Source: a bacterium
GTDB lineage: Bacteria > CLD3 > SB21
Direction of reading: 5' to 3'
DNA length: 58,885 nucleotides
Assembly: GCA_019695335.1 (NCBI GenBank)
Contig: JAIBAF010000016.1
Location: forward strand, 1-58,885
Part shown: positions 1-58,885 of the stretch, in pieces
Position numbering within the stretch: the stretch's first letter is position 1
Layout of the letters: every line of letters begins with the position of its first letter
Notes under the pieces: model-generated
Seen by the model: only the letters and a program-made list of their open reading frames with translations
Told to the model about the DNA's origin: nothing
Database searches by the model: none
Made by a program: the position numbers and the translations under genes

Positions 1-115
1 TCACAAACGCTTAATTTGTATTTTGAACGCGACGAATAAAACGGTAGAAGCGTTGTCTAAGCTGGAGTTACCAGCCGGTGTAGATATTGAATTGAAAGTG
101 ACCGCCAACGCATAA
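1..115 (+). CDS. rpsJ: 30S ribosomal protein S10, C-terminal end (partial)
   Basis: Only the last 37 codons are present; the frame enters at base 2 and stops with TAA at 113-115. The tail reads HKRLI...[19 protein letters not shown], matching the S10 C-terminus (THKRL...DALxxLxLxAGVDVxI). S10 is a 30S head protein that also acts as NusE in antitermination. It is the first gene of the S10 operon in most bacteria, so the operon promoter should lie upstream of the window. Confidence is high because of the sequence match and the rplC neighbour. Confidence 0.93.
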
Positions 116-153
116 TAGCAACCCGGGCGACCGGGCAATGTTTAAATTTTGAT

Positions 154-193
154 GGAATTTCGTACGACGCAAAAACTGCGTCGGAGAAATTCC
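154..193 (+). promoter_or_regulatory. Stem-loop in rpsJ-rplC intergenic leader
   Basis: Bases 154-161 (GGAATTTC) pair with 186-193 (GAAATTCC). Bases 165-171 (CGACGCA) pair with 177-183 (TGCGTCG) around a five-base loop, and a small 3/2 internal loop separates the two helices. The stem ends four bases before the rplC Shine-Dalgarno (AGGAGA, 198-203). It lies in an unusually long 97-base gap in an otherwise tightly packed operon. There is no U-tract, so it is not an intrinsic terminator. It could be a translational control or processing element; the function is inferred. Confidence 0.55.
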
Positions 194-212
194 TTACAGG
201 AGAATAGTTACA

Positions 213-848
213 ATGAGTGGTATGATTGGCAGAAAAATCGGCATGAGCAATATTTTTGACGAGAGCGGGAATATTATTCCCGTAACCCTTGTCGAGGCAT
301 TGCCCAACGTCGTGACACAAATCAAGACCAAGGAAAAAGACGGCTATGAAGCTGTTCAATTAGCCGTTGGTAATCGCCGCGGTAAAAACACGCCGAATCC
401 TCTCCAAGGTCATGCAAAAAAAGCCGGTTTGACTGAGACCTTTCCGCGCATTCTGAGAGAATTTAAAGATCTTGATGTAGCGCAATTTCAACTCGGTGCA
501 ACGGTCAGCCTGGATATCTTCAATGTCGGTGACAAAATTACAGTGGTCGGTACTTCCAAAGGAAAAGGATTTCAAGGCGTTGTAAAACGTCACGGATTCG
601 GCGGTATCAATCAAACATCGCACGGTGCTTCCGATCGCGTTCGTTCGCCGGGTTCTGTCGGCGGTTCGTCCGATCCTTCGCGCGTTTTCAAAGGCATGCG
701 TATGGCCGGCAGAATGGGAAGCGATCGTGTTACCGTAAAAAATCTGAAGGTGGTACGTCTGGATAAAGAAACGAATGTTTTATTTATCAAAGGCAGCGTA
801 CCTGGAGCGACCAATTCCTACATTGAAATTCGCAAAAACGGCAAGTAA
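213..848 (+). CDS. rplC: 50S ribosomal protein L3
   Basis: This 211-residue protein begins MIGRKIGM after a three-residue lead and carries the L3 core GTSKGKGFQGVVKRHGF and the GSVGGSSDPSRVFKGMRMAGRMG loop that reaches toward the peptidyl transferase centre. L3 binds 23S rRNA and is an early assembly protein of the 50S subunit. The ATG at 213 follows AGGAGA with good spacing. It is the first of the closely spaced 50S genes after rpsJ, and its translation may be affected by the hairpin just upstream. Length is normal for the family. Confidence 0.98.
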   Translation: MSGMIGRKIGMSNIFDESGNIIPVTLVEALPNVVTQIKTKEKDGYEAVQLAVGNRRGKNTPNPLQGHAKKAGLTETFPRILREFKDLDVAQFQLGATVSLDIFNVGDKITVVGTSKGKGFQGVVKRHGFGGINQTSHGASDRVRSPGSVGGSSDPSRVFKGMRMAGRMGSDRVTVKNLKVVRLDKETNVLFIKGSVPGATNSYIEIRKNGK

Positions 849-873
849 GAAAGTTTAATCGAGGATTCGATCA

Positions 874-1563
874 ATGAAACTAGATGTCAAAAAAATTAAC
901 GGTGAAGATTCAGGGCGTAAAGTAGAACTGCCGGCGGATATTTTTGGAATCACACCCAATGATCACGCCGTGTATTTGGCTGTTAAAGCCGAACGTGCCA
1001 ATAAACGCCACGGAACACACAATACGCTTGAGCGTTCCGATGTTTCCGGTACTACCAAAAAACCTTGGAAACAAAAAGGTACAGGCGGAGCCCGTGCAGG
1101 ATCGGTCAAGACTCCTTTATGGCCGGGCGGCGCTATCACTTTCGGTCCGCATCCTCATCTTTACAAAAAGGATACGAATGTTAAAGTCAAGCGTCTTGCG
1201 CGCAAGTCAGCCTTGACCTATAAAGCGAATGACAGCAAAATTGTAGTTGTTGAAGATTTTCATACTTTGTGCGCTGAAACGCCTAAAACGAAATCAGTAT
1301 TTGAAGTTTTGACCAATTTGGGCTTAGTGAGTGAAACCAAAAAAATTCAAAAAGTATTGATGTTGGTTGACAAGACTCGAAAAGACGAAAAAGAAGTTCG
1401 CGTTTATGAAAACTTCAAAAAATCATGCCGCAATATTCCCGGCTTGAAAATTAGCGTGACCAAGGACGCTTCAACCTATGAAATTATGAATGCCGATTAT
1501 GTGCTTTTTCACGAAACGGCATTGAAGAATGTGGCAACGGCTTTTGGCGCCGGCGCCGAATAA
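874..1563 (+). CDS. rplD: 50S ribosomal protein L4
   Basis: This 229-residue protein has the L4 signature KPWKQKGTGGARAGS followed by PLWPGGAITFGPHP, the extended loop that lines the peptide exit tunnel. The C-terminal part (DYVLFHETALKNV) is the globular domain end. L4 binds domain I of 23S rRNA. In Escherichia coli it also represses its own operon; whether this protein does so is unknown, although a hairpin precedes rplC. It follows rplC by 25 bases with the usual S10-operon order. Confidence 0.98.
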   Translation: MKLDVKKINGEDSGRKVELPADIFGITPNDHAVYLAVKAERANKRHGTHNTLERSDVSGTTKKPWKQKGTGGARAGSVKTPLWPGGAITFGPHPHLYKKDTNVKVKRLARKSALTYKANDSKIVVVEDFHTLCAETPKTKSVFEVLTNLGLVSETKKIQKVLMLVDKTRKDEKEVRVYENFKKSCRNIPGLKISVTKDASTYEIMNADYVLFHETALKNVATAFGAGAE

Positions 1564-1588
1564 GAAACTTTAAAAGGTTTTAACTATC

Positions 1589-1921
1589 ATGGACAATACC
1601 AGAGTTAATCAGATTTTACGCCGTCCGGTCATTACCGAAAAAATGACAATTCTGAAAGATAAGAAAAAGCGTAACGGAGAAATTTTAAATCAGTACGCAT
1701 TTGAAGTTTCTAAAGATGCCAACAAAATGGAAATCAAACAAGCCATTGAAAAGAAATTCAACGTCAAAGTCGATTCCGTTCGTACCATTAATGTAATGGG
1801 AAAAGCTAAAATTCGCTGGACCAAAGCCGGAAGAACTGAAGGTAAAAGCCGAGACTGGAAAAAAGCAGTCGTCACGCTTGCAAAAGACAACAAAATCGAA
1901 TTTGTCGAAGGCGCAGCGTAA
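1589..1921 (+). CDS. rplW: 50S ribosomal protein L23
   Basis: At 110 residues this is a normal L23. RRPVITEKM is the conserved N-terminal motif, YAFEVSKDANKMEIKQAIE the central helix, and VRTINVMGKAK the start of the loop. L23 sits at the tunnel exit and is the docking point for trigger factor and signal recognition particle. The ATG at 1589 lies 25 bases after rplD. The adjacent rplD and rplB genes confirm identity. Confidence 0.97.
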   Translation: MDNTRVNQILRRPVITEKMTILKDKKKRNGEILNQYAFEVSKDANKMEIKQAIEKKFNVKVDSVRTINVMGKAKIRWTKAGRTEGKSRDWKKAVVTLAKDNKIEFVEGAA

Positions 1922-1972
1922 ATCAAATAAGAAATTTATCGCAATAGCGAGCATAAATGGAGAATAGTTATC

Positions 1973-2800
1973 ATGCCGGTTAAATCGTTCAGACCTTATA
2001 CGCCAACACGCCGATTTTTGACGGTATCAGACTTCGCAGAAGTCACGAAAACAACGCCGGAAAAAACGTTGTTGGAGCCTTTAGCGAAGACGGGCGGTCG
2101 TAACAACATCGGACATACCACGTCGCGTTTCCGCGGCGGCGGCCATAAGCGGATGTACCGCATCATCGATTTCAAACGCCGTAAAACCGGCGTCGAAGCG
2201 AAAGTAATCGGAATCGAATATGACCCAAACCGTAGCGCCAATATTGCTTTGATTCAATATGCAGACGGCGAAAAAAGTTATATTCTTGCCCCTAAAGGAT
2301 TGCGAGTTGGCGAAAAAGTGATGTCAGGTGAAACGGCAGAAATTAAAATTGGCAATGCCATGCCGTTAAAATTAATTCCGATCGGATCGGATGTACATAA
2401 TGTTGAGTTGAAACTGAATAAAGGCGGCCAAATGGCGCGTTCGGCCGGTGCGTTTGCCAATATCGCGGGCCGAGAAGAAGGTTATGTGCAATTACGGTTA
2501 CCTTCGGGCGAAATTCGTAAAGTTTTGGAAGATTGTTATGCAACGATCGGTCAAGTCGGTAATCTTGAACATGAAAATATTGCCATCGGAAAAGCTGGCC
2601 GCGTTCGTTGGATGGGCAAACGTCCGCACAACCGAGGTGTCGTGATGAATCCTGTTGATCACCCGCACGGTGGTGGTGAAGGCCGTTCCCCGCAAGGTAA
2701 TCCTCATCCGGTAACGCCATGGGGCCAACCGACCAAGGGTTACAAAACGCGTAAGAAAAATCATCGTACCAATCGGTATATCATCAAACGTCGTAAGTAA
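1973..2800 (+). CDS. rplB: 50S ribosomal protein L2
   Basis: This 275-residue protein starts [13 protein letters not shown] and has the RNA-binding motif [19 protein letters not shown]. Near the C-terminus is the [16 protein letters not shown] segment with the conserved histidine linked to peptidyl transferase function. L2 bridges the subunits and is needed for 50S activity. Its ATG follows GGAGA within the 51-base gap after rplW. Length and order are typical. Confidence 0.98.
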
Positions 2801-2827
2801 AAAGTCTGATAAGATAGAGGAAATAGC

Positions 2828-3136
2828 ATGAGTCGTTCGATCAAAAAAGGCCCGTTTATCGATGAAAAGCTTCAGGAAAAAATTGAAGCGATGAACAAAA
2901 GCAATCAGAAAAAAGTCGTCAAAACTTGGGCTCGTGCATGCACGATTTCGCCGGATTTTGTAGGACACACGTTTGCTGTTCACAATGGAAAACAATTCAT
3001 CCCCGTGTATGTGTCTGAAAACATGGTGGGCCATAAATTGGGTGAATTTGCACCAACACGTTTATTTCGCGGTCATTCGGGAAGTAAAGCCGCCGCGGCA
3101 GGTACAACCACTGCACCTGCAGCACCAAAGAAATAA
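2828..3136 (+). CDS. rpsS: 30S ribosomal protein S19
   Basis: The protein begins [15 protein letters not shown] and has the core motif [26 protein letters not shown], both diagnostic of S19, which pairs with S13 in the 30S head. It is 102 residues long, about ten more than the usual form, because of an alanine/threonine/proline-rich tail ending in APKK. The ATG lies after AGAGG. It sits between rplB and rplV as expected. Confidence 0.97.
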
Positions 3137-3178
3137 TTTTAAACAGGAGATCGTCCCCTTACGGACAGGAAACGAACT

Positions 3179-3517
3179 ATGGAACATAAAGCTTTATCAC
3201 GATTTTTAAGAATTTCTCCCCGCAAAATGCGTCGTGTTGCGGAATTAGTTCGCGGAAAAGGCACAGAAGAGGCTTTAAATATTCTGCATTTTACGCGCAA
3301 GAATGCGGCTGAACACATTGAAAAAGCGATTCGTTCTGCAGTAGCGAATGCTCAATTTATCAATCCCGGCACTCATGCAGACCGTTTGTTTGTCAAAGAA
3401 ATTTTTGTCGATGGCGGCCCGATGCTGAAGCGGGGCCGTGCGGGATCGATGGGTCGTCGTTCAATGATTCGTAAACGTACGAGTCACTTGACCGTCGTGG
3501 TTGCAGAGCGAGCATAA
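3179..3517 (+). CDS. rplV: 50S ribosomal protein L22
   Basis: This is a 112-residue L22 with the conserved LRISPRKMRRVAELVRGK segment and the tunnel hairpin loop ending in RGRAGSMGRRSMIRKRTSHLTVVV. L22 contacts all 23S rRNA domains and lines the exit tunnel. Some macrolide-resistance changes in other bacteria map to this hairpin, which looks unremarkable here. The gene follows rpsS after 42 bases. Confidence 0.97.
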   Translation: MEHKALSRFLRISPRKMRRVAELVRGKGTEEALNILHFTRKNAAEHIEKAIRSAVANAQFINPGTHADRLFVKEIFVDGGPMLKRGRAGSMGRRSMIRKRTSHLTVVVAERA

Positions 3518-3559
3518 TTTATGAAAAAGTTTTAAGTATTATTTTTCACGGAGGATACT

Positions 3560-4213
3560 TTGGGACAGAAAACGCATCCGATAGGCTTACGATTAGGCGT
3601 CATTAGAACCTGGAATTCCAGTTGGTTCGATGAAAAACATTTTGCAGATAAACTGCATGAGGACCTTAAACTGCGCGAGTATTTGCGCAATCGTCTTCCA
3701 AAAGATGCCCGTGTGACCAAAATTGCCATTGAGCGTTTGAAAAAAGAAGCGGAAGTCATTACCATCACGGTTCATACTGCTCGCCCCGGGATCGTCATCG
3801 GCCGCAAAGGGAAAGACGTCGATCAATTACGTGAAGAATTGAAAAAAATTACCGGTAAAGACGTCCGTATCAACATTTCGGAAATCAAATCGCCGGAAAT
3901 TGATGCGACGTTAGTGGCCAATGATATCGCACGCCAAATGGAAGGCAAAATTCCTTACAAACGTGCGATGAAAAATGCCGTTCGTGCGGCGATGCGTATG
4001 GGTGCTGAAGGAATTCGTATTGCAGTTTCAGGCCGCCTTGGCGGCGCTGAAATGGCACGTGCCGATCGCTACAATGAAGGCCGCGTGCCGTTGCATACAC
4101 TGCGTGCGGATATTGATTTTGCAAAAGGTACGGCGCGTACGACTTATGGTCAAATTGGCGTCAAAGTATGGATTTGCAAAGGCGAAGTATTGAATCCGTT
4201 TGAAGCGAAATAA
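3560..4213 (+). CDS. rpsC: 30S ribosomal protein S3
   Basis: This 217-residue protein starts at a TTG (3560) behind GGAGG. The alternative start would remove the invariant N-terminus [12 protein letters not shown]. The KH domain motif [12 protein letters not shown] is near residue 75, and the C-terminal domain contains [13 protein letters not shown] and [11 protein letters not shown]3 forms part of the mRNA entry site in the 30S head. The TTG start is one of several in this superoperon. Confidence 0.98.
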
Positions 4214-4256
4214 TTTAGAAAATTTTTAAAATCGATCGTTCAGGAGTTCGTTCATC

Positions 4257-4676
4257 ATGTTAATGCCGAAAAAAGTCAAACACAGAAAGCATCACCGCGG
4301 AAAAATGCGTGGAAAGGCTACTCGCGGTAACGAAGTCAATTTCGGATCGTATGGTTTGAAAGCTATGGAATGCGGCTGGATAACGGCACGTCAGATTGAA
4401 GCGGCACGTATTGCGATGACGCGTTACATCAAGCGCGGCGGTAAAATCTGGATCCGCATATTTCCTGACAAGCCGGTTACAAAAAAACCGCTCGAAGTAC
4501 GTATGGGTTCTGGTAAAGGCGCTCCTGAGTTTTGGGTAGCCGTTATTAAGCCCGGACGTGTCATGTTTGAAATCGACGGTGTAACGGAGGATTTAGCCAA
4601 AGAAGCGTTCCGTTTGGCTGCATTTAAGTTGCCGATTCGTTCAAAGTTTGTCGAACGCGGCGAAATTCGCGCATAA
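4257..4676 (+). CDS. rplP: 50S ribosomal protein L16
   Basis: [19 protein letters not shown] is the classic L16 start, so the ATG at 4257 is kept rather than the ATG two codons later. The body has [29 protein letters not shown] and [19 protein letters not shown]16 organises the A-site tRNA and 5S rRNA region of the large subunit. Length, 139 residues, is standard. It follows rpsC by 43 bases. Confidence 0.98.
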
Positions 4677-4698
4677 TTTATTTAGGAGAAATCAGTTC

Positions 4699-5091
4699 AT
4701 GAAAGCACATGAAGTACGCGGGTTACCGGTTGAAGAAATGAAGGGCATGCTGGTCGATGCGGAAAATAATCTTTTCGACCTGCGGTTTCAGCATGGCGTC
4801 GGACAATTAGAAAATAAATTAGCGCTTAAAGAAAAACGCAAAGAAATTGCGTTACTTAAAACGATGATCCGCGAAGAAGAAGTCAAAACTGCCATGATCA
4901 AAGCCAAAGACATTTTGAATGCCTTGAGCAGCCAGTACCAGATTTCTGAAGTCGCTGATGTTATCAAGGGTGAAAAAATCCACGCGGATAAAGCAAAATT
5001 GCGTCAGGCACTGACGGTATTGTATGCACATCCTCGGCGTAAAGATTTTGTTAAAGAGTATCAAACTTTAAAAAATATTTTAGTGCGATAA
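4699..5091 (+). CDS. rpmC: 50S ribosomal protein L29 with C-terminal extension
   Basis: The ATG at 4699 follows AGGAGA and gives 130 residues, about twice the usual 60-70. Residues 1-62 look like ordinary L29: an EVRGLPVEEM start, then NLFDLRFQHGVGQLENKLALKE and a lysine-rich helix. Residues 63-130 are an added, mostly helical, charged segment that includes SSQYQISEVADVIKGEKIHA and AHPRRKDFVKEYQTLK. L29 lies at the tunnel exit beside L23. There is no internal stop or start with a good ribosome site, so I read it as one fused chain rather than two genes. The role of the tail is unknown. Confidence 0.9.
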   Translation: MKAHEVRGLPVEEMKGMLVDAENNLFDLRFQHGVGQLENKLALKEKRKEIALLKTMIREEEVKTAMIKAKDILNALSSQYQISEVADVIKGEKIHADKAKLRQALTVLYAHPRRKDFVKEYQTLKNILVR

Positions 5092-5132
5092 TACGTTGCG
5101 GAATAACCGCAGCATGATGGGAGAATGAATTC

Positions 5133-5414
5133 ATGTCGAATCAGACCGAAAAAAATACTGAAACACGCAATCGCCGTAAAGTTCGTACCGGCACTGTTGT
5201 TAGCAACAAAATGCAAAAGAGCATTCTGGTAGCGATCGAGCGGAAAGTTGAACACCCGATTTACAAAAAGTACGTCAAGAAAACGACCAAGTTGATGGCG
5301 CATGATGAAAAGCAAGAAGCTAAAATCGGCGATATCGTTAAGATCATGGAAACACGTCCTTTGAGCAAACTCAAAAGATGGCGCCTGATTGAAATTATCA
5401 AAAAAGCCGTTTAA
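5133..5414 (+). CDS. rpsQ: 30S ribosomal protein S17
   Basis: This 93-residue protein has the S17 OB-fold signature: [20 protein letters not shown], then [12 protein letters not shown] and [22 protein letters not shown]17 is a primary binder of 16S rRNA in the 30S body. The N-terminus carries about ten extra polar residues before the first conserved strand. A short five-pair hairpin (TGCGG/CCGCA) lies in the 41-base gap after rpmC. Confidence 0.97.
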
Positions 5415-5447
5415 CCGACTCTAACACTAAACTTTGTGAGATAAACC

Positions 5448-5816
5448 ATGATTCAAGAATATACACGATTAACGGTAGCCGACAACTCTGGCGCGAAAAA
5501 AGTCATGTGCATTCGTGTTTTGGGAGGTACGTCTAAGCGATATGCTCATTTGGGCGATGAAATTATTGTTTCGGTCAAGGACGCTATTCCGGGTGGTGGC
5601 GTTAAAAAAGGCGATGTGGCTCGTGCCGTGGTGGTGCGTTTGCGTAAAGAAACTCGTCGCAAAGACGGATCATACATTCGTTTTGATGAAAATGCAGCTG
5701 TATTGATCAATAAAGATAAAGAGCCTACAGGGACTCGTATTTTCGGGCCCGTGGCGCGCGAATTGCGAGAAAAACAATTTATGAAAATTGTTTCACTCGC
5801 ACCGGAAGTACTATAA
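5448..5816 (+). CDS. rplN: 50S ribosomal protein L14
   Basis: This 122-residue protein opens with [27 protein letters not shown] and has [22 protein letters not shown] and [28 protein letters not shown], matching L14 end to end. L14 forms an intersubunit bridge and is the binding site of the silencing factor RsfS in other bacteria. It keeps the standard place between rpsQ and rplX. Confidence 0.98.
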
Positions 5817-5856
5817 GTAGTACCATCAATTACGAGAAAGTTCAAGGAAATAAAAT

Positions 5857-6162
5857 ATGCATATCAAAAAGAATGATACTGTGCAAGTGATCTCCGGAAT
5901 TCATAAAGGCAAACAAGGCAAAGTGCTTAAAGTTTTTGTCGATGAAAACCGCGTGATTGTCGAAGGCATTAATTTACGTAAAAAACATATCAAGCCGAAT
6001 CAGCGCAATCCTCAAGGTGGTATTCAAGAAAAAGAAGCGTCGATCCATGCCAGCAAAGTCATGTTGGTTCACAATGGACAAAAAACCCGTGTTGGCCACA
6101 AACACCTTGAAGACGGTAGCAAAGTGCGCGTTGCCCGGGTAACCGGCGAAGTCGTCAATTAG
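5857..6162 (+). CDS. rplX: 50S ribosomal protein L24
   Basis: The 101-residue chain starts [21 protein letters not shown], a KOW motif, followed by [19 protein letters not shown] and [13 protein letters not shown]24 initiates 50S assembly and sits at the tunnel exit. Length is normal. It lies 40 bases after rplN. Confidence 0.97.
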
Positions 6163-6204
6163 AAATTAAAGTAATTTTCACGTTAAGAGGAACTTAATAG
6201 CATC

Positions 6205-6849
6205 ATGGCGAAGCAAGAAAAAACAGCGACAAAAGAGAAAAAAGAAAAAAAAGGCGGCGATGGTCTGGCCGTTGCAGGCAAACGTGAAGCTGTAGATAAA
6301 AATTACAAAGCGCGTTTACAGGCCGCTTATAAAGATCGCGTTATCCCTGCGCTAATGAAAAAGTTTACGTACAAAAATCTCATGCAAGTTCCCAAGTTGG
6401 ACAAAATTGTCATCAACATGGGCGTGGGTCAGGCCACGCAGGATCCTAAATTACTTGACGCTGCCGTGCATGACTTGACATTGATTACCGGTCAGAAACC
6501 GGCATTGCGCAAAGCGAAAAAAGCCATCTCGAATTTCAAATTGCGTCAGGGAGTGCCCATTGCATGTTTTGTCACTCTAAGACATGCAGCCATGTATGAA
6601 TTTCTCGATCGGTTGCTGAATGTGGCCATTCCGCGTATCCGCGATTTCAAAGGTGTACCGGACAAATCGTTTGACGGGCGTGGCAACTATACACTTGGTG
6701 TGAAAGAGCAGATTATCTTCCCGGAAATCGATGTTGACAAAATGGATAAAGTGCGCGGAATGGATATCACGATCGTGACTTCCGCCAAGACGGACGAAGA
6801 AGCGTATGAATTGCTCAAAGAATTCGGTATGCCGTTTAGGAAGAAATAA
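6205..6849 (+). CDS. rplE: 50S ribosomal protein L5 with lysine-rich N-terminal extension
   Basis: The L5 core begins near residue 34 ([22 protein letters not shown]) and contains [35 protein letters not shown] and [31 protein letters not shown]5 binds 5S rRNA and forms the central protuberance bridge. The protein is 214 residues, about 35 more than usual, because of a leading segment rich in Lys and Glu ([11 protein letters not shown]). The ATG at 6205 follows an AGAGGAA site, though 15 bases away, so a later start cannot be wholly excluded. Confidence 0.95.
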
Positions 6850-6881
6850 ACTAAAAGGATTTATCAGAAAGGGACTTTACA

Positions 6882-7067
6882 TTGGCAACGAAAGCATGGG
6901 TTGCAAAAACCAAAAGGACTCCGAAATTTTCGACGCGTAAAGTGACGCGGTGCAAGCGCTGCGGACGTGTGCGTGCGTATATGCGCAAATTTGCCATTTG
7001 CAGAATTTGTTTCCGCGATCTGGCATTGAACGGAGAAATTCCGGGCGTTACCAAAGCTTCGTGGTAA
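6882..7067 (+). CDS. rpsN: 30S ribosomal protein S14, zinc-binding type
   Basis: The gene encodes 61 residues from a TTG start at 6882. It has C24-x2-C27 and C40-x2-C43, the zinc ribbon of the short (type Z) S14, followed by [19 protein letters not shown]14 is a late-assembling 30S head protein. The zinc form implies no need for a zinc-free paralog here. Its location between rplE and rpsH is standard. Confidence 0.96.
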
Positions 7068-7115
7068 AGCGCTTTTAGAAGATTTTAAGAAGTTTTTAAT
7101 AAAGGAGAAGTTTCC

Positions 7116-7514
7116 ATGTCCATGACCGATCCGATCGCGGATTTCCTGACGAAAATCCGTAACGCGATACAGGCGAAGAAAAAAAGTGTGGATATCCCTG
7201 CGTCGAACCTGAAACGTGATATTACACAAATTCTGCTCGAACAGGGTTTTATCAAAGATTACAATAATTTTGACGACGGTAAACAAGGAATTCTTCGCAT
7301 TTACCTCAAATACGATGAGAAAAAACGTAATGCGATTTCTCATATTGCGCGAGTGAGTACGCCCGGATTGCGCCGTTATACCGGTGTCAAAAGCATTCCA
7401 CGCGTGAAAGCCAACTTAGGTGTTGCCATTCTTTCGACTCCGAAAGGCGTGATGACGAATAAAAAAGCCAAGCTGGAAAACGTCGGTGGCGAAGTGTTGT
7501 GCTATATCTGGTAG
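7116..7514 (+). CDS. rpsH: 30S ribosomal protein S8
   Basis: This 132-residue protein starts SMTDPIADFLTKIRNA. It ends with GVAILSTPKGVMTNKKAKLENVGGEVLCYIW, the S8 C-terminal RNA-binding domain. S8 nucleates the 16S central domain and represses the spc operon in Escherichia coli; no such site was identified here. The ATG at 7116 follows AAAGGAGAAG. Confidence 0.98.
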   Translation: MSMTDPIADFLTKIRNAIQAKKKSVDIPASNLKRDITQILLEQGFIKDYNNFDDGKQGILRIYLKYDEKKRNAISHIARVSTPGLRRYTGVKSIPRVKANLGVAILSTPKGVMTNKKAKLENVGGEVLCYIW

Positions 7515-7573
7515 TTTTAAAATTTTAAATCGGCTCGATTACATCGAGAGGAAAAGTATTTAGGAGTAATATC

Positions 7574-8116
7574 GTGTCAAGAATTGGAAAAAAACCTATT
7601 CCCGTCCCAGCCAATGTGACGGTGACAATTTCGGGAGCAACGGTTCGCATCAAAGGACCGAAAGGTGAACTGCATCAGACGTTTCACCCCGATACAGTGA
7701 TCGAAATGAAAGATAAAGAAATCCATATTTCCCGAAAGAGTAATGTCGGATTTCACCGGGCACTGCACGGCACGGCACGGGCCGTTATAGCCAACATGGT
7801 TACCGGTGTAACGCAAGGTTTTGAACGAAAATTAGAAATCGTTGGCGTTGGCTATAAAGCCGAAGCCAAGGGAAAGATGGTTCAATTCAATCTCGGTTTT
7901 TCGCACCCTTTACTTTTTCAGCCGCCCACGGGTGTTGAAATAGTAGTCAGCAGTCCGACGGCCGTCAGCGTTAAAGGAATTGACAAACAATTAATCGGTC
8001 AGGTGGCTCAGAAAATTCGTTCTTTCAAATTGCCTGAACCTTATAAAGGCAAAGGCGTTAAATATGCAGATGAAAAAATCCGCCGTAAAGCTGGTAAAGC
8101 CGCCGCCAAGAAGTAA
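7574..8116 (+). CDS. rplF: 50S ribosomal protein L6
   Basis: SRIGKKPIPVPANVTVTI opens the protein and GVTQGFERKLEIVGVGYKAE marks the second of the two repeated L6 folds. The end, GVKYADEKIRRKAGKAAAKK, is typical. L6 sits near the factor-binding stalk base. The GTG start at 7574 follows TAGGAG. A short CTCGAT/ATCGAG hairpin lies in the 59-base gap before it. Length is 180 residues, as expected. Confidence 0.97.
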   Translation: MSRIGKKPIPVPANVTVTISGATVRIKGPKGELHQTFHPDTVIEMKDKEIHISRKSNVGFHRALHGTARAVIANMVTGVTQGFERKLEIVGVGYKAEAKGKMVQFNLGFSHPLLFQPPTGVEIVVSSPTAVSVKGIDKQLIGQVAQKIRSFKLPEPYKGKGVKYADEKIRRKAGKAAAKK

Positions 8117-8158
8117 GTACATTTTAATCATTCAATATATTATTGAGATTGTAAATTT

Positions 8159-8533
8159 ATGTCAGATCAACATACTCTTAAAACAGCGAAACGCGCCAAG
8201 ATCAGAAAGCGTATTCGCCGCAAATTAGCCGGTACTACGGAGCGTCCCCGTTTGGCGATATTCCGAAGCGTTAAGCATATTTATGCGCAATTGATTGACG
8301 ATTCGCAGGGCAAAACGCTTGTGCACATCAGCAGTACGGCCGATGCAGTAAAAAATGCAGTAAGCGGTTCGAAAGGGAAAATCGGTGTTTCGAAAGCCGT
8401 TGGTATGGAAGTGGCCAAAGCTGCGAAAAGCAAAGGTATCGAAAAGGTTGTGTTTGATCGCGGTGGCTATCAATTTCACGGCCGTGTAAAAGCAGTGGCT
8501 GATGGTGCGCGCGAAGGCGGACTACAATTTTAA
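8159..8533 (+). CDS. rplR: 50S ribosomal protein L18
   Basis: This 124-residue L18 has [33 protein letters not shown] and, near the end, [27 protein letters not shown]18 binds 5S rRNA together with L5. No clear Shine-Dalgarno is visible before the ATG at 8159 (the upstream bases are AT-rich), so it may rely on coupling with rplF. Confidence 0.97.
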
Positions 8534-8568
8534 GTTTAATAAAGTAACGTCATATACGTGAGGCTTTG

Positions 8569-9105
8569 ATGAGCAAAAGATCGATGAGTAAGCAACAAGG
8601 GAATCAGGAAAACCCGACTGAAACGGATCTTAAAGAAGAACGCGTCGTCTATATCAATCGCGTTGCGAAAGTTGTGAAAGGTGGTCGTCGTTTTAGTTTT
8701 AATGCTATTGTAGTTGTTGGCGACGGTAAAGGACGCGTTGGTATCGGATTGGGTAAAGCGAATGAAGTTCCGGATGCTATTGCTAAAGGAAAAGAAGACG
8801 CCAAGAAAAAAATGATTTATGTTCCTCTGATGAACGGAACGTTGCCCCACGAAGTGTCGGCGAAGTTTGGTGCCGGTAAAATTTTTCTGAAACCTGCATC
8901 GAAGGGAACTGGTATTATTGCGGGTGCCGCTGTTCGTGCGGTCGTTGAATCTGTAGGAATTACCGATATTTTGACCAAATGCAAAGGCTCATCCAATCCT
9001 CATAACGTTGTCAAAGCAACAATGAAGGCTTTGAGTGAAGTGACCAATGCGCGGGAAATCGGTGCACGCCGCGGCCTTTCTGTAATGGAAGTGCTTACGA
9101 AATAG
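8569..9105 (+). CDS. rpsE: 30S ribosomal protein S5
   Basis: The ATG at 8569 is preferred over the in-frame TTG one codon upstream because of the GTGAGG site. The 178-residue protein contains [37 protein letters not shown], the S5 double-stranded-RNA-binding domain. It also has [19 protein letters not shown] from the C-terminal domain. S5 shapes the mRNA channel and decoding fidelity. The N-terminus has about 20 polar extra residues. Confidence 0.97.
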
Positions 9106-9132
9106 TTAGAAATATCAACCAGGTAAGGTATT

Positions 9133-9375
9133 ATGAGTTTATTGAAAATTACACAGGTGCGTAGCTTGAACGGTGCTATGGAAAAACATCGTGCAACTGT
9201 CCGCACGTTGGGCCTAAGAAAAATCGGTCAAACTGTTTATCACAACGATACTCCGCAAATTCGCGGAATGGTGGAAAGCGTTCGTTATATCGTGTCGTGC
9301 GAATCGGTCAATGAAAAGCCGAAAGCACAACCCAAAGCCGAAGCCGGATATAAAGTAATCAAAGCTAAAAAGTAA
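9133..9375 (+). CDS. rpmD: 50S ribosomal protein L30
   Basis: The first 60 residues match L30: LKITQVRSLNGAMEKHRATVRTLGLRKIGQTVYHNDTPQIRGMVESVRYIV. A further 20 residues rich in Lys, Pro and Ala (KPKAQPKAEAGYKVIKAKK) extend it to 80. L30 is a small peripheral 50S protein, absent from some bacterial lineages. It lies 27 bases after rpsE and just before rplO. Confidence 0.95.
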   Translation: MSLLKITQVRSLNGAMEKHRATVRTLGLRKIGQTVYHNDTPQIRGMVESVRYIVSCESVNEKPKAQPKAEAGYKVIKAKK

Positions 9376-9396
9376 AAAGTTTTCAGAGGATTGATC

Positions 9397-9882
9397 ATGA
9401 ATTTAAGTAATCTTAAATATGCGCCGGGATCGAGGAAAAAAGTCAAACGTATCGGACGTGGTGAGGGTTCGGGTCATGGTGGTACGTCGACCAAAGGTAA
9501 TAAAGGTTTGAAATCACGTTCCGGTGTCAATATGCAGGCCGGGTTTGAGGGCGGTCAGATGCCGCTCCAGCGTCGGTTACCGAAATACGGTTTCACCAAT
9601 ATTTTCAGAAAAGAATTTCAGATCGTCAATCTTTCATCGCTTGAAGGCTTGGAAACTACAAAAAAAATTGACGCACTCTTTCTACATGAAGCCGGATTGA
9701 TTGCCAAAAAAACCAAACCTGTTAAGATTTTAGGAAACGGTGACATTAAGAAGGCTTTGCAATTAGAAGTGCACGCCATCAGTGCATCGGCGAAAGAAAA
9801 GATCGAAAAAGCCGGCGGCAAAGTCACGGTCTTGGGTGTGAAGAAAACGGTTCTTGAGAAGAAAAAAGGCAAGAAAAAATAA
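9397..9882 (+). CDS. rplO: 50S ribosomal protein L15
   Basis: The ATG at 9397, behind AGAGGA, is chosen over the TTG two codons upstream because L15 normally starts MNLSNLKYAPGSRKK. The glycine-rich segment RIGRGEGSGHGGTSTKGNKG is diagnostic. The C-terminus ends in a lysine-rich tail (LEKKKGKKK). L15 is a late 50S assembly protein. It is 161 residues long and immediately precedes secY. Confidence 0.97.
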   Translation: MNLSNLKYAPGSRKKVKRIGRGEGSGHGGTSTKGNKGLKSRSGVNMQAGFEGGQMPLQRRLPKYGFTNIFRKEFQIVNLSSLEGLETTKKIDALFLHEAGLIAKKTKPVKILGNGDIKKALQLEVHAISASAKEKIEKAGGKVTVLGVKKTVLEKKKGKKK

Positions 9883-9918
9883 GCCACTCATTCATTCTGT
9901 TTAGAAAGACAACGCACC

Positions 9919-11250
9919 ATGCTTCAAACCTTTGCGAATGTTTTTAAGATACCGGAGTTACGTAAACGGATTTTTTTCACGTTAGCCGTTCTGTTAATTG
10001 AGCGCATCGCTGCACACATTCCGGCTCCGGGTATCAATGCGACAGCATTGGGACAATATTTTCGTCAAGCTGAAAACACTTTATTGAGTTTTTATGATCT
10101 ATTTGCCGGTGGCGGTTTGAGCCAGGCAACAATTGCCGCTTTAGGTATCATGCCGTACATCAGCACGTCGATTATTCTGCAGTTACTTGGAACAACCATT
10201 CCTTATCTGCAGAAACTTCAGCGTGAAGGCGAAGAAGGACGTAAAAAAATCAATCAAATGACACGCTACGGAACGGTGGCGTTGGCGGCCATACAGGCAA
10301 TCGGCGTGGCTACCTGGTTGTGCAGTTTGAGCGTTGTAGTCGGTAATCAGGAAGTAAAAGTTGTGCCGGATCAAGGCCCGCTCTTTTTCTTGATGACCAT
10401 GGTAACCATGACAACCTGTACGATGTTTATTATGTGGCTTGGCGAACAAATCACTGAGCGCGGTATCGGTAATGGTATTTCGTTGGTTATTACCATTGGT
10501 ATTTTGGCGCGGTTTCCGACAGCCATTTTCGATGAAGCGCAACAAATTGCTAATGGTAATCGCAATATTATGATTGAACTTGTTCTGGTTGTAATTCTTC
10601 TCGCCATTGTTGCGGCTATTATTTTCATTACTCAGGGCATTCGTAAGGTTCCGGTACAATATGCACGACGCGTCATCGGCCGTAAAGTGTACGGGGGTCA
10701 GTCAACTTATATTCCAATGCGAATCAATATTGCAGGCGTGATGCCGATTATTTTTGCGCAATCAATTATGTTTGTACCGAATACTCTTGCGACGTTTTTC
10801 CCCGGTCCTTTTTCAGAATTTATTACTCAGCATTTTTCAATTGATTCAATATTTTACAATCTAATGTTTTTGATTATCATTGTTTTCTTCACATATTTTT
10901 ATACAGCTATTGCAATGAACCCGGTTGAAGTTGCTGACAATTTGAAAAAACAGGGCGCTTTTATTCCTGGAGTGCGTCCGGGTAAGAAAACATCGGATTT
11001 CATCGATAATATTTTGACGAGAGTAACGCTTCCAAGCGCTATATTTCTTGGATTGATTGCAATTCTTCCATTTTTCGTACGTCACTCGACCGATGTGTCA
11101 TATAGTTTTGCCTCGTTCTTTGGCGGGACCTCGTTGTTAATTGTCGTGGGCGTTGGATTAGATACGATCCAGCAAATTGAATCGCATTTGGTTATGCGAC
11201 ACTATGATGGTTTTTTGAAGACCGGCAGGATTCGCGGCCGTCGCGGTTAG
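9919..11250 (+). CDS. secY: Protein translocase subunit SecY
   Basis: This 443-residue inner-membrane protein has about ten hydrophobic segments and forms the channel of the Sec translocon with SecE and SecG. Signature segments are LFAGGGLSQATIAALGIMPYISTSII (plug and TM2 region), GNGISLVITIGI, and the C-terminal IESHLVMRHYDGFLKTGRIRGRRG loop that contacts SecA and the ribosome. It is the usual last membrane gene of the spc operon. The next gene is map; adk, often found between them, is absent. Confidence 0.98.
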   Translation: MLQTFANVFKIPELRKRIFFTLAVLLIERIAAHIPAPGINATALGQYFRQAENTLLSFYDLFAGGGLSQATIAALGIMPYISTSIILQLLGTTIPYLQKLQREGEEGRKKINQMTRYGTVALAAIQAIGVATWLCSLSVVVGNQEVKVVPDQGPLFFLMTMVTMTTCTMFIMWLGEQITERGIGNGISLVITIGILARFPTAIFDEAQQIANGNRNIMIELVLVVILLAIVAAIIFITQGIRKVPVQYARRVIGRKVYGGQSTYIPMRINIAGVMPIIFAQSIMFVPNTLATFFPGPFSEFITQHFSIDSIFYNLMFLIIIVFFTYFYTAIAMNPVEVADNLKKQGAFIPGVRPGKKTSDFIDNILTRVTLPSAIFLGLIAILPFFVRHSTDVSYSFASFFGGTSLLIVVGVGLDTIQQIESHLVMRHYDGFLKTGRIRGRRG

Positions 11251-11261
11251 AAATAGGAATC

Positions 11262-12020
11262 ATGATCCATCTGAAATCTTCAAAAGAAATTGAATACATA
11301 CGGGAATCATGCCGGGTTGTTGTTGAATGTTTGAAGATGGCAAAAGAACTGGTCTGTCCGGGTCTCAGCACGATGGAACTTGATAAAGCTATCGAAAGTT
11401 TTATTCGTTCAAAAGGCGGTAAACCGGCTTTCAAAGGTTATCGAGGATTTCCAGGCAGCGCTTGTTTATCAGTCGATGATGTTGTAGTTCATGGTATTCC
11501 GAGCGAAAAATTTGTATTGCAAGAGGGTCAAATTATTGGTGTCGATGTTGGCGTTTTGAAAAATGGATTTTACGGTGATTCAGCGGTTACGTTTCCAGTT
11601 GGGCATATCAATGCAGAAAAACAGAGCCTGTTGGATGTAACCAAAAGTTCTTTATATGAAGGTATCAAAAAAGCAATAATCGGCCAGCGTGTGCATGATA
11701 TTTCATCGGCGGTTCAGTCGTATGTCGAAGGTCATGGGTACTCGATTGTTAGAGAACTGGTTGGGCATGGGATTGGACGTGAACTTCACGAGGATCCGCA
11801 GGTCCCTAATTATGGTAAACCAGGTACCGGCGCTCGTTTGAAAAGCGGGATGGTCTTTTGCGTAGAGCCCATGGTGAATATGGGTACGTATGAAGTTTAC
11901 ACAAAACCGGATAAATGGACGGTTTGCACGGCAGACGGGAAGCCTTCTGCACACTTTGAACATACGATTGTTGTCACCGAAGAGGGTCCGATGGTTTTAA
12001 CACAAACGGACTTGTTTTAA
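11262..12020 (+). CDS. map: Methionine aminopeptidase, type I
   Basis: This 252-residue metalloenzyme removes the initiator methionine from new proteins. The metal-binding pattern of type I MetAP is visible: an Asp in GVDVGVLKNGFYGD plus the second Asp, the His in ELVGHGIGRELHEDP, the Glu in FCVEPM and the last Glu in VVTEEGP. The substrate-pocket His is in VVHGIPS. No N-terminal zinc-finger extension is present. It lies 11 bases after secY and is probably co-transcribed with it. Confidence 0.97.
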   Translation: MIHLKSSKEIEYIRESCRVVVECLKMAKELVCPGLSTMELDKAIESFIRSKGGKPAFKGYRGFPGSACLSVDDVVVHGIPSEKFVLQEGQIIGVDVGVLKNGFYGDSAVTFPVGHINAEKQSLLDVTKSSLYEGIKKAIIGQRVHDISSAVQSYVEGHGYSIVRELVGHGIGRELHEDPQVPNYGKPGTGARLKSGMVFCVEPMVNMGTYEVYTKPDKWTVCTADGKPSAHFEHTIVVTEEGPMVLTQTDLF

Positions 12021-12031
12021 TAAATTATAGC

Positions 12032-12059
12032 TTGCTTTTGTGTTTTTTTTTGATATATT
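12032..12059 (+). promoter_or_regulatory. Candidate internal promoter before infA
   Basis: TTGCTT at 12032-12037 and TATATT at 12054-12059 are separated by 16 bases, in the 89-base AT-rich gap between map and infA. The -10 hexamer is the same TATATT seen at several other promoter candidates in the window. Predicted initiation would be about 45 bases before the infA start. It would let infA-rpmJ-rpsM-rpsK-rpsD-rpoA-rplQ be expressed separately from the upstream operon. Confidence 0.5.
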
Positions 12060-12109
12060 TGCTTCACTTTTCGCCTAAACTGTTTTCAAATAACTTAAGG
12101 GAAAACTGA

Positions 12110-12328
12110 GTGGCCAAAGAGGAACTGATCAAGGTTGACGGAGTGATTCTGGAAACATTACCCAACGCCACTTTTCGTGTTAAGTTAGAAAACGGGCATG
12201 AAGTTCATGCACATATTTCCGGTAAAATGAGAATGCATTTTATCAGGATATTACCGGGAGATAAGGTGACGGTTGAATTATCACCGTATGATCTTACCCG
12301 TGGTCGAATTACGTATCGGTTTAAGTAA
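12110..12328 (+). CDS. infA: Translation initiation factor IF-1
   Basis: The 72-residue OB-fold protein reads [68 protein letters not shown], near-identical in pattern to all bacterial IF-1. IF-1 occupies the A site during initiation. The start is GTG at 12110 behind AAGGGAA. It is the first gene after the longest gap in this part of the operon. Confidence 0.98.
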
Positions 12329-12348
12329 CTATTAGGAGCGTCCGTCTC

Positions 12349-12462
12349 ATGAAAGTCAGATCGTCAGTTAAAAAAATTTGTGATAAATGCAAAATTATCC
12401 GTCGAAAAGGCGTTGTGCGCGTGATTTGCGAAAATAAAAAACATAAACAACGTCAGGGATAA
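12349..12462 (+). CDS. rpmJ: 50S ribosomal protein L36, zinc-binding type
   Basis: This short gene encodes 37 residues from the ATG at 12349, behind TAGGAG. The chain starts [20 protein letters not shown] and continues to [12 protein letters not shown]11, C14, C27 and H32 form the zinc site of the C+ form of L36. L36 is the smallest 50S protein. It sits between infA and rpsM, the standard place. Confidence 0.95.
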
Positions 12463-12495
12463 TTTTAACTATAATAATTTGTAAGGAGCAATACC

Positions 12496-12879
12496 TTGGC
12501 TCGTATAGCTGGTGTAGAATTGCCGAAAGAAAAGAGAGCGTTTATCGCCTTGACCTATATTTATGGAATCGGGCGGACGGCGGCAATTAAAATTCTGGAA
12601 AAGGCCGGCGTTGAACCGACCAAAAAGATTAAAGAACTCAACGAAGACGAAGAAAATAAAATTCGTAACGTGATCAACGCCGAATTCAAAGTCGAAGGTG
12701 CGTTGCGTAGCGAATACACGTTGAATATCAAGCGCTTGATGGATATCGGTTGTTATCGCGGGTTGCGTCATCGCAAAGGCTTACCGGTTAGAGGGCAGAG
12801 AACCAGAACGAATTCGCGTACTCGTAAAGGTAAGAGAAGAACAATCGGCGGCCTCAAGAAAGTTGAAGCGAAGAAGTAA
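12496..12879 (+). CDS. rpsM: 30S ribosomal protein S13
   Basis: The TTG start at 12496 follows AAGGAG and gives [29 protein letters not shown], the S13 N-terminus with its helix-two-turns-helix motif. The end, [29 protein letters not shown], is the tail that contacts P-site tRNA. It is 127 residues long. It begins the 30S part of the alpha operon. Confidence 0.98.
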
Positions 12880-12910
12880 AAGTTTAAATAGGAATTAAAG
12901 GAGACAAACG

Positions 12911-13318
12911 GTGGCAAAACCGACACCTACGGCAGCGACGACACCTACAGTTCGAAAAAAGAAAAAACTAATCGAATCAACGGGCGTTGCAGTTATCAAA
13001 GCGACTTTCAACAATACGATCGTTACACTCAGTAACAGCAATGGCGACGTGATTACTTGGTGTACGTCGGGTAAAATGGGATTTAGAGGGTCGAAGAAAA
13101 GCACTCCATTTGCAGCGCAAGTTGCCGCAGAAACGGCTGCCAAACAAGCGATCGATATGGGATTGAAGCGCGTCGAAGTGCGCGTCAAAGGTCCTGGTGC
13201 CGGACGGGAGTCGGCTATCAGAGCTTTACAAGCTGCCGGCCTCGAAATAACCGCCATCCGTGATTTGACGCCGATTCCGCACAACGGATGCCGTCCACCC
13301 AAAAAACGCAGAGTATAA
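12911..13318 (+). CDS. rpsK: 30S ribosomal protein S11
   Basis: The GTG start at 12911 follows AAAGGAG. The S11 core is clear: [46 protein letters not shown] and the C-terminal [23 protein letters not shown]. The N-terminus has about 18 extra residues rich in Thr, Pro and Lys. S11 lies on the 30S platform beside S21 and the E site. Length is 135 residues. Confidence 0.98.
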
Positions 13319-13342
13319 TTTTTTTTGAAATAGGAGATTTCA

Positions 13343-13969
13343 ATGGCCAGATATACGGAAGCCGTTTGCAAATTGTGCCGGCGCGAAGGTGAAAAGCTTT
13401 TTTTAAAAGGTTCAAAATGTTTGACCGATAAATGTCCCGTTGAAAAACGGAACTATCCTCCGGGCGAACATGGCGACAAACGCTCTAAACCTTCCGGCTA
13501 CAGCATCCAGCTTCGTGAAAAACAGAAAGTTCGTCGTATTTACGGTGTATTGGAAGGGCAATTCCGAGGCTATTTTGCCCGTGCTGAACGTAAAAAAGGC
13601 GTGACTGGCGTTGTGTTGTTGCAATTACTTGAAAGCCGTTTGGATAATATGGTATACCGGCTGGGTTTTGCGAGTTCAAGATCACAAGCTCGCCAGTTAG
13701 TACTTCATCGCCACGTGGAAGTTAACGGTCGCTTGGTGACCATTCCATCGTTCCAAGTAAAGCCGGGCAATGAGATTTCTATTCGCGAAAAGAGCAAAAA
13801 ATTGGCATTGATCCATAATTCGCTCAAACGTCAAAAAGATGCCCAGCAGCTTAATTGGATCGATGTTGATAAGGCCGGTTTGAAAGGTCGTTTTGTGTCG
13901 ATGCCTGAGCGTGAACAAATTCCGCTGGACGTCAAAGAACAATTGATCGTAGAATTATATTCCAAATAA
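13343..13969 (+). CDS. rpsD: 30S ribosomal protein S4, zinc-binding type
   Basis: This 208-residue protein has C9-x2-C12 and C26-x4-C31 in its N-terminal region, the zinc-binding (C+) form of S4. The S4 RNA-binding domain is SRLDNMVYRLGFASSRSQARQLVLHRHVEVNGR. S4 starts assembly of the 16S 5' domain and, in Escherichia coli, represses the alpha operon. A 67-base gap with a hairpin separates it from rpoA. Confidence 0.98.
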   Translation: MARYTEAVCKLCRREGEKLFLKGSKCLTDKCPVEKRNYPPGEHGDKRSKPSGYSIQLREKQKVRRIYGVLEGQFRGYFARAERKKGVTGVVLLQLLESRLDNMVYRLGFASSRSQARQLVLHRHVEVNGRLVTIPSFQVKPGNEISIREKSKKLALIHNSLKRQKDAQQLNWIDVDKAGLKGRFVSMPEREQIPLDVKEQLIVELYSK

Positions 13970-13981
13970 ATGATTGTTATT

Positions 13982-14002
13982 GGTTGTCAATTATAGATAA
14001 CC
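13982..14002 (+). promoter_or_regulatory. Small stem-loop between rpsD and rpoA
   Basis: GGTTGTC (13982-13988) can pair with GATAACC (13996-14002), seven pairs including one G-U, around a seven-base loop. GTTGTCAAT occurs twice, at 13983 and 14006, the second copy just before the rpoA ribosome site. There is no U-tract. It may modulate rpoA translation or mRNA processing; this is inference from position only. Confidence 0.35.
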
Positions 14003-14036
14003 CAAGTTGTCAATCTCTAAAGAAGGAGATTCAAGA

Positions 14037-15029
14037 GTGCAAAACTGGGCTGGACTCCAGATGCCGGAGCGCATCGAATTAGACGAATCCACATATACGA
14101 CTACGTATGGCAAATTTATCGTGCAACCGCTGGAAAGAGGTTTTGGCGTCACGATAGGTAATTCGCTTCGCCGCGTATTATTGTCATCGTTGCCGGGTGC
14201 TGCAATTACATCCATCAAAGTCGATGGTGTATTGCATGAATTTTCAACTATACCCGGCGTAGCGGAAGATGTGTCGGAAATCGTTCTTAATTTGAAGAGC
14301 GTTCGTTTTAAATTACACAACAAAAAACCGGACAAAATTGTTGTGCACTTAAAAGGTCCCGGAGCTTTTACTGCCGCCGACGTTCAAAAAGCATCCAATG
14401 GCGTAGACTTTGAAGTGCTCAATCCTGAATTGCATATTGCCACGTTGTCAAAAGAAGCGAATTTTCAAATTGAGCTTCGCATTGGCCGTGGCAAAGGATG
14501 GGTTCCGTCCGAAGAAAACAAATTTCCGGATATGCCGATTGGGACCATTCCGATTGATTCGATTTTCAATCCGATCAAGAATGTTCGCTACACGATCGAA
14601 AGTACCCGCGTCGGTCAACATACTGATTTTGAAAAACTGATCATTGAAATTACAACTGACGGCAGCATTACTCCGGACGACGCATTGACGATCAGTGCCC
14701 GCTTACTCCGTGATCATATTCAATTGTTCATCAATTTTGAAATCGAAGAAGAATCACAGGAAAGCGAACTTGAAGACAAAGAAATTTCCAGAATTCGCCA
14801 AATGCTGAAGATGAGTGTTGATGAGCTCGAATTATCCGTGCGTTCGCATAATTGCTTGCGTGCAGCTGGAATCAAAACTATCGGTGATCTCGTCAGCAAA
14901 AACGAATCTGAAATGCTTAAGTACCGTAATTTCGGACGTAAGTCACTTACGGAACTGAATAAGATTCTGGAAGAGCGCGGAATGCATTTCGGGATGGACG
15001 TTTCGAAGTATTACAACGGCGAAGAATAA
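14037..15029 (+). CDS. rpoA: DNA-directed RNA polymerase subunit alpha
   Basis: I place the start at GTG 14037, eight bases after AAGGAG, which gives 330 residues; a TTG ten codons earlier is unlikely because it precedes that ribosome site. The N-terminal dimerisation domain contains YGKFIVQPLERGFGVTIGNSLRRVLLSSLPG. The C-terminal DNA- and activator-binding domain contains LELSVRSHNCLRAAGIKTIGDLV and YRNFGRKSLTELN. Alpha initiates polymerase assembly and binds UP elements. Length is standard. Confidence 0.98.
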   Translation: MQNWAGLQMPERIELDESTYTTTYGKFIVQPLERGFGVTIGNSLRRVLLSSLPGAAITSIKVDGVLHEFSTIPGVAEDVSEIVLNLKSVRFKLHNKKPDKIVVHLKGPGAFTAADVQKASNGVDFEVLNPELHIATLSKEANFQIELRIGRGKGWVPSEENKFPDMPIGTIPIDSIFNPIKNVRYTIESTRVGQHTDFEKLIIEITTDGSITPDDALTISARLLRDHIQLFINFEIEEESQESELEDKEISRIRQMLKMSVDELELSVRSHNCLRAAGIKTIGDLVSKNESEMLKYRNFGRKSLTELNKILEERGMHFGMDVSKYYNGEE

Positions 15030-15059
15030 TTTATAAATTTTTGATATAGGATTAGAATC

Positions 15060-15623
15060 ATGAGACATGGTAAAAAAGTTGCAAAGCTTGGCAAGACGGC
15101 TTCTCATCGCAAAGCTTTATTAAAAAATCTTTGCAATGAACTTTTCCGCCATAAACGGATTGTAACGACGTTGCCCAAAGCCAAAGCGGCTCGTGGAGCC
15201 GTAGAACGGCTTCTGATGTATGCCAAACAAGGTGATCTTGCTGCACGCCGCATTTTGATCAGCCGTTTAGGAAAGAAAAAACTGCTTTTGACCAATAAAA
15301 ATGTCGATGATAAGAAATTGACTCAACGTACGGTCATTACTGAATTGATCGAAGAAATTGGTCCCAAATTGAAAGAACTTGATACACAACGCCAGACTAA
15401 GAATCCGAAATATACCGGCGGCGGTTATACGCGTGTATTAAAATTGGGCCAGCGTAAAGGCGATGCTGCACATTTGGCGATTTTAGAAATTGTTGGTTAT
15501 GAAAATGTACATATTGATCGTCAAACTAAAGCGGCTGAGGAAAAAGAAGCGAAAGAAAAACGCAAACTGAGCTTGGCCGAACGTATTAAAGCAAAAAAAG
15601 AAGAACTCCAGAAATCGAAATAG
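15060..15623 (+). CDS. rplQ: 50S ribosomal protein L17, long form
   Basis: The chain starts MRHGKKVAKLGKTASHRKALLKNL, followed by the TTLPKAKAARGAVERLL segment and GGGYTRVLKLGQRKGDAAHLAILEIVG. At 187 residues it is about 60 longer than the short form. The extra length comes from an internal insert around residues 70-100 and a charged C-terminal tail (AEEKEAKEKRKLSLAERIKAKKEEL). L17 lies at the base of the 50S near the tunnel exit. It closes the conserved alpha operon. Confidence 0.96.
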   Translation: MRHGKKVAKLGKTASHRKALLKNLCNELFRHKRIVTTLPKAKAARGAVERLLMYAKQGDLAARRILISRLGKKKLLLTNKNVDDKKLTQRTVITELIEEIGPKLKELDTQRQTKNPKYTGGGYTRVLKLGQRKGDAAHLAILEIVGYENVHIDRQTKAAEEKEAKEKRKLSLAERIKAKKEELQKSK

Positions 15624-15651
15624 TTCATTTCTAATGTAAAGGTTCCCGGAT

Positions 15652-16029
15652 ATGTCGACGAAGAAAAAAGAAGACAAAGAAGAGAAAAAAGCGAAAAAGA
15701 CTGTTTCGAAGAAAAGTGCGGCCAGCAAGCCGGCAAAAGAAAAACATGTCGCCAAAGCTTCCAAATCAGCGCATAGTAAAATTGCCAAAGAAAAACCGGC
15801 TAAAAAAAGTGAAACCGTTACTTCCGCATCAGACGCACAAGTATCTGAAAATGAATTAATGTCGAAAGTGCAATGCTACAATCATGGTAAGAAAACTATC
15901 TGCGCTCATTTGATTTTGGCCACCCATAAATGCACTGCTAAAAGAATCGCTCCGGATCGGTTAGCCACTGTGCGTATCGGAAAAAAACGTCGTTGCGAAT
16001 TCTATGAAGAAACTACGTTTTCAAAATAA
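15652..16029 (+). CDS. Lysine/alanine-rich small protein with Cys/His cluster, unknown
   Basis: I do not recognise this 125-residue protein. Residues 1-55 are a histone H1-like basic tail of Lys, Ala, Ser and Glu (repeats like AKEK, PAKK). Residues 70-125 look folded and contain C75, H78, C84, H86, H92, C94 and C115, a possible metal site. The gene lies 28 bases after rplQ and before the operon terminator, so it is very likely co-transcribed with rpoA and rplQ. A ribosome- or nucleic-acid-associated role fits its charge and place but is only inferred. No matching family comes to mind. Confidence 0.8.
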   Translation: MSTKKKEDKEEKKAKKTVSKKSAASKPAKEKHVAKASKSAHSKIAKEKPAKKSETVTSASDAQVSENELMSKVQCYNHGKKTICAHLILATHKCTAKRIAPDRLATVRIGKKRRCEFYEETTFSK

Positions 16030-16050
16030 AACGGATTAAAAAGCTTAGTT

Positions 16051-16087
16051 AAAAGGCAATCAAATTTTTGATTGCCTTTTTTATTTG
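16051..16087 (+). terminator. Rho-independent terminator of the ribosomal superoperon
   Basis: GGCAATCAAA (16055-16064) pairs perfectly with TTTGATTGCC (16067-16076), flanked by A-runs and followed by TTTTTTATTT. This is a textbook intrinsic terminator, 21 bases after the lysine-rich gene and just before the next gene. Confidence 0.93.
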
Positions 16088-16105
16088 TTATAACCATCAT
16101 AGCTT

Positions 16106-17266
16106 ATGAGAATTATCTTTTTAACAAGTTGTTGTTTTTTTCTTTCTTTAGATTGTTTGAGAGCAAATAATGAAGGGAAGGCCAAAGCTTTGTGGGTCGT
16201 ACGGGATATTCTGAAATCAAAAAGTACGATTGATCAACTTTTGAACGATGCACACAAAGGGAATTTCACTGACTTGTTTATTCAAGTTCGCGGTCGCGGT
16301 GATGCTTTTTACAACAGCCGGATTTTGCCTAAAGCTGAAGGATTGGCGACCGATTTCGACCCGCTTGCTTACTTACTAGAAAAAGCACACGGACAAAAAT
16401 TTAAAATCCACGCCTGGTTGAATGTTTTTTATGTATGGTCCGCCGAACGTGATCCTTTGAGTAAGGATCACGTCATTTTTGAACATCCGGAATGGAGCGC
16501 TGTTTCAGCGGAGAATTTATCAATGGTGGATGAAGGTACTAATCGTCTGATAGCTAAAAAGTATGAAGGGATATTTCTTTCACCAGGCGATGATGAATTT
16601 CAAAACTCTTTTTTGAATATTATAACGGAATTGTTGGATCACTATCAACTCGACGGTATCCACCTGGATTATATTCGTTATCCTGGGAATCAGTATGATT
16701 ATTCACAGTCAATGCGTTCAAAATTTGTTCTGGAATATGGCCAGGATCCACTGACACTGGATAGTCTTACTAGAAATGCTCAAACAAAAGAAGATATTGA
16801 CCGTTCTGCATGGATCCAAAAAAAATGGTCTGAATTTCGCAGGAACGAATTAACTCATTTTGTTGAAAAAATCTATAACAAGACTAAATCATTAAAATCG
16901 GAAGTGATGGTGACTGCGGCAGTATTTGCTGATTTGGCGGAGGCTCACGATAAAGTAATGCAAGACTGGATTGTATGGCTGCAAAAGGGAATTCTTGATC
17001 AGGCTGTTATGATGAACTATGCAGTGGATCAATTATTATTTGAAAATCGGATACGAGAAGCAAAAACAGCCGCCGGAGATTCGATTTTCTCAAAAAAAAT
17101 TTGGATAGGAGTCGCGATCTATAATCAAAATTCCGCACTTATGCGTGAGAAGATCAAAGCATTGAAAAAATGGAAACCGGCCGGACTGTCTGTGTTTTCA
17201 TACGAGATTATGCGTACCGATCGGAAATATTTCAATGCAGTTATCGATTCAAAACTGTGGCCGTAA
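16106..17266 (+). CDS. Secreted GHL10/YddW-like glycoside hydrolase-like protein
   Basis: This 386-residue protein starts with a signal-like hydrophobic segment (IIFLTSCCFFLSLDC). It continues with ALWVVRDILKSKSTIDQLLNDAH and TDLFIQVRGRGDAFYNS, the pattern of the GHL10 (formerly DUF187) family of TIM-barrel proteins. Further family segments are IHAWLNVFYVW, YQLDGIHLDYIRYPG and VMMNYAVD. Relatives are thought to act on peptidoglycan-derived or other glycans outside the membrane, but the substrate here is unknown. Its stop codon directly abuts the stop of convergent nadB. It follows the ribosomal terminator, so it needs its own promoter, which I could not place confidently. Confidence 0.8.
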   Translation: MRIIFLTSCCFFLSLDCLRANNEGKAKALWVVRDILKSKSTIDQLLNDAHKGNFTDLFIQVRGRGDAFYNSRILPKAEGLATDFDPLAYLLEKAHGQKFKIHAWLNVFYVWSAERDPLSKDHVIFEHPEWSAVSAENLSMVDEGTNRLIAKKYEGIFLSPGDDEFQNSFLNIITELLDHYQLDGIHLDYIRYPGNQYDYSQSMRSKFVLEYGQDPLTLDSLTRNAQTKEDIDRSAWIQKKWSEFRRNELTHFVEKIYNKTKSLKSEVMVTAAVFADLAEAHDKVMQDWIVWLQKGILDQAVMMNYAVDQLLFENRIREAKTAAGDSIFSKKIWIGVAIYNQNSALMREKIKALKKWKPAGLSVFSYEIMRTDRKYFNAVIDSKLWP

Positions 17267-18865
17267 TTAAACGTTGTGGATAATCGTATCGTTCAGGCAA
17301 GCATCATTGGAATTAGGATAATCGGTATTGTAATGAAGGCCACGACTTTCCTTTCTTAATTTAGCACATCGGATAATCAGTTTTGCTACTTTGGCAATAT
17401 TGCGCAATTCAATAAGCCCTTCCGTAACTTTGGTTTTTTTGTAAAAATTTTCAATTTCATCCGATATGAGCTGAACGCGTCTTTCTGCTCTCTCCAATCG
17501 CAAATCCGATCGAACTATTCCTACGTAATTCCACATGATTTGCTGGATTTCTTCTAAATTATGTTCGATCAAAACCCATTCTTCCGTGCTAAAAGTTCCG
17601 CTATCATCCCATTCCGGGAAGTCGACTAGCTCTATGGAGTCTTTCGTCATCAATTCTTGAGTGCTTTGAAAGACTTGATTGGCAAAAACAACCGCTTCGA
17701 GCAAAGAGTTGCTTGCGAGACGATTGGCGCCGTGTACGCCGGTTAAAGACACTTCTCCACAGGCATAAAGCCGCCGAATATCGGTTTCGCCTTTCAAAGT
17801 TGTTACAACGCCACCGCACATATAATGCGCCGCAGGAACGACAGGAATAGGTTCGCGCGTGATATCAATTTTATATTCCAAACAACGCCGGTGAATGTTG
17901 GGAAAATGTTCGATAATCTTATCGGCTTCGATATGTGTCAAATTCAGAAAGACGCAATTTTCACCGCGTTTTTTCATCTCGGCATCGATCGCTCTGGCTA
18001 CGATATCTCTGGGCGCGAGTTCTTTCATCGGGCTGTACCGCTCCATAAAACGTTCACCGGATGCATTGATCAAATGGGCGCCAAAACCACGAACGGCCTC
18101 GCTAATAAGAAATGATTGACCATCAGGATGATACAATGATGTAGGGTGGAATTGCATGAACTCAAGATTACCGACACGAGCGCCTGCACGATACGCCATA
18201 GCAATTCCGTCACCGGTAGCAATTTTTGGATTAGTGGTATGTTTGTAAACTTGACCACATCCGCCGGTTGATAGAATTGTAATTTTCGATAAAAAAGTTT
18301 TGACGCGATTGGCTTCGATATCCAATGCATACACCCCGAATGCGGTTATCGCTGAAGATACTTTTTTTAAATGATGTTCGGTTAGAATTTCGAGCGCGAT
18401 ATGATTTTCAAAAACGCGGATATTCGGATGATTTTTTACGGCATGAACCAACGCCCGCTCAATTTCACGCCCAGTCAAGTCGTGTGCGTGGACGATTCGA
18501 TGTTTGGAATGCCCGCCTTCGCGGCCCAGATCGAGATGGTCATGAATACGTGTAAATTCAACGCCCAGCTGTACCAGTTCCTGAATTGCATCCGGGCCTT
18601 TTCTTACAATCAATTCAACGGCTGTACGATGACAAAGCCCGGCACCGGCTTTGAGCGTGTCTTCAACATGTAAATCAAAACTGTCATCTTGTGCGATAAC
18701 GGACGCAATTCCTCCCTGAGCATAATTCGTATTGCTTTCCGTGTCACTTTTTTTGGTGATGACATGGACTGTCCCGAGAAAGGCACATTTTAAAGCGGCC
18801 GATAATCCGCCAATGCCTGATCCAACAATGAGAAAGTCCGAGGATAATGTGTGGGGCATAGCCAA
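17267..18865 (-). CDS. nadB: L-aspartate oxidase
   Basis: This 532-residue flavoprotein oxidises L-aspartate to iminoaspartate, the first step of de novo NAD synthesis. The FAD-binding DFLIVGSGIGGLSAALKCA is at residues 10-28, followed by NYAQGGIASV and REGGHSKHRIVHAHDLTGREIERAL. The GVHGANRLASNSLLEAVVFAN motif comes later, and the C-terminal helical domain is present. These features separate it from succinate dehydrogenase flavoprotein. nadA and nadC are not nearby. It starts six bases after pyrG, so the two are probably one transcript. Confidence 0.95.
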   Translation of the reverse strand: MAMPHTLSSDFLIVGSGIGGLSAALKCAFLGTVHVITKKSDTESNTNYAQGGIASVIAQDDSFDLHVEDTLKAGAGLCHRTAVELIVRKGPDAIQELVQLGVEFTRIHDHLDLGREGGHSKHRIVHAHDLTGREIERALVHAVKNHPNIRVFENHIALEILTEHHLKKVSSAITAFGVYALDIEANRVKTFLSKITILSTGGCGQVYKHTTNPKIATGDGIAMAYRAGARVGNLEFMQFHPTSLYHPDGQSFLISEAVRGFGAHLINASGERFMERYSPMKELAPRDIVARAIDAEMKKRGENCVFLNLTHIEADKIIEHFPNIHRRCLEYKIDITREPIPVVPAAHYMCGGVVTTLKGETDIRRLYACGEVSLTGVHGANRLASNSLLEAVVFANQVFQSTQELMTKDSIELVDFPEWDDSGTFSTEEWVLIEHNLEEIQQIMWNYVGIVRSDLRLERAERRVQLISDEIENFYKKTKVTEGLIELRNIAKVAKLIIRCAKLRKESRGLHYNTDYPNSNDACLNDTIIHNV

Positions 18866-18871
18866 AACCGG

Positions 18872-20590
<1,719 letters not shown>

Positions 20591-20616
20591 CTAGATTAGA
20601 TCATTTACAAAAAGGC

Positions 20617-20649
20617 ACAAAAAAAGGAGACACGGTTTCCGTGTCTCCT
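20617..20649 (-). terminator. Rho-independent terminator after gatC
   Basis: On the minus strand AGGAGACACGG pairs with CCGTGTCTCCT (plus-strand 20625-20635 and 20639-20649) around a three-base loop, followed by a run of seven T. It lies six bases past the gatC stop and separates gatC from pyrG. Confidence 0.93.
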
Positions 20650-20654
20650 GGTGG

Positions 20655-20942
20655 TTAGCTGACAACTTTAGGTACCACTATGTACTGCCAGTTTTTGTCA
20701 GGCGCGTTTCGGAGCGCTTGATCGACCGGCAGACACGGCTGCACTTCATCCTCTCTGAAAACGTCTGGATAAGTAATCGGATGATAAGTAATCTCTACGT
20801 TCGATGTATCGAGTTGATTCAATTTTTCGACGTATTGTAATATCTGGTTCAATTGTCCACAATACCTTTCGGTTTCTTCTGAAGTAAACTCCAGATAAGC
20901 TAGTGAAGCAATTTTTTTAACGTCGTTAATGGTAACGGGCAT
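20655..20942 (-). CDS. gatC: Asp-tRNA(Asn)/Glu-tRNA(Gln) amidotransferase subunit C
   Basis: This 95-residue protein reads VTINDVKKIASLAYLEFTSEETERYCGQLNQILQYVEKLNQLDTSNVEIT and ends with a DVFREDEVQPCLPVDQALRNAP segment. Both are diagnostic of GatC, the small chaperone-like subunit that holds GatA and GatB together. Its presence implies indirect Gln- or Asn-tRNA synthesis. gatA and gatB are not adjacent. The gene stands alone between its own strong promoter and terminator. Confidence 0.95.
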   Translation of the reverse strand: MPVTINDVKKIASLAYLEFTSEETERYCGQLNQILQYVEKLNQLDTSNVEITYHPITYPDVFREDEVQPCLPVDQALRNAPDKNWQYIVVPKVVS

Positions 20943-20972
20943 GTTTTTTTTCAGTAATTTTTGAACAAGCGC

Positions 20973-21001
20973 AATATAAACGAAATGTGAAATAATGTCA
21001 A
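20973..21001 (-). promoter_or_regulatory. Sigma70-type promoter for gatC
   Basis: On the minus strand TTGACA (plus 20996-21001) and TATATT (plus 20973-20978) are separated by exactly 17 bases. Predicted initiation is about 25 bases before the gatC ATG. The -35 overlaps the centre of an inverted repeat at 20987-21011. Confidence 0.8.
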
Positions 21002-21011
21002 ATTATTTCAC
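20987..21011. promoter_or_regulatory. Perfect 10-bp inverted repeat, candidate operator
   Basis: GTGAAATAAT, five bases (GTCAA), then ATTATTTCAC: a perfect dyad with 25-base total length. It covers the gatC promoter -35 and spacer and lies about 30 bases upstream of the divergent promoter at 21039. This placement is typical of a dimeric repressor site. No U-tract or coding context explains it. The regulator is unknown. Confidence 0.6.
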
Positions 21012-21038
21012 TTATAGAAAAGCAGTTGACGTATTCGA

Positions 21039-21067
21039 TTGATTAAGTGAGATGAAAAAATTATATT
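21039..21067 (+). promoter_or_regulatory. Sigma70-type promoter for the gene at 21114
   Basis: TTGATT (21039-21044), 17 bases, TATATT (21062-21067). It would initiate roughly 40 bases before the TTG start of the next gene and is divergent from the gatC promoter. Confidence 0.65.
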
Positions 21068-21113
21068 AGTGACCCAAAAGTAATGTCATTTACATTAAGA
21101 AAGAAGCCGGCCA

Positions 21114-21788
21114 TTGCGTTTTTATTTATTGTTATGCCTTGCTGTGTCTTCATTGGAAGCGCAGTCAACATTATCGGGCTATAAAGCCGTCGTGCATACG
21201 ACGGTTTATGAAGACTGTTCAGTAAACCGGACCATTGAACTGAATTACAGCGTTGATGAAAAAGAATCAGCGCAGAACAAGCGTGATTTTTTTCAAAGTT
21301 ATGGATATCATTTGGTCGAGCGTGTCGATAGGAACAATTTTTATTTGACCGCATCAAAAATCATTCCACCTGAAGGTGTTTCGGATGATCCATTCGGTAA
21401 GGTTCAACTTAATCGTAAAAATAATTCGTATAATTATACCGAAGACTTTTCGGCAAATTTTGTAACGCAGGATATTCAGAATTCCGATCTGAAAAGTGAC
21501 ATGGCAACGGCGAAGGTATTGTTAGCCGATGTTGAATATCAATTTGTAGTTATAATGCCAGGCAAAATTATTGAGACTAATGCCAATCAATTTCACCTTG
21601 ATACCGCGTCGTGGAACTATGATATAGAACAATTGCTTTCCCGTCCTGTATTTCATATGAACATCAGCAGTTCTGTAGAACGCAATGATAACGCTTTATG
21701 GTCGCTAGCGGTTGTCGCGGTCATTGTTTTGGCCATTGCCGTTTTGATCAAACTGAAATTCAAACTCCGCAATGCAACGATTGACTGA
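21114..21788 (+). CDS. Membrane-anchored exported protein of unknown function
   Basis: I cannot assign this 224-residue protein. It has a short signal sequence (FYLLLCLAVSSLEAQ) from a TTG start at 21114. A beta-rich extracytoplasmic domain follows, with YKAVVHTTVYEDCSVNRTIELNYSV. A single membrane segment near residues 194-212 comes before a basic tail (KLKFKLRN). This layout recalls LppM-like bacterial surface proteins, but the match is only by eye. Another frame starting at ATG 21083 also encodes a signal-like peptide before stopping near 21184, so a sequencing frameshift or start error is possible. Confidence 0.7.
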   Translation: MRFYLLLCLAVSSLEAQSTLSGYKAVVHTTVYEDCSVNRTIELNYSVDEKESAQNKRDFFQSYGYHLVERVDRNNFYLTASKIIPPEGVSDDPFGKVQLNRKNNSYNYTEDFSANFVTQDIQNSDLKSDMATAKVLLADVEYQFVVIMPGKIIETNANQFHLDTASWNYDIEQLLSRPVFHMNISSSVERNDNALWSLAVVAVIVLAIAVLIKLKFKLRNATID

Positions 21789-21933
21789 CAAAATAAAACT
21801 TGAATGCAAATTTGGATATGTGCACATTTAATATATGTCGTTTCGGACCTGTCTATTGAATTCAAATCTTGATACAACCAACTTTAAAAACAATCGTAAA
21901 CAAACTATTTAACTCCTAACGAAGCGAGGCAAT

Positions 21934-22287
21934 ATGAGCTACAAAGAGGAAGTTCACGGAGATGTGTACGTGCTGGTGATTAAAGGCAAACTGATGGGAG
22001 GCAGTGAAACAACTGAGATCCATGATCGGGTAAAAGAATTAGCCGCTGTAGGTGTCAAAAGAGTTGTATTGGATTTAGGACAGGTCAAATGGATGAACAG
22101 TTCAGGACTCGGGGCGTTGATGTCCAGCCTGACTACAATGAAAAACGGTGGAGGCGATCTGCGATTGTCATCGGTAGCCGAAAAAGTTGAGAGCTTATTG
22201 ATGATTACTCAGTTGATGAAAATATTTAAAACATTTGAAAATGTTGATAAAGCAGTAAAAAGTTTTCACGATGAAAAGCCGGCATAA
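21934..22287 (+). CDS. STAS-domain anti-anti-sigma factor (SpoIIAA/RsbV-like)
   Basis: This 117-residue protein is a single STAS domain. The phosphorylatable serine region KWMNSSGLGALMSSLTTMKNGG matches RsbV and SpoIIAA, and VKRVVLDLGQV is the preceding strand. In partner switching the unphosphorylated form binds an RsbW-type kinase and frees its target. An RsbW-like gene lies at 26780 in the same co-directional run, so the two may be partners. A Shine-Dalgarno-like GCGAGG precedes the ATG. It starts a ten-gene run. Confidence 0.92.
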   Translation: MSYKEEVHGDVYVLVIKGKLMGGSETTEIHDRVKELAAVGVKRVVLDLGQVKWMNSSGLGALMSSLTTMKNGGGDLRLSSVAEKVESLLMITQLMKIFKTFENVDKAVKSFHDEKPA

Positions 22288-22289
22288 CA

Positions 22290-23225
22290 ATGGCAACCGG
22301 ATTCGTGTATCATGCTGCGTACCAGTCTCATGAGGCGCAGGGATATCATCCTGAAAATCCAGACCGGCTGCGTCACATTCTGCAACGGCTGGAAGAAAGC
22401 AGCTTGGTACAGGAATTGAAGATGATAACGCCGCTCGAAGCGGAGATTTCGTTGATTCAGTTGATACACACACCCGAACATATCCGGCGGATTCAAAAAG
22501 CCTCTTCCGGTCACGCCTTTCTCGACGCCGACACCTATGTCAATTCATTTTCATATTCTGCGAGCTTGACAGCCTGCGGAGGGGCAATAGCAGCGGTTGA
22601 TGCCGTCATGCAAAGGCAAGTTAAAAATGTTTTTTGTGCCGTAAGACCCCCGGGGCATCATGCTGAGAGTAATCGTGCCATGGGGTTTTGTTTATTTAAC
22701 AACGTTGCTCTTGCGGCACGGTATGCACAAAAACAATACAACATTGGCAAAGTTTTGATTGTGGATTGGGATGTCCATCATGGCAACGGTACACAAGAGA
22801 TATTTTGGACGGACCCGACAGTCATGTATATAAGTTTGCATCAGTGGCCATTGTATCCTGGAACAGGAAGGAAGAATGAGATAGGTGGAGGAGAGGGAAA
22901 AGGACTGACGCTAAATTTTCCAATGTCGGCCGGCAGTACTGACTCGGAATATCTCAGACTTTTTAATATAGAAATCCGTGATGCCGTTGAAAAATTTCAA
23001 CCCGAATTAATTTTGATTTCGGCAGGTTTTGACGCGCACGAGAAAGATCCGTTGGCGCAAATGAAAGTAACTACGCAAGGATTTGCCGAAATGAGTACGA
23101 TGATCAAGGAATTAGCACGATCGGTATGTTCCTCGAGAATTATTTCCGTACTCGAAGGCGGTTACCATTTACAAGCTCTGGCCGAGTCGGTCGAAGCGCA
23201 CATTCGGGTCTTAGCCGATGTATAA
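22290..23225 (+). CDS. Histone deacetylase family protein (AcuC/HDAC-like)
   Basis: This 311-residue protein contains the class II HDAC-fold active-site set. RPPGHHAE holds the His pair, VDWDVHHGNGTQEIFW the zinc-binding Asp and His, SAGFDAH the second zinc Asp, and LEGGYH the catalytic-loop region with Tyr. The N-terminus SHEAQGYHPENPDRLRHI is typical. Bacterial members deacetylate acetylated lysines, acetyl-polyamines or acetoin-related substrates; which applies cannot be told. It starts two bases after the STAS gene and overlaps the next gene by eight bases, showing tight coupling. Confidence 0.93.
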   Translation: MATGFVYHAAYQSHEAQGYHPENPDRLRHILQRLEESSLVQELKMITPLEAEISLIQLIHTPEHIRRIQKASSGHAFLDADTYVNSFSYSASLTACGGAIAAVDAVMQRQVKNVFCAVRPPGHHAESNRAMGFCLFNNVALAARYAQKQYNIGKVLIVDWDVHHGNGTQEIFWTDPTVMYISLHQWPLYPGTGRKNEIGGGEGKGLTLNFPMSAGSTDSEYLRLFNIEIRDAVEKFQPELILISAGFDAHEKDPLAQMKVTTQGFAEMSTMIKELARSVCSSRIISVLEGGYHLQALAESVEAHIRVLADV

Positions 23226-23877
23226 CCTTTTCCGAGCATTGATTTCGCGCGCGATTTTTCTCATATTGTTAAGTTCTCTGGGGTTTGCCCAGGGTCAGGA
23301 GAAAGACTCGACCCGTTCAGGTATTCATTTTGGCTGGCCTGAAGATTCGACTGGGTTTTTGCCCAAATCACGCCGAGATTCATTGATTTTGAAAACGGAT
23401 GAGAAGACCAAAACGTTGGGATTTGTCGGAGATTCGTTGTTCAAATCGCCGTGGGGTGCGGTCGGACGCTCGCTGGTAATACCGGGATGGGGGCAATTAT
23501 ACAATGAGCAACCCTTGAAAGCGGGATTATTTGCCGTGACGGACGTCAGCATGTTGCTCATTTATCATCAAAAAGATAAAAAAGTTACACGGATCGAAAA
23601 AAAACGAAAAGACATTGACCGGCAATTAAAAAACGATCCGTTCCTGACTGTAGATCAACGAGCACGATTAAACTCAAGTTTCAATTCGCTTACCGGCGAT
23701 TTGGATGATGCGCTGAATGCGCGTAATTTATACGGATGGTTTTTTGCCATCAGTCACTTATTAAGTTTGGTGGATGCGTATGTCGATGCACATTTATTCA
23801 AATTTGATGATAAAATGGAACTCACTTACGTGCCAGTTTCCAAAGGATATATTCTTACCATGCGTTTGCGGTGGTAA
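23218..23877 (+). CDS. DUF5683 membrane protein
   Basis: This 219-residue protein has an N-terminal signal segment (AIFLILLSSLGFAQG) and the DUF5683 signature SPWGAVGRSLVIPGWGQLYNEQP. Another hydrophobic stretch follows, then a charged helix (KKVTRIEKKRKDIDRQL), a further membrane-like segment and a beta-like C-terminus. The family is common in FCB bacteria and has no known function. Its ATG overlaps the end of the deacetylase gene by eight bases, implying translational coupling. Confidence 0.85.
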   Translation: MYNLFRALISRAIFLILLSSLGFAQGQEKDSTRSGIHFGWPEDSTGFLPKSRRDSLILKTDEKTKTLGFVGDSLFKSPWGAVGRSLVIPGWGQLYNEQPLKAGLFAVTDVSMLLIYHQKDKKVTRIEKKRKDIDRQLKNDPFLTVDQRARLNSSFNSLTGDLDDALNARNLYGWFFAISHLLSLVDAYVDAHLFKFDDKMELTYVPVSKGYILTMRLRW

Positions 23878-23907
23878 GCGTTCCAATACACTCTTAGGAA
23901 AAACACT

Positions 23908-25134
23908 GTGACCGATTTATCAGTGAATACTGCACCGATGGATATCCCAAAACCGATGCAAGACATTTTGGTTGTGGATGATGAAATCGATAACCTTGAT
24001 TTATTGAAGCGTACATTTCGTCGCGAATATAACGTTTTCACGGCTAATAGCGCGGCTGAAGCATTAAGGCTTCTTGAGACGAAGGAATTTGCTGTCATTG
24101 TGAGCGATCAACGGATGCCGGAAATGACTGGTGTCGAACTTTTTCAGCGAGCGCGCGAAAAATATCCTCACACTATTCGAATTCTCCTGACAGGCTATAC
24201 CGATATCAATGCATTGGTTGACGCCATCAACATGGGACACGTTTACCGCTATGTGACGAAACCGTGGAGCCGTGAAGAAATCGTCATGACCGTACGGCGG
24301 GCCGTGGAACACTATGAAACTACCAAGTACAATTTTCGTTTACTTGATGAACTCAAAATTAAGAATGCCGAACTTGAACGCAGTTACGATGAATTAAAAC
24401 GTCTCGATAAACTCAAAACACGTTTCATGGTTATTTCGAGCCATGAACTGCGCACACCGGCGTCGATCATTTCTGGAAATCTGGAGCTTTTGTTATCCGG
24501 TGCTATCGGCGATATGCAGAATGATCAAAAAGAAATTGTTGAAAATGCCTATAAAGGCACGACACGATTGATTGATCTGATTGAGGACGTGCTTGCGGTG
24601 CTACGCATCGATGCACTACAATTGAAACTGGACATCAGCGAATTCAGTATGCGCGAGCTCGCGGAGGAGATGGTTGCTGATTTTAAATTATTTTTACAGG
24701 AACGCAAACAAACTATTGCCAATACCATTCCGGACGTAAGAATTGAAGGCGACCGCAATCGATTGGCGCAGGTATTCATGAATCTGATCAGCAACGCAAT
24801 GAAATACTCCAAAGATGGGCAAACTATCGAACTGCGTGGATTTCTCGAGCACGATCAACTGCATATTATTTGTAAGGATAATGGAATTGGTATTCCGAAG
24901 GAAGAGCTAGAGAAGATTTTTGAGAAATTTTATCAATTAGGCGATGCAGATCAACATCGTACGAGCAAACATAAATTTCTGGGCGGCGGCAGCGGTCTTG
25001 GTCTTACCATTATCCGTGGTACTATCGAACAGCATAACGGCAAAACGTGGGCAGAAAGTGCCGGTAAAGATCAAGGCACGCAAATTCACGTAGTCCTCCC
25101 AATCCACTATGTGCAACCTCCTGTTGAAAGTTGA
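23908..25134 (+). CDS. Hybrid response regulator-histidine kinase
   Basis: This 408-residue cytoplasmic protein has an N-terminal receiver domain (residues 19-135; D24/D25, phosphoacceptor D67 in SDQRMP, T95, K118). A helical linker leads to a histidine kinase core. The H-box SSHELRTP has H179, the N-box is NLISNAMKYS, and DNGIGIP, FEKFYQ and GGGSGLGLTI form the ATP lid. No membrane segment or sensor is present, so phosphorylation of its own receiver likely tunes the kinase. The GTG start at 23908 follows TAGGAA. It lies inside the STAS-RsbW run; no separate response regulator is adjacent. Confidence 0.93.
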   Translation: MTDLSVNTAPMDIPKPMQDILVVDDEIDNLDLLKRTFRREYNVFTANSAAEALRLLETKEFAVIVSDQRMPEMTGVELFQRAREKYPHTIRILLTGYTDINALVDAINMGHVYRYVTKPWSREEIVMTVRRAVEHYETTKYNFRLLDELKIKNAELERSYDELKRLDKLKTRFMVISSHELRTPASIISGNLELLLSGAIGDMQNDQKEIVENAYKGTTRLIDLIEDVLAVLRIDALQLKLDISEFSMRELAEEMVADFKLFLQERKQTIANTIPDVRIEGDRNRLAQVFMNLISNAMKYSKDGQTIELRGFLEHDQLHIICKDNGIGIPKEELEKIFEKFYQLGDADQHRTSKHKFLGGGSGLGLTIIRGTIEQHNGKTWAESAGKDQGTQIHVVLPIHYVQPPVES

Positions 25135-25144
25135 AAGCTCCTGA

Positions 25145-26122
25145 ATGACGCCATCCACACTTACGTATTCTCACACCTTGTTAATTCCGCTGACGCGAAC
25201 CTGCGGCGCCTCCTGTAACTATTGCACTTTCAAACAGGATGACGGAAAACTACTGACATTCGATGAAATTGAAGACTTGGTGAGAGAGTATTTTGATACC
25301 GGAATATGTGAAGTTACTCTCAGCGCAGGTCAATACCTTAATAGAATTGATTCTGTAAGACAGCAATGGTCAGAACGCGGGTATGCGTCATTTGTCCACT
25401 ATGTCAGGGACATTTGTCAATTAGTATTAGAGAATCAGTTGCTTCCGTCGATCGATATCGGACCGATGTCCTATTCAGAGATCGAAGCGTTAGCGCCTTA
25501 TATTACGTCGGTTAAATTATTACTTGAAAACATCAGCACGGATTTTGCTCAGCAATTTCAAACAGGAAAAAGTATCGATGATAAAATGGAGACGTTATCG
25601 GATGCCGGATTGCTGGGCGTTCCGGTAACTACCGGCCTGTTAATTGGCGCCGGCGAAACTCAGGATCAACGCAAAGCGACGATCGAAGCCATCGCTGAAG
25701 TTCACGGCAAGTACGGACATATTCAATCCGTCATGCTGCAGATGGTGTACCGCGAGAATGATAAAACCGATGCACCGTTAAAAGTTAGGGAATTTCAGGA
25801 TTTGATTGCGTCAGTAAAAAGTACTATGCCGGATATGGTGGTCTCGATACCGGCCAATGCGCCGGCTTCATGGTATGATTCAGTAGCCGTGGGAGTTTCG
25901 GATATTGGCAATATTTACGAAGGTTATGATGGCATTGATTGGTCAAAACCATTTCCAAAATTGGTTGAAATTGAACGTACGTTAGGCAGGAAGGGCATCA
26001 CACTGAAGCCGCGTTTCCCAATATTTGTGCATCAGTTCAATCGTGGTTTGGTACAGGACAATGTGAGTAATGTTTTGCGGGGTTGGATGTCCAAAAAAGA
26101 ATTTACTTATTATTACGATTAG
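25145..26122 (+). CDS. CofG-like radical SAM enzyme
   Basis: This 325-residue protein has the radical SAM cysteines C20-x3-C24-x2-C27 in LLIPLTRTCGASCNYCTF. That pattern and the following KLLTFDEIEDLV and VTLSAGQYLNR resemble CofG, the 7,8-didemethyl-8-hydroxy-5-deazariboflavin synthase subunit. Segments such as TGLLIGAGETQDQR and IPANAP also fit. FO synthesis normally needs CofH too, and no cofH or F420 gene is seen nearby. It could be a true CofG with a distant partner, or a paralog acting on another substrate. It is 10 bases from the kinase gene and 17 from upp. Confidence 0.8.
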   Translation: MTPSTLTYSHTLLIPLTRTCGASCNYCTFKQDDGKLLTFDEIEDLVREYFDTGICEVTLSAGQYLNRIDSVRQQWSERGYASFVHYVRDICQLVLENQLLPSIDIGPMSYSEIEALAPYITSVKLLLENISTDFAQQFQTGKSIDDKMETLSDAGLLGVPVTTGLLIGAGETQDQRKATIEAIAEVHGKYGHIQSVMLQMVYRENDKTDAPLKVREFQDLIASVKSTMPDMVVSIPANAPASWYDSVAVGVSDIGNIYEGYDGIDWSKPFPKLVEIERTLGRKGITLKPRFPIFVHQFNRGLVQDNVSNVLRGWMSKKEFTYYYD

Positions 26123-26139
26123 ACAAGTAAAGAGGTTGT

Positions 26140-26769
26140 ATGGTTCCGAATGTGCGAGTGATTCATCATCCATTGGTACAGCAAAAGTTGACCTATTTGC
26201 GCGATAAGCATACCAATCATCGTGAATTTCGTAAATTATTGAGCGAAATCACCGCGCTCATGTTGTTCGAAATAACGGAAGATTTGCCGACTATGGAAAC
26301 AGAGATTGAGACGCCACTGGAAAAAACACGTTCTACAATTTTAGCGAGTCACGTTGTATTGGTACCCGTGCTGCGTGCGGGGTTGGGCATGTTGGATGGG
26401 GCATTGGACCTTATACCCAATGCGAACGTGGGTCATATCGGGCTTTACCGAGATGAGAAAACCCTTGAGCCTGTGGAATATTATGCTAAATTTCCCTCTA
26501 CGCTCGACCAGTCCGTTGTGATCCTTTTGGATCCGATGCTGGCTACTGGCGGAAGTTCTTCGGCGGCCGTTACGATCCTGAAAAAGCATAAGGCCAGCCA
26601 GGTTAAATGTTTGTCGTTGGTTGCTGCTCCGGAAGGAGTAAAAAAAATGTACCAGGATCATCCGGACGTGCCAATTTATACGGCCAGTGTCGACCGCCAA
26701 TTGAATGAACGCGGCTATATTGTCCCGGGTTTGGGCGACGCCGGTGATCGGTTGTACGGAACGAAGTAA
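26140..26769 (+). CDS. upp: Uracil phosphoribosyltransferase
   Basis: This 209-residue enzyme salvages uracil to UMP with PRPP. The N-terminus VRVIHHPLVQQKLTYLRDKHT and the PRPP loop LLDPMLATGGSSSAAV are diagnostic. The uracil-binding C-terminal part contains YIVPGLGDAGDRLYGT. Length equals the bacterial norm. The ATG follows AGAGG. It sits between a CofG-like gene and an RsbW-like gene, with no pyrimidine partner next to it. Confidence 0.97.
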   Translation: MVPNVRVIHHPLVQQKLTYLRDKHTNHREFRKLLSEITALMLFEITEDLPTMETEIETPLEKTRSTILASHVVLVPVLRAGLGMLDGALDLIPNANVGHIGLYRDEKTLEPVEYYAKFPSTLDQSVVILLDPMLATGGSSSAAVTILKKHKASQVKCLSLVAAPEGVKKMYQDHPDVPIYTASVDRQLNERGYIVPGLGDAGDRLYGTK

Positions 26770-26779
26770 AAGGAAACGG

Positions 26780-27241
26780 ATGGCCGATCCCAAATATATT
26801 CCTGCCGGTGAACTCAGAGCTCCGGATTATCAATTGATTATTCCGAGTCTTTTGGAAAAGCTAGCCGACGTCGAATCGTTGACAGAACGAGTGGCGGATG
26901 AATTTCAGCTCAATGAAGACGACCGCGATAACCTTGCAATCGCCATTACGGAAGTGTCAAATAATGCCATCATTCACGGCAATAAATTCGATCACTCGAA
27001 AAAAGTGACGATTAGTTTTTATTTCGATCATGACGTATTGCGCGTGTATATTAAAGACGATGGCAAAGGATTCGATCCGTTGTCGATCGATAACCCTTTG
27101 GATCCGCAGAATTTATTAAAAGAAAGCGGGAGAGGCATTTTTATTTTGAAGTCTATTATGGACGAAGTCGATTTCAAAACTGGATTAAACGGCACGGAAG
27201 TCAAAATCGTCAAAAAAATTAAACGATCCGTAAATTCGTGA
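26780..27241 (+). CDS. RsbW/SpoIIAB-like anti-sigma serine kinase
   Basis: I start this at ATG 26780, behind AAGGAAA; the longer frame upstream overlaps upp and is not supported. The 153-residue HATPase_c protein has the N-box ITEVSNNAIIHGN, the G1 box DDGKGFDP and the G2 box GRGIFILK typical of RsbW/SpoIIAB kinases. Such proteins phosphorylate STAS partners and sequester a sigma factor or another target. A STAS protein is encoded at 21934 in the same run, but no sigma factor or PP2C phosphatase is visible in the window. Confidence 0.9.
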   Translation: MADPKYIPAGELRAPDYQLIIPSLLEKLADVESLTERVADEFQLNEDDRDNLAIAITEVSNNAIIHGNKFDHSKKVTISFYFDHDVLRVYIKDDGKGFDPLSIDNPLDPQNLLKESGRGIFILKSIMDEVDFKTGLNGTEVKIVKKIKRSVNS

Positions 27242-27251
27242 AAGGTATAAA

Positions 27252-27896
27252 ATGAAGACATTATTATTTTTAATGGTATTTCTGTGCCTGAGCTTAAAGC
27301 CGTTCATGGCCAGTGCACAGGATGAGAAAAAACAAGCTGTCTCCGGCCAAATTGCAGATGATGACATGTATGCCACCGGGGATGAAAAAATCAACAATTC
27401 ATGGGGATTCAATGTTCAAATCTCCACTTCGGGTTTTGTATTAGGCGGGAATCGTAATATTAAAATGGCGCCCTATACCTACCTCAGCACGGAATTGAAT
27501 ATGTTCTGGGTTAAAGGTAAAAACGAACTGGTAGATTATCTTGGAAATACTATCAATGCCGAGACGATTTTGATTTTGCCTCTTACTTTCCAGGTAAAGC
27601 GTCGCGTGTTGGGCGAAAGCCTGACCAATACGTTTCGCCCATTTATTTTAGCTGGTGCGGGCGGCGTATACGGATGGTATATCGACGGTGATTTGTCAAG
27701 AAGCGAATTGCCAGCCGATCATAAGAGCTCGCAATTTACATGGAATGCTGTCGCAGGTTTTGGCGCCGATTTTGGCAAACCGGGGCTTAGTTCGTACGGA
27801 ATGGACATCAAATACCAAGTTATGCGATTTGCAAATCATCTTGGCGAACGTAAAAATTTTGATAATTTGCAAATTGGTTTTCATATGAATTTTTAA
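27252..27896 (+). CDS. Outer-membrane beta-barrel-like protein
   Basis: This 214-residue protein has a signal peptide (LLFLMVFLCLSLKPFMASAQ). A run of short amphipathic strands follows, with many aromatic ends, such as YLSTELNMFWVKG and ILILPLTFQVKRRV. It ends in ...GFHMNF, a C-terminal phenylalanine typical of BAM-inserted barrels. The function is unknown. It starts ten bases after the RsbW-like gene, so it may be expressed with the signalling genes. Confidence 0.75.
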   Translation: MKTLLFLMVFLCLSLKPFMASAQDEKKQAVSGQIADDDMYATGDEKINNSWGFNVQISTSGFVLGGNRNIKMAPYTYLSTELNMFWVKGKNELVDYLGNTINAETILILPLTFQVKRRVLGESLTNTFRPFILAGAGGVYGWYIDGDLSRSELPADHKSSQFTWNAVAGFGADFGKPGLSSYGMDIKYQVMRFANHLGERKNFDNLQIGFHMNF

Positions 27897-27917
27897 TTTG
27901 TACGGTAACGTTTTTCG

Positions 27918-29066
27918 ATGGATGTCATTATAAAAAATAAGAAACGTGTTGTCGTCGCGATGAGCGGCGGTGTCGATAGTTCGGTTACGGCGGCGCTATT
28001 GAAAGAACAGGGATACGAAGTCATCGGAGTGACGATGAAGCTCTGGGACTATGCCGAAGTAGGTGGCGGTGAAATTAATCGCGAGAGCGGCTGTTGTTCA
28101 ATCGATACTATTCATGATGCACGGATGGTATGTGCGCAATTAGACGCGCCGCATTATGTTTGGAATCTCAGTGAGGAATTCGGACGCGCAGTTATCGATA
28201 ATTTCGTCAATGAATATCTTGAAGGACGTACGCCCAATCCTTGCGTTATGTGTAACAAGCACATCAAATGGGGAACGTTTCTGACGAAAGCCAAACACCT
28301 CGACGCCGATTATGTCGCAACGGGGCACTATGCGCGTTCGGTGTATGATGAGCGTCTTCAGAAATTTACGCTTCGTAAAAGTTACAATCTGAAAAAAGAC
28401 CAATCATACGCCTTATGGGGTATTCGTCAAAAAGCCCTGGCCATGACGCTGTTTCCTGTCGGTGAAATGACAAAAGATGAAGTACGTACGTATGGAGAAA
28501 AAATCGGTTTGCGTACGGCCAAAAAACGCGAAAGCCAGGAGATTTGTTTTATTACCGACAACAACTACAATCGCTTTTTAAAAGAAAAAGTCAAAAACCT
28601 TTCTGAAAATCTCGCTCACGGGCAAATCAAAACGCTCGACGGCAAAACCGTCGGTGAGCATGATGGTTATGCATTCTATACCATCGGCCAGCGCCGCGGC
28701 GTCGGCGTCGCGATGAATGAACCGGTGTACGTTACCAGTATTAATGCCAAGGACAATGTGATTCATGTCGGTCGGAAGGACGATTTATTGGCACAGGGAT
28801 TGACCGCGCGGGAAGTAAACCTCATACGGCATGATTCCATTGAAGACGATATTCCTGTTACGGCTAAAATCAGGTATAATGATATCGGTCACGACGGGAT
28901 AATGACAGCACGCGATAATGGCGATATCCAAATCATTTTTGACGAAGCTCAACGAGCCATCACTCCCGGCCAGTCGGTAGTGTTTTATAATGATGACGAG
29001 GTTTTGGGAGGTGGGGTCATTGACCAGGTGATTAAAAATGTTTCTCACGAATTAGTCATTGCGTAA
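27918..29066 (+). CDS. mnmA: tRNA-specific 2-thiouridylase MnmA
   Basis: This 382-residue enzyme adds sulfur to U34 of tRNA-Lys, -Glu and -Gln. The PP-loop VVVAMSGGVDSSVTAALL is at residues 11-28, and the first catalytic cysteine is in PNPCVMCNKHIKWG. The second is in RESQEICFI, followed by FYTIGQRRGVGV and the C-terminal beta-barrel. A few residues precede the usual start. The sulfur donor gene is not adjacent. It is 21 bases after the beta-barrel gene and 47 before panB. Confidence 0.97.
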   Translation: MDVIIKNKKRVVVAMSGGVDSSVTAALLKEQGYEVIGVTMKLWDYAEVGGGEINRESGCCSIDTIHDARMVCAQLDAPHYVWNLSEEFGRAVIDNFVNEYLEGRTPNPCVMCNKHIKWGTFLTKAKHLDADYVATGHYARSVYDERLQKFTLRKSYNLKKDQSYALWGIRQKALAMTLFPVGEMTKDEVRTYGEKIGLRTAKKRESQEICFITDNNYNRFLKEKVKNLSENLAHGQIKTLDGKTVGEHDGYAFYTIGQRRGVGVAMNEPVYVTSINAKDNVIHVGRKDDLLAQGLTAREVNLIRHDSIEDDIPVTAKIRYNDIGHDGIMTARDNGDIQIIFDEAQRAITPGQSVVFYNDDEVLGGGVIDQVIKNVSHELVIA

Positions 29067-29113
29067 GCTCGAATCGATGTTTTTTAAATAGCTTTCCTAC
29101 TTCAATTGCATTC

Positions 29114-29929
29114 ATGTCTACACACAAGTCTATCAACAAAATTACTACCGAACAGCTTCGAAAAATGAAGCAAGCCGGTGAAAAAATCGCAAGCCTTACG
29201 GCTTATGATTTTACAATGGCGGAATTGCTTGATGATGCCGAGATCGATCTGATCATTGTCGGGGATTCAGCCAGCATGGTATTTGCCGGTAATGAGACAA
29301 CGCTTCCGGTGACCATGGAGGAGATGCTTTATCATGTTCGTGTTGTTGCAAAAGCTGTCAAGCGCGGTCTAGTTATTGCCGATATGCCGTTCATGAGTTA
29401 CCAGATCAATACGGACGAAGCGTTGAGAAATGCCGGGAGATTTATGCAGGAAGCGCATGCTGAAGGCGTTAAACTCGAAGGCGGGTTGGAATTTTTGCCA
29501 ACCATTAAGCGGCTTGTGGAAGTCGGTATTCCTGTAATGGGGCATCTTGGTCTGACTCCTCAGTCGATTCATCAATTTGGGACTTATCGTACACGCGGTG
29601 TCTCAGGCTCAGAAGCAGATAAGATTTTGTACGATGCAAAAACATTGGAAGATGCCGGCGTATTTGCGATGGTGCTCGAAAAAATTCCAGCCGAACTTGG
29701 AAAGAAAATCAGTGAATCTCTGTCAATACCTACCATCGGAATCGGAGCCGGTCCTTATTGCGACGGACAAGTATTGGTAAGCTACGATATGTTAGGCCTC
29801 TATGATAAGTTCCATCCCCGATTTGTTCGAAAATATGCCGAATTGGGTTCTGCTATGCGAGAAGCTTTCAAAGCCTATCGTGATGACGTCAAAGGGCGGC
29901 AATTTCCAACCGATAAAGAATCGTACTAG
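29114..29929 (+). CDS. panB: 3-methyl-2-oxobutanoate hydroxymethyltransferase
   Basis: This 271-residue TIM-barrel enzyme makes ketopantoate for pantothenate and coenzyme A. Visible motifs are ASLTAYDFTMAELLDDAEIDLIIVGDSASMV, ADMPFMSY, KLEGG, GHLGLTPQS, VLEKIP and GIGAGPYCDGQVLV. These include the conserved Asp/Glu metal and base residues. panC and panD are not in the window. It is the last gene of the run begun at 21934 and converges with the zinc-ribbon gene downstream. Confidence 0.97.
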   Translation: MSTHKSINKITTEQLRKMKQAGEKIASLTAYDFTMAELLDDAEIDLIIVGDSASMVFAGNETTLPVTMEEMLYHVRVVAKAVKRGLVIADMPFMSYQINTDEALRNAGRFMQEAHAEGVKLEGGLEFLPTIKRLVEVGIPVMGHLGLTPQSIHQFGTYRTRGVSGSEADKILYDAKTLEDAGVFAMVLEKIPAELGKKISESLSIPTIGIGAGPYCDGQVLVSYDMLGLYDKFHPRFVRKYAELGSAMREAFKAYRDDVKGRQFPTDKESY

Positions 29930-29936
29930 AACTACG

Positions 29937-30374
29937 TTACTGCAAATTCCGGACATCTCGGAACCACTGAAAAAACCACGTTGATACGGTTACACCCAGA
30001 ATAATCATCAGCCCGCCGACCGATACCGAAATCCACCCGCACCAAATTGCAAATGAAGCGTATTTCTCTCCAGATGACGAATACTTTTTTTTGTCTTTGA
30101 TGGCTTTCATTTCGCTATAACCCATAAACATACTGATTAAACCGGGCAAAGGCGAGCATACGGTCAGCGTCATCGATACCATCAAAATCATCGCAATAAT
30201 AGCCGTAACTGCAGCTACTTTTGCGCGCAGGGATGCTGAATGGTCTTCGATACGGGTGATAGTATCTTTGGGATAATCATACTGCCGTTTTGGGGGAGGA
30301 AAACGGTATTCGCATCGCGAACATTGTACGGCCTCATCCGGATTATTGGTCGTGCATTCCGGACACATTTTCAT
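29937..30374 (-). CDS. Zinc-ribbon DUF4190-like membrane protein
   Basis: From ATG 30374 the protein has 145 residues: a zinc ribbon CPECTTNNPDEAVQCSRC, a proline/charged linker and two hydrophobic segments. The second ends in a short cytoplasmic-looking tail. This resembles DUF4190 small membrane proteins. A longer frame starting at 30464 would overlap the preceding gene and is not supported. It is 22 bases downstream of a similar zinc-ribbon gene, suggesting duplication. Function unknown. Confidence 0.7.
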   Translation of the reverse strand: MKMCPECTTNNPDEAVQCSRCEYRFPPPKRQYDYPKDTITRIEDHSASLRAKVAAVTAIIAMILMVSMTLTVCSPLPGLISMFMGYSEMKAIKDKKKYSSSGEKYASFAIWCGWISVSVGGLMIILGVTVSTWFFQWFRDVRNLQ

Positions 30375-30396
30375 AAACGGAGTTCTTTCGCTGATG

Positions 30397-30804
30397 TTAG
30401 CGGAAACCGCCGAAACCGATGGCCAGAACGATAATAGCGATGTAGGCAATCCAGAATAATCCACACGCTATGGTTCCGATCCAACCTGTCCACATTCCGA
30501 TTTGCGCAAGTGTTTTTCCTGCCTCAGGCGCACTACCATTGCGAATAGCATTAAGTTCCTGATTGGCTAATACTATTCCCGCAATGCCGGTGACCGGACC
30601 GCACGAAAAAACTATAGATAACAATCCAAGGATGAGGGCGGCAATGGCGCGGCCGCTGGCACTTTGGGGCGTTACATTAGCTTGAGGCGGAGGAATAGAG
30701 GTGGCAACTTCTGAAGATGTTTTTTTCTCGAGCGAAGAACCGCAATTGATACAAAAAGTGGCTGCATCGCTATTCTGTGTTCCGCAATTCGAACAGGGGT
30801 TCAT
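30397..30804 (-). CDS. Zinc-ribbon DUF4190 membrane protein
   Basis: This 135-residue protein starts NPCSNCGTQNSDAATFCINCG, a double-CxxC zinc ribbon, followed by a Ser/Pro-rich linker. Two membrane segments come next, with the DUF4190 pattern IAALILGLLSIVFSCGPVTGIAGIVLANQELNAI. DUF4190 proteins are common membrane proteins without known function. It leads a pair with the shorter homolog at 29937. No promoter was recognised in the 36-base gap from the acyl-CoA dehydrogenase. Confidence 0.82.
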   Translation of the reverse strand: MNPCSNCGTQNSDAATFCINCGSSLEKKTSSEVATSIPPPQANVTPQSASGRAIAALILGLLSIVFSCGPVTGIAGIVLANQELNAIRNGSAPEAGKTLAQIGMWTGWIGTIACGLFWIAYIAIIVLAIGFGGFR

Positions 30805-30840
30805 AATTATTTTTCCCGACGAGATTAAAAGATTTAAAAT

Positions 30841-32013
30841 TTACTTGTACGCCGGAATTCCTGTTACACTTTCACCGATGATGAGTGTGTGAATGTCGTG
30901 CGTTCCTTCATAGGTTTTAACCGACTCAAGATTCATCATATGGCGAATTACCGGGTATTCATCGATAATACCATTCGCGCCGTGGATATCTCTGGCCATA
31001 CGGGCAATTTCAAGTGCGATATAGACGTTGTTACGTTTGGCCATCGATACTTGATTAAATTTCATTATGTTTTTGTCTTTAAGACGTCCTAATTGTAATA
31101 CAAGCAACTGGCCTTTGGTAATTTCTGTAATCATATAGGCGAGCTTTTCCTGGATCAATTGAAAACCCGCAATCGGTTTGTCGAATTGAATGCGTTCTTT
31201 AGCATATTTCAATGACGCTTCATAACAGGCCATAGCTGCTCCAAGGGCTCCCCAGGCAATGCCATACCGGGCTTGTGTTAAACACCCAAGGGGAGCTTTG
31301 AGACCTTCGCCATTGGGTAGAATATTGGACTCAGGAATACGAACATCCTGTAGCACTAATTCGCTGGTTACCGAAGCGCGCAGTGAAAATTTGCCTTTCA
31401 TTTCCGGAGCGGAAAATCCCGGCGTTCCTTTTTCGACAAGAAAGCCCCGAATGACGCCGTCCAATTTAGCCCAAACTACGGCGATATCAGAGATCGTCCC
31501 GTTGGTAATCCACATTTTGGCGCCATTGAGGATATAGTGTTTTCCGTCTTTGACAGCACGTGTTTTCATACCGCCAGGATCGGATCCGTGATCGGGCTCG
31601 GTCAAGCCGAAACAACCGATTTTTTCACCTTTGGCTAATTTCGGCAGCCAGGTACGTCTTTGTTCTTCAGATCCGTAAGCATAAATCGGATACATGACCA
31701 AAGCGCCTTGAACGGAAGCAAAACTGCGTACGCCGCTATCTCCACGTTCCAATTCCTGCATGATCAATCCGTACGCGACATTGTTCATACCGGCGCATCC
31801 ATATTCTTCAGGTAAATTAGCTCCAAATACACCTAACTCTGCCATATGACCGACAAGATTCATCGGAAATGTGCCGTTGCGATTATGCTCTTCGATTATA
31901 GGAATGATTTGATCATCAACAAATTCGCGTACGGTATCACGGGTCAATTTCTCTTCATCGGACAAGAGCGAATCCATATCAAAGTAATCCGCTCCTTTGG
32001 TCTTTACAGCCAT
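30841..32013 (-). CDS. Acyl-CoA dehydrogenase, glutaryl-CoA dehydrogenase-like
   Basis: The ATG at 32013 follows AAGGAG and gives 390 residues; an upstream start adds 11 unsupported residues. The flavoenzyme contains GCFGLTEPDHGSDPGGMKTRA and ITNGTISDIAVVWAKL (FAD and substrate loops). Near the end is YEGTHDIHTLIIG, whose Glu is the catalytic base in glutaryl-CoA dehydrogenase. It likely oxidises an acyl-CoA, possibly glutaryl-CoA from lysine or tryptophan breakdown. No ETF or thiolase gene is adjacent, so the substrate is inferred from sequence pattern alone. Confidence 0.92.
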   Translation of the reverse strand: MAVKTKGADYFDMDSLLSDEEKLTRDTVREFVDDQIIPIIEEHNRNGTFPMNLVGHMAELGVFGANLPEEYGCAGMNNVAYGLIMQELERGDSGVRSFASVQGALVMYPIYAYGSEEQRRTWLPKLAKGEKIGCFGLTEPDHGSDPGGMKTRAVKDGKHYILNGAKMWITNGTISDIAVVWAKLDGVIRGFLVEKGTPGFSAPEMKGKFSLRASVTSELVLQDVRIPESNILPNGEGLKAPLGCLTQARYGIAWGALGAAMACYEASLKYAKERIQFDKPIAGFQLIQEKLAYMITEITKGQLLVLQLGRLKDKNIMKFNQVSMAKRNNVYIALEIARMARDIHGANGIIDEYPVIRHMMNLESVKTYEGTHDIHTLIIGESVTGIPAYK

Positions 32014-32043
32014 AGTAACTCCTTCATCACAGTATAAAATAAA

Positions 32044-32078
32044 CAATCTTCAGCTTACGCGCAGCAAGCTGAAGATTA
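32044..32078 (-). terminator. Terminator-like hairpin after the outer-membrane gene
   Basis: AATCTTCAGCTT (32045-32056) pairs with AAGCTGAAGATT (32066-32077). On the minus strand it is followed by GTTTATTTTAT, a weak U-rich tail. It lies between the 32104 gene and the acyl-CoA dehydrogenase and could end the former transcript. Confidence 0.65.
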
Positions 32079-32103
32079 AAAAAATAAAACGCATCGGATA
32101 AAA

Positions 32104-32652
32104 TTACAATAAACTAAAATTAGCGCCAACCACTAAAGAGTATGTTGTTTTAGCTTTTGACGCAAACTTAATACTGGTACCTGTACCTTCAGTCTCATTA
32201 AAATTTTGGACGTCAAGTCGAATCATTTTTGCTACACCAAAAATTTCAATGGGTCCTAATCCTGCTTTGCCGCCAATCTGCACGTTAAAACCTTTATTAG
32301 AAGGATTTTTTGCAGTAGCAGCACCGAAAGTGCGGTTATCGGCTTTTACGCCTTGGATTACATAGCCGCCGCCTATGAACATTTTGGCGACTGCGAGGCC
32401 ATAAATTTCATATTGGCCGTCGATATTGATTGTATGAAATTTCGCATCATCGCCGGCAGTGTATTCATAGTTCGGAACCAAAGTGAATTTTGAAATTCCA
32501 ATATATGCCTGGCCGCCAAAAAAGAAATCACCATTTTCCGTATTTGATCCTGCGCGGGCGCCAAATCCTAAATTCGCAAACGGAATTTGCGCTGATGCGC
32601 TTGTTACAGAAAACAAGGTAAGGATTGACAAAATTGTAACCGCTTTTTTCAT
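32104..32652 (-). CDS. Small outer-membrane beta-barrel protein
   Basis: The ATG at 32652 follows GGAGG and gives 182 residues with a signal peptide ending in SVTSASAQ. The rest is a set of alternating strands rich in Gly and aromatics (GFGARAGSNTENGDFFFGGQAYIG, FTLVPNYEYTAGDD), consistent with an eight-strand barrel of the OmpA/OmpW-like size class. It ends VVGANFSLL. No enzyme motif was seen. A perfect 14-base palindrome lies just upstream. It sits alone between two convergently oriented transcription features. Confidence 0.75.
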   Translation of the reverse strand: MKKAVTILSILTLFSVTSASAQIPFANLGFGARAGSNTENGDFFFGGQAYIGISKFTLVPNYEYTAGDDAKFHTINIDGQYEIYGLAVAKMFIGGGYVIQGVKADNRTFGAATAKNPSNKGFNVQIGGKAGLGPIEIFGVAKMIRLDVQNFNETEGTGTSIKFASKAKTTYSLVVGANFSLL

Positions 32653-32677
32653 AATATTGTCCTCCAAAAAAAATGAT

Positions 32678-32691
32678 ATTGAATATTCAAT
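32678..32691. repeat. 14-base palindrome upstream of the outer-membrane gene
   Basis: ATTGAATATTCAAT reads the same on both strands and lies 26 bases before the 32652 start codon, between it and the GH57 gene end. It might be an operator or a chance AT-rich palindrome. Confidence 0.3.
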
Positions 32692-32741
32692 TCGTCACGT
32701 AAACTAATGCAAATTCGCCTAAAAAGCAATCACTCAAAACG

Positions 32742-34481
32742 TCAGCTTGTTTCCGGCAAAAACCATTTGAAATCGATTCTGTTTTCATCAAAAATGAAAT
32801 CTTTTTCACGAATTTCATGAAGGTAAGTAATTTCATGGTCGGACAAAACATGTCCTGAAGCCTTTTTTTCACACAGCGAAGACAACTGAATAAAATGATG
32901 ATGGTGTTCTGAAAATCGCTTGATAGAATAGTCGTTTGCCGATTGCGTGCTGATAAGAAATTGCCAATCGGAAGATTCCAGTAAGAAAAGCTCGCGAACC
33001 ATTTGATGTAAAATCATTTGGATTTCAGAGTCGGTAGACTGGCTGTAACGTTCAATCCAAGCCTGCAATTTTACTTCATCATTGTATATAAATTCCCACA
33101 TCCAGTCAACGTCCCGATTAAACCACACAAAATGATTTCCTCCGGCGCCCCACGAACCTTCAGGAATAGCGATGATCTTTTCAGGCGGATGGGTGTCAAT
33201 CACTTCAGAGCAGTTCGTAACGTTAATTTCTGGTTCATTTAACAGACGTTCAAAAATTTTTTTAAGAAAAGCAGGGCCTTCAAACCACCAATGTCCGAAC
33301 AATTCTGAATCAAAAGGAGCCGTCAGCGTGCCTTCATACCCATGAGCTGTTTTGAAATTTTTCAAAGCCGTTTTTATGGATTGCACGAAATGATCGGCAT
33401 CCAGATTAAGTGCATTGTCAATGCGTTCGGGTTCATAGTGAACTTTCTGGCCGAGATCGGCATTAATGCTGGTCACCCGCCAATAGCGATGTCCGCTTTG
33501 ATGGTGTTTTTTGTGGAAATCGAGATACCATTCGCCGCCGGGATAACCTTGTTCACTGCTCCAGACCTGCATGGAAGTTTCGACGTCGCGTGCAAAAATT
33601 GACACGGGCTGTGCCTTTGATTCGTACGATGACTTTACGCCGTAAACTTCGTATACGGTATGTGAACCGTCAGGCGCTGATTTGAATTGGTTTTCCTTCT
33701 CTAGTTGCTGCATCAATTTCCGCAAGTTTTCAAAACGTCCCATGTAAATACCGACGGCTTTGCCGCCTTGAACGAGCGATGAATCGACGATAAAAAATTG
33801 AATATGATTTTCGTCAAGAATTTCTTCGACACCTTTGCGTAAAGCCGGTTCTTGTCCCAATGAGGATGCTATAGGCGCTTTCCAGAAATAGCGCGGGCGA
33901 TAGGCGCATTCCGGCAACCATATTCCGCGAGGTTTGACATGGAAGTGTTTTTCGTGGGTTGTGGCCGCCATCTTAATCTGAGCGTGTATGTTCGAGTCTT
34001 TTCCTAACAGGGGAAAATAGCCATGCGTCGCGCCACACGTGATGATATCGAAACAGCCGCGTTCCTGCAATGATCGGAATGCTCCGATCAAATCGCGGCG
34101 ATACTTTACAATAAAATCATTTTTGATGTTGGTGTAGAAATTTTTCCAAAATTCAGCTAAAGAAACCAAATTGTGCTCGTTTGGTGAATCCGGAAATGAC
34201 GTCGCATCCTGTTCGGCGCGCATGATTTCTTCATCCAGAAATTTTTCGAATTCACCGATAAAGACAGGATGAGTTAACTGTTCGGCCAAAACCGGCGTAA
34301 CGCTAATGGTAAGCTTCGGCTTTTTTCCTTCAGCAAGAAGTTCATTGAAAACATTGAGAAGGGGAATATAAGTTTCTGAGGCGGCTTCGAAAAGCCATTC
34401 CATACCATGCGGCCATTTGCCGTGATGGATGACAAAAGGCAAGTGTGAGTGCAACACGAGTACGAAATTTCCGAGCGACAT
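32742..34481 (-). CDS. GH57 1,4-alpha-glucan branching enzyme-like
   Basis: The ATG at 34481, behind TTGAGGA, gives 579 residues. Family GH57 motifs are all present: VLVLHSHLPFV (residues 7-17), CGATHGYFPLL, WLPECAYRP with the nucleophile Glu, and APFDSELFGHWWFEG with the acid/base Asp. The C-terminal helical domain is present. GH57 branching enzymes form alpha-1,6 branches in glycogen. No glgA or glgP lies adjacent. Its promoter is divergent from the surface-protein operon. Confidence 0.93.
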   Translation of the reverse strand: MSLGNFVLVLHSHLPFVIHHGKWPHGMEWLFEAASETYIPLLNVFNELLAEGKKPKLTISVTPVLAEQLTHPVFIGEFEKFLDEEIMRAEQDATSFPDSPNEHNLVSLAEFWKNFYTNIKNDFIVKYRRDLIGAFRSLQERGCFDIITCGATHGYFPLLGKDSNIHAQIKMAATTHEKHFHVKPRGIWLPECAYRPRYFWKAPIASSLGQEPALRKGVEEILDENHIQFFIVDSSLVQGGKAVGIYMGRFENLRKLMQQLEKENQFKSAPDGSHTVYEVYGVKSSYESKAQPVSIFARDVETSMQVWSSEQGYPGGEWYLDFHKKHHQSGHRYWRVTSINADLGQKVHYEPERIDNALNLDADHFVQSIKTALKNFKTAHGYEGTLTAPFDSELFGHWWFEGPAFLKKIFERLLNEPEINVTNCSEVIDTHPPEKIIAIPEGSWGAGGNHFVWFNRDVDWMWEFIYNDEVKLQAWIERYSQSTDSEIQMILHQMVRELFLLESSDWQFLISTQSANDYSIKRFSEHHHHFIQLSSLCEKKASGHVLSDHEITYLHEIREKDFIFDENRIDFKWFLPETS

Positions 34482-34544
34482 GATATCCTCAAGATAGAAA
34501 AATTGGGTGCAAAGGCGAGAGCCGATTGCCAAAATCGGCGATCG

Positions 34545-34573
34545 AATATAGACAAGTTTACAAGGGGAATCAA
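34545..34573 (-). promoter_or_regulatory. Sigma70-type promoter for the GH57 gene
   Basis: On the minus strand TTGATT (plus 34568-34573), 17 bases, TATATT (plus 34545-34550). The leader to the GH57 start would be about 55 bases. It is back-to-back with the promoter at 34593. Confidence 0.65.
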
Positions 34574-34592
34574 GAAATTTGTCACTCCTTCA

Positions 34593-34621
34593 TTGACAAA
34601 AGAACGCTGTTTATCTATATT
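34593..34621 (+). promoter_or_regulatory. Sigma70-type promoter for the surface-protein operon
   Basis: TTGACA (34593-34598), exactly 17 bases, TATATT (34616-34621). Initiation would be near 34628, about 42 bases before the lipoprotein start at 34670. Confidence 0.8.
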
Positions 34622-34669
34622 AATCGCGTTTAATTAAACACCATTATTTGCCTATCAACATTTTTTTTA

Positions 34670-35419
34670 ATGCGTAATTTTGTCTGGTTGTTTGTTGGAT
34701 TACTGACTGCTTGCGGTGAATTGTCCAATGACCCGTTGAATGAGCCTCCCGTAATTCTATCGATACAAGCGCCTGCGTTTGTGAGTGCTTCCGATACCAT
34801 TTTCGTGTATATCTATGATCGTGAATCCGATACGTTGTCCGTTTCGGCATCGATAACCACTTCTTCGGGGAATACCGTATCGTCGGCTTTTTCGAAAAAT
34901 TTTACCGATGACGGTTTAAACGGCGATCATACAGGATACGATGGTGTTTTTACGGCAATTCTGAATTCCACCGCATTACAGCAACAGCAGACATCAGAAT
35001 TTAACTGCTCGATAACTCCGTCCGAACGCGGTAAAAATTCGGGTGAAACAGTTCACATCAAAATACTTCAAAATCCGGACAACGGACATCCTCCCGTTAT
35101 AAGCAATTTGATAATTCCCGATACAGTTTATATTTCAACTGAAACTGAATTTAAAATCAGTGTATCGGTTGCCGATCAGGAGGGTTTATCCGACATAGCA
35201 TCCGTCACACGCGTCAATGTAACGCTTAGTGGTCAACCGCGACCGCTTAATGACGACGGTTTAAATGGCGATGCACAGGCAGGCGACGGAATTTATACGG
35301 AAACCGTTTCAGTTAACCCGCCTCCGGCACTCGGCAAATATTTATTCAGGGTAAAAGCACTCGATAAGTCGGGTTTGGAAAGCAATTCGCTCGAAAAAGA
35401 AATTGTTATAACGAATTAA
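34670..35419 (+). CDS. Lipoprotein with two Ca-binding-like beta domains
   Basis: This 249-residue protein has a lipobox LLTAC with lipidation Cys15. Two Ig-like beta domains follow, each ending in an Asp-rich loop: DDGLNGDHTGYDGVFT in the first and DDGLNGDAQAGDGIYT in the second. Such DDGxxGDxxxGDGxY loops are common in choice-of-anchor and cadherin-like repeats and may bind calcium. The function is not known. It is the first gene of a three-gene operon with a secreted beta-propeller-like protein and a PorV-like protein. Confidence 0.83.
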   Translation: MRNFVWLFVGLLTACGELSNDPLNEPPVILSIQAPAFVSASDTIFVYIYDRESDTLSVSASITTSSGNTVSSAFSKNFTDDGLNGDHTGYDGVFTAILNSTALQQQQTSEFNCSITPSERGKNSGETVHIKILQNPDNGHPPVISNLIIPDTVYISTETEFKISVSVADQEGLSDIASVTRVNVTLSGQPRPLNDDGLNGDAQAGDGIYTETVSVNPPPALGKYLFRVKALDKSGLESNSLEKEIVITN

Positions 35420-35422
35420 AGC

Positions 35423-36973
35423 ATGATGAAATTTATCGGTTTATTTGTCTTATTTTGTGTACCGGCTTTATTTGCTCAAACGACGTTCAAGCTGTTGTCT
35501 GAAAACAGCGTCGGCTCGGTTCGTCCTGCGGGCAATTCTATCGGCGTTATCAAAATCGTCAATGATTCGGTTTTTATGGAAGCCGGAGGGCGTTTGAATA
35601 TTTCAACCGACGGAGGAGCATCGTGGCAAATTTTTTCGAGTCAGGACGGAGTTTATAAAGGTGGTGTATCGGCCATTGATTTTTTCAGATCTATGATCTT
35701 TGTTTCAACTATTTTTGATACATCGGTTTCTCCTAAACCGAATGTCGGCGCCGGAGGCGGCATAAGTTTTTCCACAGATTTTGGTGCAACATGGAAAACC
35801 ATTCCGCAACCAATCGATACTTTCCAAAGTAAGTTTGGATTCATCGTCCGATCCAATGGCGATACGATTAGTACAACATCAATCCGAACTAACATCGATA
35901 ATGTTATTTTCGATCTTGCTGTAACGGACTCATCAGTATGGATCGCCAGCTTTGCAGGTGGTATCAGGATGGCCCGAAGAACAACAGCGACAACTTTTAC
36001 TGCGTTTGAGCCGGTTGCAATTCCGCCTGATACATTGGATGAAGTACGTGCCGATCAGTTTTATGACTTTAATGTTGGCCCGTTTAATTCGAACGGCCAA
36101 CAAATTTATAATCATACGGCGTTCTCGGTTTTGGCAGCTACGGACGGAATCTGGGCCGGAACAGCCGGTGGAATTAACTATTCAACTGACGGCGGTTTGA
36201 GTTGGAAGAAATTTACAGCACAAAACAGCGAAATTTCAGGAAATTTTGTAGTCGCGCTAGCCGAACAGATTTATGAAGAAAACAGCACCACTTTTCGAAA
36301 TATTTGGGCTGCAACGAATCGAGCAGTTGATCAAGCTGAGTCGTCGGGTCTTTCCGTCACGGCTGACAGCGGCAAAACTTGGCGCGTCGTCTTGAAAGGT
36401 CCGTTTGTTAACAATATCGCCTTTAATGGAAAAACAGTTTTTGCTGCAACAGACGATGGTATGTACCGCTCGCGCGACTTGGGATTGACTTGGGATAAAT
36501 TTATAACGCTGATCGATAAAAATACCGGTGACCGGAACTATTCACCGGTATTTCAAACCGTCGGAGTTGATACGATCAATCATGTGCTCTATTTTGGTAA
36601 TCAAGACGGTTTGGCGATTTCCGATGATGATGGGCTGACGTGGCGCTTTATACGCGCTTATGCCGATGCGGGAAAAAATGGTGAACCTAAAAGCTATGTT
36701 TATCCGAACCCTTTTTCACCGTCGGTTATTCCAAATGTTACTCGATTCGAATTTGATCGTACCGGTTTGAATGCATCCGACAAAGTCACAATCAAAATTT
36801 ATGATTTTGCTATGGACTTAGTATCTACAGTAGCTAAGAACGAACCTTTGAATAATTCTTTTTCCTGGAATGGATTAAATAACAAAGGACAAAGGGTTGC
36901 TAATGGGACTTATGTGTATACCATCGAAGCCGGGAAAAAGAAGTTCTGGGGAAAAGTAACGGTAAGGGATTAA
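35423..36973 (+). CDS. Secreted beta-propeller-like protein with FlgD-Ig/T9SS-type C-terminal domain
   Basis: This 516-residue protein has a signal peptide (FVLFCVPALFAQ). Repeats like NISTDGGASWQIF, SFSTDFGATWKTI, NYSTDGGLSWKKF, SVTADSGKTWRVV and AISDDDGLTWRFI are BNR/sialidase-type propeller blades. The last 90 residues start YPNPFSP and run through KIYDFAMDLV, WNGLNNKGQRVANGTYVYTI, which is the FlgD-Ig-like or type IX secretion sorting domain of FCB proteins. The role of the propeller (glycan or ligand binding) is unknown. A PorV-like gene follows 10 bases later. Confidence 0.88.
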   Translation: MMKFIGLFVLFCVPALFAQTTFKLLSENSVGSVRPAGNSIGVIKIVNDSVFMEAGGRLNISTDGGASWQIFSSQDGVYKGGVSAIDFFRSMIFVSTIFDTSVSPKPNVGAGGGISFSTDFGATWKTIPQPIDTFQSKFGFIVRSNGDTISTTSIRTNIDNVIFDLAVTDSSVWIASFAGGIRMARRTTATTFTAFEPVAIPPDTLDEVRADQFYDFNVGPFNSNGQQIYNHTAFSVLAATDGIWAGTAGGINYSTDGGLSWKKFTAQNSEISGNFVVALAEQIYEENSTTFRNIWAATNRAVDQAESSGLSVTADSGKTWRVVLKGPFVNNIAFNGKTVFAATDDGMYRSRDLGLTWDKFITLIDKNTGDRNYSPVFQTVGVDTINHVLYFGNQDGLAISDDDGLTWRFIRAYADAGKNGEPKSYVYPNPFSPSVIPNVTRFEFDRTGLNASDKVTIKIYDFAMDLVSTVAKNEPLNNSFSWNGLNNKGQRVANGTYVYTIEAGKKKFWGKVTVRD

Positions 36974-36983
36974 AAGCACATTG

Positions 36984-37925
36984 ATGAAACTGCAATTTAC
37001 TACATTTTTTGTCATTCAATTTCTTTTGGCAGGGCCGACCTTTGCATCTGATTCGGCCGGGCAAGCAGGGTCATTTTTGCGAATTGGCTTGGGACCGCGT
37101 GCAAAAGGATTGGGAGACGCGTACGTCGCTGTTGCTGACAATGCTTTTGCAGCTTATTACAATCCGGCAGGTTTGGCTTTTTTAAAAAACAAAGAAGTTA
37201 GTTTTTCATACAGCCTCATGAGCTTTGACCGGACATTTTCATATATCGGTTTTTCAAGGCCCTTGCCGCCAAGCGCAGGTTTTTCATTTGGTGTTCTTCA
37301 AAGCGGTTTTAAAGATTCTGACACACGTTTGAGTAATGGTGAAACTTTTGGTGAACATATCGAAGATACTCAGTATACGGCTTTCTTAGGTTTTGCGCTT
37401 CGTTTTGGCAATAAATTCGCTTTCGGTATTACACCCAAGCTGATCTACTCCAAAGTGTATGACGTTTCAGCTTCATCAATTGGTGTGGACTTGGGAGCGA
37501 TGTATCGCGCTACGGATCAATTGACGTTCGGTATGGCTGTCAAGGAGATCGGGCAATCGTTGAAATATACGCGCGATCCGAACGGCGATGGTGATCGCAC
37601 CACGACCGACGATTTACCCCGTATTACAAAAATCGGCGCTGTTTATCGGCTGCCATTGACGGGCACAATCAGAGAAATGATGCTGGTAAGCGATTATGAA
37701 ATGAATTCCGAGCAATCTGCAAAAATGCATTTCGGAATAGAAGCCGGCATTCTTGAGAAAGTGTCAATTCGGATTGGATTGGACGCGAAGGATTTTACGA
37801 CGGGACTCAGTATTCCCTTCAAAATGAAAGACCAACAATTCAGATTTGATTACGCATTCATTCATGATGCGCGTTCCGGACAGGGATTCGGCACGCAGGA
37901 TTTTGCGTTATCGTACGTTTTCTAA
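36984..37925 (+). CDS. PorV/PorQ-family outer-membrane protein
   Basis: ATG 36984 gives 313 residues (a TTG one codon upstream is the alternative). After a signal peptide the protein has AGSFLRIGLGPRAKGLGDAYVAVADNAFAAYYNPAGLAFL, the hallmark of PorV/PorQ-type barrels in the FadL-like class. Long alternating strands follow to the aromatic end (FALSYVF). PorV shuttles type IX secretion substrates to the surface. The preceding gene encodes a protein with a cargo-type tail, which supports a pairing, but this is inference. Confidence 0.87.
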   Translation: MKLQFTTFFVIQFLLAGPTFASDSAGQAGSFLRIGLGPRAKGLGDAYVAVADNAFAAYYNPAGLAFLKNKEVSFSYSLMSFDRTFSYIGFSRPLPPSAGFSFGVLQSGFKDSDTRLSNGETFGEHIEDTQYTAFLGFALRFGNKFAFGITPKLIYSKVYDVSASSIGVDLGAMYRATDQLTFGMAVKEIGQSLKYTRDPNGDGDRTTTDDLPRITKIGAVYRLPLTGTIREMMLVSDYEMNSEQSAKMHFGIEAGILEKVSIRIGLDAKDFTTGLSIPFKMKDQQFRFDYAFIHDARSGQGFGTQDFALSYVF

Positions 37926-37962
37926 AACCTCGTATCGTAGTTTATAAAATTCCAGCAAGCGT

Positions 37963-38802
37963 TTATTGAATTATACCGTTGTAAGTCAGGCAGAGTATGA
38001 TTACGCCCAAAAGGATTCGATAGATTATGAAAATCATTGTCGAGCGGGTTTGGAGCCACTTGATCAGAAATGCAATAGAGGCGTATCCTACAACAGCTGC
38101 TACAATAGTCGCAATGGCCAAATTGGCTAAACCGGCGCCTTCAAACCCGTATTTCATTAAATCGCGCAATTCAAATAATCCACTGGCCAATACGGCAGGA
38201 ATCGACAGCAAAAATGAAAAACGTGCGGCGCTTTCACGGGTGAGCCCAAGAAAAAGCCCCGCCGTGATCGTTACTCCTGAGCGCGATGAACCCGGTATTA
38301 AAGCGACGGCTTGTGCAAGCCCAATAATTTGTGTATCGGTAAATGATATTTCTTCAAGTTTACGGCGATGTTGCGCCAACCATTCAGCTAAAGTCAAGAA
38401 AACAGCTAAAATAATCAAACTCCAGCCGATGATGATCAGACTGCGAAAATCGTTTTCAATAGCGTCTTTAAATAAAATTCCGAAAATTCCCACCGGCAAT
38501 GTTCCCAGCCCGATAAACCAAAACAATTTGATTTGATGAGATTGTTCGGCATTCCATTGCTTGCGCTGATTGAATTGAATAACGGATGAAATACCGGCAA
38601 CCGTAAGATTCCATATGTCACGGCGGAAATAAATCAGTACTGCAACCAAAGTTCCCAATTGCGTCACAGCTGTAACGGCCGCTCCGGGATCGTTCCACCC
38701 CAGTAATGCCGGAATAATTCGCACATGCGCCGTACTGCTTATCGGTAAAAATTCAGTAAGACCTTGAACAATTCCGATAACAAAAGACTGAAATATTTCC
38801 AA
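37963..38802 (-). CDS. uppP: Undecaprenyl-diphosphatase UppP/BacA
   Basis: This 279-residue polytopic membrane protein recycles undecaprenyl pyrophosphate, the lipid carrier of cell-wall synthesis. The motif GIVQGLTEFLPISSTAHVRI carries the conserved Glu and the PxSSxxH group, and AVALIPGSSRSGVTITAGL carries the second set with the catalytic Arg region. About eight hydrophobic segments are visible. The start is TTG 38802, with AGGA eight bases before. A terminator for the upstream signalling operon lies directly before it. Confidence 0.96.
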   Translation of the reverse strand: MEIFQSFVIGIVQGLTEFLPISSTAHVRIIPALLGWNDPGAAVTAVTQLGTLVAVLIYFRRDIWNLTVAGISSVIQFNQRKQWNAEQSHQIKLFWFIGLGTLPVGIFGILFKDAIENDFRSLIIIGWSLIILAVFLTLAEWLAQHRRKLEEISFTDTQIIGLAQAVALIPGSSRSGVTITAGLFLGLTRESAARFSFLLSIPAVLASGLFELRDLMKYGFEGAGLANLAIATIVAAVVGYASIAFLIKWLQTRSTMIFIIYRILLGVIILCLTYNGIIQ

Positions 38803-38812
38803 TTTTTATCCT

Positions 38813-38846
38813 AAAAAAAAAGCCCCATATTGATTGAACATGGGGC
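38813..38846 (-). terminator. Rho-independent terminator of the MglA-roadblock operon
   Basis: On the minus strand GCCCCAT (plus 38840-38846) pairs with ATGGGGC (plus 38822-38828) around an 11-base loop, followed by nine T. It lies 28 bases past the mglA-like stop and before uppP. Confidence 0.9.
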
Positions 38847-38873
38847 GTGTAACTAAGAAAAGTTATAAAAAAA

Positions 38874-39458
38874 TTAAAGCTGTTTCTGAACGTTAGCGAC
38901 AACTTTATTAATGATTGCTTTTAGCGTGTCAAAAACACCGACGCCTTTGATACCGACAGCTTCGTAATAAGGGACGTTGAAATAATTAAGACGTTTTTGA
39001 AGATTATCGATGCTTTCGATATCCGGAAGATCGCGTTTGTTGTACTGAATGACCCACGGAAAAGTGTCGAGGCTGTGGCCGTCTTCACGAAGATTATTTT
39101 CGAGATCGAGCAATGTTTCAATGTTGCCGTCCATACGGTGTTTTTGTGAATCCGCGACAAATACGATGCCATCGACTCCATTAAGAATCACTTTACGTGA
39201 AGAAGCATAATACACCTGGCCGGGAACGGTATACAGATTAAATTTTGGTTTTTTACCTTTGATGCGACCTACTTCCAGTTGCAAGAAATCGAAGAAAATC
39301 GTACGGTCTTCTTTGGTTTTCAGCGATACCAATTCACCTGCAAGCGAAGGATCCATTTTGGAGTGGATATATTCGAGGTTAGTAGTTTTGCCGCTCATAC
39401 CCGGACCGTAGTATACAATCTTCAAGTTTATCTCTTGCAGTGCCCAATTGATAAACAT
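38874..39458 (-). CDS. MglA-like small GTPase
   Basis: This 194-residue protein is a Ras-like GTPase of the MglA family. P-loop G18-PGMSGKTTN has K24/T25, the switch II TVPGQVYYASSRKVIL has the MglA-type TxPGQ (residues 77-81), and the guanine-specificity NKRD lies at residues 140-143. In Myxococcus, MglA with its GAP MglB sets cell polarity and drives gliding and pili. It is the last gene of a seven-gene operon that also encodes roadblock proteins, a CheY and a HAMP sensor. GAGAGG precedes the ATG. Confidence 0.94.
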   Translation of the reverse strand: MFINWALQEINLKIVYYGPGMSGKTTNLEYIHSKMDPSLAGELVSLKTKEDRTIFFDFLQLEVGRIKGKKPKFNLYTVPGQVYYASSRKVILNGVDGIVFVADSQKHRMDGNIETLLDLENNLREDGHSLDTFPWVIQYNKRDLPDIESIDNLQKRLNYFNVPYYEAVGIKGVGVFDTLKAIINKVVANVQKQL

Positions 39459-39503
39459 CAGTAGCCTCTCTTTTCTAAAGTTTACTTAAAAAATTGAATA
39501 GGA

Positions 39504-40019
39504 TTATTTGAAGGATTCATCCAGCGCATCGCCCAAAAGGGAACCAAATTCGGAATCGATAAGGTCTTTAGCGCTGTCCGTTGATTGATTCGATTGATCT
39601 TCAAAAATATCCAGCAGATTCTGAATAGCTTTTTTCGTGTAAATACGGATCAAGCCGAGAGTGACGCTGGTATCGAACACAACAACCAAGAAAAAATTAT
39701 CGCCGACATTGGACAAATAAACATTTCGTTTTTCGCCTTCATGAAAGAGCAGTTTGAATTTGGCGTCTTCACCGACCAATTTAGCCATTTCTGCCGTTGC
39801 TGCAAAGTCGCTGGCTGCGAGAGCCGAAAGTACGGTTGTATTCATCTTATCCGTATTACCACGCTGGCTGATAAGCTGGCCGCTCATATCGGCAAAAAGA
39901 ATTGCGGACGCTTTGGTTTTGGCCGCTAGTTCAGACAAAACTTTCGTAACGCCCTCAAATTGTTTGCCATTAAGAATGATCTGCTTACTACCGTCTTTTA
40001 ATTTTTTCGTCTGCAACAT
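39504..40019 (-). CDS. Roadblock/LC7-domain protein (MglB-like)
   Basis: From ATG 40019 the protein has 171 residues (a GTG nine bases earlier is possible). The roadblock fold spans about residues 20-115: FEGVTKVLSELAAKTKASAILFADMSGQLISQRG, then NVYLSNVGDNFFLVVVFDTSVTLGLIRIY. An acidic helical tail follows (LLDIFEDQSNQSTD). Such proteins act as GAPs or scaffolds for MglA-type GTPases. It lies directly upstream of the mglA-like gene, 45 bases away, so the pair is likely functional. A possible internal promoter lies upstream at 40144-40170. Confidence 0.88.
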   Translation of the reverse strand: MLQTKKLKDGSKQIILNGKQFEGVTKVLSELAAKTKASAILFADMSGQLISQRGNTDKMNTTVLSALAASDFAATAEMAKLVGEDAKFKLLFHEGEKRNVYLSNVGDNFFLVVVFDTSVTLGLIRIYTKKAIQNLLDIFEDQSNQSTDSAKDLIDSEFGSLLGDALDESFK

Positions 40020-40143
40020 AACGGTCACCCTTTTTAAATAAATTTAAGGATTAACAATAAAAATTTCCGTTTGTTTTATCGAAACTTACCACACTTAACT
40101 TGGATGCAAAACAGGATTGAATAAGGTCTGTAATTATCGTAAG

Positions 40144-40170
40144 TGTATATAATTTTTGATCAACAGTCAA
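40144..40170 (-). promoter_or_regulatory. Possible internal promoter before the roadblock gene
   Basis: On the minus strand TTGACT (plus 40165-40170), 15 bases, TATACA (plus 40144-40149). The spacing is short. It sits in the longest gap (172 bases) inside the signalling operon and could add a second start for the roadblock-mglA pair. Confidence 0.4.
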
Positions 40171-40191
40171 TGTTTTTTTTAAATGTCAGCT

Positions 40192-40968
40192 TCAGGCGAT
40201 TTTTTTCTTCTTCAGACGTTCGATCGCAGCTTTTAAACTCTCACGTAAACGTTCGATCGCGTTGGCCAAGTCACCGATTTCGTCTTTGGCCTTCACGTGC
40301 ACGATACTTTCCAAATCACCCATACTGATTTTATCAGCCGATTCGGTAAGATAAAGAAGTTGCTTGGTCAATTTATTGGACAAATACAAAGCCGTGAGCA
40401 TCCCTAAGACTACGGCAATAGCCAAAACGCCGCCGACTAATACGGCAGTGCTTCGAATGATATCATCCATGTATTTTTTAGACATACCGACGTGGGCGTG
40501 ACCCAACACGGTTTCGCCGATCGGTGTCGAGATTTCATAGTTTTCAATGTCGACTAATTCGCCTTTTTCATTCGGATTTTGCACCCGTGTCAAATCGATT
40601 TTATAATCCGTAGTTTTTTCCCGGATGACATTTTCTTGAAGAACTTCTCTTTGGTTGTACGAACCGACTTTAAATTTCTGGGCAGCAACTTTATTTTCCT
40701 TGTCGGAAATGTACACATACGACACGGCTGTAAATTTGGACGAAATATCCACCAGATTTTGAATATCAACTTCATCGTCCCCGACCAGTGGCCGTTCGAC
40801 TTGTTTGGAAAGAGTTGTCGCGATAGCTTTACCGCGTTCGGTTAGTTCGGTTTGCAGAGATTCAGAAACAAGATTGACCACCAAAAGAGTAATGCCGACA
40901 CCGATGACAAGAGCACCGCTCACGATAACCATCGGGACTTTCCATTTGAGACTGAGGCCTTTCGCCAT
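40192..40968 (-). CDS. Two-TM sensor protein with HAMP domain and no output domain
   Basis: This 258-residue protein has TM1 (residues about 11-33) and an extracytoplasmic sensor region (34-172) with a VDISSKFTAVSYVYISDKENKVA segment like double-Cache/PAS-type chemoreceptor sensors. TM2 (174-196) and a HAMP domain (197-247) follow, then a short basic end (ERLKKKKIA). It has no kinase, methyl-accepting or cyclase output, so the HAMP may pass the signal to a separate protein such as a neighbour in the operon. ATG follows GGAGTG. Confidence 0.88.
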   Translation of the reverse strand: MAKGLSLKWKVPMVIVSGALVIGVGITLLVVNLVSESLQTELTERGKAIATTLSKQVERPLVGDDEVDIQNLVDISSKFTAVSYVYISDKENKVAAQKFKVGSYNQREVLQENVIREKTTDYKIDLTRVQNPNEKGELVDIENYEISTPIGETVLGHAHVGMSKKYMDDIIRSTAVLVGGVLAIAVVLGMLTALYLSNKLTKQLLYLTESADKISMGDLESIVHVKAKDEIGDLANAIERLRESLKAAIERLKKKKIA

Positions 40969-40984
40969 GATTGCACTCCGAGAT

Positions 40985-41785
40985 TTATAACGATTTGATC
41001 TGTTTCAGCATGTATTGCTGAAAAGTTACCTGTTTGGCCGGGTCGTAAATTTCGTTACTGATCGATTCGACAAGGCCGGCAACCTTATCCTTTGGAAAGC
41101 TTTTCCGGCTCTCACCGAAAGACTCGACAACGTCGTCGATAATGATCGACGCCACGGGCCCCATTAACTGGATCAATTCGTTTTCGAGGTTTTTGAAGAA
41201 ATTTTCATTGAGGGTTTCTTTTTTAACAGGCTGCGCAAGGCTTCCGGCTTGTACGACGCCCGCTTCGATCAGTGTGTGGATGGTACCGGCAACATCCAGT
41301 TCGCGCATGTTTAATTTTTGTGAGGCTTCGCTGACCGAAATTTCACCGCTTTCAAAAAGATTCAGTATTTCCCAGTCGCGTCCTTTGAGTTTGACGTTCG
41401 CCGGAGGCGGCTGACCGGTTTTTTTGAATTTGATAGTGAATGACGGAATGGTGTGACGAATACGTTCCCATGCCTGATAAAATTGCACACCTTCGTTAAG
41501 TAACTGCTGAGTATCTTTGTCGATGGTTCGTTGATTGGTCGTCGCATCCGGTTCGAAAGCAAATTTACCGGCGCGCCAAAGGATCAATTCGTTGAATGCC
41601 GGCTCGCCAAGGTACGTATCGCATACAGCATGAACAATTTTTCCGCTGTTGAGATAAATTTCTCCTATTTCGCGCTGATCTTCTTTTTGGAGAATCAACT
41701 TGCCGTCCCGATTGCCTGACGACAATAGTTTCAAAATATTAATGACTTCGAGATAGGCTAAATTGCCCGTTAGTACGCTCGACAT
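40985..41785 (-). CDS. DUF4388 (PATAN) domain protein with winged-helix-like middle
   Basis: This 266-residue protein begins with a DUF4388/PATAN domain: GNLAYLEVINILKLLSSGNRDGKLILQKEDQREIGEIYLNSGKIVHAVCD. Near residues 135-180 is a winged-helix-like segment (WEILNLFESGEISVSEASQKLNM...LIEAGVV). A helical C-terminal domain (ELIQLMGPVASIIIDDVVESFG) resembles those found at the end of some bacterial kinases. PATAN domains occur in cyanobacterial motility and pilus regulators. AAGGGG precedes the ATG. It lies 16 bases before the HAMP gene. Confidence 0.84.
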   Translation of the reverse strand: MSSVLTGNLAYLEVINILKLLSSGNRDGKLILQKEDQREIGEIYLNSGKIVHAVCDTYLGEPAFNELILWRAGKFAFEPDATTNQRTIDKDTQQLLNEGVQFYQAWERIRHTIPSFTIKFKKTGQPPPANVKLKGRDWEILNLFESGEISVSEASQKLNMRELDVAGTIHTLIEAGVVQAGSLAQPVKKETLNENFFKNLENELIQLMGPVASIIIDDVVESFGESRKSFPKDKVAGLVESISNEIYDPAKQVTFQQYMLKQIKSL

Positions 41786-41811
41786 AGGTTTTTCCCCTTG
41801 AGTGGATTAAT

Positions 41812-42249
41812 CTAACTCACGGTTTCCACCAATGACCATGACTCGGGATCCATATTGCTTCTAACAAGGAAGCTGCGGCGGGTCGTTTCGATTTTACCCA
41901 CACGTTTTTGGAATTTTTTGTCAGCTTCCATGTCTGCAATGGCCACGTTGACAGTCAGACGCAGCATAGCAAGACTTACGCCCGGGTCGCATAAAATGAT
42001 CAAGGTATAATTGTGTTGTGTGTAAGCAATGACTCGACCGTTGTCGAATTTCAAATCGTATTCGGTAATAGGAGTGGCCAATCGGTCAAATATGGCCGTC
42101 ATCTGGACTATATCTTTGGCGATTTCTTCATACGTTTCTTTATCGAATCCCTGGGGGATTGAATTAAAAACGACTTCACCGTCATTGAAATAAATGAACG
42201 CTGTGCGGACCCCGGATACACCGGTTATTTCTTCAAGTTTTTCTTTCAT
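41812..42249 (-). CDS. Roadblock-like small protein
   Basis: This 145-residue protein reads LEEITGVSGVRTAFIYFNDGEVVFNSIPQG, a roadblock/LC7-like opening, followed by an alternating strand-helix pattern with YTLIILCDPGVSLAMLRLTVNVAIADM that fits the fold. It ends with a short polar tail. I infer a divergent roadblock scaffold; the assignment rests on pattern and neighbours. It lies between two DUF4388 genes. Confidence 0.72.
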   Translation of the reverse strand: MKEKLEEITGVSGVRTAFIYFNDGEVVFNSIPQGFDKETYEEIAKDIVQMTAIFDRLATPITEYDLKFDNGRVIAYTQHNYTLIILCDPGVSLAMLRLTVNVAIADMEADKKFQKRVGKIETTRRSFLVRSNMDPESWSLVETVS

Positions 42250-42269
42250 GCTAAACGGTCATTCTTACC

Positions 42270-42923
42270 TTAAGGGTTCTGTTGCTTGATGCGTTCCAGT
42301 GCCTGTTCGACGGTATCGGAAGACATTTTAGGGTCGACAATTAATTTGACCACGTCTTCATTCCATTTGGAAACAATTTTTTTATCGTTTTTGCCGGCAA
42401 TAAATCCAATTTTAAACGTACCGGATTTGGAGGCGCGTCCGATTTTTTCGACTTTTCTCAATACAAACGCCATGGCTGCCGAAGTTCGTTTCCCATTAGA
42501 CACACCTTCCTCCATCAGAATTTCACCAAAAAGACTGCCTATGAGTACACCATTGACGCCATTAATGTTTTTCAATTCTTTGCTGAATTTGGATAAAGCA
42601 TCGCCTTTAGCCTCTTTGGCTTCATCAATCAGACGCAGTCCTTCCATGAGCAAGTTGCTCCACGGCGTGTTGATGGTACGTTTCGGTGGAGGTATATTAT
42701 TTTCAACTTTGAAAGGACCTTCTTTGATCTGCAGGATTTTGTAAACCGCTTCATCGCCCTCATTTCCACCATATTCGGCATGTACGATATTGCCTTCGGC
42801 AAAATAAATTTTACCGACCTTCTTTTGGTGTTCAACTGTAAAAAGCGCCTGGTTTTTTTCCATACAGTTGAGTTGTACGATGTTCGTCAATTTGAGGTCT
42901 TTTAAATTACCTACTAATGCCAT
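42270..42923 (-). CDS. DUF4388 protein with roadblock-like C-terminal half
   Basis: This 217-residue protein has an N-terminal DUF4388 domain: GNLKDLKLTNIVQLNCMEKNQALFTVEHQKKVGKIYFAEGNIVHAEYGG, the same fold as the protein at 40985. The second half (LKNINGVNGVLIGSLFGEILMEEGVSNGKR...) resembles a roadblock domain. The fusion joins in one chain the two domain types found separately in this operon. It is 13 bases downstream of the CheY gene. Confidence 0.8.
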   Translation of the reverse strand: MALVGNLKDLKLTNIVQLNCMEKNQALFTVEHQKKVGKIYFAEGNIVHAEYGGNEGDEAVYKILQIKEGPFKVENNIPPPKRTINTPWSNLLMEGLRLIDEAKEAKGDALSKFSKELKNINGVNGVLIGSLFGEILMEEGVSNGKRTSAAMAFVLRKVEKIGRASKSGTFKIGFIAGKNDKKIVSKWNEDVVKLIVDPKMSSDTVEQALERIKQQNP

Positions 42924-42935
42924 AAGCGGTTCACT

Positions 42936-43310
42936 TTAGTTAAGCGCCGAAGCGATGATTTCTTTCATCAATTTGATTTCAAACGGTTTTTCGATATAAC
43001 GGTATGCACCATTGTTTAACGCTTCTTCCTTTTTTTCATCCGAGCCGTAAGCCGTCATCATTATCACATGCGTTTGCGGATGTTCCTGCTTGATTCGTTT
43101 GAGCAATTCAATTCCGGTAATTCCCGGCATCGTAATGTCAGTGACTACAATATCAAAAGGATTGGAAGTGAATTTTTCCCACGCTTCATTGCCGGAAGAC
43201 GCCGTTACAACTTCATAATTTTCTTTAGAAATGATGAAAGACTGATACAAGCTGAACGTCAGCGTTTCCTCGTCATCGACAATAAGTATCCGTTTTAATT
43301 TTCCAGACAT
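42936..43310 (-). CDS. CheY-like single-domain response regulator
   Basis: This 124-residue protein is a receiver domain only. It has the acidic pair D12/D13, phosphoacceptor D58 in VVTDITMPG, T86 in MMTAYG and K108 in EKPF. It lacks any output domain, so it should act by protein contact, perhaps on the roadblock or HAMP proteins encoded with it. It is the first gene after the promoter at 43452-43480, with a leader of about 135 bases. The partner kinase is not in the operon; the hybrid at 23908 is one candidate. Confidence 0.93.
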   Translation of the reverse strand: MSGKLKRILIVDDEETLTFSLYQSFIISKENYEVVTASSGNEAWEKFTSNPFDIVVTDITMPGITGIELLKRIKQEHPQTHVIMMTAYGSDEKKEEALNNGAYRYIEKPFEIKLMKEIIASALN

Positions 43311-43414
43311 ACAGGGCCTCTGTGTCTATCGTTCCAATGGAAACCGGTATAGCGGATCATGCATGTAACCATGTAACGAAAATAGATGAGAATCAGTGGA
43401 GTGCGTATCGTGTT

Positions 43415-43439
43415 AAATCCCTACTTCAGATAGGGTTTT
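43415..43439 (-). promoter_or_regulatory. Small hairpin at the 5' end of the signalling mRNA
   Basis: CCCTA (43419-43423) pairs with TAGGG (43431-43435) around a seven-base loop, with extra A-T pairs outside. It lies within a few bases of the predicted start of the mRNA from the 43452-43480 promoter, so it could protect the 5' end. This is inference. Confidence 0.35.
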
Positions 43440-43451
43440 TAAAAACGTAAA

Positions 43452-43480
43452 AAATATAGACAAATCTTTATAGTTTGTCA
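43452..43480 (-). promoter_or_regulatory. Sigma70-type promoter of the CheY-roadblock-MglA operon
   Basis: On the minus strand TTGACA (plus 43475-43480), exactly 17 bases, TATATT (plus 43452-43457). It is a near-perfect sigma70 promoter placed about 140 bases upstream of the CheY ATG, in the 223-base gap after the GNAT gene. Confidence 0.8.
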
Positions 43481-43533
43481 ATAACTTTAAAGGATTTACA
43501 AGAAAAAAACCATCGGAGAGGCTATGTTTTTGA

Positions 43534-43995
43534 CTAGAGTACGTAGTCGATTTCCATGAGTTTATAATGAGCTTCGGACATTCCAAGATGACGATAGATC
43601 TGAAAAGCACGATCATTTTTCGTTTCAACGTACAACCGCAAACCGCATACGTTTGTTTCAGTGCGACTTTTTTCGGAAATGTGAGTATATAATTTTTTGA
43701 AAATGCCGGCATTGCGGAAATCAGGATCCACATACACACTTTGAATCCACCAAAAAATGCCGTTGCGCCAATCGCTCCATTCGTAGGTAATCATAAGTTG
43801 TCCCACCGCACGGTGATTAACTTCCGCAATGCAATAAAATCCATATTGAGGATGATCGATTAAAAATGTTACGCCGGGCTTTACAAGTTCGATATCCAAG
43901 GCTTTGTTTTCGGTTTCACGTGCCATCGCACAGTTGAATTGTACGATGGCAGGAATGTCTTTATTCTCGGCTTGTCTGATAGTAACTGAATTCAT
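43534..43995 (-). CDS. GNAT family N-acetyltransferase
   Basis: ATG 43995 gives 153 residues and the usual GNAT start (SVTIRQAENKDIPAIVQFN); a longer frame from 44025 has no better ribosome site. The acetyl-CoA binding region is WIQSVYVDPDFRNAGIFKKLYTHI, a version of the Q/RxxGxG/A loop. The C-terminal segment is LRLYVETKNDRAFQIYRHLGM. The acceptor substrate is unknown. It lies just before the CheY operon, on the same strand but separated by 223 bases including that operon's promoter. Confidence 0.88.
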   Translation of the reverse strand: MNSVTIRQAENKDIPAIVQFNCAMARETENKALDIELVKPGVTFLIDHPQYGFYCIAEVNHRAVGQLMITYEWSDWRNGIFWWIQSVYVDPDFRNAGIFKKLYTHISEKSRTETNVCGLRLYVETKNDRAFQIYRHLGMSEAHYKLMEIDYVL

Positions 43996-44148
43996 ATAGG
44001 GACGTCTTTTTTTTAAAAATAACATTGTGTTAATAATGATCTAATAAAATTAAATATTTTATCAACGTTAACAATTACGTAACCCGGTTTTAATTCTTAA
44101 AATATTTCGTCTATTGCGTTTTTTACATTCACATTATACATTCATTCC

Positions 44149-44916
44149 ATGAAAATCAGCGTTATCATCCCTGCGTTCAACGAAGAAATTATTATTGGAC
44201 GGTGTTTAGAGGCCGTTTTGCAAGCCGATAAACCTGAGAATTTTCTAGAAATTCTGGTCGTGAATAATGCCAGTACCGATCGTACTGCAGCAATTGCTTC
44301 GTCTTACCCGGGCGTGAGCGTAGTGACCGAAACACAGAAAGGCCTCACCAAGGCTCGTCATTGCGGACACGCAAATGCATCGGGCGACGTTTTAGTTTAT
44401 ATCGATGCCGATACAAAGATTCCCAAACATTTGTTGCGTTACATCGAAAAAAAATTTACCGACGATCCTAAATTAGTGGCCATGTCCGGCCCTTATAAAT
44501 ATCACGATTGGACATGGTACGGCCGGTTGACTCTTTGGCTCTATCACTGGCTTCTGGTTCCGATCACGCAATTGGTCGTGAACCGGTTGTTAGACAAAGG
44601 CAGCGTTTTTTACGGAGGCAATTTTGCGTTGCGAAAACCTGTGCTCGATCGCATAGGGGGATTTGATACCGGACTGGAATTCTGGAGCGAGGACACGCAA
44701 ATTGGTCGCCGGATGAGCCGCGAAGGTCGCGTTCGTTTTTTTCACCGTGCCTATGTCTATACATCGGCCCGACGTTATTACGAAGAGGGATTTGTCCGCG
44801 TTCTCATGCGTTACATTATGAATTTTTTCTGGGATATTTTCTTTCACCGGCCTTTTACCCGTGGCTATAAAGACGTACGTAAATCGGTTCCGATTAATTC
44901 TGAGACATCTTCCTGA
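44149..44916 (+). CDS. Glycosyltransferase family 2
   Basis: This 255-residue protein has the GT-A nucleotide-binding opening VIIPAFNEEIIIGRCLEAVL, VVNNASTDRTAAIA, and the metal-binding YIDADTKIP (DxD-type). The acceptor-side motif is WSEDTQIGRRMSREG. C-terminal hydrophobic stretches suggest membrane association. Donor and acceptor are unknown; candidates are envelope lipids or polysaccharide. There is no clear ribosome site before the ATG. Its 3' end overlaps the convergent CAP-domain gene by 23 bases. Confidence 0.9.
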   Translation: MKISVIIPAFNEEIIIGRCLEAVLQADKPENFLEILVVNNASTDRTAAIASSYPGVSVVTETQKGLTKARHCGHANASGDVLVYIDADTKIPKHLLRYIEKKFTDDPKLVAMSGPYKYHDWTWYGRLTLWLYHWLLVPITQLVVNRLLDKGSVFYGGNFALRKPVLDRIGGFDTGLEFWSEDTQIGRRMSREGRVRFFHRAYVYTSARRYYEEGFVRVLMRYIMNFFWDIFFHRPFTRGYKDVRKSVPINSETSS

Positions 44917-46069
44917 AAACCTTGCGTTCATCATTGTTTTTTATTTCATCCAGATCGATCCACAAGCGATTCTTAACCGCTTTTTGTTGTCCGGATCCAT
45001 AAGCCCATTCAATTTTAAAAGCTTTATTCGTCAGCAATGGAAATGCAAAATCAAAAGCCCCCTGGCGTATAGGTATGGGAAACGATTGAGTTTCATTAAC
45101 ATAGACGATCATGGATGCATTATCAATCGGAAATTCAATTTCGCCTTTCCCCACCAGCCAAAATTTTTCTTGCTCTTTCAATTTGATGTCACATTGCAGC
45201 GTCGAAAATTTCGTTGCCGTTAATCGGTTACGCAAGCCCAGGAGATTTTCGTCAGCTAATTTATATTGGAAAAATATCACGTATTCATTGGTATGATAAT
45301 TTTCTGCGTATGCAATCGAAATGTCCAATGGACCGTCGACTGGCCATTCAGCAACTATCGTAACACGGCCTTTATCCGAATCGAAAGTTTGAGAATTACC
45401 GTTGATAGTCAGAAGCATACCTCGATCGGATTGAAATACAGTGTTGATGGTAAGAAATTTTTTCTTCAGCAATTGAACGTTTAGTTTAGAAAAAGTAAAA
45501 TTTCGATTACTGAACACCTGCGTTGCATAATTCGAAACGTGGTACGTTTTGAATTTTGTACGAAGTTTGTTGATCACCGTATCGGTAACGGAACTGTCTT
45601 TGTGCAGAAGTACGCCGACACCGATGTGGGTAAAATCGATACGTTCAATATTGGCACGATGGCCAGGGCTATTGAGCCATTGCTCCATAAAACGTTCGGC
45701 GATTTGGTCATCTGAGCTGCCGATACTATTGACCGCGACGTTTTCGCCGACGGCAAAATCCGTAAGCCCGGTTTGATACACGCGATCTTGAGGGTCTTTA
45801 ATGCCTAGGGTGGGTGAAGTGTGGGCAAAATAATTCAAATCAAACATTTCATTGGAATGTTGACGGGCGGCGGATTGGAGGTGTTGATCGTATTGAAGCG
45901 GCGGCAAGCCGATTTTTTGCCGGTGAGCATTAACAAGTTCGGCGATCCTGGCTTCAACCGTTGTGCGACCGGGAATGTTTTCGAAACTGTTTTCGGTGAA
46001 AGAATATTCCTGGGCGGTCAAAAGAAAAAAAGGAAAAATCGAAAAGATGATCGCACTATACCGGCGCAT
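44894..46069 (-). CDS. Secreted CAP/SCP-domain protein
   Basis: The ATG at 46069 gives 391 residues and sits one base after the ruvA stop, showing coupling; a longer frame has no support. After a signal peptide (SIFPFFLLTAQ), a CAP domain covers about residues 35-165. It has IAELVNAHRQKIGLPPLQYD, the HSNEMFDLNYFAHTSP loop, GENVA and WLNSPGHRANI with the conserved His and Glu. The rest is beta-rich, perhaps a surface domain. CAP proteins bind lipids or act on the envelope; the function here is open. Confidence 0.87.
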   Translation of the reverse strand: MRRYSAIIFSIFPFFLLTAQEYSFTENSFENIPGRTTVEARIAELVNAHRQKIGLPPLQYDQHLQSAARQHSNEMFDLNYFAHTSPTLGIKDPQDRVYQTGLTDFAVGENVAVNSIGSSDDQIAERFMEQWLNSPGHRANIERIDFTHIGVGVLLHKDSSVTDTVINKLRTKFKTYHVSNYATQVFSNRNFTFSKLNVQLLKKKFLTINTVFQSDRGMLLTINGNSQTFDSDKGRVTIVAEWPVDGPLDISIAYAENYHTNEYVIFFQYKLADENLLGLRNRLTATKFSTLQCDIKLKEQEKFWLVGKGEIEFPIDNASMIVYVNETQSFPIPIRQGAFDFAFPLLTNKAFKIEWAYGSGQQKAVKNRLWIDLDEIKNNDERKVFRKMSQN

Positions 46070-46070
46070 A

Positions 46071-46682
46071 CTAACCTGCTGTTGCAAAACGTAACGCAGC
46101 CTTGATAAGTTCTTGCAATGAAAATTCTTTTCCAGGATTTTCACGCAAGGCACGGGTAATGGATTTTTCTGCAACTGCTTTGGCATAGCCTAACGACATC
46201 AAGGCCATCATAGCTTCATCGGTTGTATCGGTCGCGCTACGTACGATCGGCGCACGAGTTCCTTCATCGGACGTACTGATTTTGGCAACTTTTTCTTTGA
46301 GTTCAACGACTAAACGCTGGGCGGTTTTTTTCCCAATGCCCGGCACGGCTGTCAAGAGATTATAATCTTCCTGAGCAATAGCTTTCTTGAAGTCGGGGAG
46401 CGCCACGCTGGAAAGTATTCCGAGGGCTGATTTTGGCCCGATTCCTGAGACCGAAATGAGCAGAAGAAAAACTTCACGCTCATCCGGAGTTGAAAAGCCG
46501 AATAATTGCATGATGTCTTCACGGACATGCAGATACGTCAGCAGTTGTACCGATTCTCCGATGGTACCGAGCTTTTCATAGCTGCTGACCGGAATCAAAA
46601 CTTCATACCCGACGCCATTGACGTCTAATACAGTTCGGGTCGGATTTTTTTCAGCGATGATACCTTTTAAATAAGCGATCAT
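46071..46682 (-). CDS. ruvA: Holliday junction ATP-dependent DNA helicase RuvA
   Basis: This 203-residue protein binds Holliday junctions and loads RuvB. The N-terminal OB fold has MIAYLKGIIAEKNPTRTVLDVNGVGYEVLI. Helix-hairpin-helix motifs include ISVSGIGPKSALGILS and TAVPGIGKKTAQRLVVELKEK. The C-terminal RuvB-binding domain contains EAMMALMSLGYAKAVAEKSI. ruvB and ruvC are not next to it. It lies 12 bases downstream of radC. Confidence 0.96.
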   Translation of the reverse strand: MIAYLKGIIAEKNPTRTVLDVNGVGYEVLIPVSSYEKLGTIGESVQLLTYLHVREDIMQLFGFSTPDEREVFLLLISVSGIGPKSALGILSSVALPDFKKAIAQEDYNLLTAVPGIGKKTAQRLVVELKEKVAKISTSDEGTRAPIVRSATDTTDEAMMALMSLGYAKAVAEKSITRALRENPGKEFSLQELIKAALRFATAG

Positions 46683-46694
46683 GGATCTCCGTTC

Positions 46695-47411
46695 TTACAA
46701 ATATCCTAATTTAGCCAGACTTGCGAAACTGCGCCCCGCAATGATAATATGATCGCGAACCGGGATACCCATGATTTTTCCGGCTTGCTCAAGTTGACGT
46801 GTGATGCTGATGTCCTCGGCGCTCGGGTCGGTATGACCGCTTGGATGGTTGTGCAGCAAAATTACAGCGGCGGCGTGTTCGTCCAGCGCAGCTTTGAAAA
46901 CTTCTCTGGGATGAACTAAACTCGCGGTCAGTGTTCCTTCGGAAATAGTTACATCACGAATAATCTGGTTGGCGCCATCGAGCAAAATCACTTTAAAAAC
47001 TTCTTTGTTCAAATCGCGCAGCAAAGGTCCGTATTGCCGCACAACATCATCCGGCGATGCAATTTTCATTTTTTTTTCATCAACAAAAGATTGAAGGCGC
47101 CGCGCCATTTCGAAAGACGTTATCAATTTTATGGCCTTCACTTTGCCGATACCTTTGAACTGACTTAATTCATGGTAATTGCATTTGGCGAGATTAGCAA
47201 GAGTACTGAATTGCCGCAATAATGTCTTAGCAAGATCGACTGCCGTAATTTTTTGCGTACCACTTCCTATTAGAATGGCAAGCAGTTCTGAATCGCTAAG
47301 CGTTGCCGCGCCATGTTTTTCGAGTTTTTCCCGTGGTCGTTCATCGACAGACCAATCGGTAATTTTAGTATGGTGAGTAGCCGCTTCGGCGATTTTTTTA
47401 AACTGAGGCAT
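46695..47411 (-). CDS. radC: RadC family JAB-domain protein
   Basis: ATG 47411 gives 238 residues, starting PQFKKIAEAA. The N-terminal half has helix-hairpin-helix features (LSQFKGIGKVKAIKLITSFEMARRL). The C-terminal JAB/MPN domain shows the metal motif LLHNHPSGHTDPSAEDI, with HNHPSG and the Asp ten bases on. The name is historic; a role in DNA repair is not proven, and JAB metalloprotease-like activity is possible. It leads a radC-ruvA-CAP operon. Confidence 0.93.
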   Translation of the reverse strand: MPQFKKIAEAATHHTKITDWSVDERPREKLEKHGAATLSDSELLAILIGSGTQKITAVDLAKTLLRQFSTLANLAKCNYHELSQFKGIGKVKAIKLITSFEMARRLQSFVDEKKMKIASPDDVVRQYGPLLRDLNKEVFKVILLDGANQIIRDVTISEGTLTASLVHPREVFKAALDEHAAAVILLHNHPSGHTDPSAEDISITRQLEQAGKIMGIPVRDHIIIAGRSFASLAKLGYL

Positions 47412-47453
47412 GACGATTCTATGGATAGAGTAGAAAAATCTCAAAAAAATTAA

Positions 47454-48227
47454 TTATACTTGTCCTGCTCCGCAAAAATCGCAGAAATTGGAATGAACAG
47501 GGATTGACTTGCCGCAATTTTTACATGCTTTGGAATCGGTTTCTTCGGGAGTTGCCGGTTTGAGTTTTGGTTCAAAACAATCACGGTAAGCGACAACGCC
47601 GATGGTATATGTTAGTGGAATTGAAAAAATAATTCCTATATAACAAATATAAGCTCCAACCTGTGCAAGCAAACTTACGACAAAAGCGAATATAGTAAAC
47701 ATTAACCAATCGTCTTTGGCGAGGTTTTTACTTTTTTTGATGGCGTCGACCGGATTCAAATTTTCACGGACAATAATTGGATGGGTGAGATACGTTAGCC
47801 CGGCTACCACAAACACGGGGAAATAACACAAAAGAATTCCGACGATTGACAATAACGCTATCAAGATATTCGCAACGGTCATTTTCCAGAAAACATCCCC
47901 GCCAGACCATACATCTGCAAATTCAATGGGTTCGCCGCGAAGTTGTTTGAACGCAGCTTTGTACATTCCGCCCATGAGATAACTGATGGCCAAAAGCAGC
48001 AGCAAACTTCCGATCAATACACCGGCCACGATGCCGAAAATAAACGAAGGATTGCCACGTGCAATAAATTCCGAAGCCATTGCGATGAAAAAAAAGATCG
48101 CAATAAAAAATAGGATGGGAAGAAAAAACATCAACCCCATCAATCCCCATGTCTGCCATTGTTTGGTAAAAAGATTCCAGCCTTCCGAAATCCAGTCGCC
48201 GAATTTTACAATACCACCTTTGGGCAT
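47454..48227 (-). CDS. Zinc-ribbon polytopic membrane protein, paralog 2
   Basis: ATG 48227 gives 257 residues. The N-terminus reads KFGDWISEGWNLFTKQWQTWGLMG, followed by several hydrophobic segments (about five or six). A C-terminal zinc ribbon is CKNCGKSIPVHSNFCDFCGAGQV. No catalytic motif was found. It shares a matching layout with the upstream gene at 48243 (GEWITEGWNLLKAQWQTW and CRVCHASIPVNAAFCDKCGAG), so they are tandem duplicates. Membrane role unknown. Confidence 0.75.
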   Translation of the reverse strand: MPKGGIVKFGDWISEGWNLFTKQWQTWGLMGLMFFLPILFFIAIFFFIAMASEFIARGNPSFIFGIVAGVLIGSLLLLLAISYLMGGMYKAAFKQLRGEPIEFADVWSGGDVFWKMTVANILIALLSIVGILLCYFPVFVVAGLTYLTHPIIVRENLNPVDAIKKSKNLAKDDWLMFTIFAFVVSLLAQVGAYICYIGIIFSIPLTYTIGVVAYRDCFEPKLKPATPEETDSKACKNCGKSIPVHSNFCDFCGAGQV

Positions 48228-48242
48228 ACTCACCTCATTGAA

Positions 48243-49034
48243 TTAAACTTGTCCTGCTCCGCATTTGTCACAAAACGCTGCATTAACCGGGATTGACGCA
48301 TGGCATACACGGCAATGTTTTGAATAGAGTTCGTCCACACGCGACATCGGCCGCGTTTCAGGCTCATATATATCGCGATACGCCACAGCCGTAATTAGAA
48401 ATAGCAACGGATAGGTAAAAAATATTCCTACAAAGCACACGATCACTCCTGCGGCGGCGAGCAAGCTGGTGACTACGATCAAGACGGTAAACATCAGCCA
48501 CTCGGATTTTGTCGTATGAAAGCTTTCTTTAATGGCGTCCAAAGGTTCCATATTTTTTTGAACGATCAAAGGAATTGTGAGCATCAGCAGCCCTTGCGCT
48601 ATCAGACCCGGAAAATAACATAAGAATGTTCCTAAAAGCTGAAGGACATTGATAACTAAAGCGGCAACGACAACTTTGACATATAAATCCATTCCGGAGA
48701 AAATATCCGAAATGGCGATGCTTTCGCCACGTATTTGCTTGAACGCCGCACGGTAAATTCCTCCGAGAAATAACGCATTGACTATGGCGATAATAAATGA
48801 TGTCAAAATGCTTAACGTCATGGACTGGCTGAAGCTACGAATAAAATCGATTAAAGACGCAGAAGCACCAAAAGATTTTTGCATTCTGAAGGTGATGGCC
48901 TGTTCTATGCCGATTACAACAGCCACGGGAATGAAAAAGATAATGGTCATAGCTGTCCATGTCTGCCATTGTGCTTTTAGTAAATTCCAGCCCTCTGTAA
49001 TCCATTCGCCGAGTTGAACTTTTGCGGTAGCCAT
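48243..49034 (-). CDS. Zinc-ribbon polytopic membrane protein, paralog 1
   Basis: ATG 49034 gives 263 residues; a longer frame to 49073 runs through the hairpin at 49067-49105 and is less likely. The N-terminus VQLGEWITEGWNLLKAQWQTWTAM matches the paralog at 47454, as does the C-terminal zinc ribbon. Membrane segments include IIFFIPVAVVIGIEQA and VTSLLAAAGVIVCFVGIFF. The pair lies 15 bases apart, on the same strand. No function is known to me; the N-terminal helix and zinc ribbon might be cytoplasmic. Confidence 0.75.
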   Translation of the reverse strand: MATAKVQLGEWITEGWNLLKAQWQTWTAMTIIFFIPVAVVIGIEQAITFRMQKSFGASASLIDFIRSFSQSMTLSILTSFIIAIVNALFLGGIYRAAFKQIRGESIAISDIFSGMDLYVKVVVAALVINVLQLLGTFLCYFPGLIAQGLLMLTIPLIVQKNMEPLDAIKESFHTTKSEWLMFTVLIVVTSLLAAAGVIVCFVGIFFTYPLLFLITAVAYRDIYEPETRPMSRVDELYSKHCRVCHASIPVNAAFCDKCGAGQV

Positions 49035-49066
49035 CCCAATTTCAAACTTAATTTTAATGGATAAAT

Positions 49067-49105
49067 GATTCACTGGCTATGATTTTGATACATAGCCAGT
49101 GAATC
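49067..49105 (-). other. 15-bp perfect stem-loop between nhaD and the membrane paralogs
   Basis: GATTCACTGGCTATG (49067-49081) pairs perfectly with CATAGCCAGTGAATC (49091-49105) around nine bases. It lies nine bases past the nhaD stop on the minus strand. The U-tract expected of a terminator is missing on either strand, so it may act as a weak terminator, an mRNA stabiliser or a protein site. Confidence 0.6.
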
Positions 49106-49114
49106 GATTCTTAT

Positions 49115-50635
49115 TTAATTAAAGAAGAACATCAACCAAACGATTGCAAAAATCGGAATTAATACCGGGACGGAATATTTAACGATGTATCCGAAGAAAC
49201 TCGGACACTCGACGCCGGACTGTTCAGCAATCGATTTGACCATAAAGTTGGGTCCATTACCGATATAAGTATTTGCACCGAAAAATACCGCGCCAAGCGA
49301 GATAGCAAGGAGATATTCTTCAAACGCCGTAATGTGAAATAAACCGAACATCCAGGTAATATCGGAATGTCCCATTGCATGCTCGAGATCGTAGAAGTTT
49401 TTTAATGCATCCATGCCACCGGGGATGGCAAATTTTCCCACGGCTGCGCTCAAGAAACTCAAATAAGTTGGCGCGTTGTCAAGGAATGATGATAAAGCTC
49501 CGGTCGACCAGAAAAACATGCCTGGTGTTAGAACTTTCGCGACTTCAGGTTTGCTGGCTTCAAATTGAACCAATTGTAAAGCCGGAATCATCGTGGCGAA
49601 TATGCCAATAAACAACCACGCAACTTCTTTGATCGGAGCGAAATTGAATTCATTGCCTTTCAATGCTTCGCGGTCAGCCGTTTTGTACGCCATAAACGCT
49701 ATGGCAAACATCATTATTTCGCGGACACCAAACGGCACATGCAACAATGCATTCAGATCGGGAAATCCCGGAATCACATTAGGATCCATAAAAACTGCGA
49801 GAATAATCAATGCCAGATAAAGAAAATTCTTTCCTCCGCGGATGGAGAATTTTCCTGTGTAGACTTCCGTCGATGAACCTTCCGATTTATTGCGGCTGTC
49901 GATGACATAAAATACGACAATGATCAATAAAGCTACGAACAGCCATATATGAATGACGTGTTCGATTACCCAGAAAAACGGAACGCCTTTGAGGAAACCG
50001 AGAAACAGCGGAGGATCGCCGATAGGTGTAAGAGCACCGCCGACATTGCTGACAAGAAAAATAAAAAACACAACATGATAAGCTTTCACTCGGCCTTTAT
50101 TAATTCGTAAAAAAGGACGAATCAACAGCATCGATGCACCGGTTGTTCCGATGAGGTTGGCCACAACAGTGCCAATAAAAAGTAGAACAGAATTGAGCAT
50201 CGGGGTGGCTTTTTTGTCGATGGTGATGAGGATGCCTCCGGATGCTACGAATAATGCTGTCAGCAACGAAATAAACGAAATGTATTCTGACAATGTATGT
50301 GTAAGACTATGCGTATCGTGCAATCCAAAAATGTAATACAAAACCGTTACCAATCCGAGAGCAATGGATACATGGTGGAAGTGATGTTCCCAAAAATGTT
50401 TGTAAAATAGAGGACCGGTGGCAATCATGATCAATAATACCACAAAAGGCAGTACCATAAACGTCGCCGGTAGATCGTGATGTGCTTCACCTTCCTGTGC
50501 TACGTTGGCCGTCATTTCGGTTTTCGCCGTGGCCGTATCGCTGCCGTGTTCCTGTGCGGATACGACGGATATACTTGCCAAAAGCAACCATATTACAATA
50601 CCGGCCATGCTCAATGTCTTACACCGTGAAATCAT
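49115..50635 (-). CDS. nhaD: NhaD-type sodium:proton antiporter
   Basis: This 506-residue protein has an N-terminal signal-like segment and a His-rich linker (EHGSDTATAK, EAHHDLPATF). Eleven or more hydrophobic segments follow, including YISFISLLTALFVASGGILI, LLFIGTVVANLIGTTGASMLLIRP, FLVSNVGGALTPIGDPPLF and WSTGALSSFLDNAPTYLSFLSA. These match NhaD antiporters of the IT superfamily, with conserved Asp and Asn/Thr groups in GALTPIGDPPL and FLDNAPTY. It should export Na+ in exchange for H+. AGAGGTG precedes the ATG. A gamma-class carbonic anhydrase gene lies just upstream. Confidence 0.93.
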   Translation of the reverse strand: MISRCKTLSMAGIVIWLLLASISVVSAQEHGSDTATAKTEMTANVAQEGEAHHDLPATFMVLPFVVLLIMIATGPLFYKHFWEHHFHHVSIALGLVTVLYYIFGLHDTHSLTHTLSEYISFISLLTALFVASGGILITIDKKATPMLNSVLLFIGTVVANLIGTTGASMLLIRPFLRINKGRVKAYHVVFFIFLVSNVGGALTPIGDPPLFLGFLKGVPFFWVIEHVIHIWLFVALLIIVVFYVIDSRNKSEGSSTEVYTGKFSIRGGKNFLYLALIILAVFMDPNVIPGFPDLNALLHVPFGVREIMMFAIAFMAYKTADREALKGNEFNFAPIKEVAWLFIGIFATMIPALQLVQFEASKPEVAKVLTPGMFFWSTGALSSFLDNAPTYLSFLSAAVGKFAIPGGMDALKNFYDLEHAMGHSDITWMFGLFHITAFEEYLLAISLGAVFFGANTYIGNGPNFMVKSIAEQSGVECPSFFGYIVKYSVPVLIPIFAIVWLMFFFN

Positions 50636-50670
50636 TGTACACCTCTTTGAATTAATGGAGAATAGTTTTT

Positions 50671-51216
50671 TTATCTGACGTTCTGATGATATTCGGATAA
50701 ACGGTATTCCCGCGCAAAATCAACATAAATTTCCCAATTGCGGCGTATCGCTTCCAGAACTTTTTCGTCTGACGTTTTTTTGACTTTTGCCGGAATGCCC
50801 ATAACGACTGAGTTGGGAGGTATGATCTGATCCTGCATGACGATGGCTCCCGCGCCGACGATACAATTTGCTCCAATCACAGCGCCATTGAGCAGCGTTG
50901 CGTGCATACCAATAATACAATTATCATGGACGGTTGCGCCGTGAATGATCGCGCTGTGGCCGACCGAGACATTTTTGCCGATTACCGTTGGGAAACCGAA
51001 ATCGACATGAACAACCGCATTGTCTTGAATATTACTGTTGTCGCCAATAGTGATGGTTTCCATATCCCCGCGTAAAACGGCACCGAACCAAATGCCGACA
51101 TCGGTACCAATGACAATATTGCCAATTACAGACGCAGTCCGTGCGATAAACGCCGAATCCTGGATTTGCCGGTGCGTGCAATTGCTTAAACGAAAAGATT
51201 GGGGTACATACTCCAC
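50671..51216 (-). CDS. Gamma-class carbonic anhydrase family protein
   Basis: GTG 51216 gives 181 residues forming a left-handed beta-helix of hexapeptide repeats (IGNIVIGTDVGIWFGAVLRGDM, ITIGDNSNIQDNAVVHV). The zinc-binding His trio of gamma carbonic anhydrases fits HVD, SVGHSAIIHGATVHD. An alternative is the closely related PaaY/YrdA type without known activity. Its partner upstream is the antiporter gene by 35 bases, so carbon dioxide hydration and sodium/proton exchange may be linked, though that is inference. A GAGG site lies before the GTG. Confidence 0.88.
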   Translation of the reverse strand: MEYVPQSFRLSNCTHRQIQDSAFIARTASVIGNIVIGTDVGIWFGAVLRGDMETITIGDNSNIQDNAVVHVDFGFPTVIGKNVSVGHSAIIHGATVHDNCIIGMHATLLNGAVIGANCIVGAGAIVMQDQIIPPNSVVMGIPAKVKKTSDEKVLEAIRRNWEIYVDFAREYRLSEYHQNVR

Positions 51217-51403
51217 AATAGCCTCGCTAATGGATCCCGTTGAATTGCATCTAAAAAAACGGTTGGGAAAACGTGATGGGTTATCAATGAAAACGCGAGG
51301 TGAAGTTGGAAAAATTTTTTCAAAAAGTCAATTGAATTAGGAGAAGTTGCAACATCGGATCATTCAATTGAACTGTCGACTGAATTATACATCAAGATAA
51401 AAG

Positions 51404-51432
51404 TTGAAATTACCTTACTCTTTTTGTATACT
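51404..51432 (+). promoter_or_regulatory. Sigma70-type promoter for plsY
   Basis: TTGAAA (51404-51409), 17 bases, TATACT (51427-51432). Initiation would be about 22 bases before the plsY ATG at 51462, which follows GGAGGAGA. The 245-base gap before it otherwise holds only a loose inverted repeat (TCAATTGAAT at 51328, ATTCAATTGA at 51362). Confidence 0.7.
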
Positions 51433-51461
51433 CACAGCCGTTTCGGAGGAGAACTCGGAGT

Positions 51462-52100
51462 ATGTTACATTTATTGGCGACGATAGTTGTGTCCTATCTT
51501 TTAGGCTCGATTTCACCGAGCATTATTTTGTCCCGCCTGATCAAAGGCGTCGATATCCGGACATACGGCAGCGGTAATGCCGGCATGACCAACGCCATCA
51601 GGTTTCTGGGCGCAAAGTGGGGAACGGTTGTAGCGGTATTCGATTTTGCAAAAGGATTTTGTGCCGCGATGGTGATCAGTACGTGGTTGATGCCAAGTTC
51701 GGATTTGCTGGTGATTGATCCGATTGCAGTCAGAATTCTGGCAGGTATCGCGGCTGTTGCCGGACATATCTGGACGATTTTTTTCGATTTTAAAGGCGGC
51801 AAAGGAGTGTTGACGGTTGCAGGTGCCGTGACGGGTGTGGCGCCTTCGGAAGTCGGACTGTGTTTTGTCGTTTTTTTGATTATTTTTTTGTTGACTCGAT
51901 ACGTATCATTAGGTTCGATTATCGGTGCGATTTTTTTTCCTGTGATCGTATTTATAGAAGCCTGGGTGCTGCACGAACCGGTTTCTCCCTACTTGCTCGT
52001 GTTCAGTCTGTTTGTTGCCGTACTGATTATGTTCACTCATCGTGCCAATATCCGGCGGCTTTTGAAAGGTGAGGAAAACAAATTCGGTTCGAAGAAATAA
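51462..52100 (+). CDS. plsY: Glycerol-3-phosphate acyltransferase PlsY
   Basis: This 212-residue polytopic protein has about five hydrophobic helices and the PlsY motifs. These are LLGSISPSIILSRL, the GSGNAGMTNAIRFLG loop (G3P binding) and FKGGKGVLTVAGAV (acyl-phosphate site). It transfers an acyl group from acyl-phosphate to glycerol-3-phosphate, the first step of phospholipid synthesis. plsX is not adjacent. It starts a co-directional group with the unknown 52132 gene. Confidence 0.96.
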   Translation: MLHLLATIVVSYLLGSISPSIILSRLIKGVDIRTYGSGNAGMTNAIRFLGAKWGTVVAVFDFAKGFCAAMVISTWLMPSSDLLVIDPIAVRILAGIAAVAGHIWTIFFDFKGGKGVLTVAGAVTGVAPSEVGLCFVVFLIIFLLTRYVSLGSIIGAIFFPVIVFIEAWVLHEPVSPYLLVFSLFVAVLIMFTHRANIRRLLKGEENKFGSKK

Positions 52101-52131
52101 TGAATGCGGTATTTTTATAAACCGGCGGGTC

Positions 52132-52956
52132 ATGAACACGGTTTTTTCAAGGAAATTAAAATGGCTGTGGTGGATATTCGCGCTGGCGAGTTTGTCCGGC
52201 GGCGGGTATTTTTTTTACCGAATGGCCCAAAGAGCTTTGATGGGTGAAACAGACGCCATCGGTTTGGTCGTTTGTTTTGCCACAATCGCAGTGTTGGCGT
52301 ATTATCTTTTGAAAAATTTCTGGACCGTCATTCTTGATGACCGTGATTTACTGGACGTTTTTAAAGACATTGCCATCTCCCGTGATGCCCGAATCCGTCA
52401 CGTACGCAATGAACACGCTTCACCGAATGGCACAATTGTCGAAAACGGTTATATTATGTCTTTTTCAGAAGGAGTAACGCCGATCAACGCGTCTCTGATC
52501 AAGCTGGGACGTAAACAGGCTGACCGGAAGGAATTGACTGACGAGCACGGACTGCTGGTGATCCGGATCGAGGCTGCCCACAACCTACGATGCACGATCG
52601 TCAACCCAACGTATGAAATCCGTGAATCGGCGGACGTGGAGCATTATGCGCCAATGGTGCTCGATTCCAAAACATATTCATATTACGGGCACGGCATCGT
52701 TTTTTCGGATTATGAAAAAAAACAGAACGATTTTTTGTTTGATCGCCATGTCATGAATATTCAGTTGATCAACCTGTTTGTTAATTTTCGTTTCAAATTT
52801 ATCGTTTTTGCACACAATGCACTGACGGCGGTCAAATCGGCGGTCTTGGAGAGTATGCCTTCGGACGTCGAATCATATCATGCATTAATTCATTTACATC
52901 AGGTTTTGTGCGATCATCATCAGCAATCGGAATTTCAAACAATTCATCATACTTAG
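52132..52956 (+). CDS. Two-TM membrane protein of unknown function
   Basis: ATG 52132 gives 274 residues. Two membrane helices come early (WLWWIFALASLSGGGYFFY and AIGLVVCFATIAVLAYYLL). A mostly soluble domain follows with alternating strands and charged segments such as NLRCTIVNPTYEIRESADVEHY, and a histidine-rich tail (LIHLHQVLCDHHQQ). No domain name is clear to me. It lies 31 bases after plsY and nine before the OmpH-like gene, so a link to envelope biogenesis is possible but unproven. Confidence 0.65.
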   Translation: MNTVFSRKLKWLWWIFALASLSGGGYFFYRMAQRALMGETDAIGLVVCFATIAVLAYYLLKNFWTVILDDRDLLDVFKDIAISRDARIRHVRNEHASPNGTIVENGYIMSFSEGVTPINASLIKLGRKQADRKELTDEHGLLVIRIEAAHNLRCTIVNPTYEIRESADVEHYAPMVLDSKTYSYYGHGIVFSDYEKKQNDFLFDRHVMNIQLINLFVNFRFKFIVFAHNALTAVKSAVLESMPSDVESYHALIHLHQVLCDHHQQSEFQTIHHT

Positions 52957-52965
52957 GAGACTCTC

Positions 52966-53574
52966 ATGCAAGACAACAAAAAACTTATCTACATCTTTGG
53001 CGCGGTCGGGCTCGTGCTGTTGGCAGCCTCGGTGTATTTATTAATCCAGGTCAATACGCTGGAAAAGCGCAGCGCCAAAATCGGGTATGTTAAATCTGAC
53101 GTTTTGTTGGCCAATTATAAACCGGCGATTGCTATCCAACAAAAACTTCAGGAAGAAACATCGCATGTCCAAAAAGAATTGGAAGAACGTTACAAAGAAT
53201 TGCAGGGTATGGATGCCGATTTGAAAAAGAAATCGCAGGTGCTGACCATGCAAGCGCTGGCTCCGCAGATGGAGCGTTTTCAAACCAAACAAAGCGAGTT
53301 TTTACAAATGCAGCAAGGGCTGCAGCAGGCCGTTTCACAAAAACAAGCGCAACTGCTCGAGCCGGTTTTTCAGGATATCAGCAATTTCATTAATAAATAC
53401 GGCAAAGACAACGGGTACACGCTTATTTTCGGAACGCCTGTGGAAGGCATGGTGATTTACGGTGATCCGGCTCAGGATTTAACCGAAATTCTCAGCAGCG
53501 AACTCAATTCACGGGTACCTCCGGCCGTTCCCGTGCCGCTCAATCCTGCGGGCGGAGATTCGACGAAAAAATAA
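52966..53574 (+). CDS. OmpH/Skp-like periplasmic chaperone
   Basis: This 202-residue protein has an N-terminal membrane or signal helix (KLIYIFGAVGLVLLAASVYLL). Then come KIGYVKSDVLLANYKPA, the Skp/OmpH core opening, and a long charged coiled coil (EETSHVQKELEERYKELQGMDADLKKKSQ). The end has a YTLIFGTPVEGMVIYGDP segment. Skp trimers hold unfolded outer-membrane proteins in the periplasm. The helix may be retained, giving a membrane-anchored chaperone. A terminator follows the gene. Confidence 0.88.
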   Translation: MQDNKKLIYIFGAVGLVLLAASVYLLIQVNTLEKRSAKIGYVKSDVLLANYKPAIAIQQKLQEETSHVQKELEERYKELQGMDADLKKKSQVLTMQALAPQMERFQTKQSEFLQMQQGLQQAVSQKQAQLLEPVFQDISNFINKYGKDNGYTLIFGTPVEGMVIYGDPAQDLTEILSSELNSRVPPAVPVPLNPAGGDSTKK

Positions 53575-53592
53575 TTCTGAAATCCCATTTTT

Positions 53593-53631
53593 AAAACCGT
53601 CTCATAACGCACTCGATGAGACGGTTTTTTA
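53593..53631 (+). terminator. Rho-independent terminator after the OmpH-like gene
   Basis: AAAACCGTCTCAT (53593-53605) pairs with ATGAGACGGTTTT (53616-53628) around a ten-base loop, followed by TTTTTTATTT. It closes the plsY-OmpH group. Confidence 0.93.
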
Positions 53632-53632
53632 T

Positions 53633-53661
53633 TTGCAATTCGATCATGCAGTGGTTACATT
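53633..53661 (+). promoter_or_regulatory. Candidate promoter for the AAA+ ATPase gene
   Basis: TTGCAA (53633-53638), 17 bases, TACATT (53656-53661), directly after the terminator and about 48 bases before the ATPase start. The -10 resembles that at 56908. Confidence 0.4.
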
Positions 53662-53708
53662 TTTCAACTTCATTTTAATTCTCATAATTTCATTACGAAA
53701 GGTATGGC

Positions 53709-55175
53709 ATGGCCAAACCATCGACGATCGGGGAACTCAAACAGTCCGGTTACAAGGCATTGTCAGTCAAAGACGAAATCCGGCGTAATCTTATTCGTAA
53801 ATTACGCGAAAAAGAAAATATCTTTCCGGGCATTATCGGTTATGAAACAACGGTTGTTCCCGAACTCATTCATGCATTACTTTCAAAACACGACTTAATT
53901 TTACTCGGCTTGCGGGGGCAGGCCAAAACGCGTATTTTGCGCAGCCTGATCAATTTGCTCGATGAAGAAATTCCTGTCATCAAAGATGCGCCGCTGAATG
54001 ATCACCCGTTCAATCCGATTTCACGTGTTGCCAAAGACATGGTTGAGCAACACGGCGATCAGACGCCGATTGCGTGGCTTGCAAGAGAAGAGCGTTATGG
54101 TGAAAAGCTGGCAACGCCGGACGTGACCGTTGCCGACCTGATCGGTGACATCGATCCGATCAAAGCGGCAACGCATAAATTACATTATGCGGATGAACGC
54201 GTCATGCATTTTGGCGTCATTCCCCGCAGTAATCGCGGTATTTTTGCGATCAACGAATTGCCCGATCTGCAGCCGCGAATTCAAGTGAGTCTTTTCAATA
54301 TCCTGGAAGAAAAAGATTTTCAAATTCGTGGATTCAATATCCGTATTCCTCTCGATATTTTAGTTGTGTTCTCGGCCAATCCTGAAGATTATACCAATCG
54401 CGGCAGCATCATCACGCCGCTCAAAGACCGGATCGATTCTCAGATCCTGACGCATTATCCTTTGCGAATTGAAGATGGAATGAGAATTACCGAACAGGAA
54501 GCCTGGCAGGAACGTGATAATCCGTCGATACCGGTTCCTTCGTATTTTAAAGAAATTATCGAAAATATTGCTTTCCAGGCCCGTGCAAGCGAATTTATCG
54601 ATCAAAAATCAGGCGTCAGTGCGCGGCTGACGATTTCTTGTCTTGAAAATCTTATCAGCGCCGCCGAAAAACGTGCAGTCGTTCTCAATGAAAAAAATCC
54701 ATTTCCGCGTATTTGCGACTTGTATCATCTCGTTCCATCGATCACGGGGAAAGTTGAACTTGTGTACGAAGGTGAACAGCAAGGCGTGGCGCAAGTGGCT
54801 CACGTATTGATTGGTCGGGCGGTCAAAGCGGTTTTTAAAAATTACTTTCCTGATCCGCTTTCCAAAAAAGACATGAACGTGTATCAGCAAATTCTGGCGT
54901 GGTTTACCGGAAATCGGCTCGACGTCTCCAATGACATGCCTTTCCAGGAATATTTTGATCATTTGACACGCGTGCCGACCTTAAAAGAAGTCGCTTTGAA
55001 GTACATGAAAATTGACGAAACGGATAAACCGGCGCTGGCATCGGCGATGGAATTTGTGCTGGAAGGTTTACATCAGAATTCGTCGCTCAGCAAAGATCAA
55101 CTTGATGCACGCGTGTCATACAAAGACATGGTTGGAAGTATGCTTGGAAAAATAAATTGGGATAAGGAAGAATAA
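53709..55175 (+). CDS. Magnesium-chelatase-like AAA+ ATPase
   Basis: This 488-residue protein has Walker A GLRGQAKT near residues 67-74 and a Mg-chelatase/MoxR-type core. The region RGIFAINELPDLQPRIQVSLFNILEEKDFQIRGF contains the second Walker motif and sensor region. There the usual Asp-Glu pair reads Asn-Glu (INE), which is common in this subfamily. The segment FSANPEDYTNRGSIITPLKDRI is typical. The C-terminal helical part is present. Members usually pair with a VWA-domain protein, not seen next to this gene. Function is unknown. Confidence 0.86.
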   Translation: MAKPSTIGELKQSGYKALSVKDEIRRNLIRKLREKENIFPGIIGYETTVVPELIHALLSKHDLILLGLRGQAKTRILRSLINLLDEEIPVIKDAPLNDHPFNPISRVAKDMVEQHGDQTPIAWLAREERYGEKLATPDVTVADLIGDIDPIKAATHKLHYADERVMHFGVIPRSNRGIFAINELPDLQPRIQVSLFNILEEKDFQIRGFNIRIPLDILVVFSANPEDYTNRGSIITPLKDRIDSQILTHYPLRIEDGMRITEQEAWQERDNPSIPVPSYFKEIIENIAFQARASEFIDQKSGVSARLTISCLENLISAAEKRAVVLNEKNPFPRICDLYHLVPSITGKVELVYEGEQQGVAQVAHVLIGRAVKAVFKNYFPDPLSKKDMNVYQQILAWFTGNRLDVSNDMPFQEYFDHLTRVPTLKEVALKYMKIDETDKPALASAMEFVLEGLHQNSSLSKDQLDARVSYKDMVGSMLGKINWDKEE

Positions 55176-55185
55176 CGTCCACGAT

Positions 55186-55201
55186 CACGTGAAATCACGT
55201 G
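55186..55201. repeat. Two CACGTG palindromes ten bases apart
   Basis: CACGTG occurs at 55186-55191 and 55196-55201, separated by AAAT, so the centres are ten bases apart and on the same helical face. It lies in the 140-base gap before the 55316 gene. This may be a regulator site; chance is possible. Confidence 0.4.
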
Positions 55202-55315
55202 TATATTTCTAAGCAAGCGTATTTCGTTTTCATACAATTTTACAGCAACTCCACTCTTTATTCTGTCGTAGAACTATCATTCCTTAATTGTATCAAAATT
55301 ACATGGAGGTATGCG

Positions 55316-55873
55316 ATGAAAAGCTGGCCGAACAGAAATTTTCTGGAAATTATTTTTATGCTTATAATTACCGGTTCTTCGCTTTATGCACAACACGAAC
55401 ATAAAGATTCAAAAAAGGCAAACAACGAGGCTTTTGAATCGATCAAAGGGTTGACCGGCAAATGGAAAGGCGCTGTCAAATGGACTGGCGCTAATCCCAG
55501 AGACGGCGGGATCTTCGATGTGGAATATTATTTGACCGGTAACGGTACTTCGATAGTGGAAAATTTAATTTCAGACGGGACCATCACCATGACGAGCGTC
55601 TACCACATGGATGGATCCGATCTGCGGATGACGCATTTCTGCGGCGCCAACAATCATCCGCGATTGAAAGCCGATCCATTCAATAAGAATGAAAAATCGG
55701 TTGATTTTCAATTCATAGACATTACCAATTTATCCTCTCCTGAAGCCGGACACGTACATCATGTGAAATTAACTTTTAATGATGCGGATCACGCGGTACT
55801 TGTTTTTACCTTTATAAGGTCGGGCGCCGAAAGTTATGAAAACATTACTATGACACGTGTGAAAGGGAGTTGA
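55316..55873 (+). CDS. Secreted small protein of DUF1579-like type
   Basis: ATG 55316 follows GGAGGT and gives 185 residues; the longer frame to 55199 lacks a ribosome site. There is a signal segment (FMLIITGSSLYAQ) and a beta-rich domain with LTGKWKGAVKW, VEYYLTGNGTSIVENLI, TSVYHMDGSDLRMTHFCGA and TFIRSGAESYENITMTRV. These recall lipocalin-like DUF1579 proteins, whose function is unknown. It lies between the AAA+ ATPase and a hydrolase and has the CACGTG pair upstream. Confidence 0.75.
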   Translation: MKSWPNRNFLEIIFMLIITGSSLYAQHEHKDSKKANNEAFESIKGLTGKWKGAVKWTGANPRDGGIFDVEYYLTGNGTSIVENLISDGTITMTSVYHMDGSDLRMTHFCGANNHPRLKADPFNKNEKSVDFQFIDITNLSSPEAGHVHHVKLTFNDADHAVLVFTFIRSGAESYENITMTRVKGS

Positions 55874-55887
55874 TCCTGATATTTTCG

Positions 55888-55916
55888 TTGAAATTTTAAT
55901 TTTGTGAACTTATTCT
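55888..55916 (+). promoter_or_regulatory. Candidate promoter for the alpha/beta hydrolase
   Basis: TTGAAA (55888-55893), 17 bases, TATTCT (55911-55916). A TTAAAATTTTAA palindrome lies between it and the start at 56010. Confidence 0.35.
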
Positions 55917-56009
55917 TTTATATAACAGGTTAGAATCAAATGCAACTTGCGGCAATGAATGACGTTAAAACGTTACATTCAAAATTAAAATTTTAACCGA
56001 AAAGGATTT

Positions 56010-56822
56010 ATGAAAACCATCGTGCTTGCTTTCGTGCTATCCACTGCAACTTGTTTTGCGCAAATCCAATACGGTAATAACCCCTCGGCCGGGCATTATG
56101 TATCCATCAACGGCATTCAAATGTATTATGAAATTTACGGCAGCGGTGCACCGTTGGTGTTGTTGCACGGGAACGGAGGTTCCATTGCCGGGCACAGCAA
56201 ACGTATTGAATATTTTTCCAAAGACTATAAAGTCATTGCGATCGATAGCCGGGGCCATGGTAAAACGATCGACACCGTTTCGACGCTGACGTATGAAATG
56301 ATGGCGAAGGACATTAACGATCTTTTGGATACTTTGCATGTTGATTCAGCGTATATTTGGGGGCAAAGCGATGGAGGCATTCTGGCGTTGCTGCTCGCAA
56401 TCCATTATCCAGGAAAAGTACGAAAAGCAGCCGGCTATGCGCTCAATCTGCGCCCCGATACGACCGCGGTACTGCCGGAAATTGCATTGTGGGTTGAGGG
56501 GATGTTACGAAACACCAGAACCAAGAAGGAAAAGCAAATGATGAGCCTTGTGCAAAATCATCCGCACATTCCTGTCGCCGACTTGCATTCTATTAAAGCT
56601 CCGTTTATGGTAATGATGGGGGACCGGGATCTCATTCGTTATGAACATTCGATTGAAATTTTTGAAAACATACCGCAAGGATTTTTATTTGTCATGCCCG
56701 GATCGACGCATGCCGGCGTATATGAACACCCGGCTTGGTTCAATATAGTTGTTGGCGATTTTTTTAAAAATCAATTTTCTACTATGACGTCCCTGGAGCT
56801 GTTTAAAAAATACTTCCATTGA
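56010..56822 (+). CDS. Secreted alpha/beta hydrolase
   Basis: This 270-residue protein has a short signal sequence (IVLAFVLSTATCFAQ). The alpha/beta hydrolase core has VLLHGNGGSIAGH (oxyanion loop), the nucleophile elbow WGQSDGGILALLL, an Asp in MMGDRDLI and the His in GSTHAGVYEHP, giving a complete Ser-Asp-His triad. It could be an esterase or lactonase; the substrate is unknown. It is followed by a 180-base gap with a promoter for the phosphatidyltransferase gene. ATG follows AAAGGA. Confidence 0.9.
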   Translation: MKTIVLAFVLSTATCFAQIQYGNNPSAGHYVSINGIQMYYEIYGSGAPLVLLHGNGGSIAGHSKRIEYFSKDYKVIAIDSRGHGKTIDTVSTLTYEMMAKDINDLLDTLHVDSAYIWGQSDGGILALLLAIHYPGKVRKAAGYALNLRPDTTAVLPEIALWVEGMLRNTRTKKEKQMMSLVQNHPHIPVADLHSIKAPFMVMMGDRDLIRYEHSIEIFENIPQGFLFVMPGSTHAGVYEHPAWFNIVVGDFFKNQFSTMTSLELFKKYFH

Positions 56823-56884
56823 TTTTCCGATAAATATCAACGGATTTATTGTCCTCAATCCTCCCGGCCTTTTAAGATTAGACC

Positions 56885-56913
56885 TTGCATTTTTAGCGGG
56901 CGATCAATACATT
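56885..56913 (+). promoter_or_regulatory. Candidate promoter for the phosphatidyltransferase-ino1 pair
   Basis: TTGCAT (56885-56890), 17 bases, TACATT (56908-56913). The leader to TTG 57003 would be about 85 bases. Confidence 0.45.
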
Positions 56914-57002
56914 GGCAGGAATTTCCTAGACCTATGCCGGTGTGCAACCAAAGACACAACGTGCACGATCGACTAATCTCTGTTTGAGTAGAGGACTCTC
57001 GT

Positions 57003-57743
57003 TTGAGTGTAATGCTTCCCAAAGCCGTTGAAAACGGTTTTATTGCTGTTATCCAGCCCCTGATCAAACTGTTTTCACGTTTCAAAGTCAATCCCAATTG
57101 GTTTACCACGCTTGGCCTGATGTTGAATCTTGCTGCCGCGACCGCGTTTGCGCTCGGATCGAAATACGGTATGCGCGACGATTTGCAATACGTTGGCTGG
57201 GGCGGATTTCTTGTGCTGATGGGTGGTATTTGCGATATCATGGACGGAAAAATTGCCCGCGCCGCCGGACTTTCTACACGCTTTGGAGCGCTCTATGATT
57301 CCGTTCTCGATCGCTACAGCGAAGTGATCATGTTTCTGGGCATGGGGTATTATCTGATTGCGCATAATTATTTTTACGAATCGGTATTTTGTTTCATCGC
57401 CCTCGGCGGTTCAACTATGGTCAGTTACATTCGAGCGCGATCGGAGGGTCTTAAACTTGATTGCAAAGTCGGATTGATGCAGCGTCCCGAACGCATCGTA
57501 TGGCTCGGCGTCGGTTCATTATTTTGCGGTTTGTCGATGGTTGTGGTCGATCCCAATTATATATGGATTGTCAACGGGATTCACGTATTCAAGCCGATTT
57601 ATTTATTTACGGGTCCGGTGGTTATTGTCGCAATATTTGCCAATTATACAGCCGTTCAAAGAATGTATCATTCGTATAAATTGAGTCTTCAGTTACAAGC
57701 AGAGGAAGAAAAACTTCCTGCCAAAAATGAAATCCCGGTTTAA
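57003..57743 (+). CDS. CDP-alcohol phosphatidyltransferase
   Basis: TTG 57003 follows GAGGA at good distance and gives 246 residues (ATG 57012 is too far from it). The CDP-alcohol motif spans DIMDGKIARAAGLSTRF followed by GALYDSVLDRYSE, with all four Asp of D-x2-D-G-x2-A-R-x8-G-x3-D-x3-D. About six hydrophobic helices are visible. The enzyme joins a CDP-lipid to an alcohol such as inositol phosphate or glycerol phosphate. The ino1 gene 18 bases downstream suggests inositol phosphate as acceptor. Confidence 0.9.
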   Translation: MSVMLPKAVENGFIAVIQPLIKLFSRFKVNPNWFTTLGLMLNLAAATAFALGSKYGMRDDLQYVGWGGFLVLMGGICDIMDGKIARAAGLSTRFGALYDSVLDRYSEVIMFLGMGYYLIAHNYFYESVFCFIALGGSTMVSYIRARSEGLKLDCKVGLMQRPERIVWLGVGSLFCGLSMVVVDPNYIWIVNGIHVFKPIYLFTGPVVIVAIFANYTAVQRMYHSYKLSLQLQAEEEKLPAKNEIPV

Positions 57744-57761
57744 CTTCATAAGGAGTATCTT

Positions 57762-58885
57762 TTGGAAAGACCTGTCACTATCAAACCCGCGCAGGGAAAA
57801 TTAGGTGTATTACTGCCCGGTATGGGCGCCGTGGCGACCACAATGATTGCCGGCGTGATTGCCGTACGCAAAGGCCTCGCTCAGCCGGTCGGTTCGCTCA
57901 CGCAAATGGGCACCATTCGCCTTGGTAAACGTACCGAAAAACGCGTACCGAAAATCAATGAATTCGTCCCGCTCTCACCGCTCGATTCCATCGTCTTCGG
58001 TGGATGGGACATTTTCGAAGACAATGCCTATCAAGCCGCGATGAAAGCCGGCGTTATTGAAAAAGATTTATTGAATCAGATCAAGCCGGAACTCGAAGCG
58101 ATCATACCGATGAAGGCTGTTTTCGATCAGAAATATGTGAAACGCCTGAGCGGGCCGAATGTGAAAACCGGCAAGTCGAAAATGGATTTGGCGGAACAGC
58201 TTCGCGCCGACATTCAGAATTTCAAAAAACACAATGGCTGCGACCGGCTCGTGATGGTGTGGTGCGGTTCGACGGAAGTTTTTATCAAACCGACGGACGT
58301 TCACCAGACGATCGAAAAATTCGAACAAGGCTTGCGAGACAGCGATCCGAATATTCCGTCGAGTATGATTTACGCATACGCCGCGATCAAAGAAGGCATT
58401 CCGTATGCCAACGGCGCGCCGAACCTCAGTGGGGACGTACCCGCGCTCGTCGATCTTGCACATACATTGAGCGTTCCCATTTGCGGCAAAGATTTCAAAA
58501 CCGGTCAGACGCTGATGAAAACAATTCTTGCGCCCGGATTCAAAGCACGTTTGCTCGGGATGAACGGCTGGTATTCGACGAATATTCTCGGTAACCGCGA
58601 CGGCGAAGTGCTCGACGATCCGGAATCGTTCAAAACCAAAGAAGAAAGCAAACTTTCCGTGCTCGAACATATTCTTCAGCCGGAAGTATATCCTGATTTG
58701 TACGGTAAAATTTCTCACGTCGTTCGGATCAATTATTATCCACCGCGTGGCGACAATAAAGAAGGCTGGGATAATATCGATATTTTCGGGTGGCTCGGAT
58801 ATCCGATGCAGATTAAAGTCGATTTTCTCTGCCGCGACTCGATTCTCGCGGCGCCGATCGTGCTCGACCTTGCACTGTTTCTCGA
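57762..58885 (+). CDS. ino1: Inositol-3-phosphate synthase, 3' end cut by window
   Basis: The TTG at 57762, behind AAGGAGT, opens a frame that runs to the end of the window (374 codons, no stop). The NAD-binding opening KLGVLLPGMGAVATTMIAG is followed by PLSPLDSIVFGGWDIFEDNAY. Further on are LVMVWCGSTEV, YAYAAIKEGIPYANGAPN and ICGKDFKTGQTLMKTILAPGFKARLLGMNGWYSTNILGN. The KDFKTGQT and NxLGN segments are diagnostic of myo-inositol-1-phosphate synthase, which turns glucose 6-phosphate into inositol phosphate. It is likely co-transcribed with the phosphatidyltransferase. Confidence 0.95.
   Translation, partial: MERPVTIKPAQGKLGVLLPGMGAVATTMIAGVIAVRKGLAQPVGSLTQMGTIRLGKRTEKRVPKINEFVPLSPLDSIVFGGWDIFEDNAYQAAMKAGVIEKDLLNQIKPELEAIIPMKAVFDQKYVKRLSGPNVKTGKSKMDLAEQLRADIQNFKKHNGCDRLVMVWCGSTEVFIKPTDVHQTIEKFEQGLRDSDPNIPSSMIYAYAAIKEGIPYANGAPNLSGDVPALVDLAHTLSVPICGKDFKTGQTLMKTILAPGFKARLLGMNGWYSTNILGNRDGEVLDDPESFKTKEESKLSVLEHILQPEVYPDLYGKISHVVRINYYPPRGDNKEGWDNIDIFGWLGYPMQIKVDFLCRDSILAAPIVLDLALFL

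Follow-up and report, generated by a model that had tools for sequence, protein, structure and literature searches.

To judge from the accessible portion of one source (PMC10764239), it is still unsettled how proteins come to be added to ribosomes. The closest described counterparts of the protein studied here are the ribosomal proteins bL38, bS22 and bL37, which the available part of their report presents as small, lineage-restricted and missed by annotation (PMC10618245). According to the same part, bS22 and bL38 of Borrelia were unannotated in the genome and were found on imaging the ribosome, with counterparts in Flavobacterium; Borrelia bL38 had been missed with the Flavobacterium sequence, and mass spectrometry was needed (PMC10618245). 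bS22 is described there as highly basic, and Borrelia bL38 as containing beta strands and a row of Lys/Arg residues that touches 23S rRNA. A further parallel is the microsporidian msL1/msL2, a small, basic, lineage-specific ribosomal protein whose authors, in the accessible portion of their text, infer a de novo origin and capture by rRNA (PMC10764239). It belongs to a eukaryotic parasite and may serve as a model for the gain discussed below.

The open reading frame (ORF) at 15652..16029 of the window (the whole 58,885-nucleotide stretch of DNA analyzed) fits the profile of a lineage-specific ribosomal protein (r-protein): its product is small, carries a basic domain, is confined to one lineage and has no convincing match elsewhere among 505 genomes. 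Sequence searches of the PDB listed no bL38, bS22 or bL37, and bL38 is itself sequence-elusive across phyla in the part of the report available (PMC10618245). Unlike these three proteins, which that part describes as seen in ribosome structures, the ORF protein is known from genes alone, and what sets its family apart is the four invariant cysteines and a gene that closes the alpha operon. The reading preferred here, to which we assign a probability of roughly 0.55, is that the ORF encodes a stable, lineage-specific extra ribosomal protein, most likely bound to the large subunit; it would then be a further case of unannotated lineage-specific r-proteins, a kind already familiar.

The ORF and the neighboring features to which it is compared are the following:

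15652..16029, + strand: the ORF, 125 aa with an ATG start, final gene of the r-protein superoperon; homologues lie 3' of rplQ in all seven genomes of the family.
15652..15864, + strand: Lys-rich N-terminal tail, residues 1-71, variable and probably disordered (family length and pI comparison).
15865..16026, + strand: conserved domain, residues 72-125, with invariant Cys75, 84, 94 and 115 and a basic KKRR at 111-114 (alignments; beta-only models).
16051-16080, + strand: terminator-like hairpin of 13 pairs followed by a T tract, 21 nt past the ORF stop.
15060..15623, + strand: rplQ (bL17), with two family-specific insertions at about residues 68-84 and 109-120 (alignment, Pfam).
4699..5091, + strand: uL29, extended by about 60 aa at its C-terminus, as is also the case in a second genus of the family (outgroup comparison).
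6205-6310: Lys-rich N-terminal extension of uL5 (outgroup comparison).
9310-9375: C-terminal extension of uL30 (outgroup comparison).
874-1563: uL4, with 17 internal columns missing from three outgroups.
14067-15029: RpoA (Pfam match).
16106-17266: GHL10 glycosyl-hydrolase-like gene, the next gene after the superoperon (Pfam match).

The ORF begins 28 nt past the rplQ stop and closes a continuous uL3...rpoA-rplQ array with intergenic gaps of -29 to 89 nt; its description in the first-pass annotation as the last gene before the superoperon terminator is borne out by the hairpin and T tract. We take the array to run uL3 (213), uL4, uL23, uL2, uS19, uL22, uS3, uL16, uL29, uS17, uL14, uL24, uL5, uS14, uS8 in its first half and uL6, uL18, uS5, uL30, uL15, secY, map, infA, bL36, uS13, uS11, uS4, rpoA, rplQ in its second. 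These names were mostly assigned by sequence recognition, with Pfam matches for rpoA, bL17 (rplQ), uS14 and two genes past the ORF, GHL10 among them. Read-through from rplQ would match the expression of the ORF to that of the r-proteins, the ORF being presumably co-transcribed with the array and capped by the operon terminator. Promoter-like sites between 14900 and 16300 number 3, against a shuffled expectation of 3.2, and none lies just 5' of the ORF in the same orientation; an independent promoter was rejected on these counts. On a scale contrasting r-protein genes with others, the codon usage of the ORF scores 0.030, compared with -0.019 to 0.033 for 22 r-protein genes (a set without uL29, uL30 and bL36) and -0.063 to 0.010 for 23 long ORFs picked mechanically from the rest of the window. 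The ORF thus falls on the r-protein side of a contrast that is small, codon bias being weak in this genome.

Comparison within the family shows that the ORF is a real gene whose domain is under purifying selection. A homologous ORF follows rplQ after a gap of 19-28 nt in all seven genomes, and a GGC...GCC-TTTTTT element, read by eye in the printed flanks, stands shortly past its stop in each of them. Between the window genome (G000) and its congener G003, the domain has accumulated 26 synonymous and 0 non-synonymous differences, and the tail 21.8 and 24.2, respectively. Between genera, dN is 0.28-0.35 for the domain and 0.25-0.29 for bL17. The pI of the domain lies between 9.6 and 10.0 throughout the family, and the invariant residues include, in addition to the four cysteines (7/7), K80, K81, K97, K111, K112, R113 and R114; the probability that all four cysteines fall by chance among the 20 invariant of 61 columns is about 0.009. 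The shared position, the 26 to 0 ratio of differences and the invariant cysteines together make the ORF more than a chance reading frame. The first-pass annotation had named two findings that would count against its proposal, an absence of homologues in relatives and a lack of cysteine conservation; relatives do carry homologues, and the cysteines are conserved.

The same annotation had described a histone H1-like basic tail followed by a cluster of Cys and His residues. Such a tail is present in the window genome; across the family, however, it is no shared trait, varying from 35 to 73 aa and from pI 6.2 to 9.9, being unalignable between genera and, in one genus, not strongly basic (pI 6.2, 6.2 and 8.0). 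A histone H1-like or other histone-like DNA-binding protein was rejected because the Lys/Ala-rich basic tail is not conserved. In the preferred reading, that of an extra ribosomal protein, the tail would be a disordered extension. As for the cluster, the domain (the C-terminal 54 residues) contains four Cys and three His in the window ORF, and only the cysteine half of the description holds for the family: by reading of the alignment, H78 is found in 2, H86 in 4 and H92 in 6 of the seven members, and none is invariant. The cysteines are spaced as C-x8-C-x9(11)-C-x20-C. A zinc site at these four residues is possible.

Four invariant cysteines in a basic protein encoded at the end of an operon would also suit a regulator, that is, an RNA-binding protein controlling the superoperon and possibly sensing zinc or redox state through the cysteines. 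The spacing contains no CxxC pair, though, no target is known, and the window holds no Rfam structure at the gathering threshold (0 matches, on which count a known RNA element was rejected); we regard such a regulator as quite improbable.

Structural modeling suggests a small all-beta domain. AlphaFold was run twice, on five sequences at a time and with a different one in the lead, and both models consist of beta strands in one common order (mean pLDDT 69 and 66, pTM 0.45 and 0.41). In a Foldseek search with an AlphaFold model, the best E among the matches listed was 1.2. With VIA-align, the highest Z among the matches listed were 4.5 and 4.8, to SH3/Sm-like small barrels, values lower than models lacking a clear match ordinarily attain. 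From these low-confidence models, one may plausibly guess at a small beta barrel. The strand order resembles that of SH3/Sm small barrels such as Hfq, the C-terminal domain of biotin protein ligase and the lipoproteins 2rb6 and 2rd1, but Z of up to 4.5 and 4.8 is within reach of unrelated folds. Hfq is among the matches, at Foldseek E about 2-3 and VIA Z about 3.3-3.7; the ORF model lacks a helix such as that of Hfq, the domain has four invariant cysteines, and Pfam gave no match. Small beta barrels are frequent in ribosomes, according to the available part of PMC11354259. In the mechanism proposed here, the domain would be a small beta-structured unit whose KKRR basic loop, together with the other invariant Lys/Arg residues, binds rRNA.

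The SH3/Sm-type barrels among these weak structural matches include RimP (Z 3.4), which would be compatible with a ribosome assembly factor or a conditional ribosome binder, in which the domain and the basic tail aid the folding of rRNA or of an expanded r-protein such as bL17. The genetic evidence is the same for this alternative as for a ribosomal protein. However, RimP stands among many matches that are just as weak, and a gene that stands last in the main r-protein operon and evolves at about the rate of bL17 is a better fit to a subunit of the ribosome; we consider an assembly factor unlikely.

A different question is whether one of the standard small r-proteins (e.g., bL21, bL31 or bL33) is replaced by the domain as a diverged stand-in that has moved to the operon end. 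When the PDB sequences were searched with the family profile, two bL21 chains came out best (E 0.086 and 0.86), and the domain, like bL21 (PF00829), has a KKRR-like basic stretch after a beta hairpin. Profile-profile comparison with the bL21 alignment (hhalign), however, returned a probability of 0.4% over 27 columns, on which a relationship to bL21 was rejected; Pfam gave no match, and a true bL21 gene lies elsewhere in the genome of the window. Replacement of bL31, bL33 or bL21 was likewise rejected, separate genes being present elsewhere in the genomes: bL31 and bL33 in 9/9 genomes of the phylum and bL21 in 8/9, the lone miss being G005, which is 85% complete. The window itself encodes uS14 (Pfam) and what we take, by recognition, to be bL36. 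With bL21, bL31, bL33, uS14 and bL36 covered in this way, a stand-in appears highly improbable.

Beyond the ORF itself, several proteins of its operon have grown in the same family. In bL17, 29 internal columns are present in all seven members and missing from three aligned outgroups (two genomes of the second family and G205, of another phylum); the C-terminus of bL17 is conserved in the family and SLAERIKAKKEE-like. The corresponding count of internal columns for RpoA, over the same sequences, is one. As a control, 28 proteins of the window operon were compared with up to four outgroup genomes (three in the case of the first twelve genes and two in that of map, otherwise four). Window-only internal columns were most numerous in bL17 (29), followed by uL29 (22), uL5 (21), uL4 (17), uL23 (7) and uS19 (7), and numbered 0-4 in all other operon proteins, with 2 in RpoA. 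Besides its internal columns, uL29 has 39 terminal ones, a count that is in part a start-codon artefact: the TTG start at 4648 chosen by the ORF caller is probably wrong, and the ATG at 4699 fits the homologues. Terminal additions amount to 19 columns in uL30 and 15 in uL15. G005, from a second genus of the family, has the uL29, uL5 and uL30 extensions, and those of uL5 and uL30 are missing from the usable outgroup rows. Judged across one lineage split, the enlargement in this family seems to take in the entire large subunit.

This growth of the large subunit, set against an RpoA of normal length, argues for the ribosome as the place of the ORF protein. Since it is spread over several proteins and seen at a single lineage split, it ties the ORF to no particular site, that of bL17 included. 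The first-pass annotation had left the choice between ribosome and RNA polymerase association open; the additions to bL17 and other large-subunit proteins lean toward the former. A factor that associates with RNA polymerase and is co-expressed with its alpha subunit would agree with the presence of rpoA two genes upstream in the same array, but the direct neighbor is rplQ rather than rpoA, and RpoA has one family-only internal column against 29 in bL17 (2 against 29 in the wider comparison). Such a factor is thus less likely than a ribosomal component and, on our estimate, distinctly improbable.

As far as the searches reach, the protein either arose in one family or is a relic that survives there alone. 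Its identification as a conserved and previously undescribed product of the last superoperon gene, proposed from the window sequence, is upheld by its presence in 7/7 family genomes and by searches of Pfam, NCBIfam and PDB families, which gave no match, and of PHROGs, which gave three weak families only (E 0.036 or worse). No paper on this protein stood among the results listed by literature searches. The homologues sought beside rplQ in related phyla turned up in one family only. Among nine genomes of the phylum, the protein occurs in 7/7 of the same family and in neither genome (0/2) of the second family that represents the class, where no such ORF stands 3' of rplQ. The domain profile was run on 505 different genomes (G000-G504), in sets comprising 386 genomes across the domain, 6 from the phylum of a syntenic genome, and 40 and 82 from two further phyla. 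Its seven convincing matches are all family members; none was obtained among the 498 other genomes, sister family included, and the sets of 6 and 40 genomes gave no match.

Weak profile matches beyond the family appear to be chance. Five of the 386 genomes gave E values of 0.0007-0.0098: one match contains 7 stops, one lies inside a 474-aa ORF (presumably MurF, by recognition) and one inside a 548-aa open frame, and the remaining two cover 28 and 38 residues in frames of 37 and 48 aa. Of the two in the 82-genome set, one spans 28 residues in a frame overlapping a 473-aa ORF and the other contains two stops; all seven were rejected. A scan of an 84,980-species collection with two short seed patterns, which would miss diverged relatives, yielded four loci, all from family genomes (G003, G005, G007 and G008). 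Neither a phage nor a plasmid origin was retained: a viral contig scan gave 69 pattern matches with none confirmed, and tblastn against plasmids gave no match.

Synteny points to how the gene may have arisen. In G205, a GHL10-like gene (L086 2-646) begins 62 nt past rpsD-rpoA-rplQ, and no ORF of this kind separates it from rplQ. Over 205 residues it shares 40% identity with the gene following the window ORF. Because rplQ is directly followed by the same GHL10 gene in G205, the window ORF fills an rplQ-GHL10 gap. The simplest reading is that the gene was gained between rplQ and GHL10 in the ancestor of the family, the alternative being loss in other lineages. In a bolder version of the ribosomal reading, which we hold to be rather unlikely, the ORF would encode a new 50S structural protein with a metal-binding Cys4 beta domain unseen in other ribosomes. 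It would have been gained in this one family during a general 50S remodeling that also includes the two bL17 insertions, the uL29 C-terminal domain of about 60 aa and the extended uL5, uL4 and uL30. As uL29 and bL17 are both situated toward the side of the ribosome with the tunnel exit, such a protein may help to shape the nascent-chain exit.

If the preferred reading of an extra ribosomal protein is correct, the ORF would be a bacterial candidate whose gain can be traced: the corresponding gap is empty in a relative, the ORF is short and under strong selection, and neighboring r-proteins have grown in the same lineage. It would also caution that components of the ribosome may be overlooked when candidate phyla are annotated. 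Should the protein turn out otherwise, there would still be a conserved family without a name, encoded where the main r-protein operon ends.

The rplQ/superoperon-GHL10 synteny is common to the window genome and G205, across phyla. The RpoA of the window is 72% identical to that of G205 and 70% to that of G328, both from other phyla, and 61% to those of the two second-family genomes of its own class. The window RpoA is thus nearer to G205 and G328 than to its own class, whose assignment may need a second look.
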